Below, piece after piece: positions 1 through 63,678 of a DNA stretch of 63,678 bases. Position 1 is the first letter of the stretch. Each line of letters begins with the position of its first letter. The notes under the pieces are model-generated. The model saw only the letters and a list, made by a program, of their open reading frames with translations, had not been told where the DNA came from and searched no databases. The stretch spans positions 1-63,678 of the forward strand of contig LOEV01000234.1 of NCBI GenBank assembly GCA_001516065.1, in the 5' to 3' direction. Both the position numbers and the translations under genes were made by a program. Origin of the DNA: Alphaproteobacteria bacterium BRH_c36. Lineage in GTDB: Bacteria > Pseudomonadota > Alphaproteobacteria > Rhizobiales > Hyphomicrobiaceae.

Positions 1-622
1 AGGAAGTGTGGGCAAAAGCAGAGCCCCACACGACTTTAGGAAGCCAACACAAGCTTGCGCAGTGTTGAGCAAGGAAGTGTGGGCAAAAGCAGAGCCCCAC
101 ACGACTTTAGGAAGCCAACACAAGCTTGCGCAGTGTTGAGCAAGGAAGTGTGGGCAAAAGCAGAGCCCCACACGACTTTAGGAAGCCAACACAAGCTTGC
201 GCAGTGTTGAGCAAGGAAGTGTGGGCAAAAGCAGAGCCCCACACGACTTTAGGAAGCCAACACAAGCTTGCGCAGTGTTGAGCAAGGAAGTGTGGGCAAA
301 AGCAGAGCCCCACACGACTTTAGGAAGCCAACACAAGCTTGCGCAGTGTTGAGCAAGGAAGTGTGGGCAAAAGCAGAGCCCCACACGACTTTAGGAAGCC
401 AACACAAGCTTGCGCAGTGTTGAGCAAGGAAGTGTGGGCAAAAGCAGAGCCCCACACGACTTTAGGAAGCCAACACAAGCTTGCGCAGTGTTGAGCAAGG
501 AAGTGTGGGCAAAAGCAGAGCCCCACACGACTTTAGGAAGCCAACACAAGCTTGCGCAGTGTTGAGCAAGGAAGTGTGGGCAAAAGCAGAGCCCCACACG
601 ACTTTAGGAAGCCAACACAAGC
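1..622. repeat. 71-bp tandem repeat array, at least 8.76 copies
   Basis: Units start at 1, 72, 143, 214, 285, 356, 427, 498 and 569. Eight are full length and the ninth breaks off after 54 bases, at about 622. By eye the copies are identical. The array begins at or before base 1, so its true length is unknown. Each unit holds two possible hairpins: GTGTGGG/CCCACAC around a 12-base loop, and CAACAC/GTGTTG around an 11-base loop. Because 71 is not a multiple of 3, overlapping 68-codon frames appear on the minus strand; they are by-products of the repeat. There are no unique spacers, so it is not a CRISPR. Confidence 0.97.
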
Positions 623-719
623 CCAACACCGGCCTGCCGAGCGCTGGCCCTTTGAGCCGCAAGGCTCGGGGAGCAAGAGCAACAGGAGTGAGCCGCGCTC
701 AGACATTGCCGCAACCACG

Positions 720-830
720 TTCGTCATTCCCGCGCAGGCGGGAACCTAATCAAGGTTGGAATTACTCGGGACATACGCTGAAAAAAAATATGGCTGGCTT
801 GGGTCCCCACCTGCGTGGGGATGACGATGG
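720..830. repeat. Palindromic repeat element with inverted GCGCAGG ends, copy 1
   Basis: About 25 bases at the left end (CGTCATTCCCGCGCAGGCGG and on) are the near-complement of the right end (CCCCACCTGCGTGGGGATGA), enclosing a core of about 60 bases. Each arm is also partly self-complementary. Elements of this kind, whose translation reads VIPAQAGT, are widespread in proteobacterial intergenic DNA. The function is unknown; it may fold as a long hairpin in RNA. Confidence 0.75.
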
Positions 831-850
831 TGTAGTTCGCGCCCTGTCAG

Positions 851-893
851 CAACACTGGCCTGCCAAGTGTTGGTCAAAGGCAGGTGCGACCT
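851..893 (+). repeat. Dispersed hairpin related to the tandem-array unit
   Basis: CAACACTGGCCTGCCAAGTG followed by TTGGTCAAAG forms a CAACACT/AGTGTTG hairpin. Its tail resembles the part of the 71-bp unit running from GCTTGC through AGTGTTG to the AAGG region. Sister copies lie at 624-647, 970-1010, 1290-1313, 45603-45650 and 51250-51290. Confidence 0.6.
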
Positions 894-969
894 GAAGCTC
901 GCCCTACACAAGTTGACGAAGGAAGGCGATTGAAGAGACCTATCGAGCCGCAGGCTCGGGGAGCCAGTC

Positions 970-1010
970 CAACACCGGCTTGCCGAGTGTTGGCCAACGA
1001 AGAGTGCGAC
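970..1010 (+). repeat. Dispersed hairpin related to the tandem-array unit
   Basis: CAACACCGGCTTGCCGAGTG then TTGGCCAACGAAGAGTG: a hairpin of CAACAC with GTGTTG, with the TTGCCGAGTGTTG core of the family. It is the closest to the array unit among the copies in this mosaic region. Confidence 0.6.
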
Positions 1011-1158
1011 CCGGCGCGAGCGCCGCCCTTGGCCGCGGAGGATCGTCAGGCGCCGGATGCGCCGAAGGAGTGGGCATCCGAAGGCGCACTTTCGATCCAA
1101 AGGCTCGGGGAGCAAGAGGCACAGGAGTGAGCCGCGCTCAGACATTGCCGCAACCACC

Positions 1159-1267
1159 TTCGTCATTCCCGCGCAGGTGGGAACCTGAGCACGGTTACGG
1201 TTGATCGCGGTTCGCCCCGATAAAATCGGGCTTGCTTGGGTCCCCACCTGCGCGGGGATGACGGTGG
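1159..1267. repeat. Palindromic repeat element with inverted GCGCAGG ends, copy 2
   Basis: Second copy of the element at 720-830. The termini are conserved and inverted (CGTCATTCCCGCGCAGGTGG and CCCCACCTGCGCGGGGATGA). The core differs from copy 1. The sequence just upstream (from about 1098) also matches the upstream flank of copy 1, so a larger composite block was duplicated. Confidence 0.75.
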
Positions 1268-1624
1268 TGGAGTTCGTCCCGGCGCATCCCAACACCGGCC
1301 TGCCGAGCGCTGGCCCTTCGAGCCGCAGGCTCGGGGAGCAAGGCGACCCGCGGCGAGCCGCGCTCCAGTGGAGGGCCTCTTCGGCCCGTGAACTCAAAAA
1401 AGGCTGGCGGACGACCCGTATCCTGATCGTTAGGGCTGCTTCGTTCCCGACCTGACCCGGTTGGCGACGGATGCGTCCGCCGCCAGCCCACTTCTGATAT
1501 GACGGTTTTGCTTTTGCGATGCAAGGGCCGCCCGACATCTGTCATCCTCACCAATTAACCTTCAAGTTGCGCTTCCCGGCTCGTCCGTGCTCTTGTCTTG
1601 GTCCACGAAGGAGGCACGCCACGC

Positions 1625-2563
1625 ATGAAGCCCACACTCGGTCCGACTGTCATCCTCGACAGGCTCAGCGAAAAGCGCACCGACAAGGATTATATGGAGG
1701 CGCTGGTTTCAGCCGAAACCTCGCGATTTTTCGTGCTCGCCGGCGACAAGGCGGTCGTCGATTCGAACGAAGACCGCACAAAAACGCACATCCATTGGTT
1801 CACCGGCACCGAAATCGCTGACCTCGGTCTTGCGGTCAACGAAGCGATTTTTTTAGGCATCGACCCGGAAGACGGAACCGCCAAATACGCGGTTGCCACC
1901 AGCGAACATTACGCACGCGGGGCTCCCCAGGCCCGCGACGCTCTGAAAAGCCGTGTCGAAGTGCGCACGCTTGCCACCCAGGGCGCCATGCCGCAGTCCG
2001 AACTGGCGCTTGTCGCTCAGGCCATTTCGCTCGGCCATTGGCACGAGAACAACCGTTGCTGCGGGCGCTGCGGCGGCTCGATGAACGTCAAGCAGGGCGG
2101 CTGGAAGCGCAAATGCTGGGCTTGCGGCTACGAGGCTTTCCCGCGGGTCGATCCCGTCGTCATCATGGCCGTCACCGACGGCGAGCACATCGTGCTGGCC
2201 CATGAGCACCGTTTCCCCGACAAGATGTACTCGACGCTGGCCGGCTACGTTGAGCCGGGAGACGACATCGTCCACGCGGTGCGCCGCGAGACGAAGGAGG
2301 AGACCGGCCTCGAAGTCGGCGAAGTGAGGCTGCTCGGCTCTCAGCCCTGGCCATTCATGCATTCGCTGATGTTGGGCTGCATTGCGCATGCCGAGCACAG
2401 GGAACTGGTGGTTGATGCCGCCGAAATCGAGCACGCGGCCTGGTTCTCGCGCATGGAGGCAAATTCCATGCTGTCGGGCATCCATTCCCAGGAGTTGTGG
2501 CTGCCCGGGCCCCAGTCGATGGCCCACCAGATTGTCAAAGCGTGGCTGTCCAACGAGATTTGA
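1625..2563 (+). CDS. nudC: NAD(+)/NADH diphosphatase (decapping) NudC
   Basis: 312-residue Nudix hydrolase that splits NAD(H) into NMN(H) and AMP; family members also remove NAD caps from RNA. An N-terminal domain is followed by a four-cysteine zinc ribbon (CCGRCGG ... CWACG) and then the Nudix box, starting GYVEPGDD and continuing REtKEETGLEVG. Just after the box is SQPWPFMHS, the array that marks NudC-type enzymes; the usual Pro after WPF is Met here. I chose the ATG at 1625 because GGAGG lies 10 bases upstream; a TTG at 1598 would add nine residues without a ribosome site. It stands alone, downstream of the repeat mosaic. Confidence 0.95.
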   Translation: MKPTLGPTVILDRLSEKRTDKDYMEALVSAETSRFFVLAGDKAVVDSNEDRTKTHIHWFTGTEIADLGLAVNEAIFLGIDPEDGTAKYAVATSEHYARGAPQARDALKSRVEVRTLATQGAMPQSELALVAQAISLGHWHENNRCCGRCGGSMNVKQGGWKRKCWACGYEAFPRVDPVVIMAVTDGEHIVLAHEHRFPDKMYSTLAGYVEPGDDIVHAVRRETKEETGLEVGEVRLLGSQPWPFMHSLMLGCIAHAEHRELVVDAAEIEHAAWFSRMEANSMLSGIHSQELWLPGPQSMAHQIVKAWLSNEI

Positions 2564-2633
2564 AGGGCCGCGGCTGCGGGGGTGCTGCCACACTGTGGCA
2601 TTCAGACGCTTGCCGTCGGGTGCCGACTGACTA

Positions 2634-3062
2634 ATGATTGAAGCCATGAAAGTCCTGCGACAGTCCGCCATCGTGAAGCGTACCGCGGTGTGGTCGGCCC
2701 TTGTGGCGACCCTGCTGCACGTCGCGTTGCTTTCGCTACATGTTACCGCGAACTTTGAGCGCGCCATCGCCGCCCCGGGCGATCTGGCGAAGCTTTCGGT
2801 TCACGCGCTGTGCGGCACCGGCGTGTCGGCGCCGCTCTCCGAGGACGGCTCAAGCCTGCCCGCAGGCTCCGGCACATCCGCCGGCAACTGCCCCATCTGC
2901 ACCGGCGCTGCCCCGGTCGCCTGCCTCAGCGCACCGGATGCTGTATTAGCACCGGTCACCTTCAACATCGCCGCCGAGCCCCCGCCGGCCGCGATAACGG
3001 TGCCTGCCGCCCGCCGGCAATGCTTCGCGGGCTCGATTCGCGGTCCCCCAGCTCTCGTCTGA
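2634..3062 (+). CDS. DUF2946-like small exported/membrane protein next to copper genes
   Basis: 142 residues. There is one hydrophobic N-terminal segment (about residues 20-40), then an Ala/Pro/Gly-rich region with a CPIC pair inside NCPICTGAAPVACLS. The layout (N-terminal anchor, late Cys-x-x-Cys, low-complexity tail) fits DUF2946, whose members often sit next to PCuAC and Sco genes. A role in periplasmic copper handling is therefore inferred from context. The next gene is 225 bases downstream. An in-frame ATG at 2646 is an equally possible start, as neither has a clear ribosome site. The assignment is moderate because the family is poorly conserved. Confidence 0.6.
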   Translation: MIEAMKVLRQSAIVKRTAVWSALVATLLHVALLSLHVTANFERAIAAPGDLAKLSVHALCGTGVSAPLSEDGSSLPAGSGTSAGNCPICTGAAPVACLSAPDAVLAPVTFNIAAEPPPAAITVPAARRQCFAGSIRGPPALV

Positions 3063-3287
3063 CCCTTAATCGCGACGTTTTGAAAGAGCAGTCCCGCACA
3101 CTGCGTGCGTGGGCGGTTCTGATCATCGAATTAATTCAATCTGCAGATGAGCAACGACTGGATGTTCACCGTTGGCTGGCAGAAGGCGTTCTGAACATCA
3201 ACGCAATCGACGCTAAAGAAGTTACCCTCAACTGCGAGGGAGCGACGGCCCCGCCATCCTCCCCGCTTCATCTCCTGGGAGATATCA

Positions 3288-3899
3288 ATGCAAAAGACGA
3301 TGCTGACACTGGCCGCCCTGCTCTTCGCGACCGGTATGATTGCTGCCGAAACGGCCGCCGCCTGCGAAAAGCATGACAAGGCCGCGCAGGCTCAAACGAA
3401 CATGACCCGCATCGCGGACGCTGGCACGACGCATTCCGATGCCCAGAGCCACGCCGGCCTCAGCGTCGACAAGCCCTGGACGCGGGCCACGCCGCCCGGA
3501 GCCAAGGTCGCCGGCGGCTTCCTGACGATCACCAATTCCGGCAAGGAGCCCGACAGGCTGATCGGCGCCAGCTTCGCCCTTTCGAAAAGCGTCGAAGTTC
3601 ACGAGATGAGGATGACCGACGGCGTCATGCGCATGAACGAGGTCAAGGGCGGGCTTGAGATCGCCCCCGGCACCACGGTGGAACTGAAGCCAGGCGGCTA
3701 CCATCTTATGTTCATGGATTTGACCGGCACGCCCAAGGAAAGCGAATCCGTGAAAGGTACGCTGCAGTTCGAGAAGGCCGGCGAGATCGCGGTCGAATTC
3801 GCCGTTGCTCCAATCGGTGCAAAGTCGATCGACGGCGCGGGCGACAACATGCCGGCTGGCCATGAACATGGTGGCCATGAGATGAAACACCAGCATTGA
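3288..3899 (+). CDS. Periplasmic copper chaperone PCu(A)C
   Basis: 203 residues with a signal peptide (MQKTMLTLAALLFATGMIAA) and a PCuAC domain at about 60-180. The copper ligands of the H-M-x10-M-x21-H-x-M type signature are visible as His105, Met116, His139 and Met141. The tail is rich in His and Met (HEHGGHEMKHQH), an extra metal-binding extension. In this family the chaperone hands Cu(I) to the CuA or CuB site of cytochrome oxidase, together with Sco. The sco gene follows after 20 bases, so the two are surely cotranscribed. The start is set by GGGAG just upstream of the ATG. Confidence 0.93.
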   Translation: MQKTMLTLAALLFATGMIAAETAAACEKHDKAAQAQTNMTRIADAGTTHSDAQSHAGLSVDKPWTRATPPGAKVAGGFLTITNSGKEPDRLIGASFALSKSVEVHEMRMTDGVMRMNEVKGGLEIAPGTTVELKPGGYHLMFMDLTGTPKESESVKGTLQFEKAGEIAVEFAVAPIGAKSIDGAGDNMPAGHEHGGHEMKHQH

Positions 3900-3919
3900 T
3901 TGAAGCGAGGAGAACGAAG

Positions 3920-4546
3920 ATGGCAGCGAAGACTTCGCTACTTGCCCGCATCAGGCTCGTCCTTTGGGGGCTCGTCGCGCTTGCCGCCATTGTTGTCGGT
4001 GCGCTCTTCTTGGGCCACATGCAGGAGGCCGCCCGTCAGGGCGCCTCACTGCCGGGCGCCGCACGCTTCGGCGGCGATTTCGAACTCGTCGACCAGAACT
4101 CCAAGACGTTTTCAAGCGATTCTCTCAAAGGCCACCCGCACGCCGTGTTCTTCGGCTTCACGCACTGCCCCGACGTTTGCCCCACGACGCTGTTCGAGAT
4201 GACCAAGCACCTCGAGGCCCTAGGGCCCAAGGCTGACAAGCTGATGGTGCTTTTCATCACGGTCGATCCGGCCCGCGACACCCCGGAGCAGTTGAAGCAA
4301 TACCTTTCGGCGTTCGATTCGCGCATCGTCGGTCTGTCGGGAAGCGCGGAGCAGATCTCCAACGTGGCGAAAAAATACCGGATCGTGGCCGAGAAGGTCG
4401 CCACTTCCGATGGCGGCTACACCATGAACCATACAGCGACCGTTTTCCTGTTCGACGGCAACGGGACTCTGACGTCGACGCTGAGTTGGGAAGAGGATGA
4501 GAAAACGCGCCAGGCGAAGCTGGAACGTCTTGCTGAGCGGGGCTGA
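3920..4546 (+). CDS. Sco1/SenC/PrrC family copper-binding thioredoxin-fold protein
   Basis: 208 residues anchored by one transmembrane segment (about 12-34), with a periplasmic thioredoxin fold. The Cu ligands are intact: Cys83 and Cys87 in THCPDVCPTT, and His171 in MNHTATVFLF. Sco proteins deliver copper to, and reduce, the CuA site of aa3-type cytochrome oxidase. The ATG at 3920 is preferred over the upstream in-frame ATG at 3896 because GCGAGGAG sits 7 bases before it and the upstream one overlaps the previous gene. It forms a unit with the PCuAC gene. Confidence 0.94.
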   Translation: MAAKTSLLARIRLVLWGLVALAAIVVGALFLGHMQEAARQGASLPGAARFGGDFELVDQNSKTFSSDSLKGHPHAVFFGFTHCPDVCPTTLFEMTKHLEALGPKADKLMVLFITVDPARDTPEQLKQYLSAFDSRIVGLSGSAEQISNVAKKYRIVAEKVATSDGGYTMNHTATVFLFDGNGTLTSTLSWEEDEKTRQAKLERLAERG

Positions 4547-4569
4547 CGGCGTCGCGCAAAAGGCGGAAC

Positions 4570-5742
4570 TTAACGCGTCGCCATCGTGCGATTTTTTGCC
4601 AGTGCATCCCATACAACCCGGATCTTCGCCGTATCCTCGATGCGCCCGAAATCCTGGTCTTCGAGACGTTCTGCAAGCGAGCTGTCATGAAACAGGATCT
4701 CGACGGCGTGCGTGCTCCGCAGAAGAATTCTGAATTCTTCGAGCCGCAGGACGGATGGCTTCTTCGAACTGCGCGCCGGCATGACCCCGGAACCAGGGAC
4801 CGTCTTGGCGGTCGACTGCTTTGAACTTGAAATGTCAGCAACGGGTCGTGGCCAGACATCGCTTCCCCATATGACTGCGCTGATGTCCTGGTAGGCGAAC
4901 TGATGCGCCGCCAGATATACAGCATCTCCCGTCTTCAGATCGACAGCGCCTTCAAGAACCAGGACGTCGTCTTCACCGAAATCGAAGGCGCTGACTCCGA
5001 TCGGCGACATCCGCGGGATGCTGTCGGTTCCGATCCTGGCGAGAATGTCGGGCTTGTTGAGCCGTTCGCGTTTGGGAAAGCATTTCAGGAATTGCACGCC
5101 TGCTCCCTCGAGCCTGCCAGCGGGAATCGGCAGGTGCGCACGGGCATCGTGGACGAAGTCCCTGAACTGCACCGCGGTGAGTTCGTCGATTTCTTTTTCC
5201 AGTTCAGCAAGCGGCTTCGGCACCTGATTTTTATGGTAGACATAGGACACCACCGCCGCGATGAAAGCCATCGCCGCGATGGCGATCATCAGTGCGATCA
5301 GCCACGGCGGGCCGGTATCGAAATAGAGAACGTCGAAGGCCGCGATGCCGATAGCCAGGGACATTGGCGCCGGCCAGCCGCGGCTCCAAAGCGGTTCGAT
5401 GCCTGACAGCACCATCAAAAGCAGGCCGGGCAGCAGGAATACAAGTCCGTCCGACTGCCCGAGAATCTGCCGGTCGGTTTCTTCGGTGAGGATGACCTTG
5501 ATGACAGGGGTCAGGAACAGCGCCATGCCGGTAAGGCCGACAACCCAGCGCAGCGTCAGCGTCGTCACCTTGGCCTTCAGGTATTCCCTGAGATTGCGGT
5601 CGTGCTGCTTCGAGAAGTAGTCGATCAGGAGGCGTTCGATGGCCTTGCGGTTTGAAGGCCCAGGGCTAGCTGCAGGAGTTTGCGAGGCGGCGGCAACAGC
5701 GCCGGCTGGCGGGCTGGATAATGTCCAAGCGGACTCCTGCAT
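4570..5742 (-). CDS. Unknown multi-pass membrane protein with a large soluble C-terminal domain
   Basis: 390 residues. A short Pro/Ala-rich start and a basic amphipathic stretch (KAIERLLIDYFSKQHDRNLR) precede four predicted membrane segments at about residues 55-160. A soluble region of about 230 residues follows, beginning with an acidic helix (LEKEIDELTAVQFRDFVHDA). I do not recognise the family. The ATG at 5742 is chosen because TTGGAG lies 7 bases upstream; an in-frame start at 5799 lacks one. It converges with the sco gene (24 bases apart) and has no same-strand partner. It could be a membrane sensor or scaffold, but nothing in the sequence identifies a catalytic site. Confidence 0.8.
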   Translation of the reverse strand: MQESAWTLSSPPAGAVAAASQTPAASPGPSNRKAIERLLIDYFSKQHDRNLREYLKAKVTTLTLRWVVGLTGMALFLTPVIKVILTEETDRQILGQSDGLVFLLPGLLLMVLSGIEPLWSRGWPAPMSLAIGIAAFDVLYFDTGPPWLIALMIAIAAMAFIAAVVSYVYHKNQVPKPLAELEKEIDELTAVQFRDFVHDARAHLPIPAGRLEGAGVQFLKCFPKRERLNKPDILARIGTDSIPRMSPIGVSAFDFGEDDVLVLEGAVDLKTGDAVYLAAHQFAYQDISAVIWGSDVWPRPVADISSSKQSTAKTVPGSGVMPARSSKKPSVLRLEEFRILLRSTHAVEILFHDSSLAERLEDQDFGRIEDTAKIRVVWDALAKNRTMATR

Positions 5743-5921
5743 GGCGAAACTCCAACAAAAAACACAGTATGACAGATGAGCGGCACCAATTGTCTGCACC
5801 CGCCACCCTGCGAAATAGCACAGCTTGAGGCTTGCGAAATGGGCCAGATTAAAATTCGTGCTTCACGCTTTGCGGTAAAGACAGTAGCTGTGCCTGCCGG
5901 GCATCGGCTCGATGATTGCCG

Positions 5922-6674
5922 CTAGACGCAGCGGCCGCCATCGACTTCGATCGCAACTCCCGTGATGAACTCGGAAGCATCTTCCGCCAGGAAGACGGCC
6001 GCATTGGCGATGTCAGAGGGGCGCGACATCCGCCCCAGCGGGATGGTGGCGACAAACTTGGCGCGGTTTTCCGGCGTGTCCGGTTGCCCCATGAACGATT
6101 CCAACAGCCCCGTTTCGCCGATCACCGGATTTATCGCATTGACGCGGATTTTCTTCGGGGCCAGCTCGGCGGCAAGCGACTTCGTCAGCGTGATCGCAGC
6201 CCCCTTGGATCCGTTGTACCAGGTCAGCCCCGGCCTCGGTCTCACGCCCGCCGTCGAAGCCGTGTTGATGATAACCCCTCCACCGCGTTTCTCCATCGCA
6301 GGAACCGCCGCCAGTGTTGTCAGGTAGAGCGACTTGACGTTGACCGCGTAGATCCGGTCGAACTCGTCTTCGGTGACCTCGAGGGCAGGCTTGTTCCTGT
6401 GCGTCGCCCCGGCGTTGTTGACGAGGATGTCGAGCCCGCCGAAATGATCGACAGCCGCCGCGACTATCGCCTCGACGTCCGCCCGCCGCGTCACGTCCGC
6501 CGCGATGCCGACGGCAGCCGACCCGATCGCATCGGCGACCGCCTTGGCTCCCGATCCATTAAGATCGGCTATCACGACCTTGGCGCCTTCGAGCGCGTAC
6601 GCTTCCGCGATGCCGCGCCCGAACCCGGAGGCGGCACCGGTGACGACGGCAATCTTGTTGGCAAGCCGGCTCAT
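5922..6674 (-). CDS. SDR-family oxidoreductase (FabG-like)
   Basis: 250 residues, the classical short-chain dehydrogenase size. The cofactor motif TGAASGFGRG is near the start, NNAG is at about 87-90, a catalytic Ser lies in NTAST and the YNGSK box holds the Tyr/Lys pair. Asp at the end of the second strand (VVIADLNG) suggests NAD rather than NADP. The substrate cannot be read from sequence; FabG-like and glucose 1-dehydrogenase-like enzymes share this layout. Its ATG is one base downstream of the pheA stop, so the two are translationally coupled; AGG precedes the ATG by four bases. Confidence 0.9.
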   Translation of the reverse strand: MSRLANKIAVVTGAASGFGRGIAEAYALEGAKVVIADLNGSGAKAVADAIGSAAVGIAADVTRRADVEAIVAAAVDHFGGLDILVNNAGATHRNKPALEVTEDEFDRIYAVNVKSLYLTTLAAVPAMEKRGGGVIINTASTAGVRPRPGLTWYNGSKGAAITLTKSLAAELAPKKIRVNAINPVIGETGLLESFMGQPDTPENRAKFVATIPLGRMSRPSDIANAAVFLAEDASEFITGVAIEVDGGRCV

Positions 6675-6675
6675 G

Positions 6676-7629
6676 TCACCTGTGCCCCTGCATACCGATG
6701 TGCGGGTTCAGCTTGCGTTCCATCTCCGCCCGGTAGGGGCTCGCCCGGTAGGTGCCGAGAATGCGCACCTGCGTTGAGAAGAACGAAAGTTCCTCAAGGG
6801 CAAGCTGCACCATGCGGTCAGCGGGGTGGCCTTCGACGTCGGCAAAGAACATCGTGGCGTTGAAGGTGCCCTCGAGCTGGTAGCTTTCGAGCTTCGTCAT
6901 GTTGACGCCGTTCGTCGCGAACCCGCCCAGCGCCTTGTAGAGGGCGGCTGGAACGTTGCGCACGCGGAACAGGAAGGTGGTGACGACAGGGCCGTCGTCG
7001 GGCTCCGCGTCGTCGGGTTCGGCTGACAGGATGACGAAGCGCGTCGTATTATGCACTTCGTCCTCGACGTCGCTCTTGAGGATCTCAAGCCCGTAGATTT
7101 CTGCCGCCAGCGTCGTCGCAATGGCGGCCTGCGAGGGGTCGCTGGCTTCCGCCACCATGCGCGCCGAGCCTGCCGTATCGGCTTCTGGAACCGGTTTCAG
7201 CCCGAGCTGGCGCAGCGTGTTGCGGCACTGCCCAAGCGCCTGGGTATGGCTAAGCACCCTTTTGATGTCCTCGATCCTGGTTCCCGGCTTCGCAAGCAGT
7301 TGATGGCGCACGCGCAGGAAGTGCTCGCCGACGATGTAGAGGTCCGACTCCGGCAACAGGTAGTGGATGTCGGCAACCCGCCCTGCGACCGAATTCTCGA
7401 TTGGGATCATCGCGTAAGCCGCTTCCCCCGAGCGCACCGCCGCGATGGCGTCCTCGAACGTCGGGCAGGCAACCGCTTCCATCGCCGGGAACGCTGCGGC
7501 GCAGGCCACATGCGAGTTGGCGCCCGGTTCACCCTGAAAGGCGATGCGCTCGCCGGGGCGCTCGGCTCCGGCCGGGCGTTCGGCACTGGTCTGCGGCTTG
7601 ATAGAGGCGTTCTTGCTGGTTGGCGGCAT
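6676..7629 (-). CDS. pheA: Prephenate dehydratase
   Basis: 317 residues. It makes phenylpyruvate from prephenate in phenylalanine synthesis. The catalytic domain (about 30-215) shows FQGEPGANSH, PIENSVAG and NTTRFVIL, the last being the catalytic TRF motif. It is followed by an ACT regulatory domain with LESYQLEG, the phenylalanine-sensing ESRP region in its alphaproteobacterial form. There is no chorismate mutase domain, so it is monofunctional. The start is uncertain: an ATG at 7629 gives a Ser/Ala/Pro-rich leader of about 25 residues; a GTG at 7689 would extend it by 20 with no better ribosome site. kdsB lies 113 bases upstream on the same strand, a usual rhizobial order. Confidence 0.95.
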   Translation of the reverse strand: MPPTSKNASIKPQTSAERPAGAERPGERIAFQGEPGANSHVACAAAFPAMEAVACPTFEDAIAAVRSGEAAYAMIPIENSVAGRVADIHYLLPESDLYIVGEHFLRVRHQLLAKPGTRIEDIKRVLSHTQALGQCRNTLRQLGLKPVPEADTAGSARMVAEASDPSQAAIATTLAAEIYGLEILKSDVEDEVHNTTRFVILSAEPDDAEPDDGPVVTTFLFRVRNVPAALYKALGGFATNGVNMTKLESYQLEGTFNATMFFADVEGHPADRMVQLALEELSFFSTQVRILGTYRASPYRAEMERKLNPHIGMQGHR

Positions 7630-7742
7630 GTTTTGTCCGGTGGTGGTGTCTCGGCCGCAGCAGGCCTGGGAGGCGGAGGCGGTACGCACGGGCCGTACGC
7701 GAGGAACGAGGCTGCGCGAGCTGTCGGAAAATCGACTGCCGC

Positions 7743-8492
7743 TCAGCCGGATTGTTCTTTGTTCTCAAAGGCCTTCCGCGCCCGCTCCAGATCGCCTGGA
7801 GTATCGACACCGAGCGGTACTGTGTCAACGATCCGTACATCGATGCGCATGCCATCTTCGAGCGCCCTGAGCTGCTCCAGACGTTCGCGGACCTCCAGCG
7901 CAGACGGCTTCAGCGCCACGTACTTTTCCAGCGCCGGCCGGCGGAAGGCGTAGATCCCGATGTGATGGTAGAGCGGCCCGTCGCCGAAAGGAGCGGTGGC
8001 GCGTGTGAAATAGAGGGCTCGCAGCACTCCAGGAGTACCCGTTGGCGTCCCCACGACTTTGACTACGTTGGGGTTATCGCGCTCGCTTTCCTCGCTGATC
8101 TCTGCTGCCAGGGTTGCGATGTGCACACTTTTCGTCGTGAGCGGTTCGATACAGGCGGAAACCAGCCGCGGATCAAGCGCCGGCAGATCGCCCTGCAAGT
8201 TGATGATGAAATCCGCGCCCCCCTCCGGGTCGACTTTGTTGATCGCTTCGAACACCCGGTCCGACCCCGAGACGTGGTCCTTGCGAGTCATCACGGCTTC
8301 CCCGCCGGCGGCGCGAACGGCAGCCGCGATCTCCTCGGCGTCAGTTGCAACAACAACCCGGCCCGCCTCCGCTTCGTGCGCGCGGCGCCAGACTTGGACG
8401 ATCATGGGTTCTCCGCCGATTTCGAGCATCGGCTTACCGGGAAGACGGGAGGCCTCCATTCGGGCCGGGATGACGATCAGCGCGTTCCGCAT
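7743..8492 (-). CDS. kdsB: 3-deoxy-manno-octulosonate cytidylyltransferase (CMP-KDO synthetase)
   Basis: 249 residues. It activates KDO with CTP for the inner core of lipopolysaccharide. It opens with [18 protein letters not shown], the nucleotide-binding loop of the family, and contains the [10 protein letters not shown] metal/CTP segment (the usual form is QGDEP). ATG 8492 is chosen because AAGGA is five bases upstream; an in-frame upstream start at 8537 lacks one. It is divergent from cycM and upstream of pheA, the arrangement found in many Hyphomicrobiales. Confidence 0.95.
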
Positions 8493-8731
8493 TGGAGTCC
8501 TTATGTTGGCCGGAGGTAGCGAAGTGCCCCACCTCACAAAGTCGAAGGCGACGATTGGTCTCGCTGATGAGGGGTGTTAGATGGCCCCGAAGCGAGTTGC
8601 AAGCGGGGCGCGAAACCATATAGTCCCGCCAGAGATCCGCGTCTGTCTGCCTCGAGTATTGTGCAGGCTGACAGCGCAATGACGCATCTGGGCAAACTGA
8701 AGCATTTGGGCAAGCAGGACGCAAAGCGAAC

Positions 8732-9292
8732 ATGGATTCTTTCGAGCTGAATAAGATCGCCGGGGCTGTTTTGGCAGCGCTCCTCATCATCGTGGCAAGC
8801 CGCACGTTTATTGAAATTGCCACCGCGCCCCACGGCGGCGGCGAGCATGCGGTGGTCGGTTATGAGCTGCCCAAGCCCACCGGCGACGCCGGCGGCGAAA
8901 ATGCCGCCGCGGGCGGCGATTCTACTGCCGCCGGGGCCCCTGCTGCCGGCTTCGACGCCGCCAAGGTCGCTTCCCTGGTCGATTCGGCAAGCGCCGAGAA
9001 AGGCGCCAAGCTCTTCAGCAAGTGCAAAGCCTGCCACACCAACGAACAGGGTGGCGCCAACAAGGTCGGCCCGCATCTGTGGGGAGTGGTCGGCCGTCCC
9101 AAGGGCGCAGTGGAAGATTTTAAGTACTCCGAGGCCATGAAGGCCAAGGGCGGCAACTGGGATAACGAGGCGCTTGCCCACTTCCTGCACAAGCCCAAGG
9201 AATACATGGAGGGCACGAAGATGATCTTCTCGGGTTTTTCCAGCGACGCCGATGTCGCAGACATGGTCGCATATCTCAACACGCTGAAATAG
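8732..9292 (+). CDS. cycM: Membrane-anchored class I cytochrome c (CycM-like, c552 type)
   Basis: 186 residues. One uncleaved N-terminal membrane helix (about 8-28) is followed by an Ala/Gly-rich linker (about 48-75) and a cytochrome c domain. The haem site CKACH covers Cys98, Cys101 and His102; Met164 in TKMIFSGF is the sixth ligand. CycM-type proteins carry electrons from the bc1 complex to aa3 oxidase at the membrane, which fits the PCuAC/Sco oxidase-assembly genes 4 kb away. A strong hairpin terminator follows about 90 bases after the stop. Confidence 0.93.
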   Translation: MDSFELNKIAGAVLAALLIIVASRTFIEIATAPHGGGEHAVVGYELPKPTGDAGGENAAAGGDSTAAGAPAAGFDAAKVASLVDSASAEKGAKLFSKCKACHTNEQGGANKVGPHLWGVVGRPKGAVEDFKYSEAMKAKGGNWDNEALAHFLHKPKEYMEGTKMIFSGFSSDADVADMVAYLNTLK

Positions 9293-9380
9293 CCGGCGGC
9301 TTCCGATATGAGGGGCGGCGGTGCCCTAATCCGCGCGCCGGATCGTTTCCCATGTTGACCACGAACGCGCCTGGACCACG

Positions 9381-9411
9381 GACCCGCCAAATTCCGGCGG
9401 GTCTTTTGTTT
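9381..9411 (+). terminator. Rho-independent terminator after cycM
   Basis: Perfect 8-bp stem GACCCGCC / GGCGGGTC (9381-9388 with 9396-9403), a seven-base loop, then TTTTGTTT. It ends the cycM transcript. The remaining 200 bases to 9614 are the leader of the next operon and hold no gene. Confidence 0.9.
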
Positions 9412-9614
9412 CAAGGGGTTAGCATCAAACCTGCCGTGCGGTGAGCCTTTGCAAGCTTAAGAACGTTTAACTACCGCGTAGCGCCGTCACCGGCTAAGAC
9501 AACGATAAAGGAACAAGCGCACCCGAAGTCACGAGTGTCCGATTTCGAAGTTCGCTCACACAGGAACGGCAAACAGCGGCGAACTCTCGATCATCGCCCA
9601 AGGAGAATTGCCTG

Positions 9615-11483
9615 ATGGTCCAACGCGCATTGAGCCTCTTCAGAATCGGCCTCTTGGCTATTGCCGCAACTGCCGTTCTGGTGTCTGGCAGCGCTCAGGC
9701 CGAGGACCATCGCCATCACGCCTTGTCGCTCGTCGGCGAACCGCAATATGGGCCTGACTTCAAGCACTTCGACTGGGTCAATCCGGATGCGCCGAAGGGC
9801 GGAACCGTCCGCGTTGGTGCGCTTGGCTCCTTCGACTCGCTCAACCCGTTCACCATCAAGGGCGAGGTCGCCGACGGCGTCGGCTCACTTGTCTATGACA
9901 CGCTGATGGCGACCAGCCTTGACGAACCATCGACGGAATACGGCCTCATTGCCGAATGGGTGTCCTATCCTGACGACTATTCCTCGGCGACATTCCAATT
10001 GCGCGAGGGCGCCCGCTTCCACGACGGTCAGCCGATAACCGTCGAAGACGTCATCTTTTCGCTGGATGCACTGAAGAAAGCCCATCCACTATTCAATCTC
10101 TACTACAAGAACGTCGTCGCCGCCGAAAAGGTCGGCGAACGCCAGGTGAAGTTCACTTTCGACATGAAGGGCAATCGCGAGCTGCCCCAGATTCTCGGCC
10201 AGCTCACCGTGCTTCCAAAGCATTTCTGGGAGGCAAAGGACGCCAAAGGCCAACAGCGCGACCTCTCGAAGACGACGATGGAGCCGCCGCTGGGTTCGGG
10301 TCCATACCGCGTCAAGGAGGTCAATCCGGGCCGCGAGATCATCTATGAGCGCGTCGAGGACTACTGGGCCAGGGATCTGCCACCGCGTCGCGGAATGTTC
10401 AATATGGACGAGATCCGCTACATTTACTTCAAGGACAACACGCCTGCCTTCGAGGCCTTCTTGTCCGGGCTTGTCGATTACCGTCAGGAATCGAGCGCCA
10501 ACTACTGGGCGACGCGCTACACGACCGACGCCGTCAAATCGGGCCTGATCAAGAAGGAGCAGTTGAAGGACGGCAGCGTCGCCCGCATGCAGGCGTTCGT
10601 CTTCAACACGCGCCGCAAGCAGTTCGTCGACCCCCGCGTCCGCCGCGCCCTCAACTATGCCTTCAATTTCGAGGCGATGAACAAGTCGATGTTCTACGGC
10701 ACCTACGTGCGCGTCGGCAGCTACTTCGACAATTCCGAACTGGCCGCCACCGGCCTGCCCGAAGGCCGCGAACTCGAAATCCTCAAGCCCTTCAAGGATC
10801 GCGTTCCCCCTGAAGTCTTCACCGAAGTCTGGAAAAACCCCAAGAACGACGCTTCGACTGATTTCCGCAACAACTTGCGTCAGGCCATGGCCCTGATGAG
10901 CGAAGCGGGCTGGACGCTGAAGGACGGCAAGCTCGTCGATGCAACCGGAACCCAGATGTCGATCGAGTTCCTGATTGCCCAGCCGATCATGGAACGCATC
11001 ATCGGCGCCTACATCGTAGACCTGAAAAAGATCGGCATAGATGCGCGTGCCCGCCTCGTCGATTCCAGCCAGTACCAGCGCCGGCTTGAGAATTTCGATT
11101 TCGATGCCATCACCGCGAGCTTTGCCCAGTCGCATTCTCCAGGAAACGAACAGCGCGAGTTCTGGGGATCTTCGGCGGCCGACAAGCCCGGTTCACGCAA
11201 CGTCATCGGCATCAAGAACCCTGTCGTCGACGAGCTGATCGAAATTCTGGTGCAGGCGAAGACCCGCGAAGACGTCGTTGCCGCGACGCGTGCCCTCGAC
11301 CGCGTCCTGTTGTGGAACCATTATCTCGTTCCGCAATGGCACTTCCCCTACGATCGCATCGCTAGCTGGGATATCTTCGGGCGGCCCGAAAAGCTGCCGT
11401 CGCAGGCACCGAGCGCCGTCATCGTCAATTGGTGGATCGACGCAGCCAAAGCTGAAAAACTGAAAAGACAGCGCGGGATGTGA
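9615..11483 (+). CDS. yejA: Peptide ABC transporter substrate-binding protein, YejA type (first copy)
   Basis: 622 residues, a family 5 solute-binding protein of the long YejA branch. Signal peptide with cleavage after SGSAQA at about residue 29, then HALSLVGEPQYGPDFKHFDW and NPDAPKGG, which mark the YejA/microcin C-peptide group. A clean AAGGAGAA seven bases ahead fixes the start. It binds peptides in the periplasm and passes them to YejBE. It is the first gene of a five-gene operon and is followed after 43 bases by a second, clearly different binding protein of the same family. Confidence 0.94.
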   Translation: MVQRALSLFRIGLLAIAATAVLVSGSAQAEDHRHHALSLVGEPQYGPDFKHFDWVNPDAPKGGTVRVGALGSFDSLNPFTIKGEVADGVGSLVYDTLMATSLDEPSTEYGLIAEWVSYPDDYSSATFQLREGARFHDGQPITVEDVIFSLDALKKAHPLFNLYYKNVVAAEKVGERQVKFTFDMKGNRELPQILGQLTVLPKHFWEAKDAKGQQRDLSKTTMEPPLGSGPYRVKEVNPGREIIYERVEDYWARDLPPRRGMFNMDEIRYIYFKDNTPAFEAFLSGLVDYRQESSANYWATRYTTDAVKSGLIKKEQLKDGSVARMQAFVFNTRRKQFVDPRVRRALNYAFNFEAMNKSMFYGTYVRVGSYFDNSELAATGLPEGRELEILKPFKDRVPPEVFTEVWKNPKNDASTDFRNNLRQAMALMSEAGWTLKDGKLVDATGTQMSIEFLIAQPIMERIIGAYIVDLKKIGIDARARLVDSSQYQRRLENFDFDAITASFAQSHSPGNEQREFWGSSAADKPGSRNVIGIKNPVVDELIEILVQAKTREDVVAATRALDRVLLWNHYLVPQWHFPYDRIASWDIFGRPEKLPSQAPSAVIVNWWIDAAKAEKLKRQRGM

Positions 11484-11526
11484 TCGCCGGCCGGCTCTGA
11501 TGTTTTTCACCCAGACGGGAGTTTCG

Positions 11527-13377
11527 ATGCAACGGGCAGCCATGCAGCTCTGGTCCAGGACGCTTCTGGCGGCGGCAACAACCGCGGTCGCCGCCCTGGC
11601 TCTCTCCACTGGCGCGTTCGCGGCCAACCCGTCACATGGCCTCTCCGCCTTCGGGGAACTCAAGTACCCCGCGGGCTTCCAGCACTTCGAATACGTCAAT
11701 CCGGATGCCCCCAAGGGCGGACGCATGTCGATGATCGGCACGGCCGGCCTGCCGACGTTTGACAGCTTGAACGGCTTCATCCTCAAGGGCGATGCCGCCC
11801 AGGGGCTCGAATACGTCTACGATACCTTGATGACCCGCGCCGATGACGAGCCCGATGCCGTCTACGGCCTCGTTGCCCAATCGGCCGAACTGGCTGACGA
11901 TAGGAAATCTGTGACGTTCAAGCTGCGCCCCGAAGCCAGGTTCGCGGACGGCTCGCCCGTCACCGCCGCCGACGTGGTCTTCTCCTTCGAGGCGCTGAAG
12001 GAGAAAGGCCACCCGCTCTACCGCTTCGGCCTGCGCGATGTCGCCAAGGCCGAAGCTCTCGACCCGCAAACGGTCCGTTACGAATTCGAAGGCGACCGGC
12101 TGCGCGACCTGCCGCTCTTCGTGGCGACGCTGCCCATTCTTCCCAAATCATTCTATGACCAGCAGCCCTTCGACGAGACGTGGCTCAAAAAGCCGCTCGG
12201 CTCCGGCCCTTACGAGGTCGCCGACTTCAAGGCGGGAACCTTCATCGCGTACAGGCGCCGTGCCGATTACTGGGGTTGGGAACTTCCCGTCAACCGCGGC
12301 CGCTACAATTTCAACGAACTGCGCTACGAGTATTACCGCGACCGCACCGCCGAACTTCAGAACCTGTTGAACGGTACCTTCGATCTGCGCGAGGAATTCA
12401 CTTCTGTCGATTGGGCGACCGCCTACAACGTCCCTGCCGTCAAGGACGGCCGCATTCTCCGCCTGACGTTGCCGGACGCCCAGCCCTCAGGCGCGCAAGG
12501 CTTCATGCTCAACACGCGCCGCGACAAGTTCAAGGACAAGCGCGTCAGGAAAGCGCTCGATTACGCATTCAATTTCGAATGGTCGAACAAGAACCTGTTC
12601 TATGAACTCTACTTGCGCACCGCGAGCTACTTCGAAAACTCCGACATGAAGGCCGAGGGTAAGCCCTCGTCAGACGAACTCGCCCTACTCGAACCATTCC
12701 GCAAGTCACTCGATCCTGCCGTCTTCGAGGAGGTCTACACGCCGCCCGTCAGTTCCGGGCAGGGCCAGGACCGGAAACTTCTGCGTGAGGCGAGTCGGCT
12801 CCTCACAGAAGCCGGCTGGACGCTGAAGGACGGCAAGCGGATCAATGCCGATGGCCGCCAGCTCGACATCGAATTCCTGATCTTCTCGCCCTCCTTCGAG
12901 CGCATCATCAACCCGTATATCGAGAACCTGCGCCTGCTCGGCATCGAAGGAAAGATCCGCCTCGTCGATTCCGCCCAGTACGAGCGCCGTACCAAGTCGT
13001 TCGACTTCGACGTCACCACGCGCCGCTACGTCCTGCGCCTGACGCCCGGCGTCGAGATGAAGAACTACTGGGGGTCCTCCACGCGTGATGTCGACGGCAG
13101 TCTCAATCTGGCAGGCATTGCCGATCCGGTGATCGACGCATTGATCGACAACGCCCTGGCAGCCGGTTCGCGAGATGAACTCGTCACGGCAACCCGGGCC
13201 ATTGATCGCGTCCTGCGCGCTGGCCATTACTGGGTCCCGCACTGGTACAAGGCCTCACACAACGTCGCCACGTGGGATAAGTTCTCCTGGCCCGAAACCA
13301 AACCGAAGTACGACCGGGGCATTATCGAGACGTGGTGGTATGACAAGGAGAAAGCTGCCAAGCTCTCAGAGCGATAG
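11527..13377 (+). CDS. yejA: Peptide ABC transporter substrate-binding protein, YejA type (second copy)
   Basis: 616 residues. Signal peptide ending in TGAFA (about residue 30), then HGLSAFGELKYPAGFQHFEY and VNPDAPKGG. It is homologous to the preceding protein along its whole length but much diverged, so this is an old duplication rather than a recent one. ATG 11527 has GGGAG five bases upstream; an in-frame ATG at 11500 lacks one and would spoil the signal peptide. The two binding proteins probably share the same permease and widen the peptide range. Confidence 0.93.
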   Translation: MQRAAMQLWSRTLLAAATTAVAALALSTGAFAANPSHGLSAFGELKYPAGFQHFEYVNPDAPKGGRMSMIGTAGLPTFDSLNGFILKGDAAQGLEYVYDTLMTRADDEPDAVYGLVAQSAELADDRKSVTFKLRPEARFADGSPVTAADVVFSFEALKEKGHPLYRFGLRDVAKAEALDPQTVRYEFEGDRLRDLPLFVATLPILPKSFYDQQPFDETWLKKPLGSGPYEVADFKAGTFIAYRRRADYWGWELPVNRGRYNFNELRYEYYRDRTAELQNLLNGTFDLREEFTSVDWATAYNVPAVKDGRILRLTLPDAQPSGAQGFMLNTRRDKFKDKRVRKALDYAFNFEWSNKNLFYELYLRTASYFENSDMKAEGKPSSDELALLEPFRKSLDPAVFEEVYTPPVSSGQGQDRKLLREASRLLTEAGWTLKDGKRINADGRQLDIEFLIFSPSFERIINPYIENLRLLGIEGKIRLVDSAQYERRTKSFDFDVTTRRYVLRLTPGVEMKNYWGSSTRDVDGSLNLAGIADPVIDALIDNALAAGSRDELVTATRAIDRVLRAGHYWVPHWYKASHNVATWDKFSWPETKPKYDRGIIETWWYDKEKAAKLSER

Positions 13378-13445
13378 CCCACGAGAGGACGCACAGTTAG
13401 CCACCCCGTTCCAGCCCGCTTATAACAGACAGAACCGATCCGCCG

Positions 13446-14582
13446 ATGGCCGCCTACCTGATCAAGAGACTGCTGCTGATACTGCCGACGCTGTTCGGCA
13501 TTATGCTGGTGAGCTTCATCGTCATCCAGTTCGCCCCGGGCGGGCCGGTCGAGCGGATCATCGCCCAGATCCAGGGCCACGATGCCGCGATGACGGGCCG
13601 GATTTCGGGTGGCGGCGGCGATGGCCTCGGCGGCGGCGCTCAATCCCAGGCCGGTCAAGGGTCCATCGACGCGGCTGCTTCCAAGTACCGTGGCGCCCAG
13701 GGTCTCGACCCTGAATTCATCAAGAGCCTCGAAAAGCAGTTCGGTTTCGACAAGCCCGCCCACGAACGCTTCGCAATGATGATGTGGAACTACGTCACCT
13801 TCAATTTCGGGCAGAGCTACTTTCGCGATACCCCGGTGCTCGACCTCATTGCGGAAAAGTTGCCGGTCTCCATCTCGCTCGGGATCTGGATGACGCTTCT
13901 CAGCTACCTCATCTCCATTCCGCTCGGCATCCGCAAGGCCGTCAACGACGGCACGCCCTTTGACGTCTGGACCTCGGGCGCACTCGTGGTCGGCTATGCC
14001 GTACCAGGCTTCCTCGTCGCCGTTCTTCTTCTGGTGGTCTTCGCCGGCTCTTCGTTCTTCCAGTGGTTCCCCTCGCGCGGCCTGCATTCGGAGATGTACC
14101 AGGACTTTACGTTCTGGGCGTGCACGACGAACATGGGCTGCGTTGCTGACTACTTCTGGCACCTCACGCTGCCGCTCATCGCGCTCGGCCTCGGCGCCTT
14201 CACGACCTCGACCTTCCTTACCAAGAACTCGTTCCTCGACGAGATCCGCAAGCAGTATGTGCTTACCGCGCGCGCCAAGGGGCTGAATGAGAATCAGGTT
14301 CTCTACGGCCACATCTTCCGCAACGCCATGCTGCTCATCATCGCCGGCTTCCCCTCGGCATTCATCCATGCGTTCTTCACCGGTTCGCTGCTGATCGAGA
14401 CGATTTTCTCGCTCGACGGCCTCGGTCTCCTAGCCTTCGAGTCGATCGACAAGCGCGATTACCCGGTCGTCTTCGCCACCTTGTGGATTTTCTCGCTCAT
14501 GGGGCTGGTGGTGAACCTCATCTCCGATTTCGTCTACACCCTCGTCGATCCGCGCATCGATTTCGAGAGCCGGGAGGTCTGA
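13446..14582 (+). CDS. yejB: Peptide ABC transporter permease YejB
   Basis: 378 residues with an N-terminal membrane segment (LLLILPTLFGIMLVSFIVIQ). A long periplasmic loop (about 35-120) carries a Gly/Gln-rich stretch, and five further membrane segments belong to the binding-protein-dependent permease domain. The EAA-type loop contacting the ATPase is visible around LTARAKGLNENQ. It pairs with YejE. The start lies 68 bases after the second yejA. Confidence 0.95.
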   Translation: MAAYLIKRLLLILPTLFGIMLVSFIVIQFAPGGPVERIIAQIQGHDAAMTGRISGGGGDGLGGGAQSQAGQGSIDAAASKYRGAQGLDPEFIKSLEKQFGFDKPAHERFAMMMWNYVTFNFGQSYFRDTPVLDLIAEKLPVSISLGIWMTLLSYLISIPLGIRKAVNDGTPFDVWTSGALVVGYAVPGFLVAVLLLVVFAGSSFFQWFPSRGLHSEMYQDFTFWACTTNMGCVADYFWHLTLPLIALGLGAFTTSTFLTKNSFLDEIRKQYVLTARAKGLNENQVLYGHIFRNAMLLIIAGFPSAFIHAFFTGSLLIETIFSLDGLGLLAFESIDKRDYPVVFATLWIFSLMGLVVNLISDFVYTLVDPRIDFESREV

Positions 14583-14585
14583 GGC

Positions 14586-15788
14586 GTGGACGCGAAAACC
14601 GAGGACCTCCATCACAAGGTGCGCCCCATCAGCGCTGCGCGCGAGACCGTGTGGCCGGCGCTCGCCAAGAGGCTCACCTTGTCGCCGATCAATCGGCGCC
14701 GCTGGGAAAACTTCAAGGCCAACCGCCGCGGCTACTGGAGCCTGTGGATATTCCTGGCGCTGTTCGGCGTTTCGCTGATCGCCGAGATGGTTGCCAACGA
14801 CCGGCCGCTGCTCGTCAGCTACAAGGGCGAACTCCTGATGCCGGTGCTGTTCGACTATCCCGAATCGAAGTTCGGCGGCTTTCTCGCCGTCACCGATTAC
14901 CGCGACCCCGTCAACATCGAGGAAATCGAGGCCAATGGCTGGATGATCTGGCCGCCTATCCGCTATTCATACACAACGATCAACCGCGATTATCCGCGCC
15001 GCAAGGGTGCCGACGATCTCTGTCTCGGCTTTCCCGCTCCACCGCCCTGGGCCTCGAACCGCGCCTATTGCGACGCCCCGCCCGAGCACATGCAACGCTT
15101 CAACTCCGTTTGGAACACGAACTGGCTCGGTCTCGACAACCAGGGTCGCGACGTGCTCGCCCGCGTCATCTACGGCTTCCGCGTCTCGGTGATCTTCGGT
15201 CTCCTTCTCACCATCATGGCGTCCGCGATCGGCATTGCCGCAGGTGCCGTGCAGGGCTACTTCGGCGGCATGGTCGATCTGATTTTCCAGCGAGTCCTCG
15301 AGATCTGGTCCTCGATGCCCTCGCTGTTCATCCTGATCATCATTTCGTCGGTGCTGGTGCCGGGCTTCTGGACGCTGCTTTTCGTCCTGCTGCTCTTCCA
15401 GTGGGTGTCGCTCGTCGGCGTCGTCCGCGCTGAATTCCTGCGCGGGCGCAACTTCGAGTACATCAAGGCCGCTCGCGCGCTCGGGTTGTCGGACACGACG
15501 ATCATGTGGAAGCACCTTTTGCCGAACGCGATGGTGGCGACCCTGACCTTCCTGCCCTTCCAGCTCTCGGGCTCCATTTCGGCGTTGACCGCGCTCGACT
15601 TCCTCGGTCTCGGTCTACCGCCCGGTTCGGCTTCGCTCGGCGAACTGCTGCTGCAGGGCAAAAAGCACCTTGAGGCGCCGTGGCTTGGGCTGACCGGCTT
15701 CTTCGCGCTGGCCATCATGCTGTCGCTACTGATCTTCATCGGCGAGGCAGTGCGCGACGCGCTCGATCCGCGCAAGACATTCAAATGA
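14586..15788 (+). CDS. yejE: Peptide ABC transporter permease YejE
   Basis: 400 residues, starting with GTG three bases after the yejB stop, which indicates translational coupling. A basic cytoplasmic leader ends in RRWENFKANRRGYWSLW before the first membrane helix. A periplasmic region of about 170 residues (RDPVNIEEIEANGWMIWPP) follows, then the permease core with the coupling loop IKAARALGLSDTTIM. YejE members are longer than ordinary OppC proteins because of this periplasmic insert, as here. Confidence 0.95.
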   Translation: MDAKTEDLHHKVRPISAARETVWPALAKRLTLSPINRRRWENFKANRRGYWSLWIFLALFGVSLIAEMVANDRPLLVSYKGELLMPVLFDYPESKFGGFLAVTDYRDPVNIEEIEANGWMIWPPIRYSYTTINRDYPRRKGADDLCLGFPAPPPWASNRAYCDAPPEHMQRFNSVWNTNWLGLDNQGRDVLARVIYGFRVSVIFGLLLTIMASAIGIAAGAVQGYFGGMVDLIFQRVLEIWSSMPSLFILIIISSVLVPGFWTLLFVLLLFQWVSLVGVVRAEFLRGRNFEYIKAARALGLSDTTIMWKHLLPNAMVATLTFLPFQLSGSISALTALDFLGLGLPPGSASLGELLLQGKKHLEAPWLGLTGFFALAIMLSLLIFIGEAVRDALDPRKTFK

Positions 15789-15801
15789 GGGTCGCGAAGC
15801 G

Positions 15802-17439
15802 ATGAAACCGGTAGAAACGCTTCTTCAGGTCCGCAACCTTTCTGTCGCTTTCACCCAGGGCAGGGACGAGACGCTGGCCGTCGACCGCGTGTCCTTCAAG
15901 ATTGGCCGCGGTGAGGCCGTTGCCCTCGTTGGAGAGTCGGGTTCCGGCAAGACCGTGTCTGCGCTCTCCATTCTGAAGCTCCTGCCTTATCCCGCTGCCT
16001 CTCATCCTTCTGGCGAAATTTTTTTCCAGGGCCGCAATCTGCTGGCCTCGAGCGCGGAGGAACTGCGCGAGATACGCGGCCGTCGCATCTCGATGATCTT
16101 CCAGGAGCCTATGACGTCGCTCAATCCGCTCCACACCATCGAGAAGCAGGTCGGCGAAGTCCTCAAGGTGCACCGTGGACTCGACGATGCCGCCGCCCGC
16201 GTCCGCGTCGTCGAGTTGCTGCATAAGGTCGGCATCCAGGATCCCGATCGCCGCCTGCAGGCTTTCCCGCATGAATTGTCCGGCGGCCAGCGCCAGCGCG
16301 TCATGATCGCGATGGCACTTGCCAACGAGCCCGACCTGCTGATCGCCGACGAGCCGACCACCGCGCTCGACGTCACCATCCAGGCCCAGATCCTCGACCT
16401 TCTGAAAGACCTGAGCCGCGAGATGGGTATGGCACTCCTGCTCATCACCCACGACCTCGGCATCGTTCGCAAAATGGCGCGGCGGATCTACGTCATGAAA
16501 TCCGGCGGCATCGTCGAGGAAGGACTGACCGAGGCGATCTTCAGCGATCCCCGGCACCCCTACACCCAGCACCTGCTCGCCGCCGAGCCCAAGGGCGAAC
16601 CCGGTGCCTTCGATCCGAGCGCTCCCGTCGTTCTCAAGACCGAGGATCTCAAGGTCTGGTTCCCGATTCGGACCGGGCTCCTCAAGCGCACGACCGATCA
16701 CGTCAAGGCCGTGGACGGAGTTTCCCTCGAATTGCGCGACGGCCAGACCGTCGGCGTCGTCGGCGAGTCCGGCTCCGGCAAGACGACGCTCGGTCTCGCG
16801 CTGCTGCGATTGATCGCCTCGAAAGGACCGATTTCCTACTTGGGCCGGCGCATTGACGGTCTGTCTTCCAAACAGATGCGACCGTTGCGCAAACAGATGC
16901 AGATCGTGTTCCAGGACCCGTACGGCTCTCTGTCGCCGCGTCTCGCGGTCGGTCAGATCATCGAGGAAGGATTGATCATCCTGCAGCCCGACCTCGATTA
17001 CGAGGCGCGACGCGAGCGCGTGGGGGCCGCACTTGCCGAGGTCGGCCTCGATCCGCAGTCACAGGACCGCTACCCGCACGAGTTTTCTGGTGGCCAGCGC
17101 CAGCGCATAGCGGTCGCCCGTGCGATGGTGCTGGAACCGAAATTCATCATGCTCGACGAACCCACCAGCGCCCTCGACATGAGCGTGCAAGCACAGATCG
17201 TCGACTTGCTGCGCGACCTGCAGGAGAAGCGCGACCTCGCCTATCTCTTCATCAGCCACGATCTTCGGGTTGTGCGTGCGCTATGCAACTACGTTATCGT
17301 CATGCGCGCCGGCAAGGTCGTCGAGGAAGGGCCGGCTGACCGGATTTTCGAGGCGCCGCAAGAAGCCTACACGCGCGCCTTGCTCGCCGCCGCGCTCAAT
17401 CTTGAGGTGGCTCCCGAAGCAGAGCTTGTCGGAATCTAG
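15802..17439 (+). CDS. yejF: Peptide ABC transporter ATPase YejF (tandem ATPase domains)
   Basis: 545 residues with two complete ABC ATPase domains. The first has Walker A GESGSGKT, signature LSGGQRQR and Walker B LLIADEPT; the second has [16 protein letters not shown] and FIMLDEPT. Between them is the oligopeptide-permease C-terminal segment ([16 protein letters not shown]). A fused pair replaces OppD plus OppF and energises YejBE. In E. coli the Yej system takes up microcin C; in rhizobia and Brucella it is linked to tolerance of host antimicrobial peptides. It is the last gene of the operon. Confidence 0.96.
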
Positions 17440-17620
17440 AGCGTCTGGCCTGACCCCGCTAACCCCCATCACCGAAATAACTCATATATTGCACAGGCAA
17501 TTGCCCAAAATACCGCATTGGCATAACGTCCGGACACTGCCCGGCAGGGGAGAGTGTGCGTTCTGACAGCCCTTCCTGGGCATCGAAAACGCTGTAAGAC
17601 TCCAGGGGAAAGTGCAAAAA

Positions 17621-18022
17621 ATGGGAATGTTGGCTGAATTTCGGGAATTTGCAGTCAAGGGCAACATGGTCGACATGGCCGTCGGTATCATCATCGGCGG
17701 CGCCTTCGGCACAATCGTCGCTTCTCTGGTCAACGATGTCATCATGCCGCCGATCGGGCTTCTGCTCGGCGGCGTCGATTTTTCGGACATCAAGCTGACG
17801 CTCGCTGAAGCGGTCGGCGACAAGGAAGCCGTGACGATGAACATCGGCACGTTCATCAACAACGTCATCTCCTTCGTGATTGTCGCGTTTGCAGTCTTCA
17901 TGCTGGTCAAGGCCGTCAACAACATGCGTGCGCAGTTTGAAAAGAAGCAGGAGATAGCCCCTGCCGCTCCGACCGTCACCGAGGCCTTGCTCATGGAAAT
18001 CCGCGACGCGCTGAAGAAGTAG
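17621..18022 (+). CDS. mscL: Large-conductance mechanosensitive channel MscL
   Basis: 133 residues. Two membrane helices flank a periplasmic loop; [20 protein letters not shown] in TM1 is the channel-lining signature. The C-terminal helix ends in MEIRDALKK. It opens at high membrane tension to release solutes on osmotic downshock. ATG 17621 (AGGGGAA 11 bases upstream) aligns with the E. coli start; a GTG at 17612 and an ATG at 17627 are alternatives. Transcribed alone. Confidence 0.96.
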
Positions 18023-18477
18023 GAAACGGGTGCGCAAGTCGCGGGGGCCGCTGAGAAACGGCCTTCGCTGCGCCTCAACCGGATATCGCCCGGCACGCCG
18101 GAAGCCGCGACGAATTATAGAGTTGCGGCCTTTCGACTGATCGCTTCGATCTATCCCATTACGATCACTCAAAAAAAAGCGTTCGAATAGTGATTTCGAG
18201 CAGAACGACGCATTGACCCGACCGCTCCCGATCGGCGATAGAGAGTGGCAGGGGGATCTCGTAGTTTTCAACTGCCGGTGACCTCTCTTGCCAGGGTGGT
18301 TCGGTTTGCAGTCATGACGGCATCGCTGAGAAGCGCGTCATGTGCAGTCTACGGAACTCGCAAAACGAAGAATAGAAGATCGGGCCGCCGGGTGACGTCA
18401 CCTCGGGGTGCACACGACTATCAAAACGCGATTGAGTTTGACCGGGCTGCAAGTCAGTCCCGAACCGGACGGCGAAT
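18023..18477. other. Intergenic region, no gene seen
   Basis: 455 bases between mscL and the TauE/SafE gene. I find no convincing frame, RNA gene or strong terminator. A weak GGCCG/CGGCC hairpin lies shortly after the mscL stop, and the stretch around 18120-18200 is AT-richer, with an A-run. It presumably holds the promoter of the following operon. Confidence 0.5.
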
Positions 18478-19404
18478 ATGAACTTGTATCTTCCGATCGC
18501 CGAAATGCCTGTCAATGTCCTGATATTCCTGGGCATGGGCGGAGCGGTCGGGTTTTTGTCAGGCATGTTCGGCGTCGGCGGCGGCTTCCTCATGACACCG
18601 CTACTGATTTTTTCAGGCATTCCGCCAGCGGTGGCGATCGGTACCGAGGCCGCACAGATCGTCGCCTCCTCGGTTTCAGGCGCCGTCGCTCAGTACCAGC
18701 GCCGCAACGTCGACATCAAGATGGGGATTGTCTTGTTGACCGGCGGTATCATGGGCTCGATCCTTGGCGTGCAAATCGTCAAGGAGCTGCGGCAGCTCGG
18801 ACAGTTCGAGCTGTTCGTGTCGCTGGCCTATGTCATTTTTCTTGGCATCATCGGCTCGTTGATGATGATCGAGAGCCTCAACACGATGCGCAAGGCGCGT
18901 TCAGGCGCTGCCGTTTCCGCGCGCCGGCCGGGTCAGCATAGCTGGATCCACGGCCTCCCCTTGAAAATGCGGTTCCACCGCTCGAAACTCTACATCAGCG
19001 CCATCCCGGTGATAGTGCTGGGAGCCATCGTTGGTTTTCTCGGTGCAATCATGGGTGTCGGCGGCGGGTTCATCATCGTTCCTGCGATGATCTATCTGTT
19101 GCGTGTCCCAACCAACGTCGTCGTTGGCACCTCGCTGTTCCAGATCCTGTTCGTCACCGCCGCCACCACGATTCTCCATTCCGTACAAAACCACACGGTT
19201 GATATTGTTCTCGCCATGATATTGATGATCGGCGGAGTGATCGGGGCGCAGTTCGGGGCCGTTGCCGGTGAAAAACTGAAGGGTGAGCAACTGCGCTTTC
19301 TGCTGGCCGGCCTCGTCCTCCTTGTTTGCCTCAGGGTCGCCTGGAACCTCGTCGTGATGCCATCCGAGCTATATTCCATTTCCTCTGTAATAGGAGGTCA
19401 CTGA
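18478..19404 (+). CDS. TauE/SafE (TSUP) family anion exporter/permease
   Basis: 308 residues with about eight membrane helices in two pseudo-repeats. Each repeat opens with the family glycine motif: GFLSGMFGVGGGFLMTPLL near residue 25 and GFLGAIMGVGGGFIIVPAM near residue 188. The family moves sulfite, sulfoacetate or other organosulfur anions; the substrate here is not determinable. Its TGA overlaps the next ATG by one base (TGATG), so it is obligately coupled to the TIGR02186 gene. That pairing is recurrent in alphaproteobacteria. Confidence 0.93.
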   Translation: MNLYLPIAEMPVNVLIFLGMGGAVGFLSGMFGVGGGFLMTPLLIFSGIPPAVAIGTEAAQIVASSVSGAVAQYQRRNVDIKMGIVLLTGGIMGSILGVQIVKELRQLGQFELFVSLAYVIFLGIIGSLMMIESLNTMRKARSGAAVSARRPGQHSWIHGLPLKMRFHRSKLYISAIPVIVLGAIVGFLGAIMGVGGGFIIVPAMIYLLRVPTNVVVGTSLFQILFVTAATTILHSVQNHTVDIVLAMILMIGGVIGAQFGAVAGEKLKGEQLRFLLAGLVLLVCLRVAWNLVVMPSELYSISSVIGGH

Positions 19405-20546
19405 TGGCAGCCAGAGATGAATTCCGTCAGAAGTTCCGGCAGCGCTTCGAAGATGCGAACCGCTCGATCCGCAAGATCAAGCCCCGGGATCTGCGCTCCG
19501 CCATGACCGGCCGCAACGCAGTCTTCGCACTGGGGGCGGCGATGGTTGTGCTTCTCATCTGGATCTTCAACACCGGCGGCGAAGACGCCGACACCGCCGC
19601 GCTGCGCGAGACAGGCGCCTCTTCGCCAGCCGCCATTATGGAAGAAATGTCCAAGACGGCGATGCCAGCGCAACAGGCTGACCCTGCCGCGCCGGCCAAG
19701 AAGACGGAACAGGCGAACGTCGAGCAGTCCGCGCTAGAGGCATCGGTTGAGAAGGCCGAGCAGGAAAAAGCCGAACGCCGCCGCGCTGCCATGGCCGACA
19801 GGACCGTGCAGAATCCGAACTTCATCGAAAGCGTCGAAGTCGACATTTCAACTCGTTCGGTCGCCATCACCTCGGGGTTCTCCGGCCAGCGCATCGTCGT
19901 CTTCGGAGCCGTCCACAATTCCCAGCAGGCTTCTCCCCAACAGGGGCTTTATGATGTCGTCGTTGTTCTCGAAGGCGCGAAGAGCAAGCTGGTCAGCCGC
20001 CGCAAGTCGAACGTCGCCGGTCTGTGGATCAATACTCAGTCCGTCGAGTTCGAGAGCGTACCAAGTTATTACACGATTTCTTCGACGCGTCCGATCGTGG
20101 AGATTTCGACGCCACGGGTCTTCGATGAACACGGTATCGGCTTCCACCATATTCGAATCGAACCGCAAGCGGCCGGTGCCAATAAGCTTAATCCGGCTGA
20201 ACTAAAGTCGTTCCGCGAATCAATCATCCGGCTGAAGGCCAGCGAGGGCCTCTACCAGAGGCGGCCGACGGGGGTCGAGTTCATCGGTCGCTCACTATTC
20301 CGCACCGCCATCGACCTGCCCGCCAACGTGCCCATCGGCCCGGTGGTGGCGCGCACCTACCTGTTCCGCGACGCCGAACTCATAGCCGAGAACACCGCCG
20401 CCGTTCAGCTGCAACGCCAGGGCCTCGAAGCCCTGATGTATTCGTTCGCGTTCGATTACCCGCTGTTCTACGGGATGTTTGCTGTCGCTATCGCTGTTGG
20501 CGCCGGCCTTGCCGCGTCCGCCGTCTTCAGTCGTGGAGCGCACTGA
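19404..20546 (+). CDS. TIGR02186-family membrane protein, partner of TauE/SafE
   Basis: 380 residues. Cytoplasmic basic start, a membrane segment at about 38-57 (FALGAAMVVLLIWIF), an Ala/Glu/Lys-rich linker, a periplasmic beta-rich domain (about 125-345) and a C-terminal membrane helix (MFAVAIAVGAGLAASAVF). The C-terminal pattern TYLFRDAELIAE ... LEALMYSFAFDYPLFYG is typical of TIGR02186. GGAGG six bases upstream fixes the ATG. The function is unknown; constant coupling to a TSUP permease suggests an accessory or substrate-presenting subunit. The N-terminal linker before the domain seems longer than in usual members. Confidence 0.85.
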   Translation: MAARDEFRQKFRQRFEDANRSIRKIKPRDLRSAMTGRNAVFALGAAMVVLLIWIFNTGGEDADTAALRETGASSPAAIMEEMSKTAMPAQQADPAAPAKKTEQANVEQSALEASVEKAEQEKAERRRAAMADRTVQNPNFIESVEVDISTRSVAITSGFSGQRIVVFGAVHNSQQASPQQGLYDVVVVLEGAKSKLVSRRKSNVAGLWINTQSVEFESVPSYYTISSTRPIVEISTPRVFDEHGIGFHHIRIEPQAAGANKLNPAELKSFRESIIRLKASEGLYQRRPTGVEFIGRSLFRTAIDLPANVPIGPVVARTYLFRDAELIAENTAAVQLQRQGLEALMYSFAFDYPLFYGMFAVAIAVGAGLAASAVFSRGAH

Positions 20547-20751
20547 GGCGCGAAGTTTCCCGTTGCCACCAGCCGTATCATCGGATGGGCAGTCGTCATT
20601 GTGCCAGCACCGCACATGGGGTTCGATCAATGCTGGCAGGCTTCGGTTCTGCTACAGGGACTTCCTATCCGACTGTCGCTGGAAATTGCGATGCATCAGA
20701 ACTAAACCCTGATTTCGCTTCGCGCGCGCAGCAAACTGCCGAGAGGGTCAT

Positions 20752-22533
20752 TTGGCTGGATCGATCAATGTCCCCGCCTACAGCGACGCGCTGGTTATCC
20801 TCGGGACCGCCGGGATAGTCGTCCCTCTGTTGAGCCGGTTCGGTCTGAGTCCAGTCATCGGCTATCTTGGCGCCGGTGCCGTGCTTGGTCCCTTGGGCCT
20901 GGGAGCCTTTATCGGTGAGGTCCCTTTCCTTTACTGGGTCACCGTCGTTGATGCCAATAACGTCGCAGGCATCGCCGAATTGGGCGTCGTTTTCCTGTTA
21001 TTCATAATCGGGTTGGAGCTATCCTTCCAAAGACTTCTGACCATGCGTCGGTTGGTTTTCGGGATGGGCAGTCTGCAGATTGCGATAACAACCGCGATCG
21101 TTGCCTTCGTTGCCGCAGGCTTTGGGCTGACGACCTCCGTCGCGCTGATCATTGGTGCATCGCTGGCTCTATCGTCGACAGCCATCGTCCTGGAGGTATT
21201 GTCCCGGCAGGATCGACTGGCAACGACGACTGGCCGCCTCAGCTTTTCCGTGCTGTTGGCGCAGGACCTCGCCGTCGTGCCGCTTCTCATCTACATCTCG
21301 CTGATTGCAGCCAGCAACGGCGGCACGATTCTCTCCGGCGTCGGCGGAGCCCTTCTCCAGGCGTTTGTCGCGGTGGTCGTTATCATCGCGCTTGGACGAT
21401 TGACGTTGCGTCCGTTGTTTCGCCTGGTCGCTGCCACGAAGTCTGACGAGATGTTCATGGCTGCCGCCCTTTTCGTGATCGTTGCTACCGGTTTCCTCGC
21501 AGCGATTTCCGGCTTGTCCATGGCGCTGGGTGCCTTCGTTGCTGGCCTGTTTCTGTCCGACACGGAATATCGCCGCGCCATTCAGGCACGCATAGAACCC
21601 TTTAAGGGCCTGCTTCTAGGCATTTTCTTTTTCACAGTGGGAATGAGCATCGATGTTCGCGAGATCCTTCGCGAACCGGCCTGGATCCTCGCCAGCGTCA
21701 TCGGTCTTGTCACCGTCAAGGCGCTAGTCGTGATCCTGCTTGCGCGCCTGTTCCGCCAGCCGTTGCCCGTTGCTGTCGAGTCGGGTCTGGTGCTAGGGCC
21801 GGGTGGCGAATTCGCATTCGTCGGCATCGGCCTTGCCGCAAGCCTCGGGCTATTGTCGAGCGATGTTTCCAACTTCACCTTGACGGTCGCTTCCTTGAGC
21901 ATGCTATTAATCCCCGCCATGGCGATGATCGGGCAGTCGATCGCCGCGAAAATTACGCCGCAGCCAAGTCCCGAACCCGAAACGCTGGAAGCCCCCCTGC
22001 CGCGCGAAGGCCATGCAATCGTCATCGGATATGGCAGAATGGGCAAGATGGTCTGCGGCCTTTTCGGGGTACACCATATTCCCTTCGTAGCCATCGACTA
22101 CGATCCCAGGTCGGTGACGATCGATCGTCGCAATGGCCACGAGGTCTACTACGGCGATGCGACGAATCCCTCCTTTCTCAAGGCGTGCGGGATAGATACA
22201 GCCGGCAGCGTCGTCATTACGATCCAGTCGCCATCGATAATCGACGCCATTGTCGAGCAGATCCGATTGTTACGTGCGGATGTCGAGATTGTTTCGCGGG
22301 CCGTAGACAACGACCACGCGCGCCACCTTTACGCCACGGGCGTCAGCGATGCCGTTCCCGAAACGACCGAGGCAAGCCTGCAGCTTTCCGAGGCCGCGCT
22401 TTTGGGTATGAATGTGCCGGCAGGTCCGGTCATCGCGTCAATCCACGAAGAACGCGAAAGACTGCGCCAGGAATTGCAACGCGCGGCACAATCCACCACG
22501 CAGGGCGAAAGACGTCGTCGCGTTCAATCGTGA
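20752..22533 (+). CDS. Cation:proton antiporter of the CPA2 family with RCK domain (KefB/KefC-like)
   Basis: 593 residues. Twelve or so membrane helices fill residues 10-390 (Na/H exchanger fold, ELGVVFLLFIIGLELSFQRL early on). A TrkA-N/RCK nucleotide-binding domain at about 420-540 starts with IVIGYGRMGKMV. An acidic-basic helical tail (EERERLRQELQRAAQ) ends the protein. It probably exports K+ or Na+ in exchange for protons, gated by NAD(H) or glutathione-like ligands. The start is an unusual TTG at 20752, supported by GAGAGGG five bases upstream; no ATG in frame fits the first helix. Convergent with pdeM. Confidence 0.92.
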   Translation: MAGSINVPAYSDALVILGTAGIVVPLLSRFGLSPVIGYLGAGAVLGPLGLGAFIGEVPFLYWVTVVDANNVAGIAELGVVFLLFIIGLELSFQRLLTMRRLVFGMGSLQIAITTAIVAFVAAGFGLTTSVALIIGASLALSSTAIVLEVLSRQDRLATTTGRLSFSVLLAQDLAVVPLLIYISLIAASNGGTILSGVGGALLQAFVAVVVIIALGRLTLRPLFRLVAATKSDEMFMAAALFVIVATGFLAAISGLSMALGAFVAGLFLSDTEYRRAIQARIEPFKGLLLGIFFFTVGMSIDVREILREPAWILASVIGLVTVKALVVILLARLFRQPLPVAVESGLVLGPGGEFAFVGIGLAASLGLLSSDVSNFTLTVASLSMLLIPAMAMIGQSIAAKITPQPSPEPETLEAPLPREGHAIVIGYGRMGKMVCGLFGVHHIPFVAIDYDPRSVTIDRRNGHEVYYGDATNPSFLKACGIDTAGSVVITIQSPSIIDAIVEQIRLLRADVEIVSRAVDNDHARHLYATGVSDAVPETTEASLQLSEAALLGMNVPAGPVIASIHEERERLRQELQRAAQSTTQGERRRRVQS

Positions 22534-22578
22534 GGCTGACCGGCATATTGCGGAGTAATTTGCACCCGATAACGTACT

Positions 22579-23301
22579 TCAGTCGTCCCGCAGCAACCGG
22601 GTTGCGATTGGGTAGAGGCCTTCCTGACCGAGCATCCAGACGGCAAACGAGTCGCCACCGAACAACGGCTCGAAGGCTTCGTCCATCACGTTGAGTCCGC
22701 CGGCGTACGAGCCGAAGGCAGGCATGATGAGCCGCACGCCGTTGCCGATGAAGCAGGGCCGCCGCAGGCTGAACCCGTCGCGTGAGATTCTGGCGGCTGG
22801 ATGCAGATGCCCGGCGATCTCGTGTGTCGTCCACGCCCCGCGCGGTTCATGGCGCAGCGTGATGCCTTCGACCGTCAGTTCCGGAACCACGAACCCGCCG
22901 AGCCGGTCGGCGATTTCGGGATCGTGGTTGCCCGTCACCCAAATCCACTCGCAAGCGTCCTGCATGATCCGCAGCTTGTCGAGTTCGGTTTGCGGCATGC
23001 GTTCGCCAGCATCGCGGTCATGTAAGCTGTCGCCGAGCGCAACCACGGTCTTTGCACCGAACCTGTCGACCGCCTTCGCCAATTGCAATAGAGTTTCGCG
23101 TGTATCGTAGGGTGGCAGCAATTGGCCTTTTGCGGCAAACGAGGAGCCCTTTTCGAGGTGCAGGTCAGCGACGATAAGCGCCTTTTCCGCCGGCCAGTAG
23201 AGCGCCCCTGAAACGTCCGCGACAAACAACTTGCCGCAGACCGAAACATTCTGCTCCCTGAAGTCGTTTATCCCCAGGCGCTCTGGCTTCAGTTGCAGCA
23301 T
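22579..23301 (-). CDS. pdeM: Ligase-associated DNA damage response endonuclease PdeM
   Basis: 240 residues, a calcineurin-like metallophosphoesterase. The metal motifs are intact: DLHLEKG (about residue 46), GDSLHDRD, GNHDPE and a late GHLHPA. Such proteins are encoded beside an Lhr-type helicase, an ATP-dependent DNA ligase and an exonuclease in a bacterial DNA-repair cluster. The helicase follows here, but ligase and exonuclease are not in the window. ATG 23301 has GAGGG seven bases upstream; TTG 23307 would add two residues. The helicase gene is 97 bases upstream on the same strand. Confidence 0.92.
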   Translation of the reverse strand: MLQLKPERLGINDFREQNVSVCGKLFVADVSGALYWPAEKALIVADLHLEKGSSFAAKGQLLPPYDTRETLLQLAKAVDRFGAKTVVALGDSLHDRDAGERMPQTELDKLRIMQDACEWIWVTGNHDPEIADRLGGFVVPELTVEGITLRHEPRGAWTTHEIAGHLHPAARISRDGFSLRRPCFIGNGVRLIMPAFGSYAGGLNVMDEAFEPLFGGDSFAVWMLGQEGLYPIATRLLRDD

Positions 23302-23397
23302 CGCCAAACCCTCGTGCTTCGAACGTGATTAAGAACGCGACTCTAAACTGCGCCGTCCCGATTGCGCACTCGACCCCCAGGTCTGATCCACGGGTTT

Positions 23398-26073
23398 CTA
23401 CTCACATCCCATCGCGTCCCGGATCAGCTCCTCGGCGGCATCCCGCAGCAGATCTTCGCGGCCGCTTGTTCCAACCGGTTCGCGACCGATCTCCAAGAGG
23501 ATCGGCACAGACAGCGGCGAAACCCGCTCCAGGTCCTTGTGCACGATAGCGCCCCGGATGCGCCTCAGAAAATCGCCGAGCCGCCCGATGTCGAGAAGCC
23601 CCGTTGCTGCGTCTGCCCGCGCCGCCTCGAGTAGGATGTGGCCGGGGTCGTGCTTCATCAGGACGTCATAGACGAGGTCGGTCGACATCGTCACCTGTCG
23701 TCCCGACTTCTCCTTGCCCGGATGCCGCCGCTCGATGAGGCCCGCGATCACGGCGCAACAGCGGAAGGTTCGCTTCATTAGGCTTGATTCGGCAAGCCAT
23801 GTTTCGAGATCGTCGCCCAGCATGTCCTCTTCGAACAGTGCTGCAAGCGGGATTGACCCCGACCGGATCATCGCGCCGATATCGCCGCGCGCCCAGATCG
23901 AAAGCCCATAATCGTTGGCGACGAACCCCATCGGCATGACGCCTGCACGTTCCAGCCGGCGGGTCAAGAGCATGCCAAGGGTCTGGTGCGCAAGCCGTCC
24001 CTCGAAGGGGTAGACGACCATGTGATGGCGTCCGCCCCGCGGGAACGTCTCAACCAGCACCTCGCTGGCGTCTGGAAGCGCGGAGCGTTCGCCCTGCAGC
24101 GCCAGCCATTCGGCGACCTGCACCGGCAGATGCGCCCACGCCGCACGGTCGTGCAGCATGAGGCGGACCCGTTCGGCAAGATGCGTTGACAGCGGGAACT
24201 TGCCCCCCGCATAGCTCGGCACGACCGGATCGGAGGCTGACGCCCGCGAGACGTAGGCCTCGGTCTCCTTCAGCCCTTCGAAGCGCAGGACTTCGCCGGC
24301 AAAAACGAAGGCCTGTCCCGGAGCCAGCTGCTCGACGAAATGCTCCTCGACTTCACCGAGCACCCTGCCGCCGGTCAGCGGACGTCGCGGTGTTGAAGCG
24401 CGCGACCAAGATCCCCGCCCGCGCAACCGCCCGCCGCCGATAAGCCGGACCTTGATCATTGGGCTCTCGACGATCGTACCCGCATTCATCCGGTAGCTTT
24501 GGGCGATTTTGCCGTTCGCAACACTCAGCCGTCCGTCGGCCTCGGGGCGCAGCTTGGCGAACCGCTGGTAGGACTTGAGTGCATAGCCGCCGGTCGCGAC
24601 GAAGTCGACGATGCGATCGAATGTGGCGCGCTGTATCCATGCGTAGGGCGATGCACTCTGCACTTCGGCGAAAAGCTCGTCCATCGCAAATGGCGCCTGG
24701 CAGGCCATCCCAAGCACGTGCTGCGCCAGCACGTCGAGCGAGCCGCGCCGCGACAGCGCAACATCCTGCACCCCTGCGCGCGCCGCATCGAGCGCCGCCC
24801 GGCATTCGAGAACCTCGAAGCGGTTGCCGGGCACGAGGATCGCCCGGCTCGGCTCATCGAGGCGGTGATTTGAGCGCCCGATCCGTTGTAGGAGGCGGCT
24901 TGAACCCTTGGGCGCGCCAACGTTGATGACGAGATCGACGTCGCCCCAGTCGATGCCGAGATCGAGCGTCGAAGTGGCAACGACGGCATCAAGCGTGCCC
25001 GCCGCCATCGCTGCTTCGACCTTGCGCCGCTGGCCATGATCGAGCGAGCCGTGATGCAGCGCGATGCGCAGGCCGTCCTCGTTGACCCGCCACAGCTCCT
25101 GGAAGATCAGCTCCGCCTGCATGCGCGTATTGACGAAAACGAGCGTCAGTGCATGGCGTTTGATCGCCTGATAGATCGAGGCGATCGCGTAGAGCGCCGA
25201 ATGACCCGACCACGGCGGCGGATCGTCGGCTTCGAGGATGGCGATCTCCGGTTCCGCGCCGGACTGCGCAACGACAATATCGGCCAGCCGGGTTATCGCC
25301 TCAGGCGCGTCCTGCGCAACGAGATAGGCTCTCAATTCGCTCGGCCTGGCGACGGTCGCCGACAGACCGATGGTGATCAGCTCTGGCGCCAGCGTCCTCA
25401 ACCGGGCAATGTCGAGGCTGAGAAGATCGCCGCGCTTCGATCCGGAAATAGCGTGCAGTTCATCGAGGATCACGGTGCGCACATCGGCGAAGAGATAGGG
25501 CGCGTCGGGATGCGCCAGCAGCAGGGCGACCTGTTCGGGCGTAGTGAGAAGGATCTCGGGCGGCTTGGTGCGCTGGCGCGTGCGCCGGCTGACCGGCGTA
25601 TCCCCGGTGCGCGTCTCGCATCTGATTTTCAAGCCGATTTCGCGGATCGGGTTTTCGAGATTGCGCGCGATGTCGACGCTCAACGCTTTCAACGGCGAAA
25701 TGTAAAGTGTGTTCAGGCCGGCACCCTTCAGCGTTGTGCGGTCGCGCCTGGAAAGCTCGACGAGGCTCGGTAGGAAACCAGCAAGCGTCTTGCCCGCTCC
25801 TGTCGGCGCGATCAGCAGCGTCGGCGTCCGCTTCGTGGCCCGTTCCAGAAGCGCCAGCTGGTGGGTTCTCGGTGCCCAGCCGCGCGTCTTGAACCATTTC
25901 GCGAACTCTGCGGGCAACGCGTCCGTCAACGGCCCAGGTGGCGGCGCAGCAGCACCCGGCCGCGTGGCGCGGACAGCACTGCCGGCCCTCGATCGATTCT
26001 GCGCAACGACCTCTGTTGCCGCCGTGCGTTTGCCCATGCGTGGTTTCTTCAATCCTTTGCGCTGTCCAGCCAC
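23398..26073 (-). CDS. Ligase-associated DNA damage response DEXH-box helicase (Lhr family)
   Basis: 891 residues. A basic/Pro-rich leader (about 1-55) is followed by an SF2 helicase core: Walker A APTGAGKT near residue 90, DELH box in VILDELHAIS near 208, and motif VI QRIGRSNHR. The Lhr-type winged-helix and DUF4194-like C-terminal regions follow. It translocates 3' to 5' on single-stranded DNA in the proposed repair cluster with PdeM. The annotated start is GTG (26073) without a good ribosome site; ATG 26037 is a possible shorter start. The leader is longer than I expect for the family, which also favours caution about the start. Confidence 0.92.
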   Translation of the reverse strand: MAGQRKGLKKPRMGKRTAATEVVAQNRSRAGSAVRATRPGAAAPPPGPLTDALPAEFAKWFKTRGWAPRTHQLALLERATKRTPTLLIAPTGAGKTLAGFLPSLVELSRRDRTTLKGAGLNTLYISPLKALSVDIARNLENPIREIGLKIRCETRTGDTPVSRRTRQRTKPPEILLTTPEQVALLLAHPDAPYLFADVRTVILDELHAISGSKRGDLLSLDIARLRTLAPELITIGLSATVARPSELRAYLVAQDAPEAITRLADIVVAQSGAEPEIAILEADDPPPWSGHSALYAIASIYQAIKRHALTLVFVNTRMQAELIFQELWRVNEDGLRIALHHGSLDHGQRRKVEAAMAAGTLDAVVATSTLDLGIDWGDVDLVINVGAPKGSSRLLQRIGRSNHRLDEPSRAILVPGNRFEVLECRAALDAARAGVQDVALSRRGSLDVLAQHVLGMACQAPFAMDELFAEVQSASPYAWIQRATFDRIVDFVATGGYALKSYQRFAKLRPEADGRLSVANGKIAQSYRMNAGTIVESPMIKVRLIGGGRLRGRGSWSRASTPRRPLTGGRVLGEVEEHFVEQLAPGQAFVFAGEVLRFEGLKETEAYVSRASASDPVVPSYAGGKFPLSTHLAERVRLMLHDRAAWAHLPVQVAEWLALQGERSALPDASEVLVETFPRGGRHHMVVYPFEGRLAHQTLGMLLTRRLERAGVMPMGFVANDYGLSIWARGDIGAMIRSGSIPLAALFEEDMLGDDLETWLAESSLMKRTFRCCAVIAGLIERRHPGKEKSGRQVTMSTDLVYDVLMKHDPGHILLEAARADAATGLLDIGRLGDFLRRIRGAIVHKDLERVSPLSVPILLEIGREPVGTSGREDLLRDAAEELIRDAMGCE

Positions 26074-26237
26074 CTGCGCTTTGCCATGCCCCGGAGGGTC
26101 GCCAGCAAGTTGAAGCCATGCTAAAGCCCTGCCGCCTTGGATTCCATCGCGGTGATCTCTCCCGGCGTCGGGCCGGGTCTCGATCTTGGAGCCAGGCAGA
26201 AGTTCAGTCGCCCTTTTTCGGAACGAAAGCTCAAGCC

Positions 26238-26528
26238 ATGGATCGCAATACGCTGTTTGGCGGCAACCCTGTCGGAGTGCTAATCCGCCTCGTTCTGATA
26301 TCCATCGTCGTCGGCATAATCCTGTCGGCGCTCGGCATCACCCCGCGCAACCTGCTGTATCACCTGGATATCCTGGCGCGCCGCCTCTACGACCTCGGCT
26401 TCGGCGTCTTCGAAAACATCTTCGGCTATCTCGTGCTCGGTGCCGTCGTGGTGGTGCCGATCTGGTTTGTTGCCCGCCTTTTCGGGTTGCTGAGCAGCGA
26501 CAAGTCCGACAGCGGCCGCAAGGGCTGA
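26238..26528 (+). CDS. Small two-helix membrane protein (DUF6460-like)
   Basis: 96 residues with two strong hydrophobic segments (VLIRLVLISIVVGIILSALG and FGYLVLGAVVVVPIWFVARL) joined by an amphipathic loop (LYHLDILARRLYDLGFGV). The pattern matches the DUF6460 family of Hyphomicrobiales; no function is known. The start is an ATG at 26238 preceded by a purine-rich GAACGAAAG. It lies divergent from the helicase gene and convergent with pyrD (46 bases apart), so it is likely transcribed alone. Confidence 0.8.
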   Translation: MDRNTLFGGNPVGVLIRLVLISIVVGIILSALGITPRNLLYHLDILARRLYDLGFGVFENIFGYLVLGAVVVVPIWFVARLFGLLSSDKSDSGRKG

Positions 26529-26574
26529 TGGGCCGCATCCGATCCGGATCGCTGGCATTGCGCGGCCTCGTTGA

Positions 26575-27681
26575 TCAGTGACCGCTTTCCTGGTCCAGCG
26601 GCTGGCTCGCCCAGTGCGCAGCCCGGCGTCCGCTAAGTTCGCCGATGCACCCCGCCCCGACTTCTTCGCAGGCCTGCGCCAGATGGCCCTTGATGCGACC
26701 GATCAGCGCCCAGCCTTCGTAGATGAGCCCGGTGTAAAGCTGGATCAGGCTGGCTCCGGCCTCGAACTTCGCCAATGCCGTCTCGCCGCTGTCGATGCCG
26801 CCGATTCCGATCAGTGGCACCCGCCCGCCCGTCGCCTGATGCACTTTCGCAAGCATCACGGTCGACCGGTGAAACAGCGGCCGCCCCGACAGCCCGCCGG
26901 CCTGGCGGGAAGTTTCGCCGGAAACGCCCGGGCGGGTGATCGTCGTATTGGAGACGGCGATTCCCTCGACGGCGTGCGCCATCAGTCGTTCGCAGATCGG
27001 TGCGATGTCCTCTTCGGCAATGTCTGGTGCGATTTTGACGATGATGGGGCGCTTGGCTTCGCCCGCCGCTGCGAGCCGCTCGCGCGCCTCCATCAACCGT
27101 CCGATGAGTTCGTCGAGCGCCGCAGGAGCCTGCAGGTCGCGCAGGCCCGGAGTGTTCGGCGAAGAAATGTTGACCGTGAAGTAGCTCGCCACCGCGCTGA
27201 ACGTCTCGAGGCCTTTGACGTAGTCGGCGGCGCGGTCCTCGCTGTCTTTGTTGGCGCCGATGTTGACGCCGACGATCCCACCCTGCTTCGCCCGCGCCTG
27301 CAGCCGGCGCAGCGCCGCTTCGTGGCCGCCGTTGTTGAATCCGAGCCGGTTGATCACGGCCCGTTCCTTGATCAGTCGGAAGACGCGCGGCGTCGGGTTT
27401 CCCGATTGCGGGCGCGGCGTCACGGTGCCTATTTCGGCAAATCCGCAGCCGAGCGAGAGGATGGCGTCGGGAACGCGCGCGTCTTTATCAAAGCCTGCCG
27501 CCACGCCGACGGGATTGGGAAAGTCGAGGCCGAACAGGTGCTGCTGCAGCGCTCCCGCTCCAGCCTTCTCGTCGCGCGCCAGGAGTCCGAGTTCCAGGCC
27601 CCGCAGCGCCATCTCGTGAGCATCCTCCGGCGGCAGCGCGAGCAGCATCGGCTGCGCCAGTTTGAGAAGGCCGCCAAACAT
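26575..27681 (-). CDS. pyrD: Dihydroorotate dehydrogenase (quinone), class 2
   Basis: 368 residues. It oxidises dihydroorotate to orotate in pyrimidine synthesis, passing electrons to quinone. The class 2 N-terminal helix pair (FGGLLKLAQPMLLALPPEDA) associates with the membrane. FMN/substrate motifs seen: NPVGVAAGFDKD, RLGFNNGG, VNISSPNTPGLRDLQ with the catalytic Ser of this class, and LIGIGGI. Its ATG overlaps the stop of the DUF952 gene (TGATG), so the two are coupled. The C-terminal tail after the barrel is about 30 residues longer than in E. coli. Confidence 0.96.
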   Translation of the reverse strand: MFGGLLKLAQPMLLALPPEDAHEMALRGLELGLLARDEKAGAGALQQHLFGLDFPNPVGVAAGFDKDARVPDAILSLGCGFAEIGTVTPRPQSGNPTPRVFRLIKERAVINRLGFNNGGHEAALRRLQARAKQGGIVGVNIGANKDSEDRAADYVKGLETFSAVASYFTVNISSPNTPGLRDLQAPAALDELIGRLMEARERLAAAGEAKRPIIVKIAPDIAEEDIAPICERLMAHAVEGIAVSNTTITRPGVSGETSRQAGGLSGRPLFHRSTVMLAKVHQATGGRVPLIGIGGIDSGETALAKFEAGASLIQLYTGLIYEGWALIGRIKGHLAQACEEVGAGCIGELSGRRAAHWASQPLDQESGH

Positions 27682-28046
27682 CACAAAAGCCCCCCCGCAA
27701 TGAGGGGCACGCCGTCGTCGCCAAGCGGTAGCTCGTAGACCGCCACCGCCTTGTCGGCCGGCAGGTCTGAAAATAAGTGTGGAAAAAGTTCGCCGCCGCG
27801 TGACGGTTCCCACTTGAGCGCGGGCCCGAGGTCCTCGGCCTGAAACGCAACGAGCACGAGATCGCTTTTTCCGTGAAAGTATTTGGCTGCCGTCCCGGCC
27901 AGCTGCGTTGCCGCGGACAAATGCACGAACCCATCGCGCAGGTCGTCGGCCGATCCCGCGTAGGTTCCCGCCTCCACGGCGCCCTCCCACTCGGCGCGCG
28001 GCAGGATTTTATAGACGATCTTAAATGTGTCGCTGAGTGCAGCCAT
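27681..28046 (-). CDS. DUF952 domain protein
   Basis: 121 residues. The whole protein is one DUF952 domain: YKILPRAEWEGAVEAGTYAG at the start, DGFVHLSAATQLAGTAAKYF in the middle and LFPHLFSDLPADKAVAVYEL near the end. Family members are small alpha/beta proteins sometimes labelled glutathione S-transferase-like; the biochemical role is unknown. It is first in a two-gene unit with pyrD and shares its last two bases with the pyrD start, an arrangement common in rhizobia. Confidence 0.88.
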   Translation of the reverse strand: MAALSDTFKIVYKILPRAEWEGAVEAGTYAGSADDLRDGFVHLSAATQLAGTAAKYFHGKSDLVLVAFQAEDLGPALKWEPSRGGELFPHLFSDLPADKAVAVYELPLGDDGVPLIAGGLL

Positions 28047-28271
28047 TGAGATAGTCCATCGAGTTTTCGAGTTGCAGGTGGGCGGTGCGCGCAGCCATAC
28101 TCGACCGGAGACAACATGCCGCCTTGGCGCTTTCTGTTCAAAGGGGAAATGGTTTCTGCCAGATGATGGATAACTCAGCGCCGCCGATCATGCTAGCTCA
28201 TTGGTTCGACGAAGCCGAGTGATGCACGTGCGTGCAAACAAGAACTGGGACCCTACCCAGGCGGAGTACTA

Positions 28272-29990
28272 ATGTTTCAGCCCCTGCCTACCGCCTCCAT
28301 GTCAGTCGGCCAGTTGTTTGCCGATTCCCGCCGCTTCATCATACCCTTCTATCAGCGCCCCTATTCCTGGACCGTGGAAGAAGCCAGCCAGCTCCTCGAA
28401 GACGTCGCGAACGCAGCCGGAATCGATGACGGGCAGGTGCTTGAGTCCGATTATTTCTTAGGCGCAATACTGCTCCTCAACATCCCGGCCCCACCCGTCG
28501 GGGAGAACGTCCCTGCTTCCCACGACTTCGAGATCGTCGACGGACAGCAGCGCCTCGTCACACTTGTGATCCTGGCCTGCGCATTGCGCGATCTCGAAGC
28601 CTCCCCCGGCACTGAACTGGCCCGACGCCTCGACGCGCTCGCGCGCCCGCAGGCGGATCCGGGCGCCTCGCGCATCGTGCTTTTGGGCGACGATTGGAAT
28701 TTCGTGAACGACTATATAGTTGCTCCTGGAGGATGCCTGCGGCCGGTGGCGCATACCGGAACGCTCGATAGCGCACAGCGGGCCATCATCGACGCCCGCA
28801 ATTGCCTGATTAGGAACCTTTCCGAGTTCACCGCCGCACAACGCGCGGCCTTGTGCAACTACATCTGCGATAGTTGCCACTTCGTCGTCGTCACCACAAC
28901 GGATATCGACCGCGCGCACCGCATATTCATGGTCCTCAACGATCGTGGCCGCCCGCTGCAGAAGAAGGACATTCTGAAAGCCGAGATCCTGCGATCAGTC
29001 GAACCCGAATATCGCGATCAGGCGTTCGCCCTCTGGCGTGACGTCGAAGCGCGCTTGGGCGACCAGATGGAAGCCTTTCTGAGCCACCTCCGCTCTGCCG
29101 CCGGCTATCACCGCCTGCAGGTCATCGCCGGGGTTCGCCGCATCGTCAGGGAATCTGGCAGCGCGCGCGGCTTCCTGCTGGACGTGTTCCGCCCGCTGGC
29201 CGATGCCTACGCCATGATCCTGTCGGCAAGGGACGCTGAAGCCGATATTCCCGCTGAACTGCGTCGCGTCCTTGTCGGACTGACCCGGCTCAGTGGTTCC
29301 GAATGGGTGCCCGCCGCGCTGCGTGTCCTTGGGCGCGATCTTCGCCCGGCGCAGGCAAGCGAGTATCTCGAGGAAATCGAGCGCGCCGCCTTTCTGATGC
29401 GCCTCGTCTGCCTCGGCTCTGGCAAGCGCCAGACGCGCTTTGCGAAAATCACCAGCCTGCTGTCGCAGCCCGATCTGCCTGCGCTCGAAAGTCTCTACGA
29501 ACCGACGCGCGAAGAGCAGCGATCGATATCCTTCAATTTGCGCGATTTGCATGCCCGCAATGTTCAGGCCTGCAAGGGACTCTTGTTGCGCCTCAACGAC
29601 GAACTCCAGCCCGAGGCGCTTTTCGCCAGTCCCACGGACTATACGATTGAGCACGTTTTACCGCAGCGCCCCAAGGCGTCGAGCCTTTGGCGCCAGTGGT
29701 TTTCCGACACCGAAGAGCGCATGGCGCTGACAGCCAGCTTTGGCAATCTCGTCCTTGTCAGCCACGAGCACAACGACGGTGCCGGCAACGACGAGTATCA
29801 TCGCAAGAAGCAGGTCTATGCCAAGCCGACGTCGCGCCAGCTGCAACTGGCGATCACAAGTGAATTTCTATCGAGTGAAGAGTGGCGGCCGGAGCATATC
29901 CGCGAGCGCGAAGCCGCCCTCTTTGCGCTGTTGAACAAGATCTGGCGTCTTGAACTGGAGCCCGCAAGTATCGATGAGGCCGTCGCTTGA
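28272..29990 (+). CDS. DUF262-DUF1524 protein, GmrSD-like (first of a tandem pair)
   Basis: 572 residues. The N-terminal DUF262 domain shows IPFYQRPYSW and the nucleotidase-like DGQQR motif (residues 90-94). A helical middle follows (about 250-400). The C-terminal DUF1524 His-Me-finger nuclease region has IEHVLPQ (His461) followed by FGNLVLVSHEHN and YHRKKQVY. The same domain pair occurs in GmrSD, a type IV restriction enzyme cutting DNA with glucosylated hydroxymethylcytosine, and in related phage-defence nucleases. GGAG seven bases ahead of the ATG supports the start. The paralogue follows after 97 bases. A defence role is inference. Confidence 0.88.
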   Translation: MFQPLPTASMSVGQLFADSRRFIIPFYQRPYSWTVEEASQLLEDVANAAGIDDGQVLESDYFLGAILLLNIPAPPVGENVPASHDFEIVDGQQRLVTLVILACALRDLEASPGTELARRLDALARPQADPGASRIVLLGDDWNFVNDYIVAPGGCLRPVAHTGTLDSAQRAIIDARNCLIRNLSEFTAAQRAALCNYICDSCHFVVVTTTDIDRAHRIFMVLNDRGRPLQKKDILKAEILRSVEPEYRDQAFALWRDVEARLGDQMEAFLSHLRSAAGYHRLQVIAGVRRIVRESGSARGFLLDVFRPLADAYAMILSARDAEADIPAELRRVLVGLTRLSGSEWVPAALRVLGRDLRPAQASEYLEEIERAAFLMRLVCLGSGKRQTRFAKITSLLSQPDLPALESLYEPTREEQRSISFNLRDLHARNVQACKGLLLRLNDELQPEALFASPTDYTIEHVLPQRPKASSLWRQWFSDTEERMALTASFGNLVLVSHEHNDGAGNDEYHRKKQVYAKPTSRQLQLAITSEFLSSEEWRPEHIREREAALFALLNKIWRLELEPASIDEAVA

Positions 29991-30087
29991 ACCGGCGTTG
30001 GCGGCTTGAGGTAATCAGGTTTCTTGACTCCGCCCTCCCCATCCGACTTCTTTGCACGACAAGTTTGCATTCACCAAACCGGCTACC

Positions 30088-31974
30088 ATGACAAGTGCAT
30101 TGGGTTGCGACGACGTCGCTGTCGGCGATCTGCTCAGCGGCCAGAACCATTACGAGATCCCTGCTTTTCAGCGCGACTACTCCTGGGGGGAGACCGAAGC
30201 CCAGCGGCTCTATGACGACATAATCACGGCCTGCGAGACGGCCCGGCAATCGGAAGAAACGCTGCCGTTCTTTCTTGGCACGATGCTGTTTGTGGGACCC
30301 GACGAGCCGCAATCGAGCAGCCGCAGCGCACTGGTGATTGACGGCCAGCAGCGTCTCATCACTCTGACCATCCTGATCGCCGTGCTGCGCGACCTCGTCG
30401 CCGAGCCGGAGGCTGTCACGCTACAAGCCCGGATCGCGCTACAACTCGACACGTTGCACGTGCGCCCACGCCAGGTCGACTCCCACTTCCTGGAACATGC
30501 CGTTCAGCGCCCAGGCGCGACCCGCTTGCCTCGTGGCAAGTCCGACCTGAAGCCGGAAAACGAACCGCAGCGGCGCATGGAGGCGGTCCGCGCCTTGTTT
30601 GCCAATCACATTAAGGCGCTCGAACAGGAACGAAGTTGCGCGATCGCGCGCTTCCTTCTCGAACAATGCCGCGTCCTGCGCATCTGGGCCCCCGATATAG
30701 ACTACGCCTACCGCCTCTTTCTTTCGATCAACAAGCCCGGCCTGCCCCTCAGCGACGAGGATATAGTCCTCGCCGAAGTCATCGGTCCACTGGCGGTGGA
30801 TCAGCGCCGCCGCTACGACACGATCATCGCCCAGATGTCTCGCTATCGCGAACCGCAGCCGAAAGGACGCCGCCAGGACAAGACGTTCTTCACGCATTTG
30901 GCTGTTGCCCGAAGGTGGACGAGAAGCGACCGCATGATCAGCCTGTTGCGACGTGTCGTGGCCCGTGAAGGCGGCCCGCGGCGGTTCGCGGAAACCGTGT
31001 TCGAACCGATGGCGCAGGCCTATTTGGCGACGCGCGGTGAGGGGCCGCGGTCCGCCGGGTCTGAAGGGGTATACGAGGCGATCGACAAATTGCGGGTTTT
31101 GGAGCGGTTCTGTTGCAGCGAGTGGGTCGCCCCGGCGATGATGGCGCTGGTCCGCCTCAGGGACGACGACGAGAAACTTCTGGCTTATCTTCGTGCACTC
31201 GACAGGTTTGCGATTCTGCTGGCGTTGACGCGGGCCACCGCCGAAGACCGCCGCACCGCCTACCGTCCGATTATCGACCTTATCTGGGACAGCGAGGTGT
31301 TTCCCGATCCAGTAGAACTGTTTGCCCTCGACGAACAGCGCCAGGCCGCAGGGGTTCGCCGGATTGCGCTGAAGCTGAAAGAGTCCGCGAACGGTGCCGA
31401 CAAGGCAGTCCTGATTCGCCTCGACGCGCACTTGTCGGGGCGCCCTTTGTCAGCCTACCTCGACCTCGTCGACAAGAGGTTTGTGGGCGAGGATATGCTA
31501 ACCCTCGAACATATCGTGCCGATCGGCGACACGCTGGCGAAGACGAGCAGTTGGTGCCCGGAGTTCTCTCCCATCCGTTACCGCAAGGCTATGGCTAATT
31601 CCATCGCCAACCTCGTTCTCCTGGAGGCAAGCCGTAACAAGGCGGCAGGCCAACTCGGCTTCGCTGCCAAGAAGAAGACCTACTTCCCCGTTGACGACGC
31701 CCACGCACTGTATCTCACCGATCAGATCCGTGCCTCCAGTGACTGGAACCGCGAAACGCTGCAGAGCCGTTACCGAATTATGATGGCGGCAGCCCTTGAG
31801 CTGTGGGGCTTTTCGGGCCCGATCCCGGACTTGCCCGCCCCACCCGGAGAAATCGGCAGTGAACTGTCCAAGGGCGGTGATCGAACGCCAGGAGGTGAGC
31901 CTGAGAGTTCCTTCAAACATATGCGTCGCCGGCCGCGGGCCATCCCCAACAAGGACACCGGCGAACCGGGTTGA
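30088..31974 (+). CDS. DUF262-DUF1524 protein, GmrSD-like (second of a tandem pair)
   Basis: 628 residues. IPAFQRDYSWG and DGQQR (residues 85-89) mark DUF262. The C-terminal DUF1524 part has LEHIVPIGD (His475) followed by SIANLVLLEASRNKAAG and KKKTYF, the full His...Asn...Lys nuclease pattern. A Pro/Gly-rich tail of about 60 residues follows. It resembles the preceding protein in layout but only weakly in sequence, so the pair is not a recent duplication. The start is uncertain: ATG 30088 gives a good DUF262 start; a TTG at 30052 would add 12 residues; neither has a clear ribosome site. Confidence 0.87.
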   Translation: MTSALGCDDVAVGDLLSGQNHYEIPAFQRDYSWGETEAQRLYDDIITACETARQSEETLPFFLGTMLFVGPDEPQSSSRSALVIDGQQRLITLTILIAVLRDLVAEPEAVTLQARIALQLDTLHVRPRQVDSHFLEHAVQRPGATRLPRGKSDLKPENEPQRRMEAVRALFANHIKALEQERSCAIARFLLEQCRVLRIWAPDIDYAYRLFLSINKPGLPLSDEDIVLAEVIGPLAVDQRRRYDTIIAQMSRYREPQPKGRRQDKTFFTHLAVARRWTRSDRMISLLRRVVAREGGPRRFAETVFEPMAQAYLATRGEGPRSAGSEGVYEAIDKLRVLERFCCSEWVAPAMMALVRLRDDDEKLLAYLRALDRFAILLALTRATAEDRRTAYRPIIDLIWDSEVFPDPVELFALDEQRQAAGVRRIALKLKESANGADKAVLIRLDAHLSGRPLSAYLDLVDKRFVGEDMLTLEHIVPIGDTLAKTSSWCPEFSPIRYRKAMANSIANLVLLEASRNKAAGQLGFAAKKKTYFPVDDAHALYLTDQIRASSDWNRETLQSRYRIMMAAALELWGFSGPIPDLPAPPGEIGSELSKGGDRTPGGEPESSFKHMRRRPRAIPNKDTGEPG

Positions 31975-32166
31975 ATCCGAAGCGGTACAGGCCATCGGCC
32001 GATACAGGTGCGTTAATCATCCCCGTGCCAGGCAATGCCGACTCGCAATCGAAAGATTGCCAGCCCCTCGCCTGCGCAGTAGCGTTGCGGGCCACAAACG
32101 ACGACCACGAGCGCGCGTTTTTTCCGGGATTGGTACGGCGTCGCACTCATAACCGGCCCGAATTGA

Positions 32167-35100
32167 ATGTTCGACGGCACCACGATTATTATCATAGCGC
32201 TGGGTTATGTCAGCGCTCTATTCGTGCTGGCGTGGCTCGGCGACCGCATGTTGACGGTTTCCAGCACCATGGGGCGGCCGTTGATTTATGCGCTGTCGCT
32301 GGCGACCTACTGCACCTCGTGGACGTTCTTTGGCAGTGTCGGTCTGGCCGCCGGGACCGGCTTCGACTTCGTTCCCGTTTACCTCGGGCCGATCCTGATG
32401 TTCACGGTCGGCCTGCCGCTCCTTTCACGCATCGTGCGTCTTGCCAAAGGCCAGAATTCGTCTTCCGTTGCCGACTTCCTCGCCGCCCGCTATGGCAAGA
32501 GCCAAGCCGTCGCGGCGCTGGTGACGCTCGTCACAGTGGTCGGCGTTCTGCCCTATCTCGCCTTGCAGCTAAAGGCCGTGTCCGCCTCGATCGAGGTCAT
32601 TCTTGGCGGCGGCCAACTCGTCCCCATTGAGCTGCCGCGCATCGGCTTCGCCGATACCGCTTTTCTAATAACGATTGCGATGATCGTCTTCGCCATCCTG
32701 TTCGGCACGCGCCACGTCGACGCGACCGAGCACCAGGAGGGTCTGATGCTGGCCGTTGCCGCTGAATCGCTGGTCAAGCTGATGGCGTTCCTTGCGGTGG
32801 GCATCTTCATCGTCATGACCTGGAACGGCGGACCGCAGGGCCTCTACCAGCAGGTTCAGGCGACCCCGCCGGTGGCCGAACTCTTCTCCCAGCCCTTCCA
32901 TGGCGGCACCTGGCTGACGGTCACCTTCCTGAGCTTCGTTTGCGCGATCCTGCTTCCCCGCCAGTTCCATGTCGCCGTCGTCGAGAACAATTCGCAGGAT
33001 GAACTGCGTCGCGCGGCCTGGATTTTTCCCCTCTATCTGGTGCTGATCAACCTGCTGGTCGTGCCGATTGCGGCAGCAGGCTTGCTAGCCTTCGCCGACG
33101 GCAGTGTCGCTCCGGACATGTTCGTCATGAAGCTACCGGTCGATTCAGGTGTCGAGTGGGTGTCGATGACCGCCTTCATCGGCGGTCTGTCGGCTGCGAC
33201 CGCCATGGTTATCGTTGAATCCATCGCGCTTGCCATCATGGTGTCGAATGGGGTCGTCGTACCGTTGATCCTGCGCAACCGCGTCGCCGATTACGTCGCC
33301 CAGGAGGACATGGCCGGTCTGCTTTTGATGATCCGGCGGGTCGCGATCATCGTCGTCATGCTGCTGGCCTACGGTGTCTTCGCAGCGCTCGGCGACGCGC
33401 AGATCCTCTCCACGATCGGCCTCATTTCATTTGCCGCGATTGCCCAGCTTGCCCCGGCATTCTTCCTTGGCCTGTTTTGGAAACAAGGCAACGCCAGGGG
33501 TGCGCTCGCCGGGCTGGCGGTCGGCTTCGCCATCTGGTCCTACACGCTGCTTCTGCCGTGGATCGTGAAAGCCGGCTGGATTCCCAATGATATCCTTCTC
33601 AACGGTCCGCTCGGCTTGAGAATGCTGCGGCCCGAGGAGCTCTTTTATCTGAACTTCGAACCGCTGACCCATGGGGTGCTCTGGAGCGTCTGCCTCAATA
33701 TGGCGACATACATCGCCGTCTCCATATTCCACACGCCGGCCCCAATCGAGCGCCTGCAGGCGCACGCCTTCGTCGATGACGATCGCCGGCCGCCGCTGCC
33801 CCAGCCGACCTTCCGGCTGTGGCGCTCCTCCATCACCGTCAACGACATGCAGGAAACGGTCGCTCGCTATCTCGGCCGCGAGCGTGCGGAACGGTCTTTT
33901 CACGAGTATGCGGCAAGCCGTGGGATCGTACTCAGGCCCGATGGCGAGGCAGACCTGCAACTTGTGCGATTCGCAGAGCATCTACTTGCGAGTTCGATTG
34001 GCGCGGCGTCCTCCCGGCTGGTGCTTTCCTTGTTGCTGCGCCGTGAGAACATGACCGGCAAGAACGCCATGCAGCTGCTCGATGACGCCTCCGAGGCGCT
34101 GCAGTATAATCGGGATCTCCTGCAGTCGGCACTCGATCAGGTGCGCCACGGCCTCAGCGTCTTCGACAAGGACATGCGGCTCATCTGCTGGAATCGGCAG
34201 TTCCGCATGATCCTCGGTCTGCCCCCCGAACTGGCGCGCGTCGGTGCGCCGCTCGACCGTATCCTTCGTGCGCAGGCAGAACGCGGCGACTTCGGACCCG
34301 GCGATACCGAGGAGCAGGTCGCCGACCGTCTCCTGCGCCTGGCGGTCACCAAGGAGACCTTCCAGGAGCAGTTAGCCGGTGAACGCATCATCGAAGTGCG
34401 CACCAGCCCGATGCCCCAGGGCGGCATCGTGACCACTTTCTCCGATATCACCGATCGCGTCGCCGCCGCCTCCGCCCTGGCGCGCGCCAACGAAAACCTT
34501 GAGCGCCGCGTGCGCGAGCGGACCGCCGAACTGCTTGACCTCAACGCCGCTCTTGAACAAGCCAAATCCAAGGCCGATGAAGCCAATCTCGACAAAACCC
34601 GCTTCCTCGCCGCCGCCAGCCACGACGTCCTGCAGCCGCTAAACGCCGCGCGTCTTTACGCGACGAGCCTGATGGAGCGACCGCTCGATGGCGCTTCATC
34701 GAATCTTATCCGCAATGTCGATGCGTCCTTGAACGCTGTGGAAGAAATCTTTTCCGCTCTGATCGACATCTCGCGGATGGATGCGGGACGGCTAACCTTC
34801 GACATAGAACCTGTCTCGCTGGCCGAGCTGTTCGAAAACCTGCACGTCGACTTTGCCCCAGCCGCCCGCGAAAAAGGTCTCGATCTCAGAATCGTGCCGA
34901 CATCGCTTTGGGTTCATTCCGACCGCCGGCTGTTGCGCCGCGTTTTGCAGAACTTCGTCTCCAACGCCATCAAGTACACCCGCTCCGGACGGGTCCTTCT
35001 CGGCGCTCGCCGCAAAGGCGGATCGGTCGCGATCGAGGTCTTCGACACGGGTCCAGGCATCCCCGAAGACAAGCGCGAGTTTATCTTCCGCGAGTTCCAG

Positions 35101-35688
35101 CGCCTCGAAGGCGCCGGCAGCACCGTCAGCGGTCTCGGCCTTGGGTTGTCGATCGTCGAACGCATCTGCCGCATTCTCGATCACCCGATCGGCCTCGTCT
35201 CAGAGGCCGGGCGCGGTTCCGCGTTCTCCATTCTTGCACCCCTTGCCGAAGCCCGTCCGCGTGCTGCAAGCGCTTTGGCGCCACGTCCGCAGATCGGCAC
35301 CCTCGAAGGCATCAGAATTATCTGCATCGATAACGAGCCCGCAATCCTGGCAGGTATGCAGTCACTGCTGACCGGATGGAATTGCAACGTACGCACGGCG
35401 GCGAGCACCGCTGAAGCACTGCGCAAGTTCAGCGCGGGCGGACCGATCGATATAATACTGGCCGACTATCACCTCGACCTCGGCACCGGCCTCGATGCAA
35501 TTCACGCCTTGCGAAAGGCAGCCGCAGTACCGCTGCCCGCAATCGTCATCACTGCTGACCATACGCCCGAAGTCGAACGGCTGATCCGGGATTCGGATGT
35601 GGGCCTCCTGCGCAAGCCGCTCAAGGCAGCGGCCCTGCGCGCACTGATGACGCGTTTCCTGCACAGCCGCCGCGCCGCCGCCGAGTAA
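32167..35688 (+). CDS. Permease-sensor hybrid histidine kinase (SSS-STAC-PAS-HK-REC), CrbS/MxtR type
   Basis: 1173 residues. Residues 1-520 form a sodium/solute symporter fold of about 13 helices. Next come a STAC-like helical linker (about 557-640), a PAS domain (about 650-775), a coiled coil (VRERTAELLDLNAALEQAKS), a HisKA box with phospho-acceptor His819 in AAASHDVLQPLNA, an ATPase domain (FVSNAIKYTRSG, DTGPGIP) and a receiver (about 1047-1165) with Asp1100. Proteins of this architecture (CrbS in Vibrio, MxtR in Pseudomonas) control acetate/short-chain carboxylate use with a LuxR-type regulator. That regulator lies convergently 103 bases away. The substrate sensed is inferred. Confidence 0.93.
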   Translation: MFDGTTIIIIALGYVSALFVLAWLGDRMLTVSSTMGRPLIYALSLATYCTSWTFFGSVGLAAGTGFDFVPVYLGPILMFTVGLPLLSRIVRLAKGQNSSSVADFLAARYGKSQAVAALVTLVTVVGVLPYLALQLKAVSASIEVILGGGQLVPIELPRIGFADTAFLITIAMIVFAILFGTRHVDATEHQEGLMLAVAAESLVKLMAFLAVGIFIVMTWNGGPQGLYQQVQATPPVAELFSQPFHGGTWLTVTFLSFVCAILLPRQFHVAVVENNSQDELRRAAWIFPLYLVLINLLVVPIAAAGLLAFADGSVAPDMFVMKLPVDSGVEWVSMTAFIGGLSAATAMVIVESIALAIMVSNGVVVPLILRNRVADYVAQEDMAGLLLMIRRVAIIVVMLLAYGVFAALGDAQILSTIGLISFAAIAQLAPAFFLGLFWKQGNARGALAGLAVGFAIWSYTLLLPWIVKAGWIPNDILLNGPLGLRMLRPEELFYLNFEPLTHGVLWSVCLNMATYIAVSIFHTPAPIERLQAHAFVDDDRRPPLPQPTFRLWRSSITVNDMQETVARYLGRERAERSFHEYAASRGIVLRPDGEADLQLVRFAEHLLASSIGAASSRLVLSLLLRRENMTGKNAMQLLDDASEALQYNRDLLQSALDQVRHGLSVFDKDMRLICWNRQFRMILGLPPELARVGAPLDRILRAQAERGDFGPGDTEEQVADRLLRLAVTKETFQEQLAGERIIEVRTSPMPQGGIVTTFSDITDRVAAASALARANENLERRVRERTAELLDLNAALEQAKSKADEANLDKTRFLAAASHDVLQPLNAARLYATSLMERPLDGASSNLIRNVDASLNAVEEIFSALIDISRMDAGRLTFDIEPVSLAELFENLHVDFAPAAREKGLDLRIVPTSLWVHSDRRLLRRVLQNFVSNAIKYTRSGRVLLGARRKGGSVAIEVFDTGPGIPEDKREFIFREFQRLEGAGSTVSGLGLGLSIVERICRILDHPIGLVSEAGRGSAFSILAPLAEARPRAASALAPRPQIGTLEGIRIICIDNEPAILAGMQSLLTGWNCNVRTAASTAEALRKFSAGGPIDIILADYHLDLGTGLDAIHALRKAAAVPLPAIVITADHTPEVERLIRDSDVGLLRKPLKAAALRALMTRFLHSRRAAAE

Positions 35689-35711
35689 CGCGGGAGCTGC
35701 GGCTGCAGGAC

Positions 35712-35754
35712 GGCAATTGCCCCCGGACCTGAATTGATCCCGGACCGAATTGCC
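35712..35754. repeat. Inverted repeat between convergent kinase and regulator genes
   Basis: Arms GGCAATT (35712-35718) and AATTGCC (35748-35754) are perfect. The interior has two copies of CCCGGACC...GAATTG. There is no U-tract on either side, so it is not a standard terminator. It may slow both converging transcripts. Confidence 0.45.
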
Positions 35755-35791
35755 AATGAGTCAACTGCGAAGGACTGTACTGTCGTCCGAT

Positions 35792-36448
35792 CTAATTCGC
35801 CGCGCTTTGCCAGTCGCGATTGTCGATTCTGCTGATCGCGATGACCGCCTGGGTGCGGCTGTCCACACCGAGCTTCTGCAGAATTGCAGAGACGTGCGCC
35901 TTGATGGTGGCTTCCGAAACCGAAAGCTTGTAGGCGATCTGCTTATTCAACAGTCCCTCCCCAAGCATCATCAGGACACGCACCTGTTGCGGTGTCAGCG
36001 AAGAAAGGCGCCCCAGCATGTCGGAGGTCTCTTCGTCGAGTTCGCCACTCAAGTTGACGTCGGGCGGCGTCCACACCTCGCCGCCGAGCACTTTCGCGAC
36101 CGCCTCGCGGATCTGCTCAATGGGCTGCGACTTCGGAATATATCCGGAAGCGCCGAACTCGATGCAGCGCCTGATGGTGCCGGGATCCTCGTTCGCCGAA
36201 CAGACCACGACGGGGATTTCGGGGTATTGCGCCCTGAGGAACATCAGGCCTGACAACCCCTGCACCCCCGGCATGTTCAAGTCGAGCAGCACGAGATCGA
36301 CGTCCCTCGACAGGCCAAGCTGCTCGTTCAGCTGATCGAGCGAGCCGGCCTCCTGGAATGTAGCGTCCATGGAGGCACTTAGGGCCTGATTCAGGGCACC
36401 GCGGAAGAGTGGATGGTCATCCACGATGGTGATGCGGTATTCCGCCAT
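35792..36448 (-). CDS. LuxR-type response regulator (CrbR/ErdR-like)
   Basis: 218 residues. The receiver domain (about 5-120) has the acidic pair Asp10-Asp11 and phospho-acceptor Asp56 in LLDLNMPG, with Lys in IPKSQP. The C-terminal LuxR helix-turn-helix reads LTPQQVRVLMMLGEGLLNKQ then IAYKLSVSEATIKAHVSAIL. It is the probable partner of the permease-kinase with which it converges. Regulators of this group switch on acetyl-CoA synthetase and acetate permease genes. It is divergent from the DUF4212-symporter pair (299-base gap), so it may control that promoter directly. Confidence 0.92.
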   Translation of the reverse strand: MAEYRITIVDDHPLFRGALNQALSASMDATFQEAGSLDQLNEQLGLSRDVDLVLLDLNMPGVQGLSGLMFLRAQYPEIPVVVCSANEDPGTIRRCIEFGASGYIPKSQPIEQIREAVAKVLGGEVWTPPDVNLSGELDEETSDMLGRLSSLTPQQVRVLMMLGEGLLNKQIAYKLSVSEATIKAHVSAILQKLGVDSRTQAVIAISRIDNRDWQSAAN

Positions 36449-36747
36449 GCCACGCCTCCCTGGCTTTGGCTGTTGCGTGTTTGTTCGTTGACCTCCGGCC
36501 GCGATGAAGACCAGCAGGTGGAATCGCCCTCAGCCAACGTCAAATCGGATGCTGCTCTGGGTCGACGGCAGGAAGACAGCGTCGTAGAACCGACATAGAT
36601 CATGAATTAAGCAACAAGCCGGGTCTCGTGGCAAGTTTGCGATTCCCACGCGATCCATTATCCATGAATGCACATGTGGGCAAACACGCAGGCACTAACC
36701 CCGACCGGCAATTTCTGATATTTGTCGGTTATATCTGGAGCAAGTCG

Positions 36748-37008
36748 ATGATCGAACGCAAGGAACGAAAGCCTTACTGGCGCCACACGAAATGGCAGAT
36801 GCTGGCCAGCCTCATTCCGTTCCTGATCGTTCTGATCGTTCTCCCGCTATATGCCGACGGCCTCAACCACAACAAGTTTCTCGGTTTCCCTCTGGGTTAT
36901 CTCCTGGCCGCCCACGGCCTATTCCTGATCGCGCTCATTACGCTCAGCAGTTTCGTCAACCGGCAGGACGCCATAGACCACTGGCACGGTGCCCACGAGG
37001 ACAACTGA
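36748..37008 (+). CDS. DUF4212 small symporter subunit (first pair)
   Basis: 86 residues with two membrane helices (LIPFLIVLIVLPLYADGL and PLGYLLAAHGLFLIALITLS). The soluble ends are charged: RKERKPYWRHTKWQ at the start and DAIDHWHGAHEDN at the end. DUF4212 proteins are encoded directly before a large SSS symporter and are regarded as its small subunit. ATG 36748 has GGAG seven bases upstream; longer frames from 36628 lack support. The symporter begins 73 bases downstream. Confidence 0.88.
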   Translation: MIERKERKPYWRHTKWQMLASLIPFLIVLIVLPLYADGLNHNKFLGFPLGYLLAAHGLFLIALITLSSFVNRQDAIDHWHGAHEDN

Positions 37009-37081
37009 CGCGGCGGTGCCGGCAGGCTTCCGCGCCTGACCGGGTTCCGGGACGAAGGCCAGAACGAGGGACTAGGACCAG

Positions 37082-38914
37082 ATGACCTTCACGCCTCGCG
37101 GCCGGTTGATCAATCCGCGCCTCGGCATCTATTTCGGGATTTTTGCCAGCGGCTTCATTTCGCTGGTCCTGATGCTTTTGATGTTCGAGCAAATGGGTGT
37201 CTCGCGGGGGCTCCTCAGCGGACTCATGCTCGGCGGCGCCTTGAGCGCGTTCCTCATCATATCCGTGGCGGGAATTTCGCGAGAGCCGATCGACTTCTTC
37301 GCTGCCGGCCGCCGCGTTCCAGCAGTCTATTGCGGCCTTGGCCTTGCCGTTTCGACGATGGGCGCCACCGGCATGGCCTGCCTGGCCGGCGCGTTCTTCC
37401 TGATCGGCTTCGACGCCATCTGGATCATGTCCGGCGGGTTCGCCGGGTATGTCGTCATGGCTGTCCTGCTGGCGCCGTTCCTGCGCAAGTTCGGCGCCTT
37501 CACCGTGCCGACCTACCTTGGTCGACGTTTCGACAGCCGCAATGTGCGCATCGTCTCCGCCGCCCTGTTTTCGGTACCGACTCTGTTGATCCTTGCCGCT
37601 GAGATCGGGATAGGGGCCAAGGCAGTCGATTGGTTGCTTGCACAGGGACCAGCGGTCGCGACCGCGGTCATGGTGCTTGCCGTAATCTGCGGACTTGTAT
37701 TTGGCGGTATGCGCGCCCTGACCTGGACGGGTGTTGCAACAGGCGTGGCAGCTCTACTGGCACTCGTCGTCCCCGTCGCCATCATCGCCGTCCTTCTGGG
37801 CTACCTGCCCTTGCCGCAACTAAGTCACGGGCCGATGATCCGCGGCATCGGCAGGTCCGAGGCGATTGTCGGGATGCCGATCGGGCTGCAGCCGCAATTA
37901 GGGCTGTTGTTGCCGTTCGACGGTTTCCAGCCGGTCTTCAAACGCATCGCTGAACCGTTTGGCGCCATCGGGCCGCTGGCCTATTCGCTGGCCACGCTGT
38001 CGGTGATGATGGGGGTCGCCGCAGCACCTTGGATACTGCCGCGCATTGCGACCACGCCGGGGGTCTATGAAGCACGCAAGGCGCTGGGCTGGGCTTGCTT
38101 CTTTTTCGGCTCGATCATGCTGACGCTGATCACGATTGCCGTCTTCATGCGCGAATATCTGATGCAGGCCGCCGGCAGCTCCATTGCCGCCCCGCCCGAT
38201 TGGCTGCGCGATCTCGTCACGCAGCGTTTTGCTCAAATCTCGACCCGCGGCAACCAGATCGGGGTCGGCGAAATCGCGTTCGACCGCGACAGCATTCTTC
38301 TGGCGCTGCCCCATGCGGCCGGGCTACCGGAAGTTTTCGCTAACCTCGCCGCGGTCGGGATACTTGCGGCAGCCTTCGCCGCCGCCAGCGCCGCCGCGCT
38401 GACGCTTGCTGCCATGTTGTCGGAGGATATCGTCAACGGCCTCAACTGGCAGCCGCCAGCCACCACAATTCGGCTCATCGTTGTCCGCGTGATGATTGTA
38501 ATCGTCGTCTCGTTCGGCGGCCTGATCGCCGTAATTGCGCACGGCGATGCCCTGAAGCTGCTGCTCTGGGCGCTGGCATTGACCGCTTCAGCGGGGTTCC
38601 CGGTACTGGTCGCTTCGATCTGGTGGAAACGCGTCAACCAGTACGGGGCATTCGCTGGCATCGTCACTGGATTCGCCGTTGCGATCCTCATGATCCTTGC
38701 TTCAGAAAGCAGGCTGATCGAGCTGTCGAGTGTATTGGCAGCCATTGTCGCAGTGCCCGCGGGGGTTGCCGCACTCGTGACCGTCAGCCTGTTGACCCTG
38801 CCGCCGACCCGGCATTCGCTGGAACTTGTTCGCGATGTGCGAGTTCCCGGCGGGGAAATCCTGTATGATCGCGAGATGCGTATCCTTCGGCAGAAGGAGC
38901 GTCGGCGGACATGA
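37082..38914 (+). CDS. Sodium:solute symporter family permease, VC_2705/ActP-like (first pair)
   Basis: 610 residues with about 13 membrane helices. GISREPIDFFAAGRRVPAVY near residue 60 and VSTMGATGMACLAGAFFLIG are the SSS family start motifs. The cytoplasmic tail is short and basic (REMRILRQKERRRT). Together with DUF4212 it probably takes up acetate, lactate or another small carboxylate with sodium or protons; the exact solute is not readable. GGAC precedes the ATG. The adjacent permease-kinase and LuxR regulator make it a likely target of that system. Confidence 0.9.
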   Translation: MTFTPRGRLINPRLGIYFGIFASGFISLVLMLLMFEQMGVSRGLLSGLMLGGALSAFLIISVAGISREPIDFFAAGRRVPAVYCGLGLAVSTMGATGMACLAGAFFLIGFDAIWIMSGGFAGYVVMAVLLAPFLRKFGAFTVPTYLGRRFDSRNVRIVSAALFSVPTLLILAAEIGIGAKAVDWLLAQGPAVATAVMVLAVICGLVFGGMRALTWTGVATGVAALLALVVPVAIIAVLLGYLPLPQLSHGPMIRGIGRSEAIVGMPIGLQPQLGLLLPFDGFQPVFKRIAEPFGAIGPLAYSLATLSVMMGVAAAPWILPRIATTPGVYEARKALGWACFFFGSIMLTLITIAVFMREYLMQAAGSSIAAPPDWLRDLVTQRFAQISTRGNQIGVGEIAFDRDSILLALPHAAGLPEVFANLAAVGILAAAFAAASAAALTLAAMLSEDIVNGLNWQPPATTIRLIVVRVMIVIVVSFGGLIAVIAHGDALKLLLWALALTASAGFPVLVASIWWKRVNQYGAFAGIVTGFAVAILMILASESRLIELSSVLAAIVAVPAGVAALVTVSLLTLPPTRHSLELVRDVRVPGGEILYDREMRILRQKERRRT

Positions 38915-39080
38915 TGCGAATGGGGAAACATCGGGCCAGTGCGATGATCGTGACGTTCGCCGTTAACTGCCGCAGGCGAACTTCGCAACCGGGCCACGAG
39001 CCCGCCCTTCAGGTTGTCCGGGGTAGACCGTCGGCTGCATGCCGGCAGCATGCCTGCGGCATGTCGGGGCGGTTAACCAA

Positions 39081-40133
39081 ATGCCGGTACGTTCGCATCC
39101 CTCCTTGCCCAATGGCGCCGCTCCGGACGATCACGGCGCTTTTCCCTGTGAGAAAGGCGGGCTAGTGGACTTCACCGAACGAATTGATCTTTATTCGCCG
39201 ATAGAGCCTTACAGCTACGGCCATCTGGACGTAGGCGAGGGCCATGAAATCTATTTCGAGGAGTGCGGCAACCCGCGCGGCATCCCGGTCGTCTTGTTGC
39301 ACGGCGGTCCCGGCGCAGGGTCCAGCCGCACCATGCGCCGCTTCCATGATCCGCGCCACTACCGCATCATCCTTTTCGACCAGCGCGGCTGCGGCCATTC
39401 GCGACCCACCGCAAGCCTGAGTTCCAACACGACTTGGCATTTGGTCGCTGATATCGAGCGCCTGCGCACCCACCTCGGCATCAGCCGCTGGCAGGTGTTC
39501 GGCGGCTCCTGGGGCTCGACGTTGGCGCTGGCCTACGCCGAAACCTACCCCGAGCGTGTAACCGGCCTTATCCTGCGCGGCATCTTTCTCGTTCGCCGGG
39601 CCGAGGTCGATTGGTTCTACACCAGTGGTTGCAGCTGGCTGTTTCCCGACCAGTACGCACCTTTCGTCGAGCACATACCACAAGCCGAGCGCGGCGACAT
39701 TATCGCCGCCTATTACCGCCGGCTGACGCACACGGACAGGTCTGTGCAACTCGCAGCAGCACGCATCTGGAGCGCCTGGGAAGGTTCGACGTTGAGCATA
39801 TTTCCGGAGCGCACGCACCTGCGTTCACTGACGTCCGATCAATACGTGCTCGCCTTTGCCCGGATCGAGTGTCACTACTTTGTCCATGCCGGGTTTCTCA
39901 ATCGAGATGCCCAGCTTCTCGACGACGCCCACCGCCTCGCGGGTATCCCCGGCGTGGTCATTGCCGGCCGTTACGATGTAATCACGCCCGTCAAATCCGC
40001 CTGGGAACTATGCCGGGTCTGGCCCGACGCGGAATTGCGGATCGTTCCCGATGCTGGCCACGCCATGACGGAACCGGGCACGCTACACGAGCTTGTTGCT
40101 GCAACTCAAAGGTTCGCGGCACGAGGCCGTTGA
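39081..40133 (+). CDS. pip: Proline iminopeptidase (alpha/beta hydrolase)
   Basis: 350 residues. It removes N-terminal proline from peptides. Motifs: HGGPGAGSS (oxyanion region), DQRGCGHSRP, nucleophile Ser in FGGSWGSTLALAYA, late Asp in GRYDVITP and His in DAGHAM. The conserved domain begins at LYSPIEPYSYGHLDVGEGH, so about 30 residues before it are not conserved. Three starts are possible: an in-frame start at 39039, ATG 39081 (used) and GTG 39165, which has AAAGGCGGG close by and may be the true one. Transcribed alone; convergent with yjbQ. Confidence 0.9.
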   Translation: MPVRSHPSLPNGAAPDDHGAFPCEKGGLVDFTERIDLYSPIEPYSYGHLDVGEGHEIYFEECGNPRGIPVVLLHGGPGAGSSRTMRRFHDPRHYRIILFDQRGCGHSRPTASLSSNTTWHLVADIERLRTHLGISRWQVFGGSWGSTLALAYAETYPERVTGLILRGIFLVRRAEVDWFYTSGCSWLFPDQYAPFVEHIPQAERGDIIAAYYRRLTHTDRSVQLAAARIWSAWEGSTLSIFPERTHLRSLTSDQYVLAFARIECHYFVHAGFLNRDAQLLDDAHRLAGIPGVVIAGRYDVITPVKSAWELCRVWPDAELRIVPDAGHAMTEPGTLHELVAATQRFAARGR

Positions 40134-40242
40134 GTTGGGCCGTTGATCGGGCGTCAGGCGCCATTGCCGTTCGCCAACGTGCCCATGACTCCGGGGGGCG
40201 TCGCAAATGGAGCCGTCGGCCGGTCCGCCGATCAACGCGCGT

Positions 40243-40683
40243 TCAGTCCACCTTCAATGTTCCGATGAAATGCAGCGCGATTTCGCGCCGGTGCGGTCGC
40301 CCGCGATGTTCGACGATATAGAGCCCCTGCCAGGTACCGAGCACCATTCGGCCCGCCTGCACGGGAATCGCCAGTGAGGTTGCCGTCAACATGGCCTTGA
40401 TGTGGGCCGGCATGTCGTCGGGCCCTTCGCTGTTGTGCCTGTAATCGCCGTCTTCAGGCGCCAGTTGGTCAAGGCAGTTCATCAGGTCGCGCTGAACGTC
40501 CGGATCGGCATTTTCCTGAATGACGAGCGAGGCCGAGGTATGGCGGATGAAGACGGTCAACAGTCCGTCCCAGGCACCTTGGCCGGCCAGCCACTGCGAC
40601 ACGCGCCTGGAGATATCCGTGAAACCGGCGCCGGCCGTCTCTATGAGAAGCTTTCCGGCCGACTGCTGCAATGAATGGCTCAT
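40243..40683 (-). CDS. YjbQ family protein (UPF0047)
   Basis: 146 residues, one UPF0047 domain. Family motifs: FIRHTSASLVIQENADPDVQ, HIKAMLTATSLAIPVQAG and LGTWQGLYIVEHRGRPHRRE. E. coli YjbQ has weak thiamine-phosphate synthase activity, but the physiological role is open. The three conserved His residues typical of its metal site are seen (HTSAS, RHNSEGPDDMPAHIK, EHRGRPHRR). It follows the secreted coiled-coil gene by 23 bases on the same strand and may be cotranscribed. Confidence 0.92.
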   Translation of the reverse strand: MSHSLQQSAGKLLIETAGAGFTDISRRVSQWLAGQGAWDGLLTVFIRHTSASLVIQENADPDVQRDLMNCLDQLAPEDGDYRHNSEGPDDMPAHIKAMLTATSLAIPVQAGRMVLGTWQGLYIVEHRGRPHRREIALHFIGTLKVD

Positions 40684-40706
40684 AGCCCTGACATGCGCCC
40701 ATCCGC

Positions 40707-41306
40707 CTAAAGAGGGGTGGAGCCGCGCGAATCACGATTTTCGCGATGCTCGTTGGGGCTCGGCTTGTCGCGCGGACCCTGCCAGTCACGATCACCGCGA
40801 TCCCCATGCGGAGGGCGATCCGGGTCGGTCTTTTCTCCGAAATCTTCGAAGCGCTCGCGAAACTTGCGAATCATCCCTTCGAGATAGTCGACGGCCCTGT
40901 CGACGTCCTCTTCGCTCGGCAGCTTCATTCCGGGCGGTAGACCACCGGGCGGGCCGTCCTGCTGCGATTGCGCCCCCTCGCCGCCATCGCGCTTACCGGT
41001 AATGAAGGTATCTTCCAGGCGGCGGACCTCGTCCTTGAGTTCGGCGTTTTCGGCTTTCAGCCGGCCGACCTCGTCACGCAGGCTGCGCTGGTCGTCGTCC
41101 ATCGGCGTGCAGGCCCAGCCGTCGGGCCGCTCGGCGCCTTCGTTCTTAGCGCAAAGCGACATGGCGCCTGTCTCCTGGTCAAGTCGCACAAAACCTCCCT
41201 CGACGGGTGACATGGTGAAACGACCTGGGGGTTCGGCGGCAGCCTGACCGGCGCACAAAGCGAGTACTGCGGCTGCGAATGCGGGACGGACGTGCGGGAT
41301 TCTCAA
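40707..41306 (-). CDS. Secreted coiled-coil protein of unknown function
   Basis: 199 residues. Signal peptide ending AGQAAA (about residue 24), then a compact region with two cysteines (MSLCAKNE and WACTPMDDD) about 15 residues apart, probably disulfide-bonded. A coiled coil follows (LRDEVGRLKAENAELKDEVR), and the tail is strongly polar (DRPPHGDRGDRDWQ). I do not recognise a named family, although the signal-Cys-coiled-coil layout recurs in rhizobia. The start is TTG at 41306, chosen because GGAG is seven bases upstream and the signal peptide begins there. A periplasmic structural role is only a guess. Confidence 0.75.
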   Translation of the reverse strand: MRIPHVRPAFAAAVLALCAGQAAAEPPGRFTMSPVEGGFVRLDQETGAMSLCAKNEGAERPDGWACTPMDDDQRSLRDEVGRLKAENAELKDEVRRLEDTFITGKRDGGEGAQSQQDGPPGGLPPGMKLPSEEDVDRAVDYLEGMIRKFRERFEDFGEKTDPDRPPHGDRGDRDWQGPRDKPSPNEHRENRDSRGSTPL

Positions 41307-41749
41307 CGGAGTTCTCCAGCTCTGCGGGCTTGCTTGCCCAAGAAGCGATTACGGCACGCAAGGAATATAGTCGCTAACTGTGGCAATTCCAGCAGAGTCC
41401 ATTGAAATCGCATGGCAACTGCGTTCGGGGGCGAATAGCGCATGATGCGCGGCCGTCCTGCGGCGCAAAGTTTCGCCCGCACTGGCAAGAGTCGTTTCGG
41501 AGTCCTATGCAAGTCGTCGGAAAAATACCGAGACTTTTTGCTCGGCCGTCCAAGAATAGGAAACTATTTAACCGAACATTTACTGCCGCCTGACAGTTTT
41601 CTAGCGTCAGGTTCCAAAATCGTGGCGCGTCTGGATCCCAATTTTCTGCTCGAAGACCGACCGCCGCTAGTGGGCACACGCCCGCCCCTCCCTCACCGGA
41701 GCTGCCGGCCTTCAAGAGCGCAGACCGAGTGATAGGGGACTTGGAAGAA
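41307..41749. promoter_or_regulatory. Divergent intergenic region with a CtrA-like half-site pair
   Basis: 443 bases between the secreted protein gene and the PodJ-like gene, with no credible gene. At 41568-41582 there is TTAA-N7-TTTA, one mismatch from the CtrA consensus TTAA-N7-TTAA. A CCTGAC/GTCAGG inverted repeat sits at 41589-41611. Both lie 140-180 bases before the PodJ-like start. The match is suggestive only. Confidence 0.35.
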
Positions 41750-44700
41750 ATGTCGATCCAAGACAATCAAACTGCCCGCGTTGTCGCGCAGGAGACCGAG
41801 GCCAACGCAGCCGAAGCCACAGTCATGGCCGACGATATGCACGCCATCGTCAAGCTCATCGCCACGCAGCTCGAGGACTCGGACCGCCGCCAGTCGGAAG
41901 TCCTCGGCGACATGCATCGGCGCCTTGCGGAGATGGGCAACGACGCCCGCCGCACACGCGCACAGGTGCCCGAGACGTTCGCACCAGCCTTCGAGCGCAT
42001 CGAGGAGGGCATCGAGCAGCTCGCGCGCCTCGTCGCCGCCGCCGAGCTGCATCAGCCCCGGTCCTCGCTGCTGGACTCGTCCTCCGCAGGCAGCGCCGAC
42101 GCCAGCCACGCCGGTGCCGGTACCGAGTTTGAAACGGACGAAGATGCCGACTGGCGCGCCACCAGCGAAGATGCGTTCCGTCAAGTAGTGTCCAACGTCG
42201 AATACTTTGCGGAACACTCCGAGGACCACTCCGCACAAGGCCCGGCGACTTTCGCTCCGATTTCGAGCGTATTCCCATCCGCCCGCGAGGCATTAGTTTC
42301 AGAGCAGCACCACCAACGCCACGAACGTCCTGACCGCAATGAGTACGTCGAAGGGGAAGCAAGCGCCGAAGACATGATGATTACGGATAACGCCGCCGAC
42401 CGCTTCGATTCCTATGCCGATGCCGAAGCAGGCGAGCCTCAGGCGCCGTCCGAAGTCTCGCAAACCGGCCAGGCGGACCAGTCCGGATCTGAAACCCGCT
42501 CCGAAGCCCCGGTCTTCGCAAACTTAGCTTTCGAGTACGATGCGGCGCACGCGAATGACCGTGCGCATGACGAAGCTTCCGTCGAGCCGGACGCACACTG
42601 GGATCGCGAGCAGGCCGAGGCCTTGACCCGCATCTATGAAGCCCACCTCGCAGGCGACGCCGTTGAGCCGGCTCCGTTCGCTCGCCGCCATCTTAGCGAG
42701 GTCGCCACCTTGGCCGCGGCCCGGACGCTGGACGGAGACCTGAACAACGAACTGCCCGAAGCTGCCCTCCGCAACGCAAAGCAGGAGCAAGTGCCCGCGC
42801 CAGTAAGCCAACTGCAAAATGGCAGCCAGCCATGGATTTCGACCGCTGCTCCGATCATCGAGCAGGCCTGGCTCGAAGAGCGTTTTGCTGAAATCGCTAC
42901 CAAGATCGAGGAATCGATCTTTGAACTGCGCGATGACCAGGCACTCCTAACGCTCAGCGACCGGTTCGGCGAATTCGAGGAGCGGGTCGGCTTGGCGCTC
43001 GAGGACGTTGCTACCCGCCACGATGTCGACGCCCTTAAGACCGCCGAATCCCAGATCGACTCGATGGTCGGCTATTTCGAGCGCGTCGAAGCTCAACTTG
43101 GCCGCATTGATAGCCTCGAAGGCCAGATGGAGACGCTGCTCGACCGACTGTCCGACGATAATCTCATGCAGTTATTCTCGGGGCAGGGCGGGCCGGACGA
43201 ATTCGATTACAGTGCCGTAGCAGAGGCTGCCGCCGAAAGCGTCGCCCAGCGGTTCCTCGCCGAATTCGCCAACGGCGCGATCGGCGGACGGGGCGAAAGC
43301 GAAGCCTTCGGCGACATGCGCGAAGCTCTCGAAGCCTTCATCACCGAACGCCGTGAGCGTGACGAAGAAGCGGCCGGCATGCTGGACACCATCCAGCAGG
43401 CGCTGATCCGCGTTCTCGACCGGGTGGAAGTGCTCGAATCGAGTTACGAGAACCCGCCGATGACTTCGCAACTCGATGTCGATTTTGCCGAAGTGGAAGA
43501 CGACGCCGCCCATGGCGAGTTCGAACCTGAGGGCGCCTTGCCCGAGCGCCGGCTGGAGCGCGCGCGCGGACAATCCGACTATTCCCAGACCCGTCTTGAG
43601 TATCCAGCCGCCGTCATGGGTCGCCCCGCCGAAGCGAAGATCGCCGTCGAGCCGCAGATCGAAGGCGAACCCGGAGTGCCCGGATACGAACAGGGCGAGG
43701 AGGCGTTCGACGACACCGGTGACGCCACCCGCGATGCCCATGCCTTCGGTGAGGTACAGGCCGGCGCCGCGCGTGACACCGCCGGCTACGAGGACGAAAA
43801 ATTTGCCGCAAACGGACCGGCAAGCCAGTCCGGCTCGCAGCCTGAGTGGCAGTCCGACGATCGCGACCAGAACGCGATCAGCCCCATCGACCGCCTCCGC
43901 CAGGAGTTCATCGCCGATGCCCGCCGTGCCCGCGAACGCGCCGCCGAACAGGCCCTTTTGTCCGAAGCCGATGTAGAATCTGAAGCGGCACCGGCAAAGT
44001 CCAGGCTTTCCGTGCCCGGCTTGTCGAGCCTCGGTGCCAAGATGCGCGGCACCGCTTCGGCAGCGAAGGCCCAGATTCTCGCGCCGGCCCCTGGCAAATC
44101 GCCAGCCGACGCTTCCCCCAAGGCATCCGCAGCAGCCAAATCTGCCGGCAGGTCCAAGGCGCTTGCAGGCGACGCCGCCGCCAGTTCTCGCTTCGCCCTG
44201 CCTCGCAGCAAGCTGCTGGTCGGTGCCGTGATCGTTCTCTTCGCGACCGCCGGCGCGCTATTGATGATGCGCAGCCCCTCCCAATCGATCTCTGACGTCG
44301 CGCCGCCGGTCATCGAGCAGAACTTCGACCGCCAGACGCCGGGTCCGCAGCTTTCCGGGCCGGAGGAAACGGTTCCGGGCCTGAAGGGCGAGGAAGCTCC
44401 CGACCGCCGTGGCAGCCTTGATGGTGGCCGCATCTACGATGGCGAGTTCAACTATGATGTGCCATCCAACGATGCAGTCCCGCCACTCGCCTCCGGCCTT
44501 GCCGGTGTCGCGGTTGCCGATCTCGACACGCAGCCCAATCCTGTCGCCGTGGCCAGGGCCCAGCGCCAGCAGCGTCTGGCCAGGATGTCCTCCGACCTCG
44601 GCGCCGCAGCCGCCTATGCGACGCCCGCCAACCTCGTCACCGACCAGCCGGCAGTCGATCAAACCGTGGCAGCTCAGGGTTCGCTCGCACGCGCCGGCGA

Positions 44701-45376
44701 TGGCAATCACCTCGATCTGCCGCCAGCCACCGTCGGTCCGTTGTCTTTGCGTCTTGCCGCAGCCAAAGGCGATCCCTCCGCGCAGTTCGAAGTCGCCGCC
44801 CGCCTTGCAGGCGGAACCGGCACGCAGCAGGACCTGAAAGGCGCCGTGCATTGGTATCAGCTGGCCGCCGCCCAGGGTTTCGCCCAGGCCCAGTACCGTC
44901 TCGGCACGCTTTACGAACGCGGCCTCGGTGTCGACAAGGATCTCGCCCGCGCCGGAGTCTGGTATGAGCGCGCCGCCGACCAGGGCAACGTCAAGGCTAT
45001 GCACAACCTGGCAGTTGTCAGTGCCGGGCGCGAACTTGGCGGCCCGGACTACGCAACCGCCGCCAAATGGTTCGCCGCCGCCGCCCAGTACGGCTTGAGC
45101 GACAGCCAGTTCAACATGGCCGTCCTCTGTGAAAACGGCCTTGGCGTCCCGAAGGATCTGAAACGGGCCTACGTTTATTATTCCCTCGCTTCCACCAAGG
45201 GCGACGAACAGGCAAAGATCCGCCGCGATGCAGTCCGCGGGATGCTTTCGAACGATGACCTCGACGCAGCTGAGCGTCAGCTTCAGTCATTCCGGTCCAA
45301 GATCGCCGACCGTATGGTCAACGACGCCCGTGTTGCCGGCGAGGACTGGAAGAAGCGCGCCGATGGTGGCTACTGA
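41750..45376 (+). CDS. PodJ-like polarity/cell-envelope protein with coiled coils and Sel1 repeats
   Basis: 1208 residues, very acidic. Residues 1-110 are helical (MADDMHAIVKLIATQLEDSD). A long disordered acidic region and further helices follow (about 370-580). One membrane helix lies at about 822-842 (KLLVGAVIVLFATAGALLMM). The periplasmic part ends in Sel1/TPR repeats (about 998-1170: AVHWYQLAAAQGFAQAQYRL, GVWYERAADQGNVKAMHNLA). A cytoplasmic coiled coil, one helix and periplasmic Sel1 repeats is the architecture of PodJ, the polar landmark of Caulobacter and Agrobacterium. I see no C-terminal peptidoglycan-binding domain. ATG 41750 follows AGGGGA. Confidence 0.75.
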   Translation: MSIQDNQTARVVAQETEANAAEATVMADDMHAIVKLIATQLEDSDRRQSEVLGDMHRRLAEMGNDARRTRAQVPETFAPAFERIEEGIEQLARLVAAAELHQPRSSLLDSSSAGSADASHAGAGTEFETDEDADWRATSEDAFRQVVSNVEYFAEHSEDHSAQGPATFAPISSVFPSAREALVSEQHHQRHERPDRNEYVEGEASAEDMMITDNAADRFDSYADAEAGEPQAPSEVSQTGQADQSGSETRSEAPVFANLAFEYDAAHANDRAHDEASVEPDAHWDREQAEALTRIYEAHLAGDAVEPAPFARRHLSEVATLAAARTLDGDLNNELPEAALRNAKQEQVPAPVSQLQNGSQPWISTAAPIIEQAWLEERFAEIATKIEESIFELRDDQALLTLSDRFGEFEERVGLALEDVATRHDVDALKTAESQIDSMVGYFERVEAQLGRIDSLEGQMETLLDRLSDDNLMQLFSGQGGPDEFDYSAVAEAAAESVAQRFLAEFANGAIGGRGESEAFGDMREALEAFITERRERDEEAAGMLDTIQQALIRVLDRVEVLESSYENPPMTSQLDVDFAEVEDDAAHGEFEPEGALPERRLERARGQSDYSQTRLEYPAAVMGRPAEAKIAVEPQIEGEPGVPGYEQGEEAFDDTGDATRDAHAFGEVQAGAARDTAGYEDEKFAANGPASQSGSQPEWQSDDRDQNAISPIDRLRQEFIADARRARERAAEQALLSEADVESEAAPAKSRLSVPGLSSLGAKMRGTASAAKAQILAPAPGKSPADASPKASAAAKSAGRSKALAGDAAASSRFALPRSKLLVGAVIVLFATAGALLMMRSPSQSISDVAPPVIEQNFDRQTPGPQLSGPEETVPGLKGEEAPDRRGSLDGGRIYDGEFNYDVPSNDAVPPLASGLAGVAVADLDTQPNPVAVARAQRQQRLARMSSDLGAAAAYATPANLVTDQPAVDQTVAAQGSLARAGDGNHLDLPPATVGPLSLRLAAAKGDPSAQFEVAARLAGGTGTQQDLKGAVHWYQLAAAQGFAQAQYRLGTLYERGLGVDKDLARAGVWYERAADQGNVKAMHNLAVVSAGRELGGPDYATAAKWFAAAAQYGLSDSQFNMAVLCENGLGVPKDLKRAYVYYSLASTKGDEQAKIRRDAVRGMLSNDDLDAAERQLQSFRSKIADRMVNDARVAGEDWKKRADGGY

Positions 45377-45408
45377 TCGGGCATCACGGCAGCGGTTGGA
45401 TAAAAGCT

Positions 45409-45470
45409 AGAGCATCATCCGACCATACGCGATCGCAAAGAGCGATCGGATGGTCAGATAAAGATGCTCT
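45409..45470. repeat. Long imperfect palindrome in intergenic region
   Basis: Outer arms AGAGCATC/GATGCTCT, then GACCAT/ATGGTC, then GATCGC/GCGATC around an AAAGA loop, nested in one 62-base hairpin. It begins 33 bases after the PodJ-like stop. Similar AGAGCAT...ATGCTCT palindromes are frequent between genes in rhizobia. The 320-base gap (45377-45696) holds this, the hairpin at 45603 and no gene. Confidence 0.7.
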
Positions 45471-45602
45471 AACTTTATGATTCTAGGCCAACTTTATCCG
45501 ATCCAGGAGTAGCCTTCGACGTTCCGTAAGATCGGATGTTGCTCTAGAGCGGCTCAGTGTTAGGTGGAAGCACTCCAAGATAACGACTGTGGCCCAACTG
45601 CT

Positions 45603-45650
45603 CGACAACAGCTTGCTGAGTGTTGACCAAAAGGAGCGCTGCCCCCGCGC
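45603..45650 (+). repeat. Dispersed hairpin related to the left-edge tandem array
   Basis: CGACAACAGCTTGCTGAGTG then TTGACCAAAAGGAGCGC. It shares the core GCTTGC-(T/G)-(G/C)-AGTGTTG-(A/G)-(C/G)-CAA-AGG with the 71-bp unit at 1-622. CAACA pairs with TGTTG. A GCCCCCGCGCAGGGCC-like palindrome follows directly. Confidence 0.6.
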
Positions 45651-45696
45651 AGGGCCGATTGGCCCGTGGGGTCATCTGAGCGCAGACATCAGCCGC

Positions 45697-46053
45697 TCAA
45701 CGCGCGGGGCTCAGGATCAGATAGATGAAGCGTGCCACTTCGCTCTCGAGGGGGAATGAAAGCATGCCCATGACCGAATAGCCAAGCAGCCACGGCATCA
45801 CGTAGAAGCGGAACATGTAGAAGAACCATGCGACGAACAACGGCACCAGCGGCTCGACCAGGAAGCCGGGGGTGATCGGTCGGAACAGGCGGATCACAGG
45901 ATCCGTCATTTGCACGAACGCCTTCATGAAGAAGAAGTCGGATGTTGTCGGCAGGAACAGGTTCATCGCCGCCCGGCCGATTAGCGTCCACATGATGGCG
46001 CCGAGCACGAAGTCCAGGATGATAACCCAGAACGGAAAAGGCAGGGGTTCCAT
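45697..46053 (-). CDS. YggT-like small membrane protein
   Basis: 118 residues with three hydrophobic segments (FWVIILDFVLGAIMWTLIG, EPLVPLFVAWFFYMFRFYV and a weaker one near the C-terminus). The central FVQMTDPVIRLFRPITPG resembles the TDP-x-L-x-P-x-R-x-I-x-P signature of YggT proteins, linked to osmotic and ionic homeostasis and to cell division or plastid complexes. ATG 46053 is chosen because the hydrophobic domain starts there; the upstream frame back to 46149 is low in hydrophobicity and has no ribosome site. It lies downstream of the symporter gene with a 127-base gap. Confidence 0.75.
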   Translation of the reverse strand: MEPLPFPFWVIILDFVLGAIMWTLIGRAAMNLFLPTTSDFFFMKAFVQMTDPVIRLFRPITPGFLVEPLVPLFVAWFFYMFRFYVMPWLLGYSVMGMLSFPLESEVARFIYLILSPAR

Positions 46054-46180
46054 GGTGGATGGGGCCCGTTGAACTGTCAGTGAGATAAAAGCAGGGGCAG
46101 GACGTTGAGGTCCAGCCCCTGCAAGGAAGTTAAGGCGACGACCGGCCACTCTATGGGGGTGGCCGGCGGTCTGGATCGGG

Positions 46181-48007
46181 TTAGTGCGATGCGGCCAGGA
46201 TCGTATCGCCGCTCGGAATACGTGTCCGGTCGACCATGTCCTGCACCTCCGCGCTCGGAGCCGGCGTCAGTAGCGAGACCACGACCATGGCGACCAAGCT
46301 CACCGGCATGCCAATGATTCCGAAGCGCAGGTGATCGATGGCCCACACCGGCTCCATGAGGCCGTTGTAGATCATGTAGAGGTACCACGTGCCGGCACCG
46401 AAGCCGAACACCATGCCGGCAATGGCGCCAGCCGTGTTGGCTCTTTTCCACCACACGCCAAGGACAAGCGGGAAGAACAGTCCGGAACACGCGAAGCAGA
46501 ACGCCCACGCGACCGCACCCAGAATTCCCGTCAGCTTCAACGAGGCAACGAGCGCCGCGGCGACACCGATCACCACCAGAAGTACGCGAGCAACGATCAG
46601 GCGCTTCGAGGTTTCCGCCTTCGGATCGATGATCTTGTAGTACAGGTCGTGGCTGAGCGCGTTGGCGATGGCGAGCAGGAGCCCGTCGGCCGTCGACATG
46701 GCGGCAGCCATACCGCCGGCGGCGACGAGACCGGAGATGACGTACGGCAACCCTGCGATTTCAGGCGTTGCCAGCACGACGATGTCCGGCCGCATGAAGA
46801 ACTCGTTGAGCTGTAGGATACCATCACCGTTCTGGTCCTGCACGGCAAGATAACCAACCGCGCTCCAGTTCTTCACCCACTCGATCGCCTGTACGTCGGC
46901 AATGGATTTACCGATGATAGACGTTGCCAGATTTGGATCGATCAACTGCAGTTTCGTCAGCGTGGCGAGTGCCGGCGCCGTGAAGTACAGAAGGAAGATG
47001 AAGAACAGCGACCAGCCCACCGAGCGGCGGGCAGCCGTCACTGTTGGCGTCGTGAAGTAGCGCATCAGGATGTGCGGCAGCGAGGCCGTACCAGCCATCA
47101 TGCACAGAGCCAGCGTGGCGAACTTCCAGGAGTCGAGACCGCCCTGCGGGTCGAAATGCGGCGTCGTCAGTACACTGAGGCCGGCGATTTTTTCTGCAGC
47201 GGCAGTGAGGCCGTACTGAGCTTCCAGTTCCTGGATACGCAGCGCCGCTTCGCCGTAGTTGAAGTGTGGGATGTAGCCGAAGTTCTGCTTGTTGGACATC
47301 CAGATCACCGGCACCAGGTAGGCGATGATGAGCACGATGTACTGTGCCACCTGCGTCCAGGTCACCCCGCGCATACCGCCGAGCATCGAGCAGAGCAGAA
47401 TGCCAAGAAGGCCGAACCACACGCCGGCTTCGAATGGAATGCCGAGTGCGCGCGAGGCGATCGTTCCCGTCGCGTTGATCTGTGCCGTCACGTAGGTGAA
47501 AGAGGCGACAACCAGGATGATCACGGCGCAAAGACGGGCGATGTTGCCGCCGTAGCGCGTGCCGATGAAGTCAGGAACCGTATAGCAGCCGAACTTTCTC
47601 AGGTAGGGCGCCATCAGCGAGTTGACGAGCACGTAGCCGCCGGTCCAGCCGATAACGAACCCGAGATAGGGGTAGCCGCCGAAGTAGATGCCGCCGGCGA
47701 GTGCCACGAACGATGCACCCGACATCCAATCGGCAGCGGTCGCCATGCCGTTGTAGAGCGCCGGCACTTCCCGGCCCGCGACGTAGTAGGCTTCCGCCTG
47801 CATCGTACGCGACAGGTAGCCGATGATCGCGTAGATAGCGATCGTAAAGCACAAGAATAGGATACCGATTGTTTTGGCTTCGAAGCCTATCGTTTCCAGG
47901 TATGCCATCAGGGCAAAGAAAACGAGAAACCCGATAGTATAAACCCCGTAAACGAGGCCTAATTTATCGGTAAATTTGGCGCCCTTCGGCACGTCTTGAA
48001 CAGCCAT
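46181..48007 (-). CDS. Sodium:solute symporter family permease, VC_2705/ActP-like (second pair)
   Basis: 608 residues with about 13 membrane helices. SSS motifs: AEAYYVAGREVPALYNGMAT, ATAADWMSGASFVALAGGIY and LGGMRGVTWTQVAQYIVLII. A loop of about 90 residues between helices (NYGEAALRIQELEAQYGLTA on) is characteristic of the DUF4212-partnered branch. GGGGGGAG seven bases upstream fixes ATG 48007; the in-frame ATG at 48037 lies inside the DUF4212 gene. The likely solute is acetate or a related carboxylate. It is only moderately similar to the symporter at 37082. Confidence 0.92.
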   Translation of the reverse strand: MAVQDVPKGAKFTDKLGLVYGVYTIGFLVFFALMAYLETIGFEAKTIGILFLCFTIAIYAIIGYLSRTMQAEAYYVAGREVPALYNGMATAADWMSGASFVALAGGIYFGGYPYLGFVIGWTGGYVLVNSLMAPYLRKFGCYTVPDFIGTRYGGNIARLCAVIILVVASFTYVTAQINATGTIASRALGIPFEAGVWFGLLGILLCSMLGGMRGVTWTQVAQYIVLIIAYLVPVIWMSNKQNFGYIPHFNYGEAALRIQELEAQYGLTAAAEKIAGLSVLTTPHFDPQGGLDSWKFATLALCMMAGTASLPHILMRYFTTPTVTAARRSVGWSLFFIFLLYFTAPALATLTKLQLIDPNLATSIIGKSIADVQAIEWVKNWSAVGYLAVQDQNGDGILQLNEFFMRPDIVVLATPEIAGLPYVISGLVAAGGMAAAMSTADGLLLAIANALSHDLYYKIIDPKAETSKRLIVARVLLVVIGVAAALVASLKLTGILGAVAWAFCFACSGLFFPLVLGVWWKRANTAGAIAGMVFGFGAGTWYLYMIYNGLMEPVWAIDHLRFGIIGMPVSLVAMVVVSLLTPAPSAEVQDMVDRTRIPSGDTILAASH

Positions 48008-48020
48008 TGTTAGCTCCCCC

Positions 48021-48284
48021 CTATTCGTCGCTGACACCGAACTCGCGGTCGATCTGATCCTGGCGCCAGTTCTGGTACCAGATCATCACAACGAACGCGA
48101 TCAGCGAGCCTTGAACGACGAAGTAGTAGCCGAGTTTCCAGCCGAATATGACGATTTCGTCGAGTTCTCGTGCGAACCACGGCAGCACCATTCCGAAGAA
48201 AAACCAGAGGGTCAGAATAAAGATCGTCAGGCTTCTGGTTTTCGCCCAGTGCTGTGTGTTGCGTTCTGCAACATCATTGGACAT
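48021..48284 (-). CDS. DUF4212 small symporter subunit (second pair)
   Basis: 87 residues, two membrane helices (LTIFILTLWFFFGMVLPWFA and GYYFVVQGSLIAFVVMIWYQ) and a charged tail (NWRQDQIDREFGVSDE). GGGAGGAG precedes the ATG. The symporter ATG follows 13 bases after the stop. It is more typical of the family than the first copy, including the YFVVQGSL...W-Y-x-N pattern. Confidence 0.93.
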   Translation of the reverse strand: MSNDVAERNTQHWAKTRSLTIFILTLWFFFGMVLPWFARELDEIVIFGWKLGYYFVVQGSLIAFVVMIWYQNWRQDQIDREFGVSDE

Positions 48285-48395
48285 TTGTATCTCCTCCCGA
48301 AGATTTTTTTTATCACGGGCTCAACCTGACGCCCGCTTCGGAACATGCTAGCTTGATAAGCGGAAAGTCATCAATCGTTACCTTAGTCGTGGTCC

Positions 48396-49073
48396 ATGCA
48401 GGAGAATAAGCGGTTGGCGAGTGTGGGCGGCGCCCTTAACGGGCTAACGCGGGAGCTTGGCCGTCTGGTCGGGCTGATCATTCCTATTGCCCGCTCAAAA
48501 CCAGTTGAAAGCGTTGATTCTCTTATAGATTTTGTTGGCTCGCGGTCGGCTTATATCGCCCAGACGACGCTCTACGGCTATATGAAGACGCGTATGGGAA
48601 CGAGCTTTCAGCGCTACTTCGAGGACGATGGCTTCTCTGCCACACTACGAGTCGCGGCTGTCAAGGTGGCGGTTGCCTGCGTCGACGATCTGACCATTTT
48701 CGCAGTTGCGAAAGCAGCCGAAAATGGAGGGCTTTCGCCAGCTGCCGCATGTGCTCTTGCAACCTGCTGTTACGAGCGCGCGGTCGATGACGTAATCTCG
48801 CAACGGGACAGGATCCACATTCCCGCAGATGCCGCCGCGAAGTTCAAGCTGAGGGTTCAAGTTACCGATTGGGAAAAGGCCGCGTATCGGGATACAGCAT
48901 TCGTGCGCAGTCCCGAGGCGCTGGTTCGGTATGCGCCGGTCGTCGAGGAATTCATGAATGATGACAGCGAGATCGTCCGTAATTCGATCCGCTTTCGATG
49001 GATAGAGATTCGTAAGGCCTTGACGCAGCGCATGGACACCGAAGCCGTATGCCGGGATTGGTTGGACATCTGA
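48396..49073 (+). CDS. Unknown helical protein between symporter pair and exonuclease-CBS-DUF294 gene
   Basis: 225 residues, predominantly helical and soluble apart from a mildly hydrophobic stretch near residue 25-32 (VGLIIPIARS). Visible features: SAYIAQTTLYGYMKTRMGTS, RVAAVKVAVACVDDLTIFAV, and two neighbouring cysteines in CALATCCYERAVDD. I recognise no domain or catalytic motif. It starts divergently 111 bases from the DUF4212 gene and ends 18 bases before the exonuclease-CBS-DUF294 gene, so it is cotranscribed with the latter. That placement suggests a role in the same symporter-linked control circuit. Confidence 0.85.
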   Translation: MQENKRLASVGGALNGLTRELGRLVGLIIPIARSKPVESVDSLIDFVGSRSAYIAQTTLYGYMKTRMGTSFQRYFEDDGFSATLRVAAVKVAVACVDDLTIFAVAKAAENGGLSPAAACALATCCYERAVDDVISQRDRIHIPADAAAKFKLRVQVTDWEKAAYRDTAFVRSPEALVRYAPVVEEFMNDDSEIVRNSIRFRWIEIRKALTQRMDTEAVCRDWLDI

Positions 49074-49091
49074 ACTTCTGGGGGCGAAACC

Positions 49092-51221
49092 ATGCCATTC
49101 GCAAGCCTGCCACCCGACATCGGCGGGACGCCATTGACTGCTCTACCGGCCATTTCGCTTGACCTTGAGACGACCGGGCTCGACGTTACCACCGCACGGG
49201 TTATCGAAATTGGCGCCGTGCGCCTTTCCGGGACTACTCGGGGAGCCGCCCCGAATCTCAGCACCTTTGTCGCCCCGGGAGTTCCGATACCCGCGGTTTC
49301 GACCGCCGTTCATGGCATCACTGATGCCGATGTAATCGGCGCGCCGCCGTTCACACAAGCCATCAGAGGTTTTGAGCAGTGGGCGGGACAGGCAGTTGTC
49401 CTTGGATTTGCCATCGGTTTCGATCTCGCGGTTCTGAAAGTGGAGCATGAGCGCTACAGTTTGGCCTGGAGCGCGCCGCGGTCGCTCGATGTCCGTCATC
49501 TCCTGGAATTCCTCTCGCCTGCCCTTGGATCCTTGTCGCTCGACGCGGCGGCCGCCCGTTTTTCGATCGCCGTATCGCACCGGCACCGCGCTCTCGCCGA
49601 CGCCCACCTCGCCGCTTCCGTCTTCAAGGCAGTTCTGCCGATGTTGCGCGATAAAGGAGTCCGCACTCTCGCCCAGGCCGAACGGGCCATCGATCAAAAA
49701 AACAGCCAGAAGATCGCGACCGAAGGAGCGGCCGGCTGGGTCACCACGGCAGCCCCGACTGACGCCGCAGGCAGCATTGCCGATTTTGCGCGCATCGACA
49801 GCTTCGCATTCCGGCACCGCGTCGGCGAACTTATGAATTCGCCGCCGCTCACCATCTCTGGCACGACCGCCTTGCGCACGGCGCTCAAGCAGATGGCCGA
49901 TACGAAGGTCAGCTCGCTGTTCGTCACCGGTGAGAATTGCGAACCGACCAGGATCGTCACCGAGCGCGACGTCTTGCGGGCGCTTGCCCGCGATGACGTT
50001 GCCGCTCTCGACGCCAAGGTATCGAGCGTTGCCTCGCCCAAGCTCGTCACTATCTCGCGCGACGAGTTCGTCTACCGGGCACTCGCGATTATGTCCTCGC
50101 GCGGTTTCCGCCATCTCGGCGTCACCGACGAAGAGGGCCGGCTTGTTGGGGCGCTCAGTGCCCGCGACCTGCTTCGCGGGCGTACCGACGATGCCGTGGC
50201 GCTGGGCCTCAGCATCGAGAAGGCGTCAACACCCGACGAACTCGGTCGGATATGGCTCAACCTGCCAAATGTCGCCAGGGCCTTGGATCTCGAAGAGGTC
50301 GATGTCAGGGATACCACCGCCGTCATTTCGCGCGAGCTTCGCGCCATGACCCGTCGGGCCTGCGAACTTGCCGAGCAGGCATTGGCCACCGAAGGGTTCG
50401 GTCCGCCTCCCTCGCGGTACGCGATGATGGTGCTGGGTTCCGGTGGCCGCGGCGAAAGCCTTTTGGCAATGGATCAGGACAACGCCATCGTTTATGAGGA
50501 GCCCCCCGGCGGCGAGGACGTGGACGCATGGTTCGAACGCCTCGGCCAACGCGTCGCCGATTATCTAGATGCCGCCGGCGTTGTTTATTGCAAGGGCGGT
50601 GTCATGGCCTCCAACGCGGCATGGCGCATGAACGTCGCGCGATGGAAGGAGACAACGAGATCCTGGATCGCGCGCAACAAGCCTGAGAACATCCTCTCCA
50701 GCGATATATTTTTCGACGCTGTCACTGTGCATGGCGAGGCGGATCTGTTCGAAGAGGTTTGGTCGGATGCCGTCGCCCTCGCGGGACAGTCCCGCTCCTT
50801 CCAGAGCCTGCTGGCGCTGAGCGCTACCGGTTCTGACATTCCCTTCGGCTGGACCGGCCGGGTGAAGCTTGTTGATGGTCGCGTCGACCTCAAGCGCTTC
50901 GGCTTGATGCCGATTTTCTCATCCGCGCGCGTTCTCGCTCTGCGCCATGGCATCAGGCAGCGCTCGACCCGCGACAGGCTCACCGCTGCCGCTCAGCTCG
51001 AAGGCATTTCGACAACGCTTGTCACCGATTTGCTGGCGAGTCACAGGTTTTTTCTTCAAGCGATCCTGCGTCAGCAGCTTCGCGATATGACCGCAGGCCA
51101 CAAGCTGTCCAATTCCGTAGCCCATGGCGAGCTTACCGCCCTTGAGCGTCAGGAACTCAACTGGGCATTGCATCAGGTCGGCCGGGTCGCCGACCTACTC
51201 GGCACGCCCACATCCTTGTAA
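49092..51221 (+). CDS. DnaQ-type exonuclease - CBS pair - DUF294 nucleotidyltransferase fusion
   Basis: 709 residues. The N-terminal DEDDh exonuclease (about 18-190) has all catalytic residues: Asp24 and Glu26 in LDLETTG, Asp111 in IGFDLAVL, His165 and Asp170 in HRALADAH. Two CBS motifs (about 242-365) follow, then a DUF294 nucleotidyltransferase domain with GSGGRGES and Asp461/Asp463 in MDQDNAI, then the DUF294 C-terminal helical domain (about 565-700). Most DUF294 proteins carry a cyclic-nucleotide-binding domain at the front; here a nuclease takes that place. It resembles GlnD/GlnE-type nucleotidyltransferases, so protein modification under adenine-nucleotide control by CBS is possible. 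GGGGCG precedes the ATG. Confidence 0.92.
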   Translation: MPFASLPPDIGGTPLTALPAISLDLETTGLDVTTARVIEIGAVRLSGTTRGAAPNLSTFVAPGVPIPAVSTAVHGITDADVIGAPPFTQAIRGFEQWAGQAVVLGFAIGFDLAVLKVEHERYSLAWSAPRSLDVRHLLEFLSPALGSLSLDAAAARFSIAVSHRHRALADAHLAASVFKAVLPMLRDKGVRTLAQAERAIDQKNSQKIATEGAAGWVTTAAPTDAAGSIADFARIDSFAFRHRVGELMNSPPLTISGTTALRTALKQMADTKVSSLFVTGENCEPTRIVTERDVLRALARDDVAALDAKVSSVASPKLVTISRDEFVYRALAIMSSRGFRHLGVTDEEGRLVGALSARDLLRGRTDDAVALGLSIEKASTPDELGRIWLNLPNVARALDLEEVDVRDTTAVISRELRAMTRRACELAEQALATEGFGPPPSRYAMMVLGSGGRGESLLAMDQDNAIVYEEPPGGEDVDAWFERLGQRVADYLDAAGVVYCKGGVMASNAAWRMNVARWKETTRSWIARNKPENILSSDIFFDAVTVHGEADLFEEVWSDAVALAGQSRSFQSLLALSATGSDIPFGWTGRVKLVDGRVDLKRFGLMPIFSSARVLALRHGIRQRSTRDRLTAAAQLEGISTTLVTDLLASHRFFLQAILRQQLRDMTAGHKLSNSVAHGELTALERQELNWALHQVGRVADLLGTPTSL

Positions 51222-51249
51222 GGCTCAGCCCGCCTGTGGTCCGGCTGCT

Positions 51250-51290
51250 CAACAACAGGTTGCTGAGTGTTGACCAAAGGAGCGCCGCCC
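51250..51290 (+). repeat. Dispersed hairpin related to the left-edge tandem array
   Basis: CAACAACAGGTTGCTGAGTG then TTGACCAAAGGAGCGC. It is nearly the same as the copy at 45603 (AGTGTTGACCAAAGGAGCGC is shared but for one A) and shares the AGTGTTG core with the tandem unit. It lies 28 bases after the DUF294 stop in a convergent intergenic space. Confidence 0.6.
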
Positions 51291-51351
51291 CGCCGATGGC
51301 TAGGCCGACAGGCGGGTTCTCCCGTCAGCGAAGAGCAGGATGCTTGTCTCA

Positions 51352-51395
51352 CAATTGCCGACTCCGAACCCAGCCGAATTGTTGGTCGGCAATTG
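51352..51395. repeat. Perfect 11-bp inverted repeat, 22-base loop
   Basis: CAATTGCCGAC (51352-51362) pairs with GTCGGCAATTG (51385-51395). It lies just after the end of the L,D-transpeptidase gene on its strand, between convergent genes. There is no U-run, so it is either a rho-independent-like structure of reduced type or a protein site. Confidence 0.6.
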
Positions 51396-51407
51396 CGAGG
51401 CGCCACA

Positions 51408-51986
51408 CTAGTATGTCGTGAACTTTTTCCAGGTGACCGTCACCTTGGTTCCCACGTTGACGCGCGAATAAAGGTGGGCCGCGTCCTCGTTATACATCCG
51501 TATACAGCCCTTGGAGACCGCCGAGCCGATGGTCCATGGTGCGTCGGTGCCGTGGATGCGGTAGAGGCTTGAACCAAGATACAAAGCGCGGTTGCCGAGC
51601 GGATTGAGCGGATGGCCACCTGGAACGTGGGCCGGCAGCTTCGGGTTTTCGCGGCGCATTTCCGGCGTCGGCGTCCAGCCTGGATTGACCTTTTTTTGCG
51701 AAACGTGCGTCACCCCAGACCAGCGGCTTTTCTGACGCGGCACTGCGATTGGGTAGCTCGTCGCTTCGCCGCGCGAATGGATGTGATAGAGCTTTCGGTC
51801 GCCGAAGCTGACGATAATCTGACCCGGCTCATATCTCGGCGAGAAGGCGACGCTCGACTGCGATCCACCCGACCACAGGAAGTCGAACAGATCCTGCGCC
51901 GAAGCGCTGGCGCTTCCAAGGCCGGCAATGGTGGCTGAAAGGGCGGCGACGATGACTGCGCGGCGCAGTTTGAACTGAAATGGCAT
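51408..51986 (-). CDS. L,D-transpeptidase (YkuD domain)
   Basis: 192 residues. Signal peptide ending ASASA (about residue 29), then a YkuD domain from about 55 to 190. The catalytic motif reads YRIHGTDAPWTIG then SKGCIRMYNEDA with nucleophile Cys161 and its His in HGT. Such periplasmic enzymes make 3-3 peptidoglycan cross-links or attach outer-membrane proteins to peptidoglycan, both prominent in rhizobia. ATG 51986 is preferred because AGGAT lies about eight bases upstream and the signal peptide begins there; an upstream in-frame start at 52139 lacks both. Monocistronic. Confidence 0.94.
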   Translation of the reverse strand: MPFQFKLRRAVIVAALSATIAGLGSASASAQDLFDFLWSGGSQSSVAFSPRYEPGQIIVSFGDRKLYHIHSRGEATSYPIAVPRQKSRWSGVTHVSQKKVNPGWTPTPEMRRENPKLPAHVPGGHPLNPLGNRALYLGSSLYRIHGTDAPWTIGSAVSKGCIRMYNEDAAHLYSRVNVGTKVTVTWKKFTTY

Positions 51987-52479
51987 GACGAAATATCCTG
52001 TTCTCGTGCTTCTGCTTTTGGCTCCGTTCGAGACCCCGGTGGCGCCGGCTGCCAGCGTGCCAGCTTCAGTCGCGCCAAACGTTATCGCCCGTAAGGCAAC
52101 GTTGCCCCGGACTGTGACGCGAGGACCCAGACGCGGCAACCCCGGGGCCAGCGGTTCTGGCCAATTGCCCCGCTATCGAGGAACTTCTATTTTTCGATTG
52201 TCGCACCTGAGCCACACTCGATCCGTCCACCCTGGATTGATTCTGGGTACCAGTTCGTTAACCCGTCGACATTATCCAGCAGCCGGGAACGACAGGACAA
52301 AGTCCATGGTGCGAAGGCACCGCCCGAGTTCAAAGCATATTCAGCAAAAGAGCCATCTGGATCTGCTGCGAAGATTGAACTCCTCGGCTTTTGCAATGCC
52401 AGTGCGGGGCGATGCGAACACAATGACTTGCGCCATACGCTGCTGGATGCTGCGCAGCCGGCTCAGCCGATCTTCCCAG
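51987..52479. other. Intergenic region, no gene seen
   Basis: 493 bases upstream of the L,D-transpeptidase and downstream of opgC. A plus-strand frame from 51985 looks superficially like a signal peptide but has no ribosome site and reads into the opgC end. I see no RNA gene or strong hairpin. It presumably contains the transpeptidase promoter. Confidence 0.5.
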
Positions 52480-53709
52480 TCATGCTGCTAGGCTTGTCCC
52501 TGAACCCTGGCAGGGTGGCGTCGTTTCCGGCACCTTCTGGCGCCGTGCTGCGACGGACAGCGGCTTCGACCATGGCGGCGACTTGAACCAGGCTGCCAAG
52601 TAGGCCACGGCGACGATGATCCCGAAGGCGCAGAGGTTGACGAAAAGCGTGGCAATCGCGCTCTGACCCAGAAGGTTGATCGCCACTCCGCACAAAGTCG
52701 ACAGCATAACGCCTGCAAGGAACGCCGGCAGCGATTGGCGACCAACTAGACTGACCACCCTCAACACGGTTTGCCAGCCAGAGTTCTGCCAGCGCGTCAA
52801 CGTTGCCCCCGCCGGCCCGGCAACCGCATACGCAACATATGCGACCAGGAGGAAGTGCACGTACCGCAACAGTGCGAAGTTGCTCTTGTCGAAATAGGGG
52901 GCGAGCGCGTCGCGGATGGGTTGACCGTGGGGGAGGGAAAGCGCGATTGGATCGTAGGCGAATGGCACCATTGCAACGAGCAGGACCGCTGCGGCGATGA
53001 CCGCCGCACGCCGTATCGGAGGCGCCGGGAGCCAGCCACGCGCGAAGGCGAACCCGGTGAAGAAAACGAGCTGCCACGCCAGCGGATTGAAGAACCACGT
53101 CCGGTCGCTCCACGGTTCGGCTGGCAACTCGATGAGCTTCGCGTTGCCGATCGCCCAGACCACGGCGATAAACGCCAGCACGGCGTAAGTTCCAAGGCGC
53201 GAAATCGCCAGCATCAGCGGCACCATCGCCAGCAGCACGATGTACATCGGCAGGATATCAAACAGGCCCGGCACGTAGGTCAATGTCATCAGCGCCAGCA
53301 AAACCCGCGCGACGTCGCCGGAAACGACGTGGTGCAGATCGATCCCGCGCACATACGCATCCCCTGTGCCTAGCCACATATCAACGCCGAGCATTGCTGC
53401 AAGCACCGCGAAGAACACCCCGATGTGGGCCCAGTAGACCTGCCAGCACCGGTGCGCGATTCGTGCCGAACACACGAGCAAGCCGCGGTCGTCGAATAGT
53501 TTTCCGTAGGCCAGCGCCGAAGCCACACCTGAACAGAAAACGAAGATTTCGGCCGAGTCCGAGAAACCGAACTTGCCGGGCGTATAGGCCGCCCAGGGGT
53601 TCATCTTCGCGTGCGCGACGAAGATGATGAACAACGCCAGCCCGCGAAAGAAATCGAGGCGGATGTCGCGGCTGCGCGCCGCTCCATCAGATGGAATTTT
53701 GTCACTCAT
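52480..53709 (-). CDS. opgC: OpgC-family membrane acyltransferase
   Basis: 409 residues with about ten membrane helices. It opens with RDIRLDFFRGLALFIIFVAH, holding the Arg/Asp and late His of membrane acyltransferases, and continues FGFSDSAEIFVFCSGVASAL, which is diagnostic of OpgC. OpgC adds succinyl groups to periplasmic osmoregulated glucans, giving them negative charge. ATG 53709 is chosen because CAGGAGG lies nine bases upstream. The C-terminal tail is short and basic. No glucan synthase gene is in the window. Confidence 0.9.
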   Translation of the reverse strand: MSDKIPSDGAARSRDIRLDFFRGLALFIIFVAHAKMNPWAAYTPGKFGFSDSAEIFVFCSGVASALAYGKLFDDRGLLVCSARIAHRCWQVYWAHIGVFFAVLAAMLGVDMWLGTGDAYVRGIDLHHVVSGDVARVLLALMTLTYVPGLFDILPMYIVLLAMVPLMLAISRLGTYAVLAFIAVVWAIGNAKLIELPAEPWSDRTWFFNPLAWQLVFFTGFAFARGWLPAPPIRRAAVIAAAVLLVAMVPFAYDPIALSLPHGQPIRDALAPYFDKSNFALLRYVHFLLVAYVAYAVAGPAGATLTRWQNSGWQTVLRVVSLVGRQSLPAFLAGVMLSTLCGVAINLLGQSAIATLFVNLCAFGIIVAVAYLAAWFKSPPWSKPLSVAARRQKVPETTPPCQGSGTSLAA

Positions 53710-54171
53710 TGGCTTGCGCCTCCTGGACGCAGGCAGATGCGATTCTGTAGCCGGATCGCTGCCGTCCGCGATCCTCACCGGCAATGCTGAGACTTATGCT
53801 GCGCCGCAAGATATCGGCGCGGCATAGGCGTCCAGCGAGTCAGTCTCGGAATCTACTCCTGCTGCTGGCAGCCGACTGCGCGGCAGTTTCGCACAGGCGA
53901 TAAACGCCGCAGCTGGAACGAGTTACGTAGAGATTTGGTTCCAGTGGCTACGATTCGAGAAGTGTATGCCGCCGCTTGTGGCAAATCGGAGTCGGGAACA
54001 CGGCGGGATTGTGCAATGCGAAGCAGATGTGTCAAAGCGCTGATTGTTGATTGAGCAAGGTCAATGCGCAGGCCCAGCTTCGTTTCCTACTTTGGCGCGA
54101 TAGCCGGTGGCCCGTCGCGACAACCGCGGAAAGGGTGTTGACCCCGGCGAAACCGAAGGAGTGCACTCAGT
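53710..54171. other. Intergenic region, no gene seen
   Basis: 462 bases between divergent opgC and the BA14K-like gene. Short frames on both strands lack ribosome sites and conserved features. It should hold two outward promoters; I can point to no clear operator. Confidence 0.5.
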
Positions 54172-54666
54172 ATGAGACGAAGTATCACTTCGACGTTTGG
54201 GGCCGCAATGGCAGTTGGCGTGTCCCTCTTCCTCTTCGGCTCGGCCGCCAGCGCTGCTCCGGTCGCGCCCGCTTCGAAGGCGAGTGCGCCGGCTGCTGCC
54301 GATGGCGGGGTAGGCGTGGGTCTACCCGTCGTCCAGGTCGCAAAAAAGCGGCCGCGCAGCGCAGTGCGCAGGTCAGTGCGTCGCTCGACTGCGGCCCGCA
54401 GAACCATTCGTCGCGGCCGCATCGTCCGCCGCGGTCTGACACCGCGCCATCGCTATTATCGCCGACGCGCGCTGAACCGGGGCATCGGCGTTGCCATTGG
54501 CATCGGCATCATCGCACTCATCGCGCGCGAATCCGCCAACTCGGCCTTCCAGGCCGCAATGCGCCGCTGCGCACGCGACTACCGATCCTTCGACTGGGAA
54601 ACAGGGACGTACGTGACCTATGGCGGCGACATCCGTCTCTGCCCTTACCTGCGCCCATATCTTTGA
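54172..54666 (+). CDS. BA14K-like exported protein
   Basis: 164 residues. Signal peptide ending ASAAP (about residue 30), an Ala-rich spacer, then a strongly basic Arg-rich stretch (RSVRRSTAARRTIRRGRIVR). A hydrophobic segment (GVAIGIGIIALIARES) follows, and the C-terminal BA14K motif: CARDYRSFDWETGTYVTYGG, then ICPYL-like LCPYL. The two cysteines of the motif are present. BA14K proteins were first described as immunoreactive lectin-like proteins of Brucella and are abundant in rhizobia. A terminator follows after about 35 bases. Confidence 0.88.
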   Translation: MRRSITSTFGAAMAVGVSLFLFGSAASAAPVAPASKASAPAAADGGVGVGLPVVQVAKKRPRSAVRRSVRRSTAARRTIRRGRIVRRGLTPRHRYYRRRALNRGIGVAIGIGIIALIARESANSAFQAAMRRCARDYRSFDWETGTYVTYGGDIRLCPYLRPYL

Positions 54667-54699
54667 ACGCAACAATCCCGACCATTCTCAACCATCGAA

Positions 54700-54730
54700 G
54701 GGAGCCGGCTTGCGGCTCCCGTTTCGGTTA
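54700..54730 (+). terminator. Rho-independent terminator after BA14K-like gene
   Basis: Perfect 8-bp stem GGGAGCCG/CGGCTCCC (54700-54707 with 54713-54720) around GCTTG, followed by GTTTCGGTT. The U-tract is short, so termination may be partial. Confidence 0.7.
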
Positions 54731-54875
54731 TTCGGGGCGATTTGCTGATCAAATTCGCAGCAATCGTCGCAGCAATATTCACACCGGGCGCATGATCGGT
54801 ACCTTTGCGAAAACCAATGCAATGCAACGGCAAACGGGATCGGTTGCGCGAGCGTCCGGCCGGCGCTTCAAACGA

Positions 54876-55691
54876 TTAGCCGAGCAGGCCCTCGGCAGAG
54901 AACGTCTTGGCGAGCTCCTCATCGAGATCGGCATAGATGCGCCGCTCGAGGTCGCGGAAGCCATCCGAAGTCGAATCCCTTGGATGTGGCAGATCGACGT
55001 CGATCATCGACTTCAATTCTCCTGGACGGGCCGACATGACGACGATGCGGTCGGCCAGAACGATCGATTCGGGCACCGAATGGGTGACGAAGGCGACGGT
55101 GCAGGCCTGTTCCCGCCAGATGCGCAATAGCTCCTTTTGCAGAAACCTGCGCGTCAACGCATCGAGCGCGCCGAACGGTTCATCCATCAAGATCACGCCC
55201 GGTTCGACGGCGAATGCGCGGGCAATCGCAACGCGCTGTTTCATGCCGCCGGAGAGCTCGCTGATGTGCTTGTCGGCGAACTCCGAAAGGCCGACCAGCT
55301 TCAGGTGGCGGTCGACCTTCTCGGTTCGCAGGTTTCTCGGCACGCCTTTGTTCTCTAGCCCGAATTCAACGTTGCCGCGCACGTCGAGCCAGGGGAAGAG
55401 CGCATAGTTCTGAAACACCATGCTGCGTTCTATGTCCGGACCCCTGACAGCAACGCCCCCGCAGAGGATTTGGCCCGTTGTCGGGGCGCTGAATCCCGCC
55501 ATCATGTAGAGGAGAGTCGACTTCCCGCACCCCGACGGACCGACGATCGCGACGAATTCGCCGGCCTTGATTTCGAGGTCGATCCGGCGGCAGGCCTCCA
55601 CCTCGCCGCCGCCCCGGCTCTGGTAGATCTTGCTGACACCATCGACCGTGATGCTCTTGCCCGGTTGGGAACTGTTTTGGGGTTCGCTCAC
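54876..55691 (-). CDS. ABC transporter ATPase, nitrate/sulfonate/taurine type
   Basis: 271 residues. Walker A GPSGCGKST (about residue 53), signature ELSGGMKQRVAIARA, Walker B VILMDEPFGALDALTR and switch His in VTHSVPES, as in SsuB/TauB. It starts with GTG (GGGAAGG six bases upstream) that overlaps the permease stop as GTGA, so it is translationally coupled. It energises import of the anion captured by the third gene of the operon. Confidence 0.94.
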   Translation of the reverse strand: MSEPQNSSQPGKSITVDGVSKIYQSRGGGEVEACRRIDLEIKAGEFVAIVGPSGCGKSTLLYMMAGFSAPTTGQILCGGVAVRGPDIERSMVFQNYALFPWLDVRGNVEFGLENKGVPRNLRTEKVDRHLKLVGLSEFADKHISELSGGMKQRVAIARAFAVEPGVILMDEPFGALDALTRRFLQKELLRIWREQACTVAFVTHSVPESIVLADRIVVMSARPGELKSMIDVDLPHPRDSTSDGFRDLERRIYADLDEELAKTFSAEGLLG

Positions 55692-56458
55692 GCTGCACCT
55701 TCCCAGGTCAAACGTCGCCCGACGTAGCGCAGACCCGCGTCAAAGGCGACACCGAGAACGCCGATGGCGATCATGCCGACCAGCACCTGATCGGCACGCA
55801 GGATCTCCATGCCGTTGGCGATCAGATAGCCGAGGCCTGAGCGGGCGGCCACCAGTTCGGCTGCGATGATCGCCGCCCATCCCGTCCCGAAAGAGATGCG
55901 CAATCCTGTGATGATGCTGGGTAGGGCCGCAGGCAGCACTATTTTGCGAAACAGCGCAAACTGTGACTTGCACCCGAACACCTGACCGGCATGGATGAGG
56001 TGCGGCTCAATGCCCTTGACGCCTGCCACAGTCGCCAGCAGAGTCGGGAAGAACGTGCCGATGAAGACGATGAAGATCTTTCCCGATTCCCCAATACCGA
56101 ACCACAGAATCGCCAGCGGGATCCAGGCCAGCGGCGAGATCGGTCGCAACAGTTCGATCACCGGATCGACCAGCCGTTCAATCAGCCGGCTGCGGCCCAT
56201 TGCGAGCCCAAGCGGCACCGCGATCAACATCGACAGGAACCATGCCGACAACACCCGCGCAAGACTGACGCCGGCATGCACGAACAGCTGTCCGCTGGCG
56301 ACAAGTTCATAGAAGCCCTGCGCGACCAGATAGGGCGGCGGCAGCAGCGACACGTGCGGCTTCGTCAACGTCACCACGAGCTGCCAGACAACGACGATGA
56401 ACGTCGCCGCGTAAAGATAAGGCAGCAGGTGCCCGAACAGTCCGCGTTCCTCACGCAT
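55688..56458 (-). CDS. ABC transporter permease, nitrate/sulfonate/taurine type
   Basis: 256 residues, six membrane helices. The ATPase-contacting loop reads VFGCKSQFALFRKIVLPAAL, and ISPLAWIPLAILWFGIGESG is the SsuC/TauC family stretch. ATG 56458 is used; a GTG two codons upstream (56464) is possible. It is the middle gene of a three-gene operon, 36 bases after the binding protein and overlapping the ATPase by four bases. Confidence 0.94.
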   Translation of the reverse strand: MREERGLFGHLLPYLYAATFIVVVWQLVVTLTKPHVSLLPPPYLVAQGFYELVASGQLFVHAGVSLARVLSAWFLSMLIAVPLGLAMGRSRLIERLVDPVIELLRPISPLAWIPLAILWFGIGESGKIFIVFIGTFFPTLLATVAGVKGIEPHLIHAGQVFGCKSQFALFRKIVLPAALPSIITGLRISFGTGWAAIIAAELVAARSGLGYLIANGMEILRADQVLVGMIAIGVLGVAFDAGLRYVGRRLTWEGAA

Positions 56459-56494
56459 CAGCACCTGTGCCTTTGTCTTTGTTGCCGCCGGGTC

Positions 56495-57487
56495 CTACTT
56501 GATTTCTGCAAGAGCTTTGGTCGCAAACGACCCGTCGACCTTAGGGTTGTCATCCGCATTGAGGATCTTCGCATCCTTCAGGAACTTGGTGTACGCGTCG
56601 ATCGTATCCTGTCCCGGCACGATGTCGGTCGAATAGACGGAAATACCCTCGCTCAGCGAGTAGTCGATGACTTTCTGCGGGAAGCCGATTTGCTCGGCCC
56701 AGTATTCTCCGGCTTTCTTTGGATCCTTGACGATGAATTCGATCGCCTTCACGTTCGCCGTAATGAGATCCTGGACGAGTTCGGGGTGCTTGGCGATGAA
56801 GTCTTCACGCGCGTACTCGCCATTGCCGATGTAGTGTTTTTCCTTGATCGGCAGGATTTTTTCGGCCTTCAGGAGAACCTTCGAGTGGCCGGCGGCGAGC
56901 GCGTTGGAAACGTGCGGGTCCCAGGTGATGCCGGCGTCAACCGATTTCTGCTGAAGCAACGTAGGCACGTCCGAGCCCTTCGTCTTGAATAGCTCGATGT
57001 CAGAGATTTTCAGGCCCGCGTCCGCCAGCGCCTTGATCAGCAGCGGATATTGTTGCGAGCCCTCACCGGGAAAAGCGATGCGCTTGCCCTTCAGGTCGGC
57101 CAGCGATTTGACCTCGCTGTCGATGGGCACCAGGATCGCCGTCTGCTCGAGGATCGAGATCGCGATCAGTTTTGCAGGCAGCCGCGCCGAAGCGACGATC
57201 GCAGGCCCCATGCCGGCAGAAGCAATCTGCAGTTCGCCAGCCGCCATGGCCTGGTTTTCGGGAGCGCCGTAGGAAAACGAGCGGAACTCGATCTTTACGT
57301 TGTGCTTCTTCTCGATTTCGTCGAGGAGGCCAAGCGCCTTCGCGATGTAGATCGGCTGGGTTGCGGGTTGGACGCCGTAGTTGATCGTCTCCTGGGCCAT
57401 TACGGCAACGCTGCTTGCGACGGTCAGGGCGAAGGCGCAGGCAACTGAAAGGCCGGCAGAAATTGATTTCGTTCGTCGAGAAGTCAT
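56495..57487 (-). CDS. ABC transporter substrate-binding protein, SsuA/THI5-like
   Basis: 330 residues. Signal peptide ending in AVMAQ (about residue 30), then a type II periplasmic-binding fold: INYGVQPATQPIYIAKALGL at the start, LQIASAGMGPAIVASARLPA, and KGKRIAFPGEGSQQYPLLIK. The family binds alkanesulfonates, taurine, nitrate or thiamine precursors; I cannot tell which. ATG 57487 has CAGGAG eight bases upstream; an in-frame start at 57544 has none. First gene of the operon. Confidence 0.92.
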   Translation of the reverse strand: MTSRRTKSISAGLSVACAFALTVASSVAVMAQETINYGVQPATQPIYIAKALGLLDEIEKKHNVKIEFRSFSYGAPENQAMAAGELQIASAGMGPAIVASARLPAKLIAISILEQTAILVPIDSEVKSLADLKGKRIAFPGEGSQQYPLLIKALADAGLKISDIELFKTKGSDVPTLLQQKSVDAGITWDPHVSNALAAGHSKVLLKAEKILPIKEKHYIGNGEYAREDFIAKHPELVQDLITANVKAIEFIVKDPKKAGEYWAEQIGFPQKVIDYSLSEGISVYSTDIVPGQDTIDAYTKFLKDAKILNADDNPKVDGSFATKALAEIK

Positions 57488-57663
57488 CGGCTGAACTCCT
57501 GGTACGGTAACTGCGGTTCGCGGGCGTGATCGTGAAGTGTTCACGGCAAGCCTATTCGTATTGAGCGCCTTCGCAAGGAAAATTCGTCTCGATGCGGCTC
57601 AAAGAAGTGGCAGCGGGAGCAAAAAAGCGATGCACCCTGCTCTGGCTTTGAACACCACCCTAT

Positions 57664-58545
57664 CTAATGTGGATCGAGCGGCCTGCGGTAGGTCTCCACG
57701 CGCGCGAGCCAGCCGTGCTGCCAGCGCTCGTCGGGAGGGTTGTTGGCGATGCGCCGCTTGAGCGCAGAGCGCGCTGCATCCGCGAATTCGCCGAGGACGT
57801 CGGCGGGCTTGCTTGAGCTTCCCTGCATCGCGAGGAGAACTTGCTTGAGCCCCCAGCCTTCGGGTTCGCGGGTATCGCGGTTGGGGAACGTCTCGGTCTC
57901 GCTGATCCCCTCACCCTTGAAGTTGATGTAATCGATCAGGGGGTAGAGATCCTTCGAAGCGGCGACGACGCGGTTGAACTGTCGCCGGACATGTTCGCGC
58001 GCGCTTCTGTCGGCAAGGCTCGCTTCGATCCGCGGCAGCGCCTCCTGCATTCTGAGCGCGAGAAATTGCGCCTGCAGCCCGAAGGTGTCGAACAGGAATT
58101 CCCGCAGGCTCGTCATTCGCTCCGAATGAAATTCGCGTTGGAACTGGCGCTTCGATTTCCACGGAGACGGCGGCACGGGAGTGACGTCGAGCCATTCAGG
58201 CGGTCTTGCGCCACGGCCGCGGAGGTATTCGAGCATGGCAGGAAAGCTTTCGACGAAGCGCGTTTCGAGACCCTGCGAAAACCAGATGAAATGTCCAATC
58301 CCGAGCGAAGCGAAGTCTTCCGAAGCGTTCCACGCCGTGATCGCATCGCGCTTCCCCCCGGTCTCGTTGAGCCATACTTGCTGGCCGACCTTCTCTGCAA
58401 GTTCCGGGGAGATGTCGATACGCTTCATTGGAGGAACGGCCAGTTGGGGCTTTGCGACGAGCACCGGTTCGGGAGATCCAGCAAACGTCTGCGCCGACGT
58501 GGCCAGAGTGATGACGGCGAACAAGTATGCGGTAAAACGGGGCAA
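57664..58545 (-). CDS. Exported protein of unknown function
   Basis: 293 residues. Signal peptide with cleavage after AQTFA (about residue 22). The mature part starts with a Pro/Val segment, then IDISPELAEKVGQQVWLNET and AITAWNASEDFASLGIGHFI. The C-terminal half contains YINFKGEGISETETFPN and GWGLKQVLLAM, a pattern I associate with conserved hypothetical proteins and cannot tie to a fold. The Glu residues in the GEG and ETE segments next to aromatic residues could be catalytic, as in lysozyme-like enzymes, but that is speculation. The start is TTG 58545 because AAGGA lies six bases before it. Confidence 0.78.
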   Translation of the reverse strand: MPRFTAYLFAVITLATSAQTFAGSPEPVLVAKPQLAVPPMKRIDISPELAEKVGQQVWLNETGGKRDAITAWNASEDFASLGIGHFIWFSQGLETRFVESFPAMLEYLRGRGARPPEWLDVTPVPPSPWKSKRQFQREFHSERMTSLREFLFDTFGLQAQFLALRMQEALPRIEASLADRSAREHVRRQFNRVVAASKDLYPLIDYINFKGEGISETETFPNRDTREPEGWGLKQVLLAMQGSSSKPADVLGEFADAARSALKRRIANNPPDERWQHGWLARVETYRRPLDPH

Positions 58546-58659
58546 GACCAATCCTTGAAATGCTCAATGCGGTCAAACAACTCACAAGTCGCATTGCGGC
58601 GTTGCAATGACAAAGAGCGCACAATTGTGCATTTCGCAGAAAAATGTCCGCCACTCTCG

Positions 58660-60120
58660 TCAGGTGCCGGCGCGCCTGCGCACCGATCCGATCAGCGCCG
58701 CGGCAAGACACGTCCACCCTACGCCGATAATGACGGCCCACGGCCAGGCGACTACTCCGAGTCCGAAGCCGAAGCCCCACTGCGTAGCAATGAGAACGAC
58801 GGCGATACTGGAGAATACGGCGATCACGCTTGCAACGTCGTCGGCGACGCCGCGCAGATAGAAGGCGACAGCAAATAGCCCGAGCAGCCCGCCATAGGTG
58901 TAGCCCATGATCTGCAACCCGAACCACAGGATGGACGGCTGCCGGCCGAACCAGATCGCGATCGCTGCAAGAATGATGGCAAACACGACGACCAGAACCC
59001 GCGGACCGCTGAGTACGCCGCCGGATCGGCTGCGGCGCATCAGGCCGAGATCAAAATAGGCCGATGACGCCAAGCCGCTGAGAGCTGAATCGAGGGACGA
59101 CATCGCCGCTGCCAGCAGACCCGCGATCAATAGGCCGCGCAGGCCGGGCGGCAACTCGTGCCGGATGAAATGGGGGAACACGTAGTCGAAGTGGTTCTCG
59201 CTTATCAACGCGCTGACGGCTTCCTGTGGGAATGCCTGGTAGTAGGCGTAAACCGCCACTCCGGCGCTGAGGAACAGGAGCGTGCTGACGAGGTCGGCGC
59301 CACCTGCAGCCGTGACCGCCGTCCCTGCCACCCGGGCATTCGGGCATGCCAGTGCACGCTGCGCAATGTCCTGGTCGGCACCGCCCGTGGCAAGTCCAAG
59401 GACGAGCGCGAAAAGGTTGCCCATCCAGAACGTCGCCGGGTCGGCAACATCGAAACGGAAATCGAAGATCTGGAACTTGTCGGCCTCCATGCCGGCCGTG
59501 ACGATCTGCGAAAATCCACCAGGCAGCGTCAGCCCGACATAGATGATTGTGGCGACAGCCCCCGAGAGGAATAATAAGAGCTGCAGGACGTCGGTCCAAA
59601 TGACGGCGCGCAGGCCGCCGGTCAGAACATACAACGCTGCGATTCCGGCGATCAGCCCGATCGACTCGAAAAGGCCGAGGTCGAAGAAAACCGAGATCGC
59701 AATGGCGCAGCCGGCGAGCCGCACGGCGCTTGCAAGACACCGGCTGACGATGAAAACCAGCGTGCCGCTGGTCCGTGTCCAAGGTCCGATCCTCAAACCC
59801 AGGTATTCGTAGACCGTGGCGACCTGTAGCCGGTAGAATTCGCGCACGAACACAGTCGCAACGAGATAGGCCGCCAAAAACGAGCCGAACCAGAGCTGCA
59901 CGTAGGCGAAATTGCCCGCTATTGCCACGCCGGGCACGCCGATGAATGTCAGCGCAGAAAGCTTGGTCGCCCACGTCGAAGCCGCGACCGGGAGCCATCC
60001 CTCCTTTCGGCCAGCGAGAAAATAATCGGTTTCGGTTTCCGCGCGCCCGCTGACAAGAAGGCCGAGTGCCATCACGGAAACGCCGTAGGCGCCGATAGCC
60101 AGCCAGTCGAGCCAGTTCAT
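58660..60120 (-). CDS. Sodium:solute symporter family permease (third SSS permease)
   Basis: 486 residues, about 13 membrane helices. Motifs: SGRAETETDYFLAGRKEGWL, TWATKLSALTFIGVPGVAI, GLRAVIWTDVLQLLLFLSG and SSLDSALSGLASSAYFDLG. It belongs to a shorter SSS branch (SGLT/proline/pantothenate-like) and lacks a DUF4212 partner. The solute is not assignable. It lies downstream of the malic enzyme gene on the same strand with a 65-base gap, so readthrough is possible, and upstream of the exported protein gene by 114 bases. Confidence 0.9.
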   Translation of the reverse strand: MNWLDWLAIGAYGVSVMALGLLVSGRAETETDYFLAGRKEGWLPVAASTWATKLSALTFIGVPGVAIAGNFAYVQLWFGSFLAAYLVATVFVREFYRLQVATVYEYLGLRIGPWTRTSGTLVFIVSRCLASAVRLAGCAIAISVFFDLGLFESIGLIAGIAALYVLTGGLRAVIWTDVLQLLLFLSGAVATIIYVGLTLPGGFSQIVTAGMEADKFQIFDFRFDVADPATFWMGNLFALVLGLATGGADQDIAQRALACPNARVAGTAVTAAGGADLVSTLLFLSAGVAVYAYYQAFPQEAVSALISENHFDYVFPHFIRHELPPGLRGLLIAGLLAAAMSSLDSALSGLASSAYFDLGLMRRSRSGGVLSGPRVLVVVFAIILAAIAIWFGRQPSILWFGLQIMGYTYGGLLGLFAVAFYLRGVADDVASVIAVFSSIAVVLIATQWGFGFGLGVVAWPWAVIIGVGWTCLAAALIGSVRRRAGT

Positions 60121-60185
60121 GGCATGCCCGCAAGCATCATGAGTCGAACTGTCATGACTGCGATTGTCATGGCGCGCCCGCCGAC

Positions 60186-62462
<2,277 letters not shown>

Positions 62463-62730
62463 GGGAATTGCGGTCCAAAAGGCAGGAGTGGAAGCCTCGG
62501 CCACGCGATCGTCTTACGGCGGCGGGCCGGGCAAGCGGCAGTGCAGCGCCACGATATGTTGCAAAGCCGCAGGGCACAACATACCCGTCAGGCCAATGGT
62601 TCAGGCAACTTTCCCGGTTGACGAAGGTCCCGGCCGGTTGCCAGGGGTTTCCCCGGCGGGGCTTGGCAGGCTATGGCTGGCCCAATGACTCTTCGTTCGG
62701 GACCGGCAGTTGGCGAAACGAATATCGCGA

Positions 62731-63678
62731 ATGAATTCCAAGATGACCAGTAAGGCATTGGACGAAACTGATCGGATTGCGGCGGTCGAGGCCGCCGTTG
62801 CCGCAGGTGCGACGCCATCGATGGCCCAATACCTGGAGATCAAGGCGGCAAACCCGGACAGCCTCCTGTGGTACCGAATGGGTGATTTCTACGAGTTGTT
62901 CTTTGAAGACGCCGTCACCGCCTCCGCGGCTCTCGCCATAACGCTGACCAAGCGCGGCAAGCACCTTGGGCAGGACATTCCCATGTGCGGCGTTCCCGTT
63001 GTACGTGCCGACGAGTATCTCGAACGGCTCATCCGCCAAGGCTACCGCGTCGCCGTCTGCGAACAGCTCGAAGATCCTGCCGAAGCCCGCAAGCGCGGCT
63101 CCAAGGCCGTCGTCAAGCGCGACGTCGTCCGTCTGGTGACGCCAGGGACACTGACGGAGGAAACGCTTCTCGAGCCGACCGCCCGCAATTATCTGACCGC
63201 TCTGTTTTCGAGCCCTGAGGGCGCTGGCGGCAACGCGGCGACCCGCGTCGTCGCGCTTGCTTCCCTTGATATCTCGACCGGCGAATTCGAGGTCGGCGCG
63301 GCTTCTGAGACCGACCTTCCCGGCGAACTTGCCCGCCTCGCACCTCGCGAACTCCTGGTCCCCGACGGCATTTCGGGGGACGCCGCGTTTGCGCAAGCCA
63401 TTTCGCTTTCCGCTGCAGCCCGGACGCCGCTTCCGGCTGCGCACTTCGACAGCCGTTCCGGCGAACGTGATCTCAAGCAGCGGCTCGGCGTCGCCGATCT
63501 CACCGCCTTCGGACAGTTCAGCCGCGCCGAACTTTCGGCCATCGGCGGGCTGCTAAAATACGTCGACCTCACTCAGATCGGCAGGAAACCGGTGATTCGC
63601 GCGCCGCGCCGCGCTGCCGGGGGCTCCGACCTGCTGATCGACCCGGCAAGCCGTGCCAGCCTCGAACTGACCCGCTCC
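62731..63678 (+). CDS. mutS: DNA mismatch repair protein MutS, 5' part (cut by window edge)
   Basis: 316 codons remain open to the last base; the full protein should be near 900 residues. The mismatch-binding domain has YRMGDFYELF, with the Phe53-x-Glu55 that stacks on and contacts the mispaired base, followed by KRGKHLGQDIPMCGVPV and YRVAVCEQLEDPAEAR. The connector domain begins around residue 140 (LVTPGTLTEETLLEPTARNY). The ATPase domain lies outside the window. The start is ATG 62731, with only a weak ribosome site; ATG 62743 is possible. Confidence 0.95.
   Translation, partial: MNSKMTSKALDETDRIAAVEAAVAAGATPSMAQYLEIKAANPDSLLWYRMGDFYELFFEDAVTASAALAITLTKRGKHLGQDIPMCGVPVVRADEYLERLIRQGYRVAVCEQLEDPAEARKRGSKAVVKRDVVRLVTPGTLTEETLLEPTARNYLTALFSSPEGAGGNAATRVVALASLDISTGEFEVGAASETDLPGELARLAPRELLVPDGISGDAAFAQAISLSAAARTPLPAAHFDSRSGERDLKQRLGVADLTAFGQFSRAELSAIGGLLKYVDLTQIGRKPVIRAPRRAAGGSDLLIDPASRASLELTRS

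Follow-up and report, generated by a model that had tools for sequence, protein, structure and literature searches.

A DEDDh exonuclease fused to a CBS-DUF294 nucleotidyltransferase beside a sodium:solute symporter: a candidate one-chain writer and eraser of protein nucleotidylylation

A single gene of Alphaproteobacteria bacterium BRH_c36 encodes a DEDDh exonuclease, a CBS pair and a DUF294 nucleotidyltransferase in one polypeptide, and the recurrent setting of this fusion is a transport locus. We propose, with a probability of roughly 40%, that the protein is a bifunctional ligand-gated writer and eraser that controls the sodium-coupled import of a small carboxylate, for example acetate or pyruvate. 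The proposal builds on the domain make-up, the intact motifs, the conserved fusion and the recurrent setting described below and, by analogy, on unfused homologues that are regulated together with acetate genes and whose nuclease mutant has a pyruvate phenotype. The window, that is, the whole stretch of DNA analysed, comprises 63,678 nucleotides of contig LOEV01000234.1 and contains the fusion gene and its domains as follows:

49092..51221, + strand: fusion gene, DEDDh exonuclease - CBS pair - DUF294 nucleotidyltransferase - DUF294_C (ORF with ATG start, 709 aa)
49155..49625, + strand: DEDDh exonuclease domain, aa 22-178, with D24, E26, D111, H165 and D170 (Pfam RNase_T, E 1.6e-25; fold; invariant residues)
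49818..50177, + strand: CBS pair, aa about 243-362 (Pfam CBS, two stretches, E 1.2e-22)
50262..50687, + strand: DUF294 nucleotidyltransferase domain, aa 391-532, GS...R...DQD (Pfam, E 4.3e-37; GlnE fold)
50799..51200, + strand: DUF294_C helical substrate-binding domain, aa 570-703 (Pfam, E 4.1e-29)

The order of domains given in a preliminary description of this DNA holds, as all four (RNase_T, CBS, DUF294 and DUF294_C) exceed the Pfam curated cut-offs, the two DUF294 families with 127.5 bits against a threshold of 21 (PF03445) and 101.7 against 22.5 (PF10335). Its statement that the four acidic residues and the histidine of the nuclease and the Asp pair of the nucleotidyltransferase are intact is likewise borne out: the five nuclease residues, which together with a DnaQ-type fold define the DEDDh class, and G449, S450, R453, D461, D463 and D542 (the last just past the C-terminal edge of the Pfam DUF294 match) are invariant in 16/16 aligned fusions, including that of the window. 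Across the 111 loci compared, the nuclease residues are present in 43/43 fusions and the GS...R...DxD residues were detected in 41; of the remaining two, L052 has the motif when read directly, and L053 is truncated at a contig end. Hence, judged by their motifs, both halves look catalytically intact. In the CBS pair of the aligned fusions T290 and R292 are invariant and D293 nearly so. The fusion is no accident of reading frame, since its dN/dS against the homologue of a same-genus genome (a single pair, 78% identity) is about 0.13; each domain stays below 0.3, the nuclease by pN/pS because dS is saturated there. Pfam revealed neither a cyclic-nucleotide-binding domain at the N-terminus nor, at E 0.01, an RNA-binding domain.

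The 111 loci comprise 43 with the fused form, mostly from alphaproteobacteria, 8 with a nuclease gene directly upstream of DUF294 and 60 other unfused loci. The 80 named loci are the best 80 of at least 456 confirmed ones. As a single nuclease pattern and a single nucleotidyltransferase pattern served to find them, pair frequencies among them are inflated; L047 and L078, with identical rows, are apparently one genome. ORF calls were backed by homology, as by length alone antisense ORFs overlay the fusions of L041 and L049. In quick trees (SH-aLRT only, midpoint root) the fusions form one group for both domains, and they apparently derive from two adjacent genes. A separate DnaQ-like gene near DUF294, also anticipated in the preliminary description, was found within the stretches examined at 8/8 loci of the nuclease-upstream class and at 53/60 other unfused loci, the latter count being biased upward. 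Altogether, four arrangements occur: fused, nuclease gene directly upstream, membrane-anchored nuclease protein nearby and soluble nuclease downstream. Six genomes have an unfused locus without a nuclease in the stretch examined (leaving out L050, whose fusion is broken by a contig end), and in four of them a closely similar nuclease is encoded elsewhere (48-85% identity, E <= 3.4e-50); a genome-wide search gave no nuclease match in G006 (67% complete), and the best match in G057, at only 35% identity, may be a housekeeping DnaQ. The nuclease length of 590 aa at L083, as at some other loci, probably reflects an early in-frame start and no real extension. The homologues at L057 and L064 carry an N-terminal cyclic-nucleotide-binding domain. 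At the same chromosomal site, with Sel1 and YkuD flanks and OpgC in two of the three, the same-genus genomes L055, L057 and L059 carry the nuclease on a membrane protein, a DUF294 protein and a symporter of their own, as if one version had replaced another. Among plasmid records, 115 have a match and 4 cover 80% of the query, all at less than 60% identity; the best annotated ones (H1-H3) encode DUF294 and the 3'-5' exonuclease as separate genes.

Upstream of the fusion lies a divergently arranged transport locus, which the preliminary description did not mention, nor did it mention U225 (a label coined here) or the CrbR-type motif and CrbS/CrbR-like genes listed further below:

45697..46149, - strand: YggT-like small membrane protein (Pfam YGGT just below cut-off; recurs beside the symporter)
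46181..48037, - strand: large subunit, VC_2705-family sodium/solute symporter (TIGR03648, 678 bits)
48021..48284, - strand: DUF4212, small subunit of sodium:solute symporter, TIGR03647 (Pfam, NCBIfam)
48396..49073, + strand: U225, all-helical, 225 aa, not assigned to a family, separated from the fusion gene by 18 bp (family search)
37082..38914, + strand: second, more distant sodium:solute symporter (264 bits to TIGR03648, below its cut-off)

The YggT-like family has 22 matches in 21 of the 111 loci. U225, without a match in Pfam or NCBIfam, has family members at 21/111 loci, 20 of which also have DUF4212; its structure model (pLDDT 87.3) gave a best Foldseek E of 0.68 and a best VIA Z of 5.7, values that are meaningless for helical bundles, so that U225 may still belong to a known family. 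The idea that U225 is a remnant of the 700-750 aa membrane nuclease proteins was rejected, as the two share no similarity. DUF4212 is missing from the examined stretch at 23/43 fusion loci. Eighteen of 21 fusion genomes tested without a nearby DUF4212 have a VC_2705-type symporter elsewhere (12/12 plus 6/9; the genome of L079 left out), the other three (G021, G049 and G058) having no symporter above the cut-off anywhere in the genome. Among 59 genomes of the order, such a symporter above the cut-off is found in 24/30 with a true DUF294 protein versus 6/29 without one (Fisher p 6e-6, kinship not corrected).

Three further features would connect the window with the CrbS/R (acetate) system:

32167..35688, + strand: CrbS-like hybrid histidine kinase, SSF - PAS - HisKA - HATPase - receiver (Pfam; SSF match 22.7 bits, just below the 22.8 cut-off)
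35792..36448, - strand: CrbR-like response regulator, receiver - LuxR HTH (Pfam)
48380..48388, no strand assigned: ACTU-like (CrbR-type, acetate) motif ACCTTAGTC, core only (pattern ACYWWNGTC)

The kinase and regulator genes lie about 13 kb from the fusion locus, and ACCTTAGTC belongs to the divergent promoter: DUF4212 begins 96 bp away on one side, and on the other the annotated U225 start follows after 8 bp. The pattern, which captures the core of the ACTU-type element of the CrbS/R regulon, was derived by visual inspection of Table 4 in PMC5715377 when the intergenic sequence of the window was already known; the window and L036, which has an identical site, therefore lend no independent support, whereas the other 39 regions do. 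It occurs in 10/41 DUF4212 upstream regions versus 14/401 controls, and the strict core is found upstream of DUF4212 at 8/25 fused or nuclease-upstream loci versus 4/203 same-class control regions, so that it is enriched in relatives. The strict motif is absent from 31/41 DUF4212 upstream regions, including those of the same-genus L055, L057 and L059. Directly upstream of the fusion itself it is present in only 5/42 regions (400 bp), and in the 300 bp before the DUF294 gene at 0/8 nuclease-upstream and 3/56 other loci. Taken together, the symporter, U225, the CrbR-type motif and the CrbS/CrbR-like genes point to control of carbon uptake.

An unfused version of the pair is already known from Pseudomonas. 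According to published reports (PMC9927547, PMC5715377, PMC8402216), the gene for a CBS protein and the RNase_T gene belong to the CrbS/R (MxtR/ErdR) regulon, homologues adjoin actP/yjcH in two pseudomonads, and Pflu5625 has cAMP-binding, CBS and nucleotidyltransferase domains. By analogy with this counterpart, pp_0354 of P. putida would also carry nucleotidyltransferase domains. The Pseudomonas pair thus resembles the fusion in joining a CBS protein to a DEDDh-type partner, there under CrbR/ErdR control, and an RNase_T partner accompanies proteins of the Pflu5625 type (cNMP-CBS-DUF294), fused in the window and nearby in relatives. In contrast to the fusion, the Pseudomonas proteins are encoded by distinct genes, the nuclease gene being the downstream one, Pflu5625 has an extra cyclic-nucleotide-binding domain, and the neighbouring symporter is ActP/YjcH rather than VC_2705/DUF4212. 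According to PMC9927547, P. putida mutants of pp_0353 (RNase_T) and actP-I are impaired on pyruvate and a pp_0354 (CBS protein) mutant is not; the authors of that study suggest mRNA decay by the pp_0353 nuclease but could not exclude other mechanisms. The two halves might accordingly have independent outputs, the nuclease trimming or decaying carbon-uptake or glyoxylate transcripts and the nucleotidyltransferase modifying another target, with the fusion resulting from operon merging and shared CBS control. The phenotype confined to the nuclease mutant and the apparent origin from directly adjacent genes agree with this, yet we consider it rather unlikely: the single fusion group in both trees and the upkeep of the pair in four arrangements favour a joint reaction, and the fusion lacks an RNA-binding domain by Pfam at the threshold given above.

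Two further alternatives concern the substrate. DEDDh enzymes include oligoribonucleases that degrade dinucleotides, and CBS domains bind nucleotides; hence the nucleotidyltransferase might produce a short nucleotide messenger that the DEDDh half degrades. Consistent with a signalling role, relatives carry the nuclease as the C-terminal domain of membrane-anchored proteins of 700-750 aa, behind a long N-terminal part with two hydrophobic segments in L055 and L057 and two or three overlapping ones in L058-L060. In the aligned set this N-terminal part has weak histidine-kinase similarity (hhalign probability 91 over 85 columns; four PDB kinases at E 6e-5 to 8e-4), and a reading by eye suggests that the phosphoacceptor His and the ATP-binding residues have decayed. 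PAS-like stretches below the Pfam cut-offs are present in both L092 proteins and in L095 and were not seen by Pfam in L057 or L063. The predicted structure of the fusion (pLDDT 90.9, pTM 0.90), however, speaks, if not decisively, against a messenger synthase, a reading that we consider clearly unlikely: among the 50 fold matches listed, the closest for the nucleotidyltransferase half are GlnE and DrrA and no nucleotide-messenger synthases. The best among them is glutamine synthetase adenylyltransferase GlnE, with Z 26.5 over 344 residues (1v4a) and, for its other half, 24.8 over 310 (3k7d); DrrA, like GlnE a protein-modifying enzyme, matches the model with Z 25.5 over 303 residues. No solved DUF294 structure was found by sequence search. 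The nuclease half resembles Pol III epsilon (2gui, Z 21.1), and the best CBS fold match listed is the AMP-bound protein 2rif (Z 18.4). While a GlnE-like fold by itself shows no function, it favours a protein over an RNA target for the modelled nucleotidyltransferase half. Of the substrates named in the preliminary description, 'protein or RNA', the former is thus strengthened and the latter less favoured. Editing of the 3' end of a tRNA or small RNA, with one half adding and the other removing nucleotides, a reading raised there and compatible with both chemistries, appears very unlikely given the predicted GlnE fold of DUF294/DUF294_C and, as a weaker argument, the lack of tRNA- or poly(A)-polymerase families among the matches listed for the fusion. 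Finally, among the matches listed the closest sequence relatives of the nuclease half are DnaQ/PolC-type exonucleases. They have the same fold and the complete set of five catalytic residues, but the domain in the fusion is joined to CBS-DUF294 and belongs to no polymerase or helicase. That it is an exonuclease of DNA repair or proofreading attached by chance is highly improbable, because its recurrent setting is transport and sensing, relatives carry it on membrane-anchored proteins, and a DnaQ-like gene occurs separately in the source genome (30% identity).

We return to the proposed writer and eraser of the uptake system. The DUF294 half would use an NTP to nucleotidylylate a protein component of the neighbouring uptake system, candidate targets being the DUF4212/SSF symporter and U225, and this mark would damp uptake of the presumed carboxylate. 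The DEDDh half would act on the product of the writer, hydrolysing the resulting phosphodiester and restoring uptake, and the CBS pair would set the balance between the two putative activities by the adenine-nucleotide level. An inhibiting writer and a relieving eraser would predict the P. putida asymmetry, in which the nuclease mutant is impaired and the CBS-protein mutant is not.

Writers and erasers on one chain have precedents. GlnE has two nucleotidyltransferase domains and erases by phosphorolysis, and GlnD, the uridylyltransferase/uridylyl-removing enzyme, combines a nucleotidyltransferase with an unrelated hydrolase (HD) and ligand-binding regulatory domains (ACT). The fusion shares with GlnE the nucleotidyltransferase plus helical domain fold and, in its proposed role, the single chain; unlike GlnE, it has CBS domains and a DEDDh hydrolase as the proposed eraser, and it has no GlnE-family match in Pfam at E 0.01 or among the best 25 of 38 NCBIfam matches. 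Its plan resembles that of GlnD, with DEDDh instead of HD and the putatively ligand-binding CBS instead of ACT. We know of no DEDDh enzyme that removes nucleotides from protein, and the open-licence literature searched yielded neither such a case nor the fused architecture; the unfused pair is biochemically uncharacterised there. It is possible, if still more tentative than the switch itself, that protein nucleotidylylation has here acquired an eraser of DEDDh nuclease descent, which by fusion with a GlnE-like writer yields a reversible sodium-symporter switch on one chain; in relatives, a membrane sensor whose kinase has decayed would carry the eraser as its output domain, and demodification would then be driven directly by nutrient sensing.

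Proteobacteria repeatedly pair a CBS-nucleotidyltransferase protein with a DEDDh nuclease, and in Pseudomonas such proteins are part of the acetate regulon. The fusion into one chain argues, on physical grounds, that the two reactions form a unit, and it offers one protein to purify. The published one-sided mutant phenotype becomes a clear prediction, namely that a nuclease and nucleotidyltransferase double mutant should recover. If the proposal is true, this family would provide a new eraser chemistry for reversible protein nucleotidylylation and a self-reversing switch for nutrient uptake in a single protein.

The 709-amino-acid fusion encoded at 49092-51221 (plus strand) is real and conserved, and joins a known but biochemically unexplored pair. 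An ORF and Pfam check agreed with the coordinates and domains assigned in the preliminary description, the four domains being DEDDh exonuclease, CBS pair, DUF294 nucleotidyltransferase and DUF294_C. Its view that the catalytic residues of both halves appear intact is likewise borne out at the sequence level, as D24, E26, D111, H165 and D170 of the exonuclease and G449, S450, R453, D461, D463 and D542 of the nucleotidyltransferase are invariant throughout an alignment of 16 fusions, one from the window and 15 from its order. A profile search of 111 loci, comprising the window, 30 stretches from genomes of the order and 80 named loci (the best 80 of 456), found 43 fused, eight with a nuclease gene directly upstream of CBS-DUF294, and 60 others. 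All five nuclease residues are kept in 43/43 fusions and the nucleotidyltransferase motif was detected in 41; of the remaining two, L052 has the motif on reading, an insertion having split the profile match, and in L053 the region is interrupted by the contig end. Three homologues that were checked (L057, L064, L104) carry a cyclic-nucleotide-binding domain ahead of CBS; the fusion has no such domain. Against its closest relative, G003 (78% identity), dN/dS for this one pair is 0.13 overall, 0.09 for the nucleotidyltransferase, 0.12 for the C-terminal part and 0.24 for CBS, and the nuclease gives a pN/pS of 0.27 with synonymous sites saturated. Separately, 38/54 nucleases of the unfused class (e.g. 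L111:9420-10139) have Glu in place of Asp aligned at the position of the third metal ligand, seven of the 38 having the domain only partly aligned; Glu was found there in none of the 43 fusions or the nine nucleases of nuclease-upstream loci.

The predicted fusion structure (mean pLDDT 90.9, pTM 0.90) aligned in VIA-align with the N-terminal half of GlnE (1v4a; Z 26.5, rmsd 4.0, 344 residues aligned), DrrA (6yx5; Z 25.5, 303), the C-terminal half of GlnE (3k7d; Z 24.8, 310), Pol III epsilon (2gui; Z 21.1, 165) and an AMP-bound CBS protein (2rif; Z 18.4, 125). A sequence search found no solved DUF294 structure.

The 43 fused loci are the window, 17 of the 30 order stretches and 25 named loci (from the best 80 of 456), the last including Mesorhizobium, Bradyrhizobium lablabi, Nitratireductor, Hyphomicrobium, Rhodoplanes, Stappia, others and three gammaproteobacterial metagenome bins. 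The preliminary description had proposed a survey across the class, and the fusion does recur: of 289 genomes sampled evenly, including its own, 54 match at E 1e-25, and position and frame indicate a fusion within one frame in 12 besides its own (one reported as two pieces in the same frame, two rows with one internal stop by the tool's count). The two parts lie within 6 kb on one contig in 18 further genomes, within 200 bp in 16 of them. In a quick, midpoint-rooted nucleotidyltransferase tree (110 rows; L053 was not long enough to include), the fusions fall into a single 43-row group (SH-aLRT 92), namely 42 fused loci and L050, whose ORF is interrupted at the contig end; this group sits among nuclease-directly-upstream loci, with the cyclic-nucleotide type outside. 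In the nuclease tree (107 rows), all 43 fusions lie on one side of a branch with support 93. The simplest reading of these sequences is that two adjacent genes fused once and were then passed on as a unit. In L091 and L100, CBS-DUF294 comes immediately after the upstream helical protein U225, the intervening nuclease being absent; each of the two genomes has a family nuclease elsewhere.

The transport setting of the fusion adds to the preliminary description. The DUF4212 small subunit (48021-48284, minus strand) and VC_2705-family large subunit (46181-48037, minus strand) of a symporter divergently adjoin the U225 side, and a CrbS-like kinase, a response regulator and a further symporter lie about 10 to 17 kb upstream of the fusion:

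32167-35688, CrbS-like hybrid kinase (SSF-PAS-HisKA-HATPase-receiver; SSF match just below cut-off)
35792-36448, minus strand, LuxR-type response regulator
37082-38914, further symporter
48380-48388, candidate CrbR-type motif
48396-49073, same strand as the fusion and 18 bp upstream of it, U225, member of a conserved helical family without a name

Tandem GmrSD-type restriction-enzyme-like genes (28272-29990 and 30052-31974) stand beside the kinase, and a YggT-like small membrane protein (45697-46149) belongs to a family with 22 matches in 21 of the 111 loci. U225 has no match in Pfam or NCBIfam, and its helical model (pLDDT 87.3) gave no convincing fold match in structure searches. An iterated search placed its family in 21/111 loci, 20 of them also with DUF4212; in 12/21 it either shares 4 bp with the next module gene or has that gene within 60 bp on the same strand, and the remaining loci show overlapping called starts, a wider gap, separated genes or opposite strands. 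In the stretch examined around each fusion, DUF4212 occurs in 20/43 and U225 in 16/43. For the 23 fused loci without DUF4212 nearby, 18 of 21 distinct genomes searched have a symporter over cut-off elsewhere (12/12 in one genome set, 6/9 in another), and G021, G049 and G058 have no such match. Among 59 genomes of the order, the symporter is over cut-off in 24/30 with a true DUF294 (over 60 bits) versus 6/29 without (Fisher p 6e-6, kinship uncorrected).

CrbR-dependent sites with the ACTU motif are listed in the available text of PMC5715377, from which the core was written as ACYWWNGTC; the pattern was drawn with the window's site in view and L036 shares that site, the remaining regions being independent. 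Within 300 bp upstream of DUF4212, the strict core occurs in 10/41 loci versus 1.5 expected from Markov shuffles and 14/401 control regions, taken from these loci upstream of unrelated genes (Fisher p 1.2e-5), and is missing from 31/41, including the same-genus loci L055, L057 and L059. Fused and nuclease-upstream loci account for 8/25 versus 4/203 controls (p 2.5e-6), and the other class for 2/16 versus 10/198. Since the core is sparse before the fusion gene (5/42, 400 bp) and the DUF294 gene (0/8 nuclease-upstream, 3/56 other unfused loci), it marks the symporter promoter, not the DUF294 gene as such.

At the same chromosomal site, L055, L057 and L059 keep the window's flanking Sel1 and YkuD genes (OpgC in two of three) around DUF4212, a symporter that shares 38-39% identity with that of the window, a 619-620-amino-acid DUF294 protein (cyclic-nucleotide-binding domain confirmed in L057) and a 719-748-amino-acid protein with the DEDDh nuclease as its C-terminal domain; L057 additionally has a receiver-domain gene. 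Such membrane-type nuclease proteins lie near a DUF294 protein and symporter at:

L057:10700-12862
L055:9990-12236
L059:4560-6719
L060:8662-10809
L058:10281-12419
L092:10131-12242

Their N-terminal part shows hydrophobic segments and weak kinase similarity (alignment of L055 and L057-L060), with PAS-like stretches below cut-off in L092 and L095 and none seen in L057. Magnetospirillum moscoviense (L092) has one such protein on either side of its CBS-DUF294 gene. The exchange of versions at one site suggests equal function of both, and because the nuclease also exists in a membrane-anchored form, it may act as a signalling output and not in repair.

P. putida KT2440 has an operon of pp_0354, which encodes a CBS protein, and pp_0353, which encodes an RNase_T protein. 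Their homologues adjoin actP and yjcH in two other pseudomonads, according to the available text of PMC9927547; acetate raises pp_0354, whose promoter is bound by ErdR (PMC8402216, in the text available). In the former source, deletion of pp_0353 or pp_0354 leaves growth on 20 mM acetate unaffected; pyruvate growth is impaired in pp_0353, mxtR, erdR and actP-I mutants and not in the pp_0354 mutant. P. fluorescens Pflu5625, a cAMP-binding, CBS and nucleotidyltransferase protein, is predicted in the accessible part of PMC5715377 to regulate proteins by nucleotidylation. Its domains are probably shared by pp_0354. We hypothesize that DUF294 would write an inhibitory mark, with the uptake system or U225 as its target, and that the nuclease would remove it. 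Without the eraser the mark would persist, and without the writer there would be nothing to erase, so that the one-sided P. putida phenotype would be as expected; the GlnE-like fold, symporter linkage and CrbR-type motif all fit such targets. The nuclease could equally act on RNA while the transferase does something else, and mRNA decay is the proposal of the P. putida authors themselves, who, in the text available, leave room for other mechanisms (PMC9927547). If the nuclease does erase protein nucleotidylation, the significance of the fusion would be larger.
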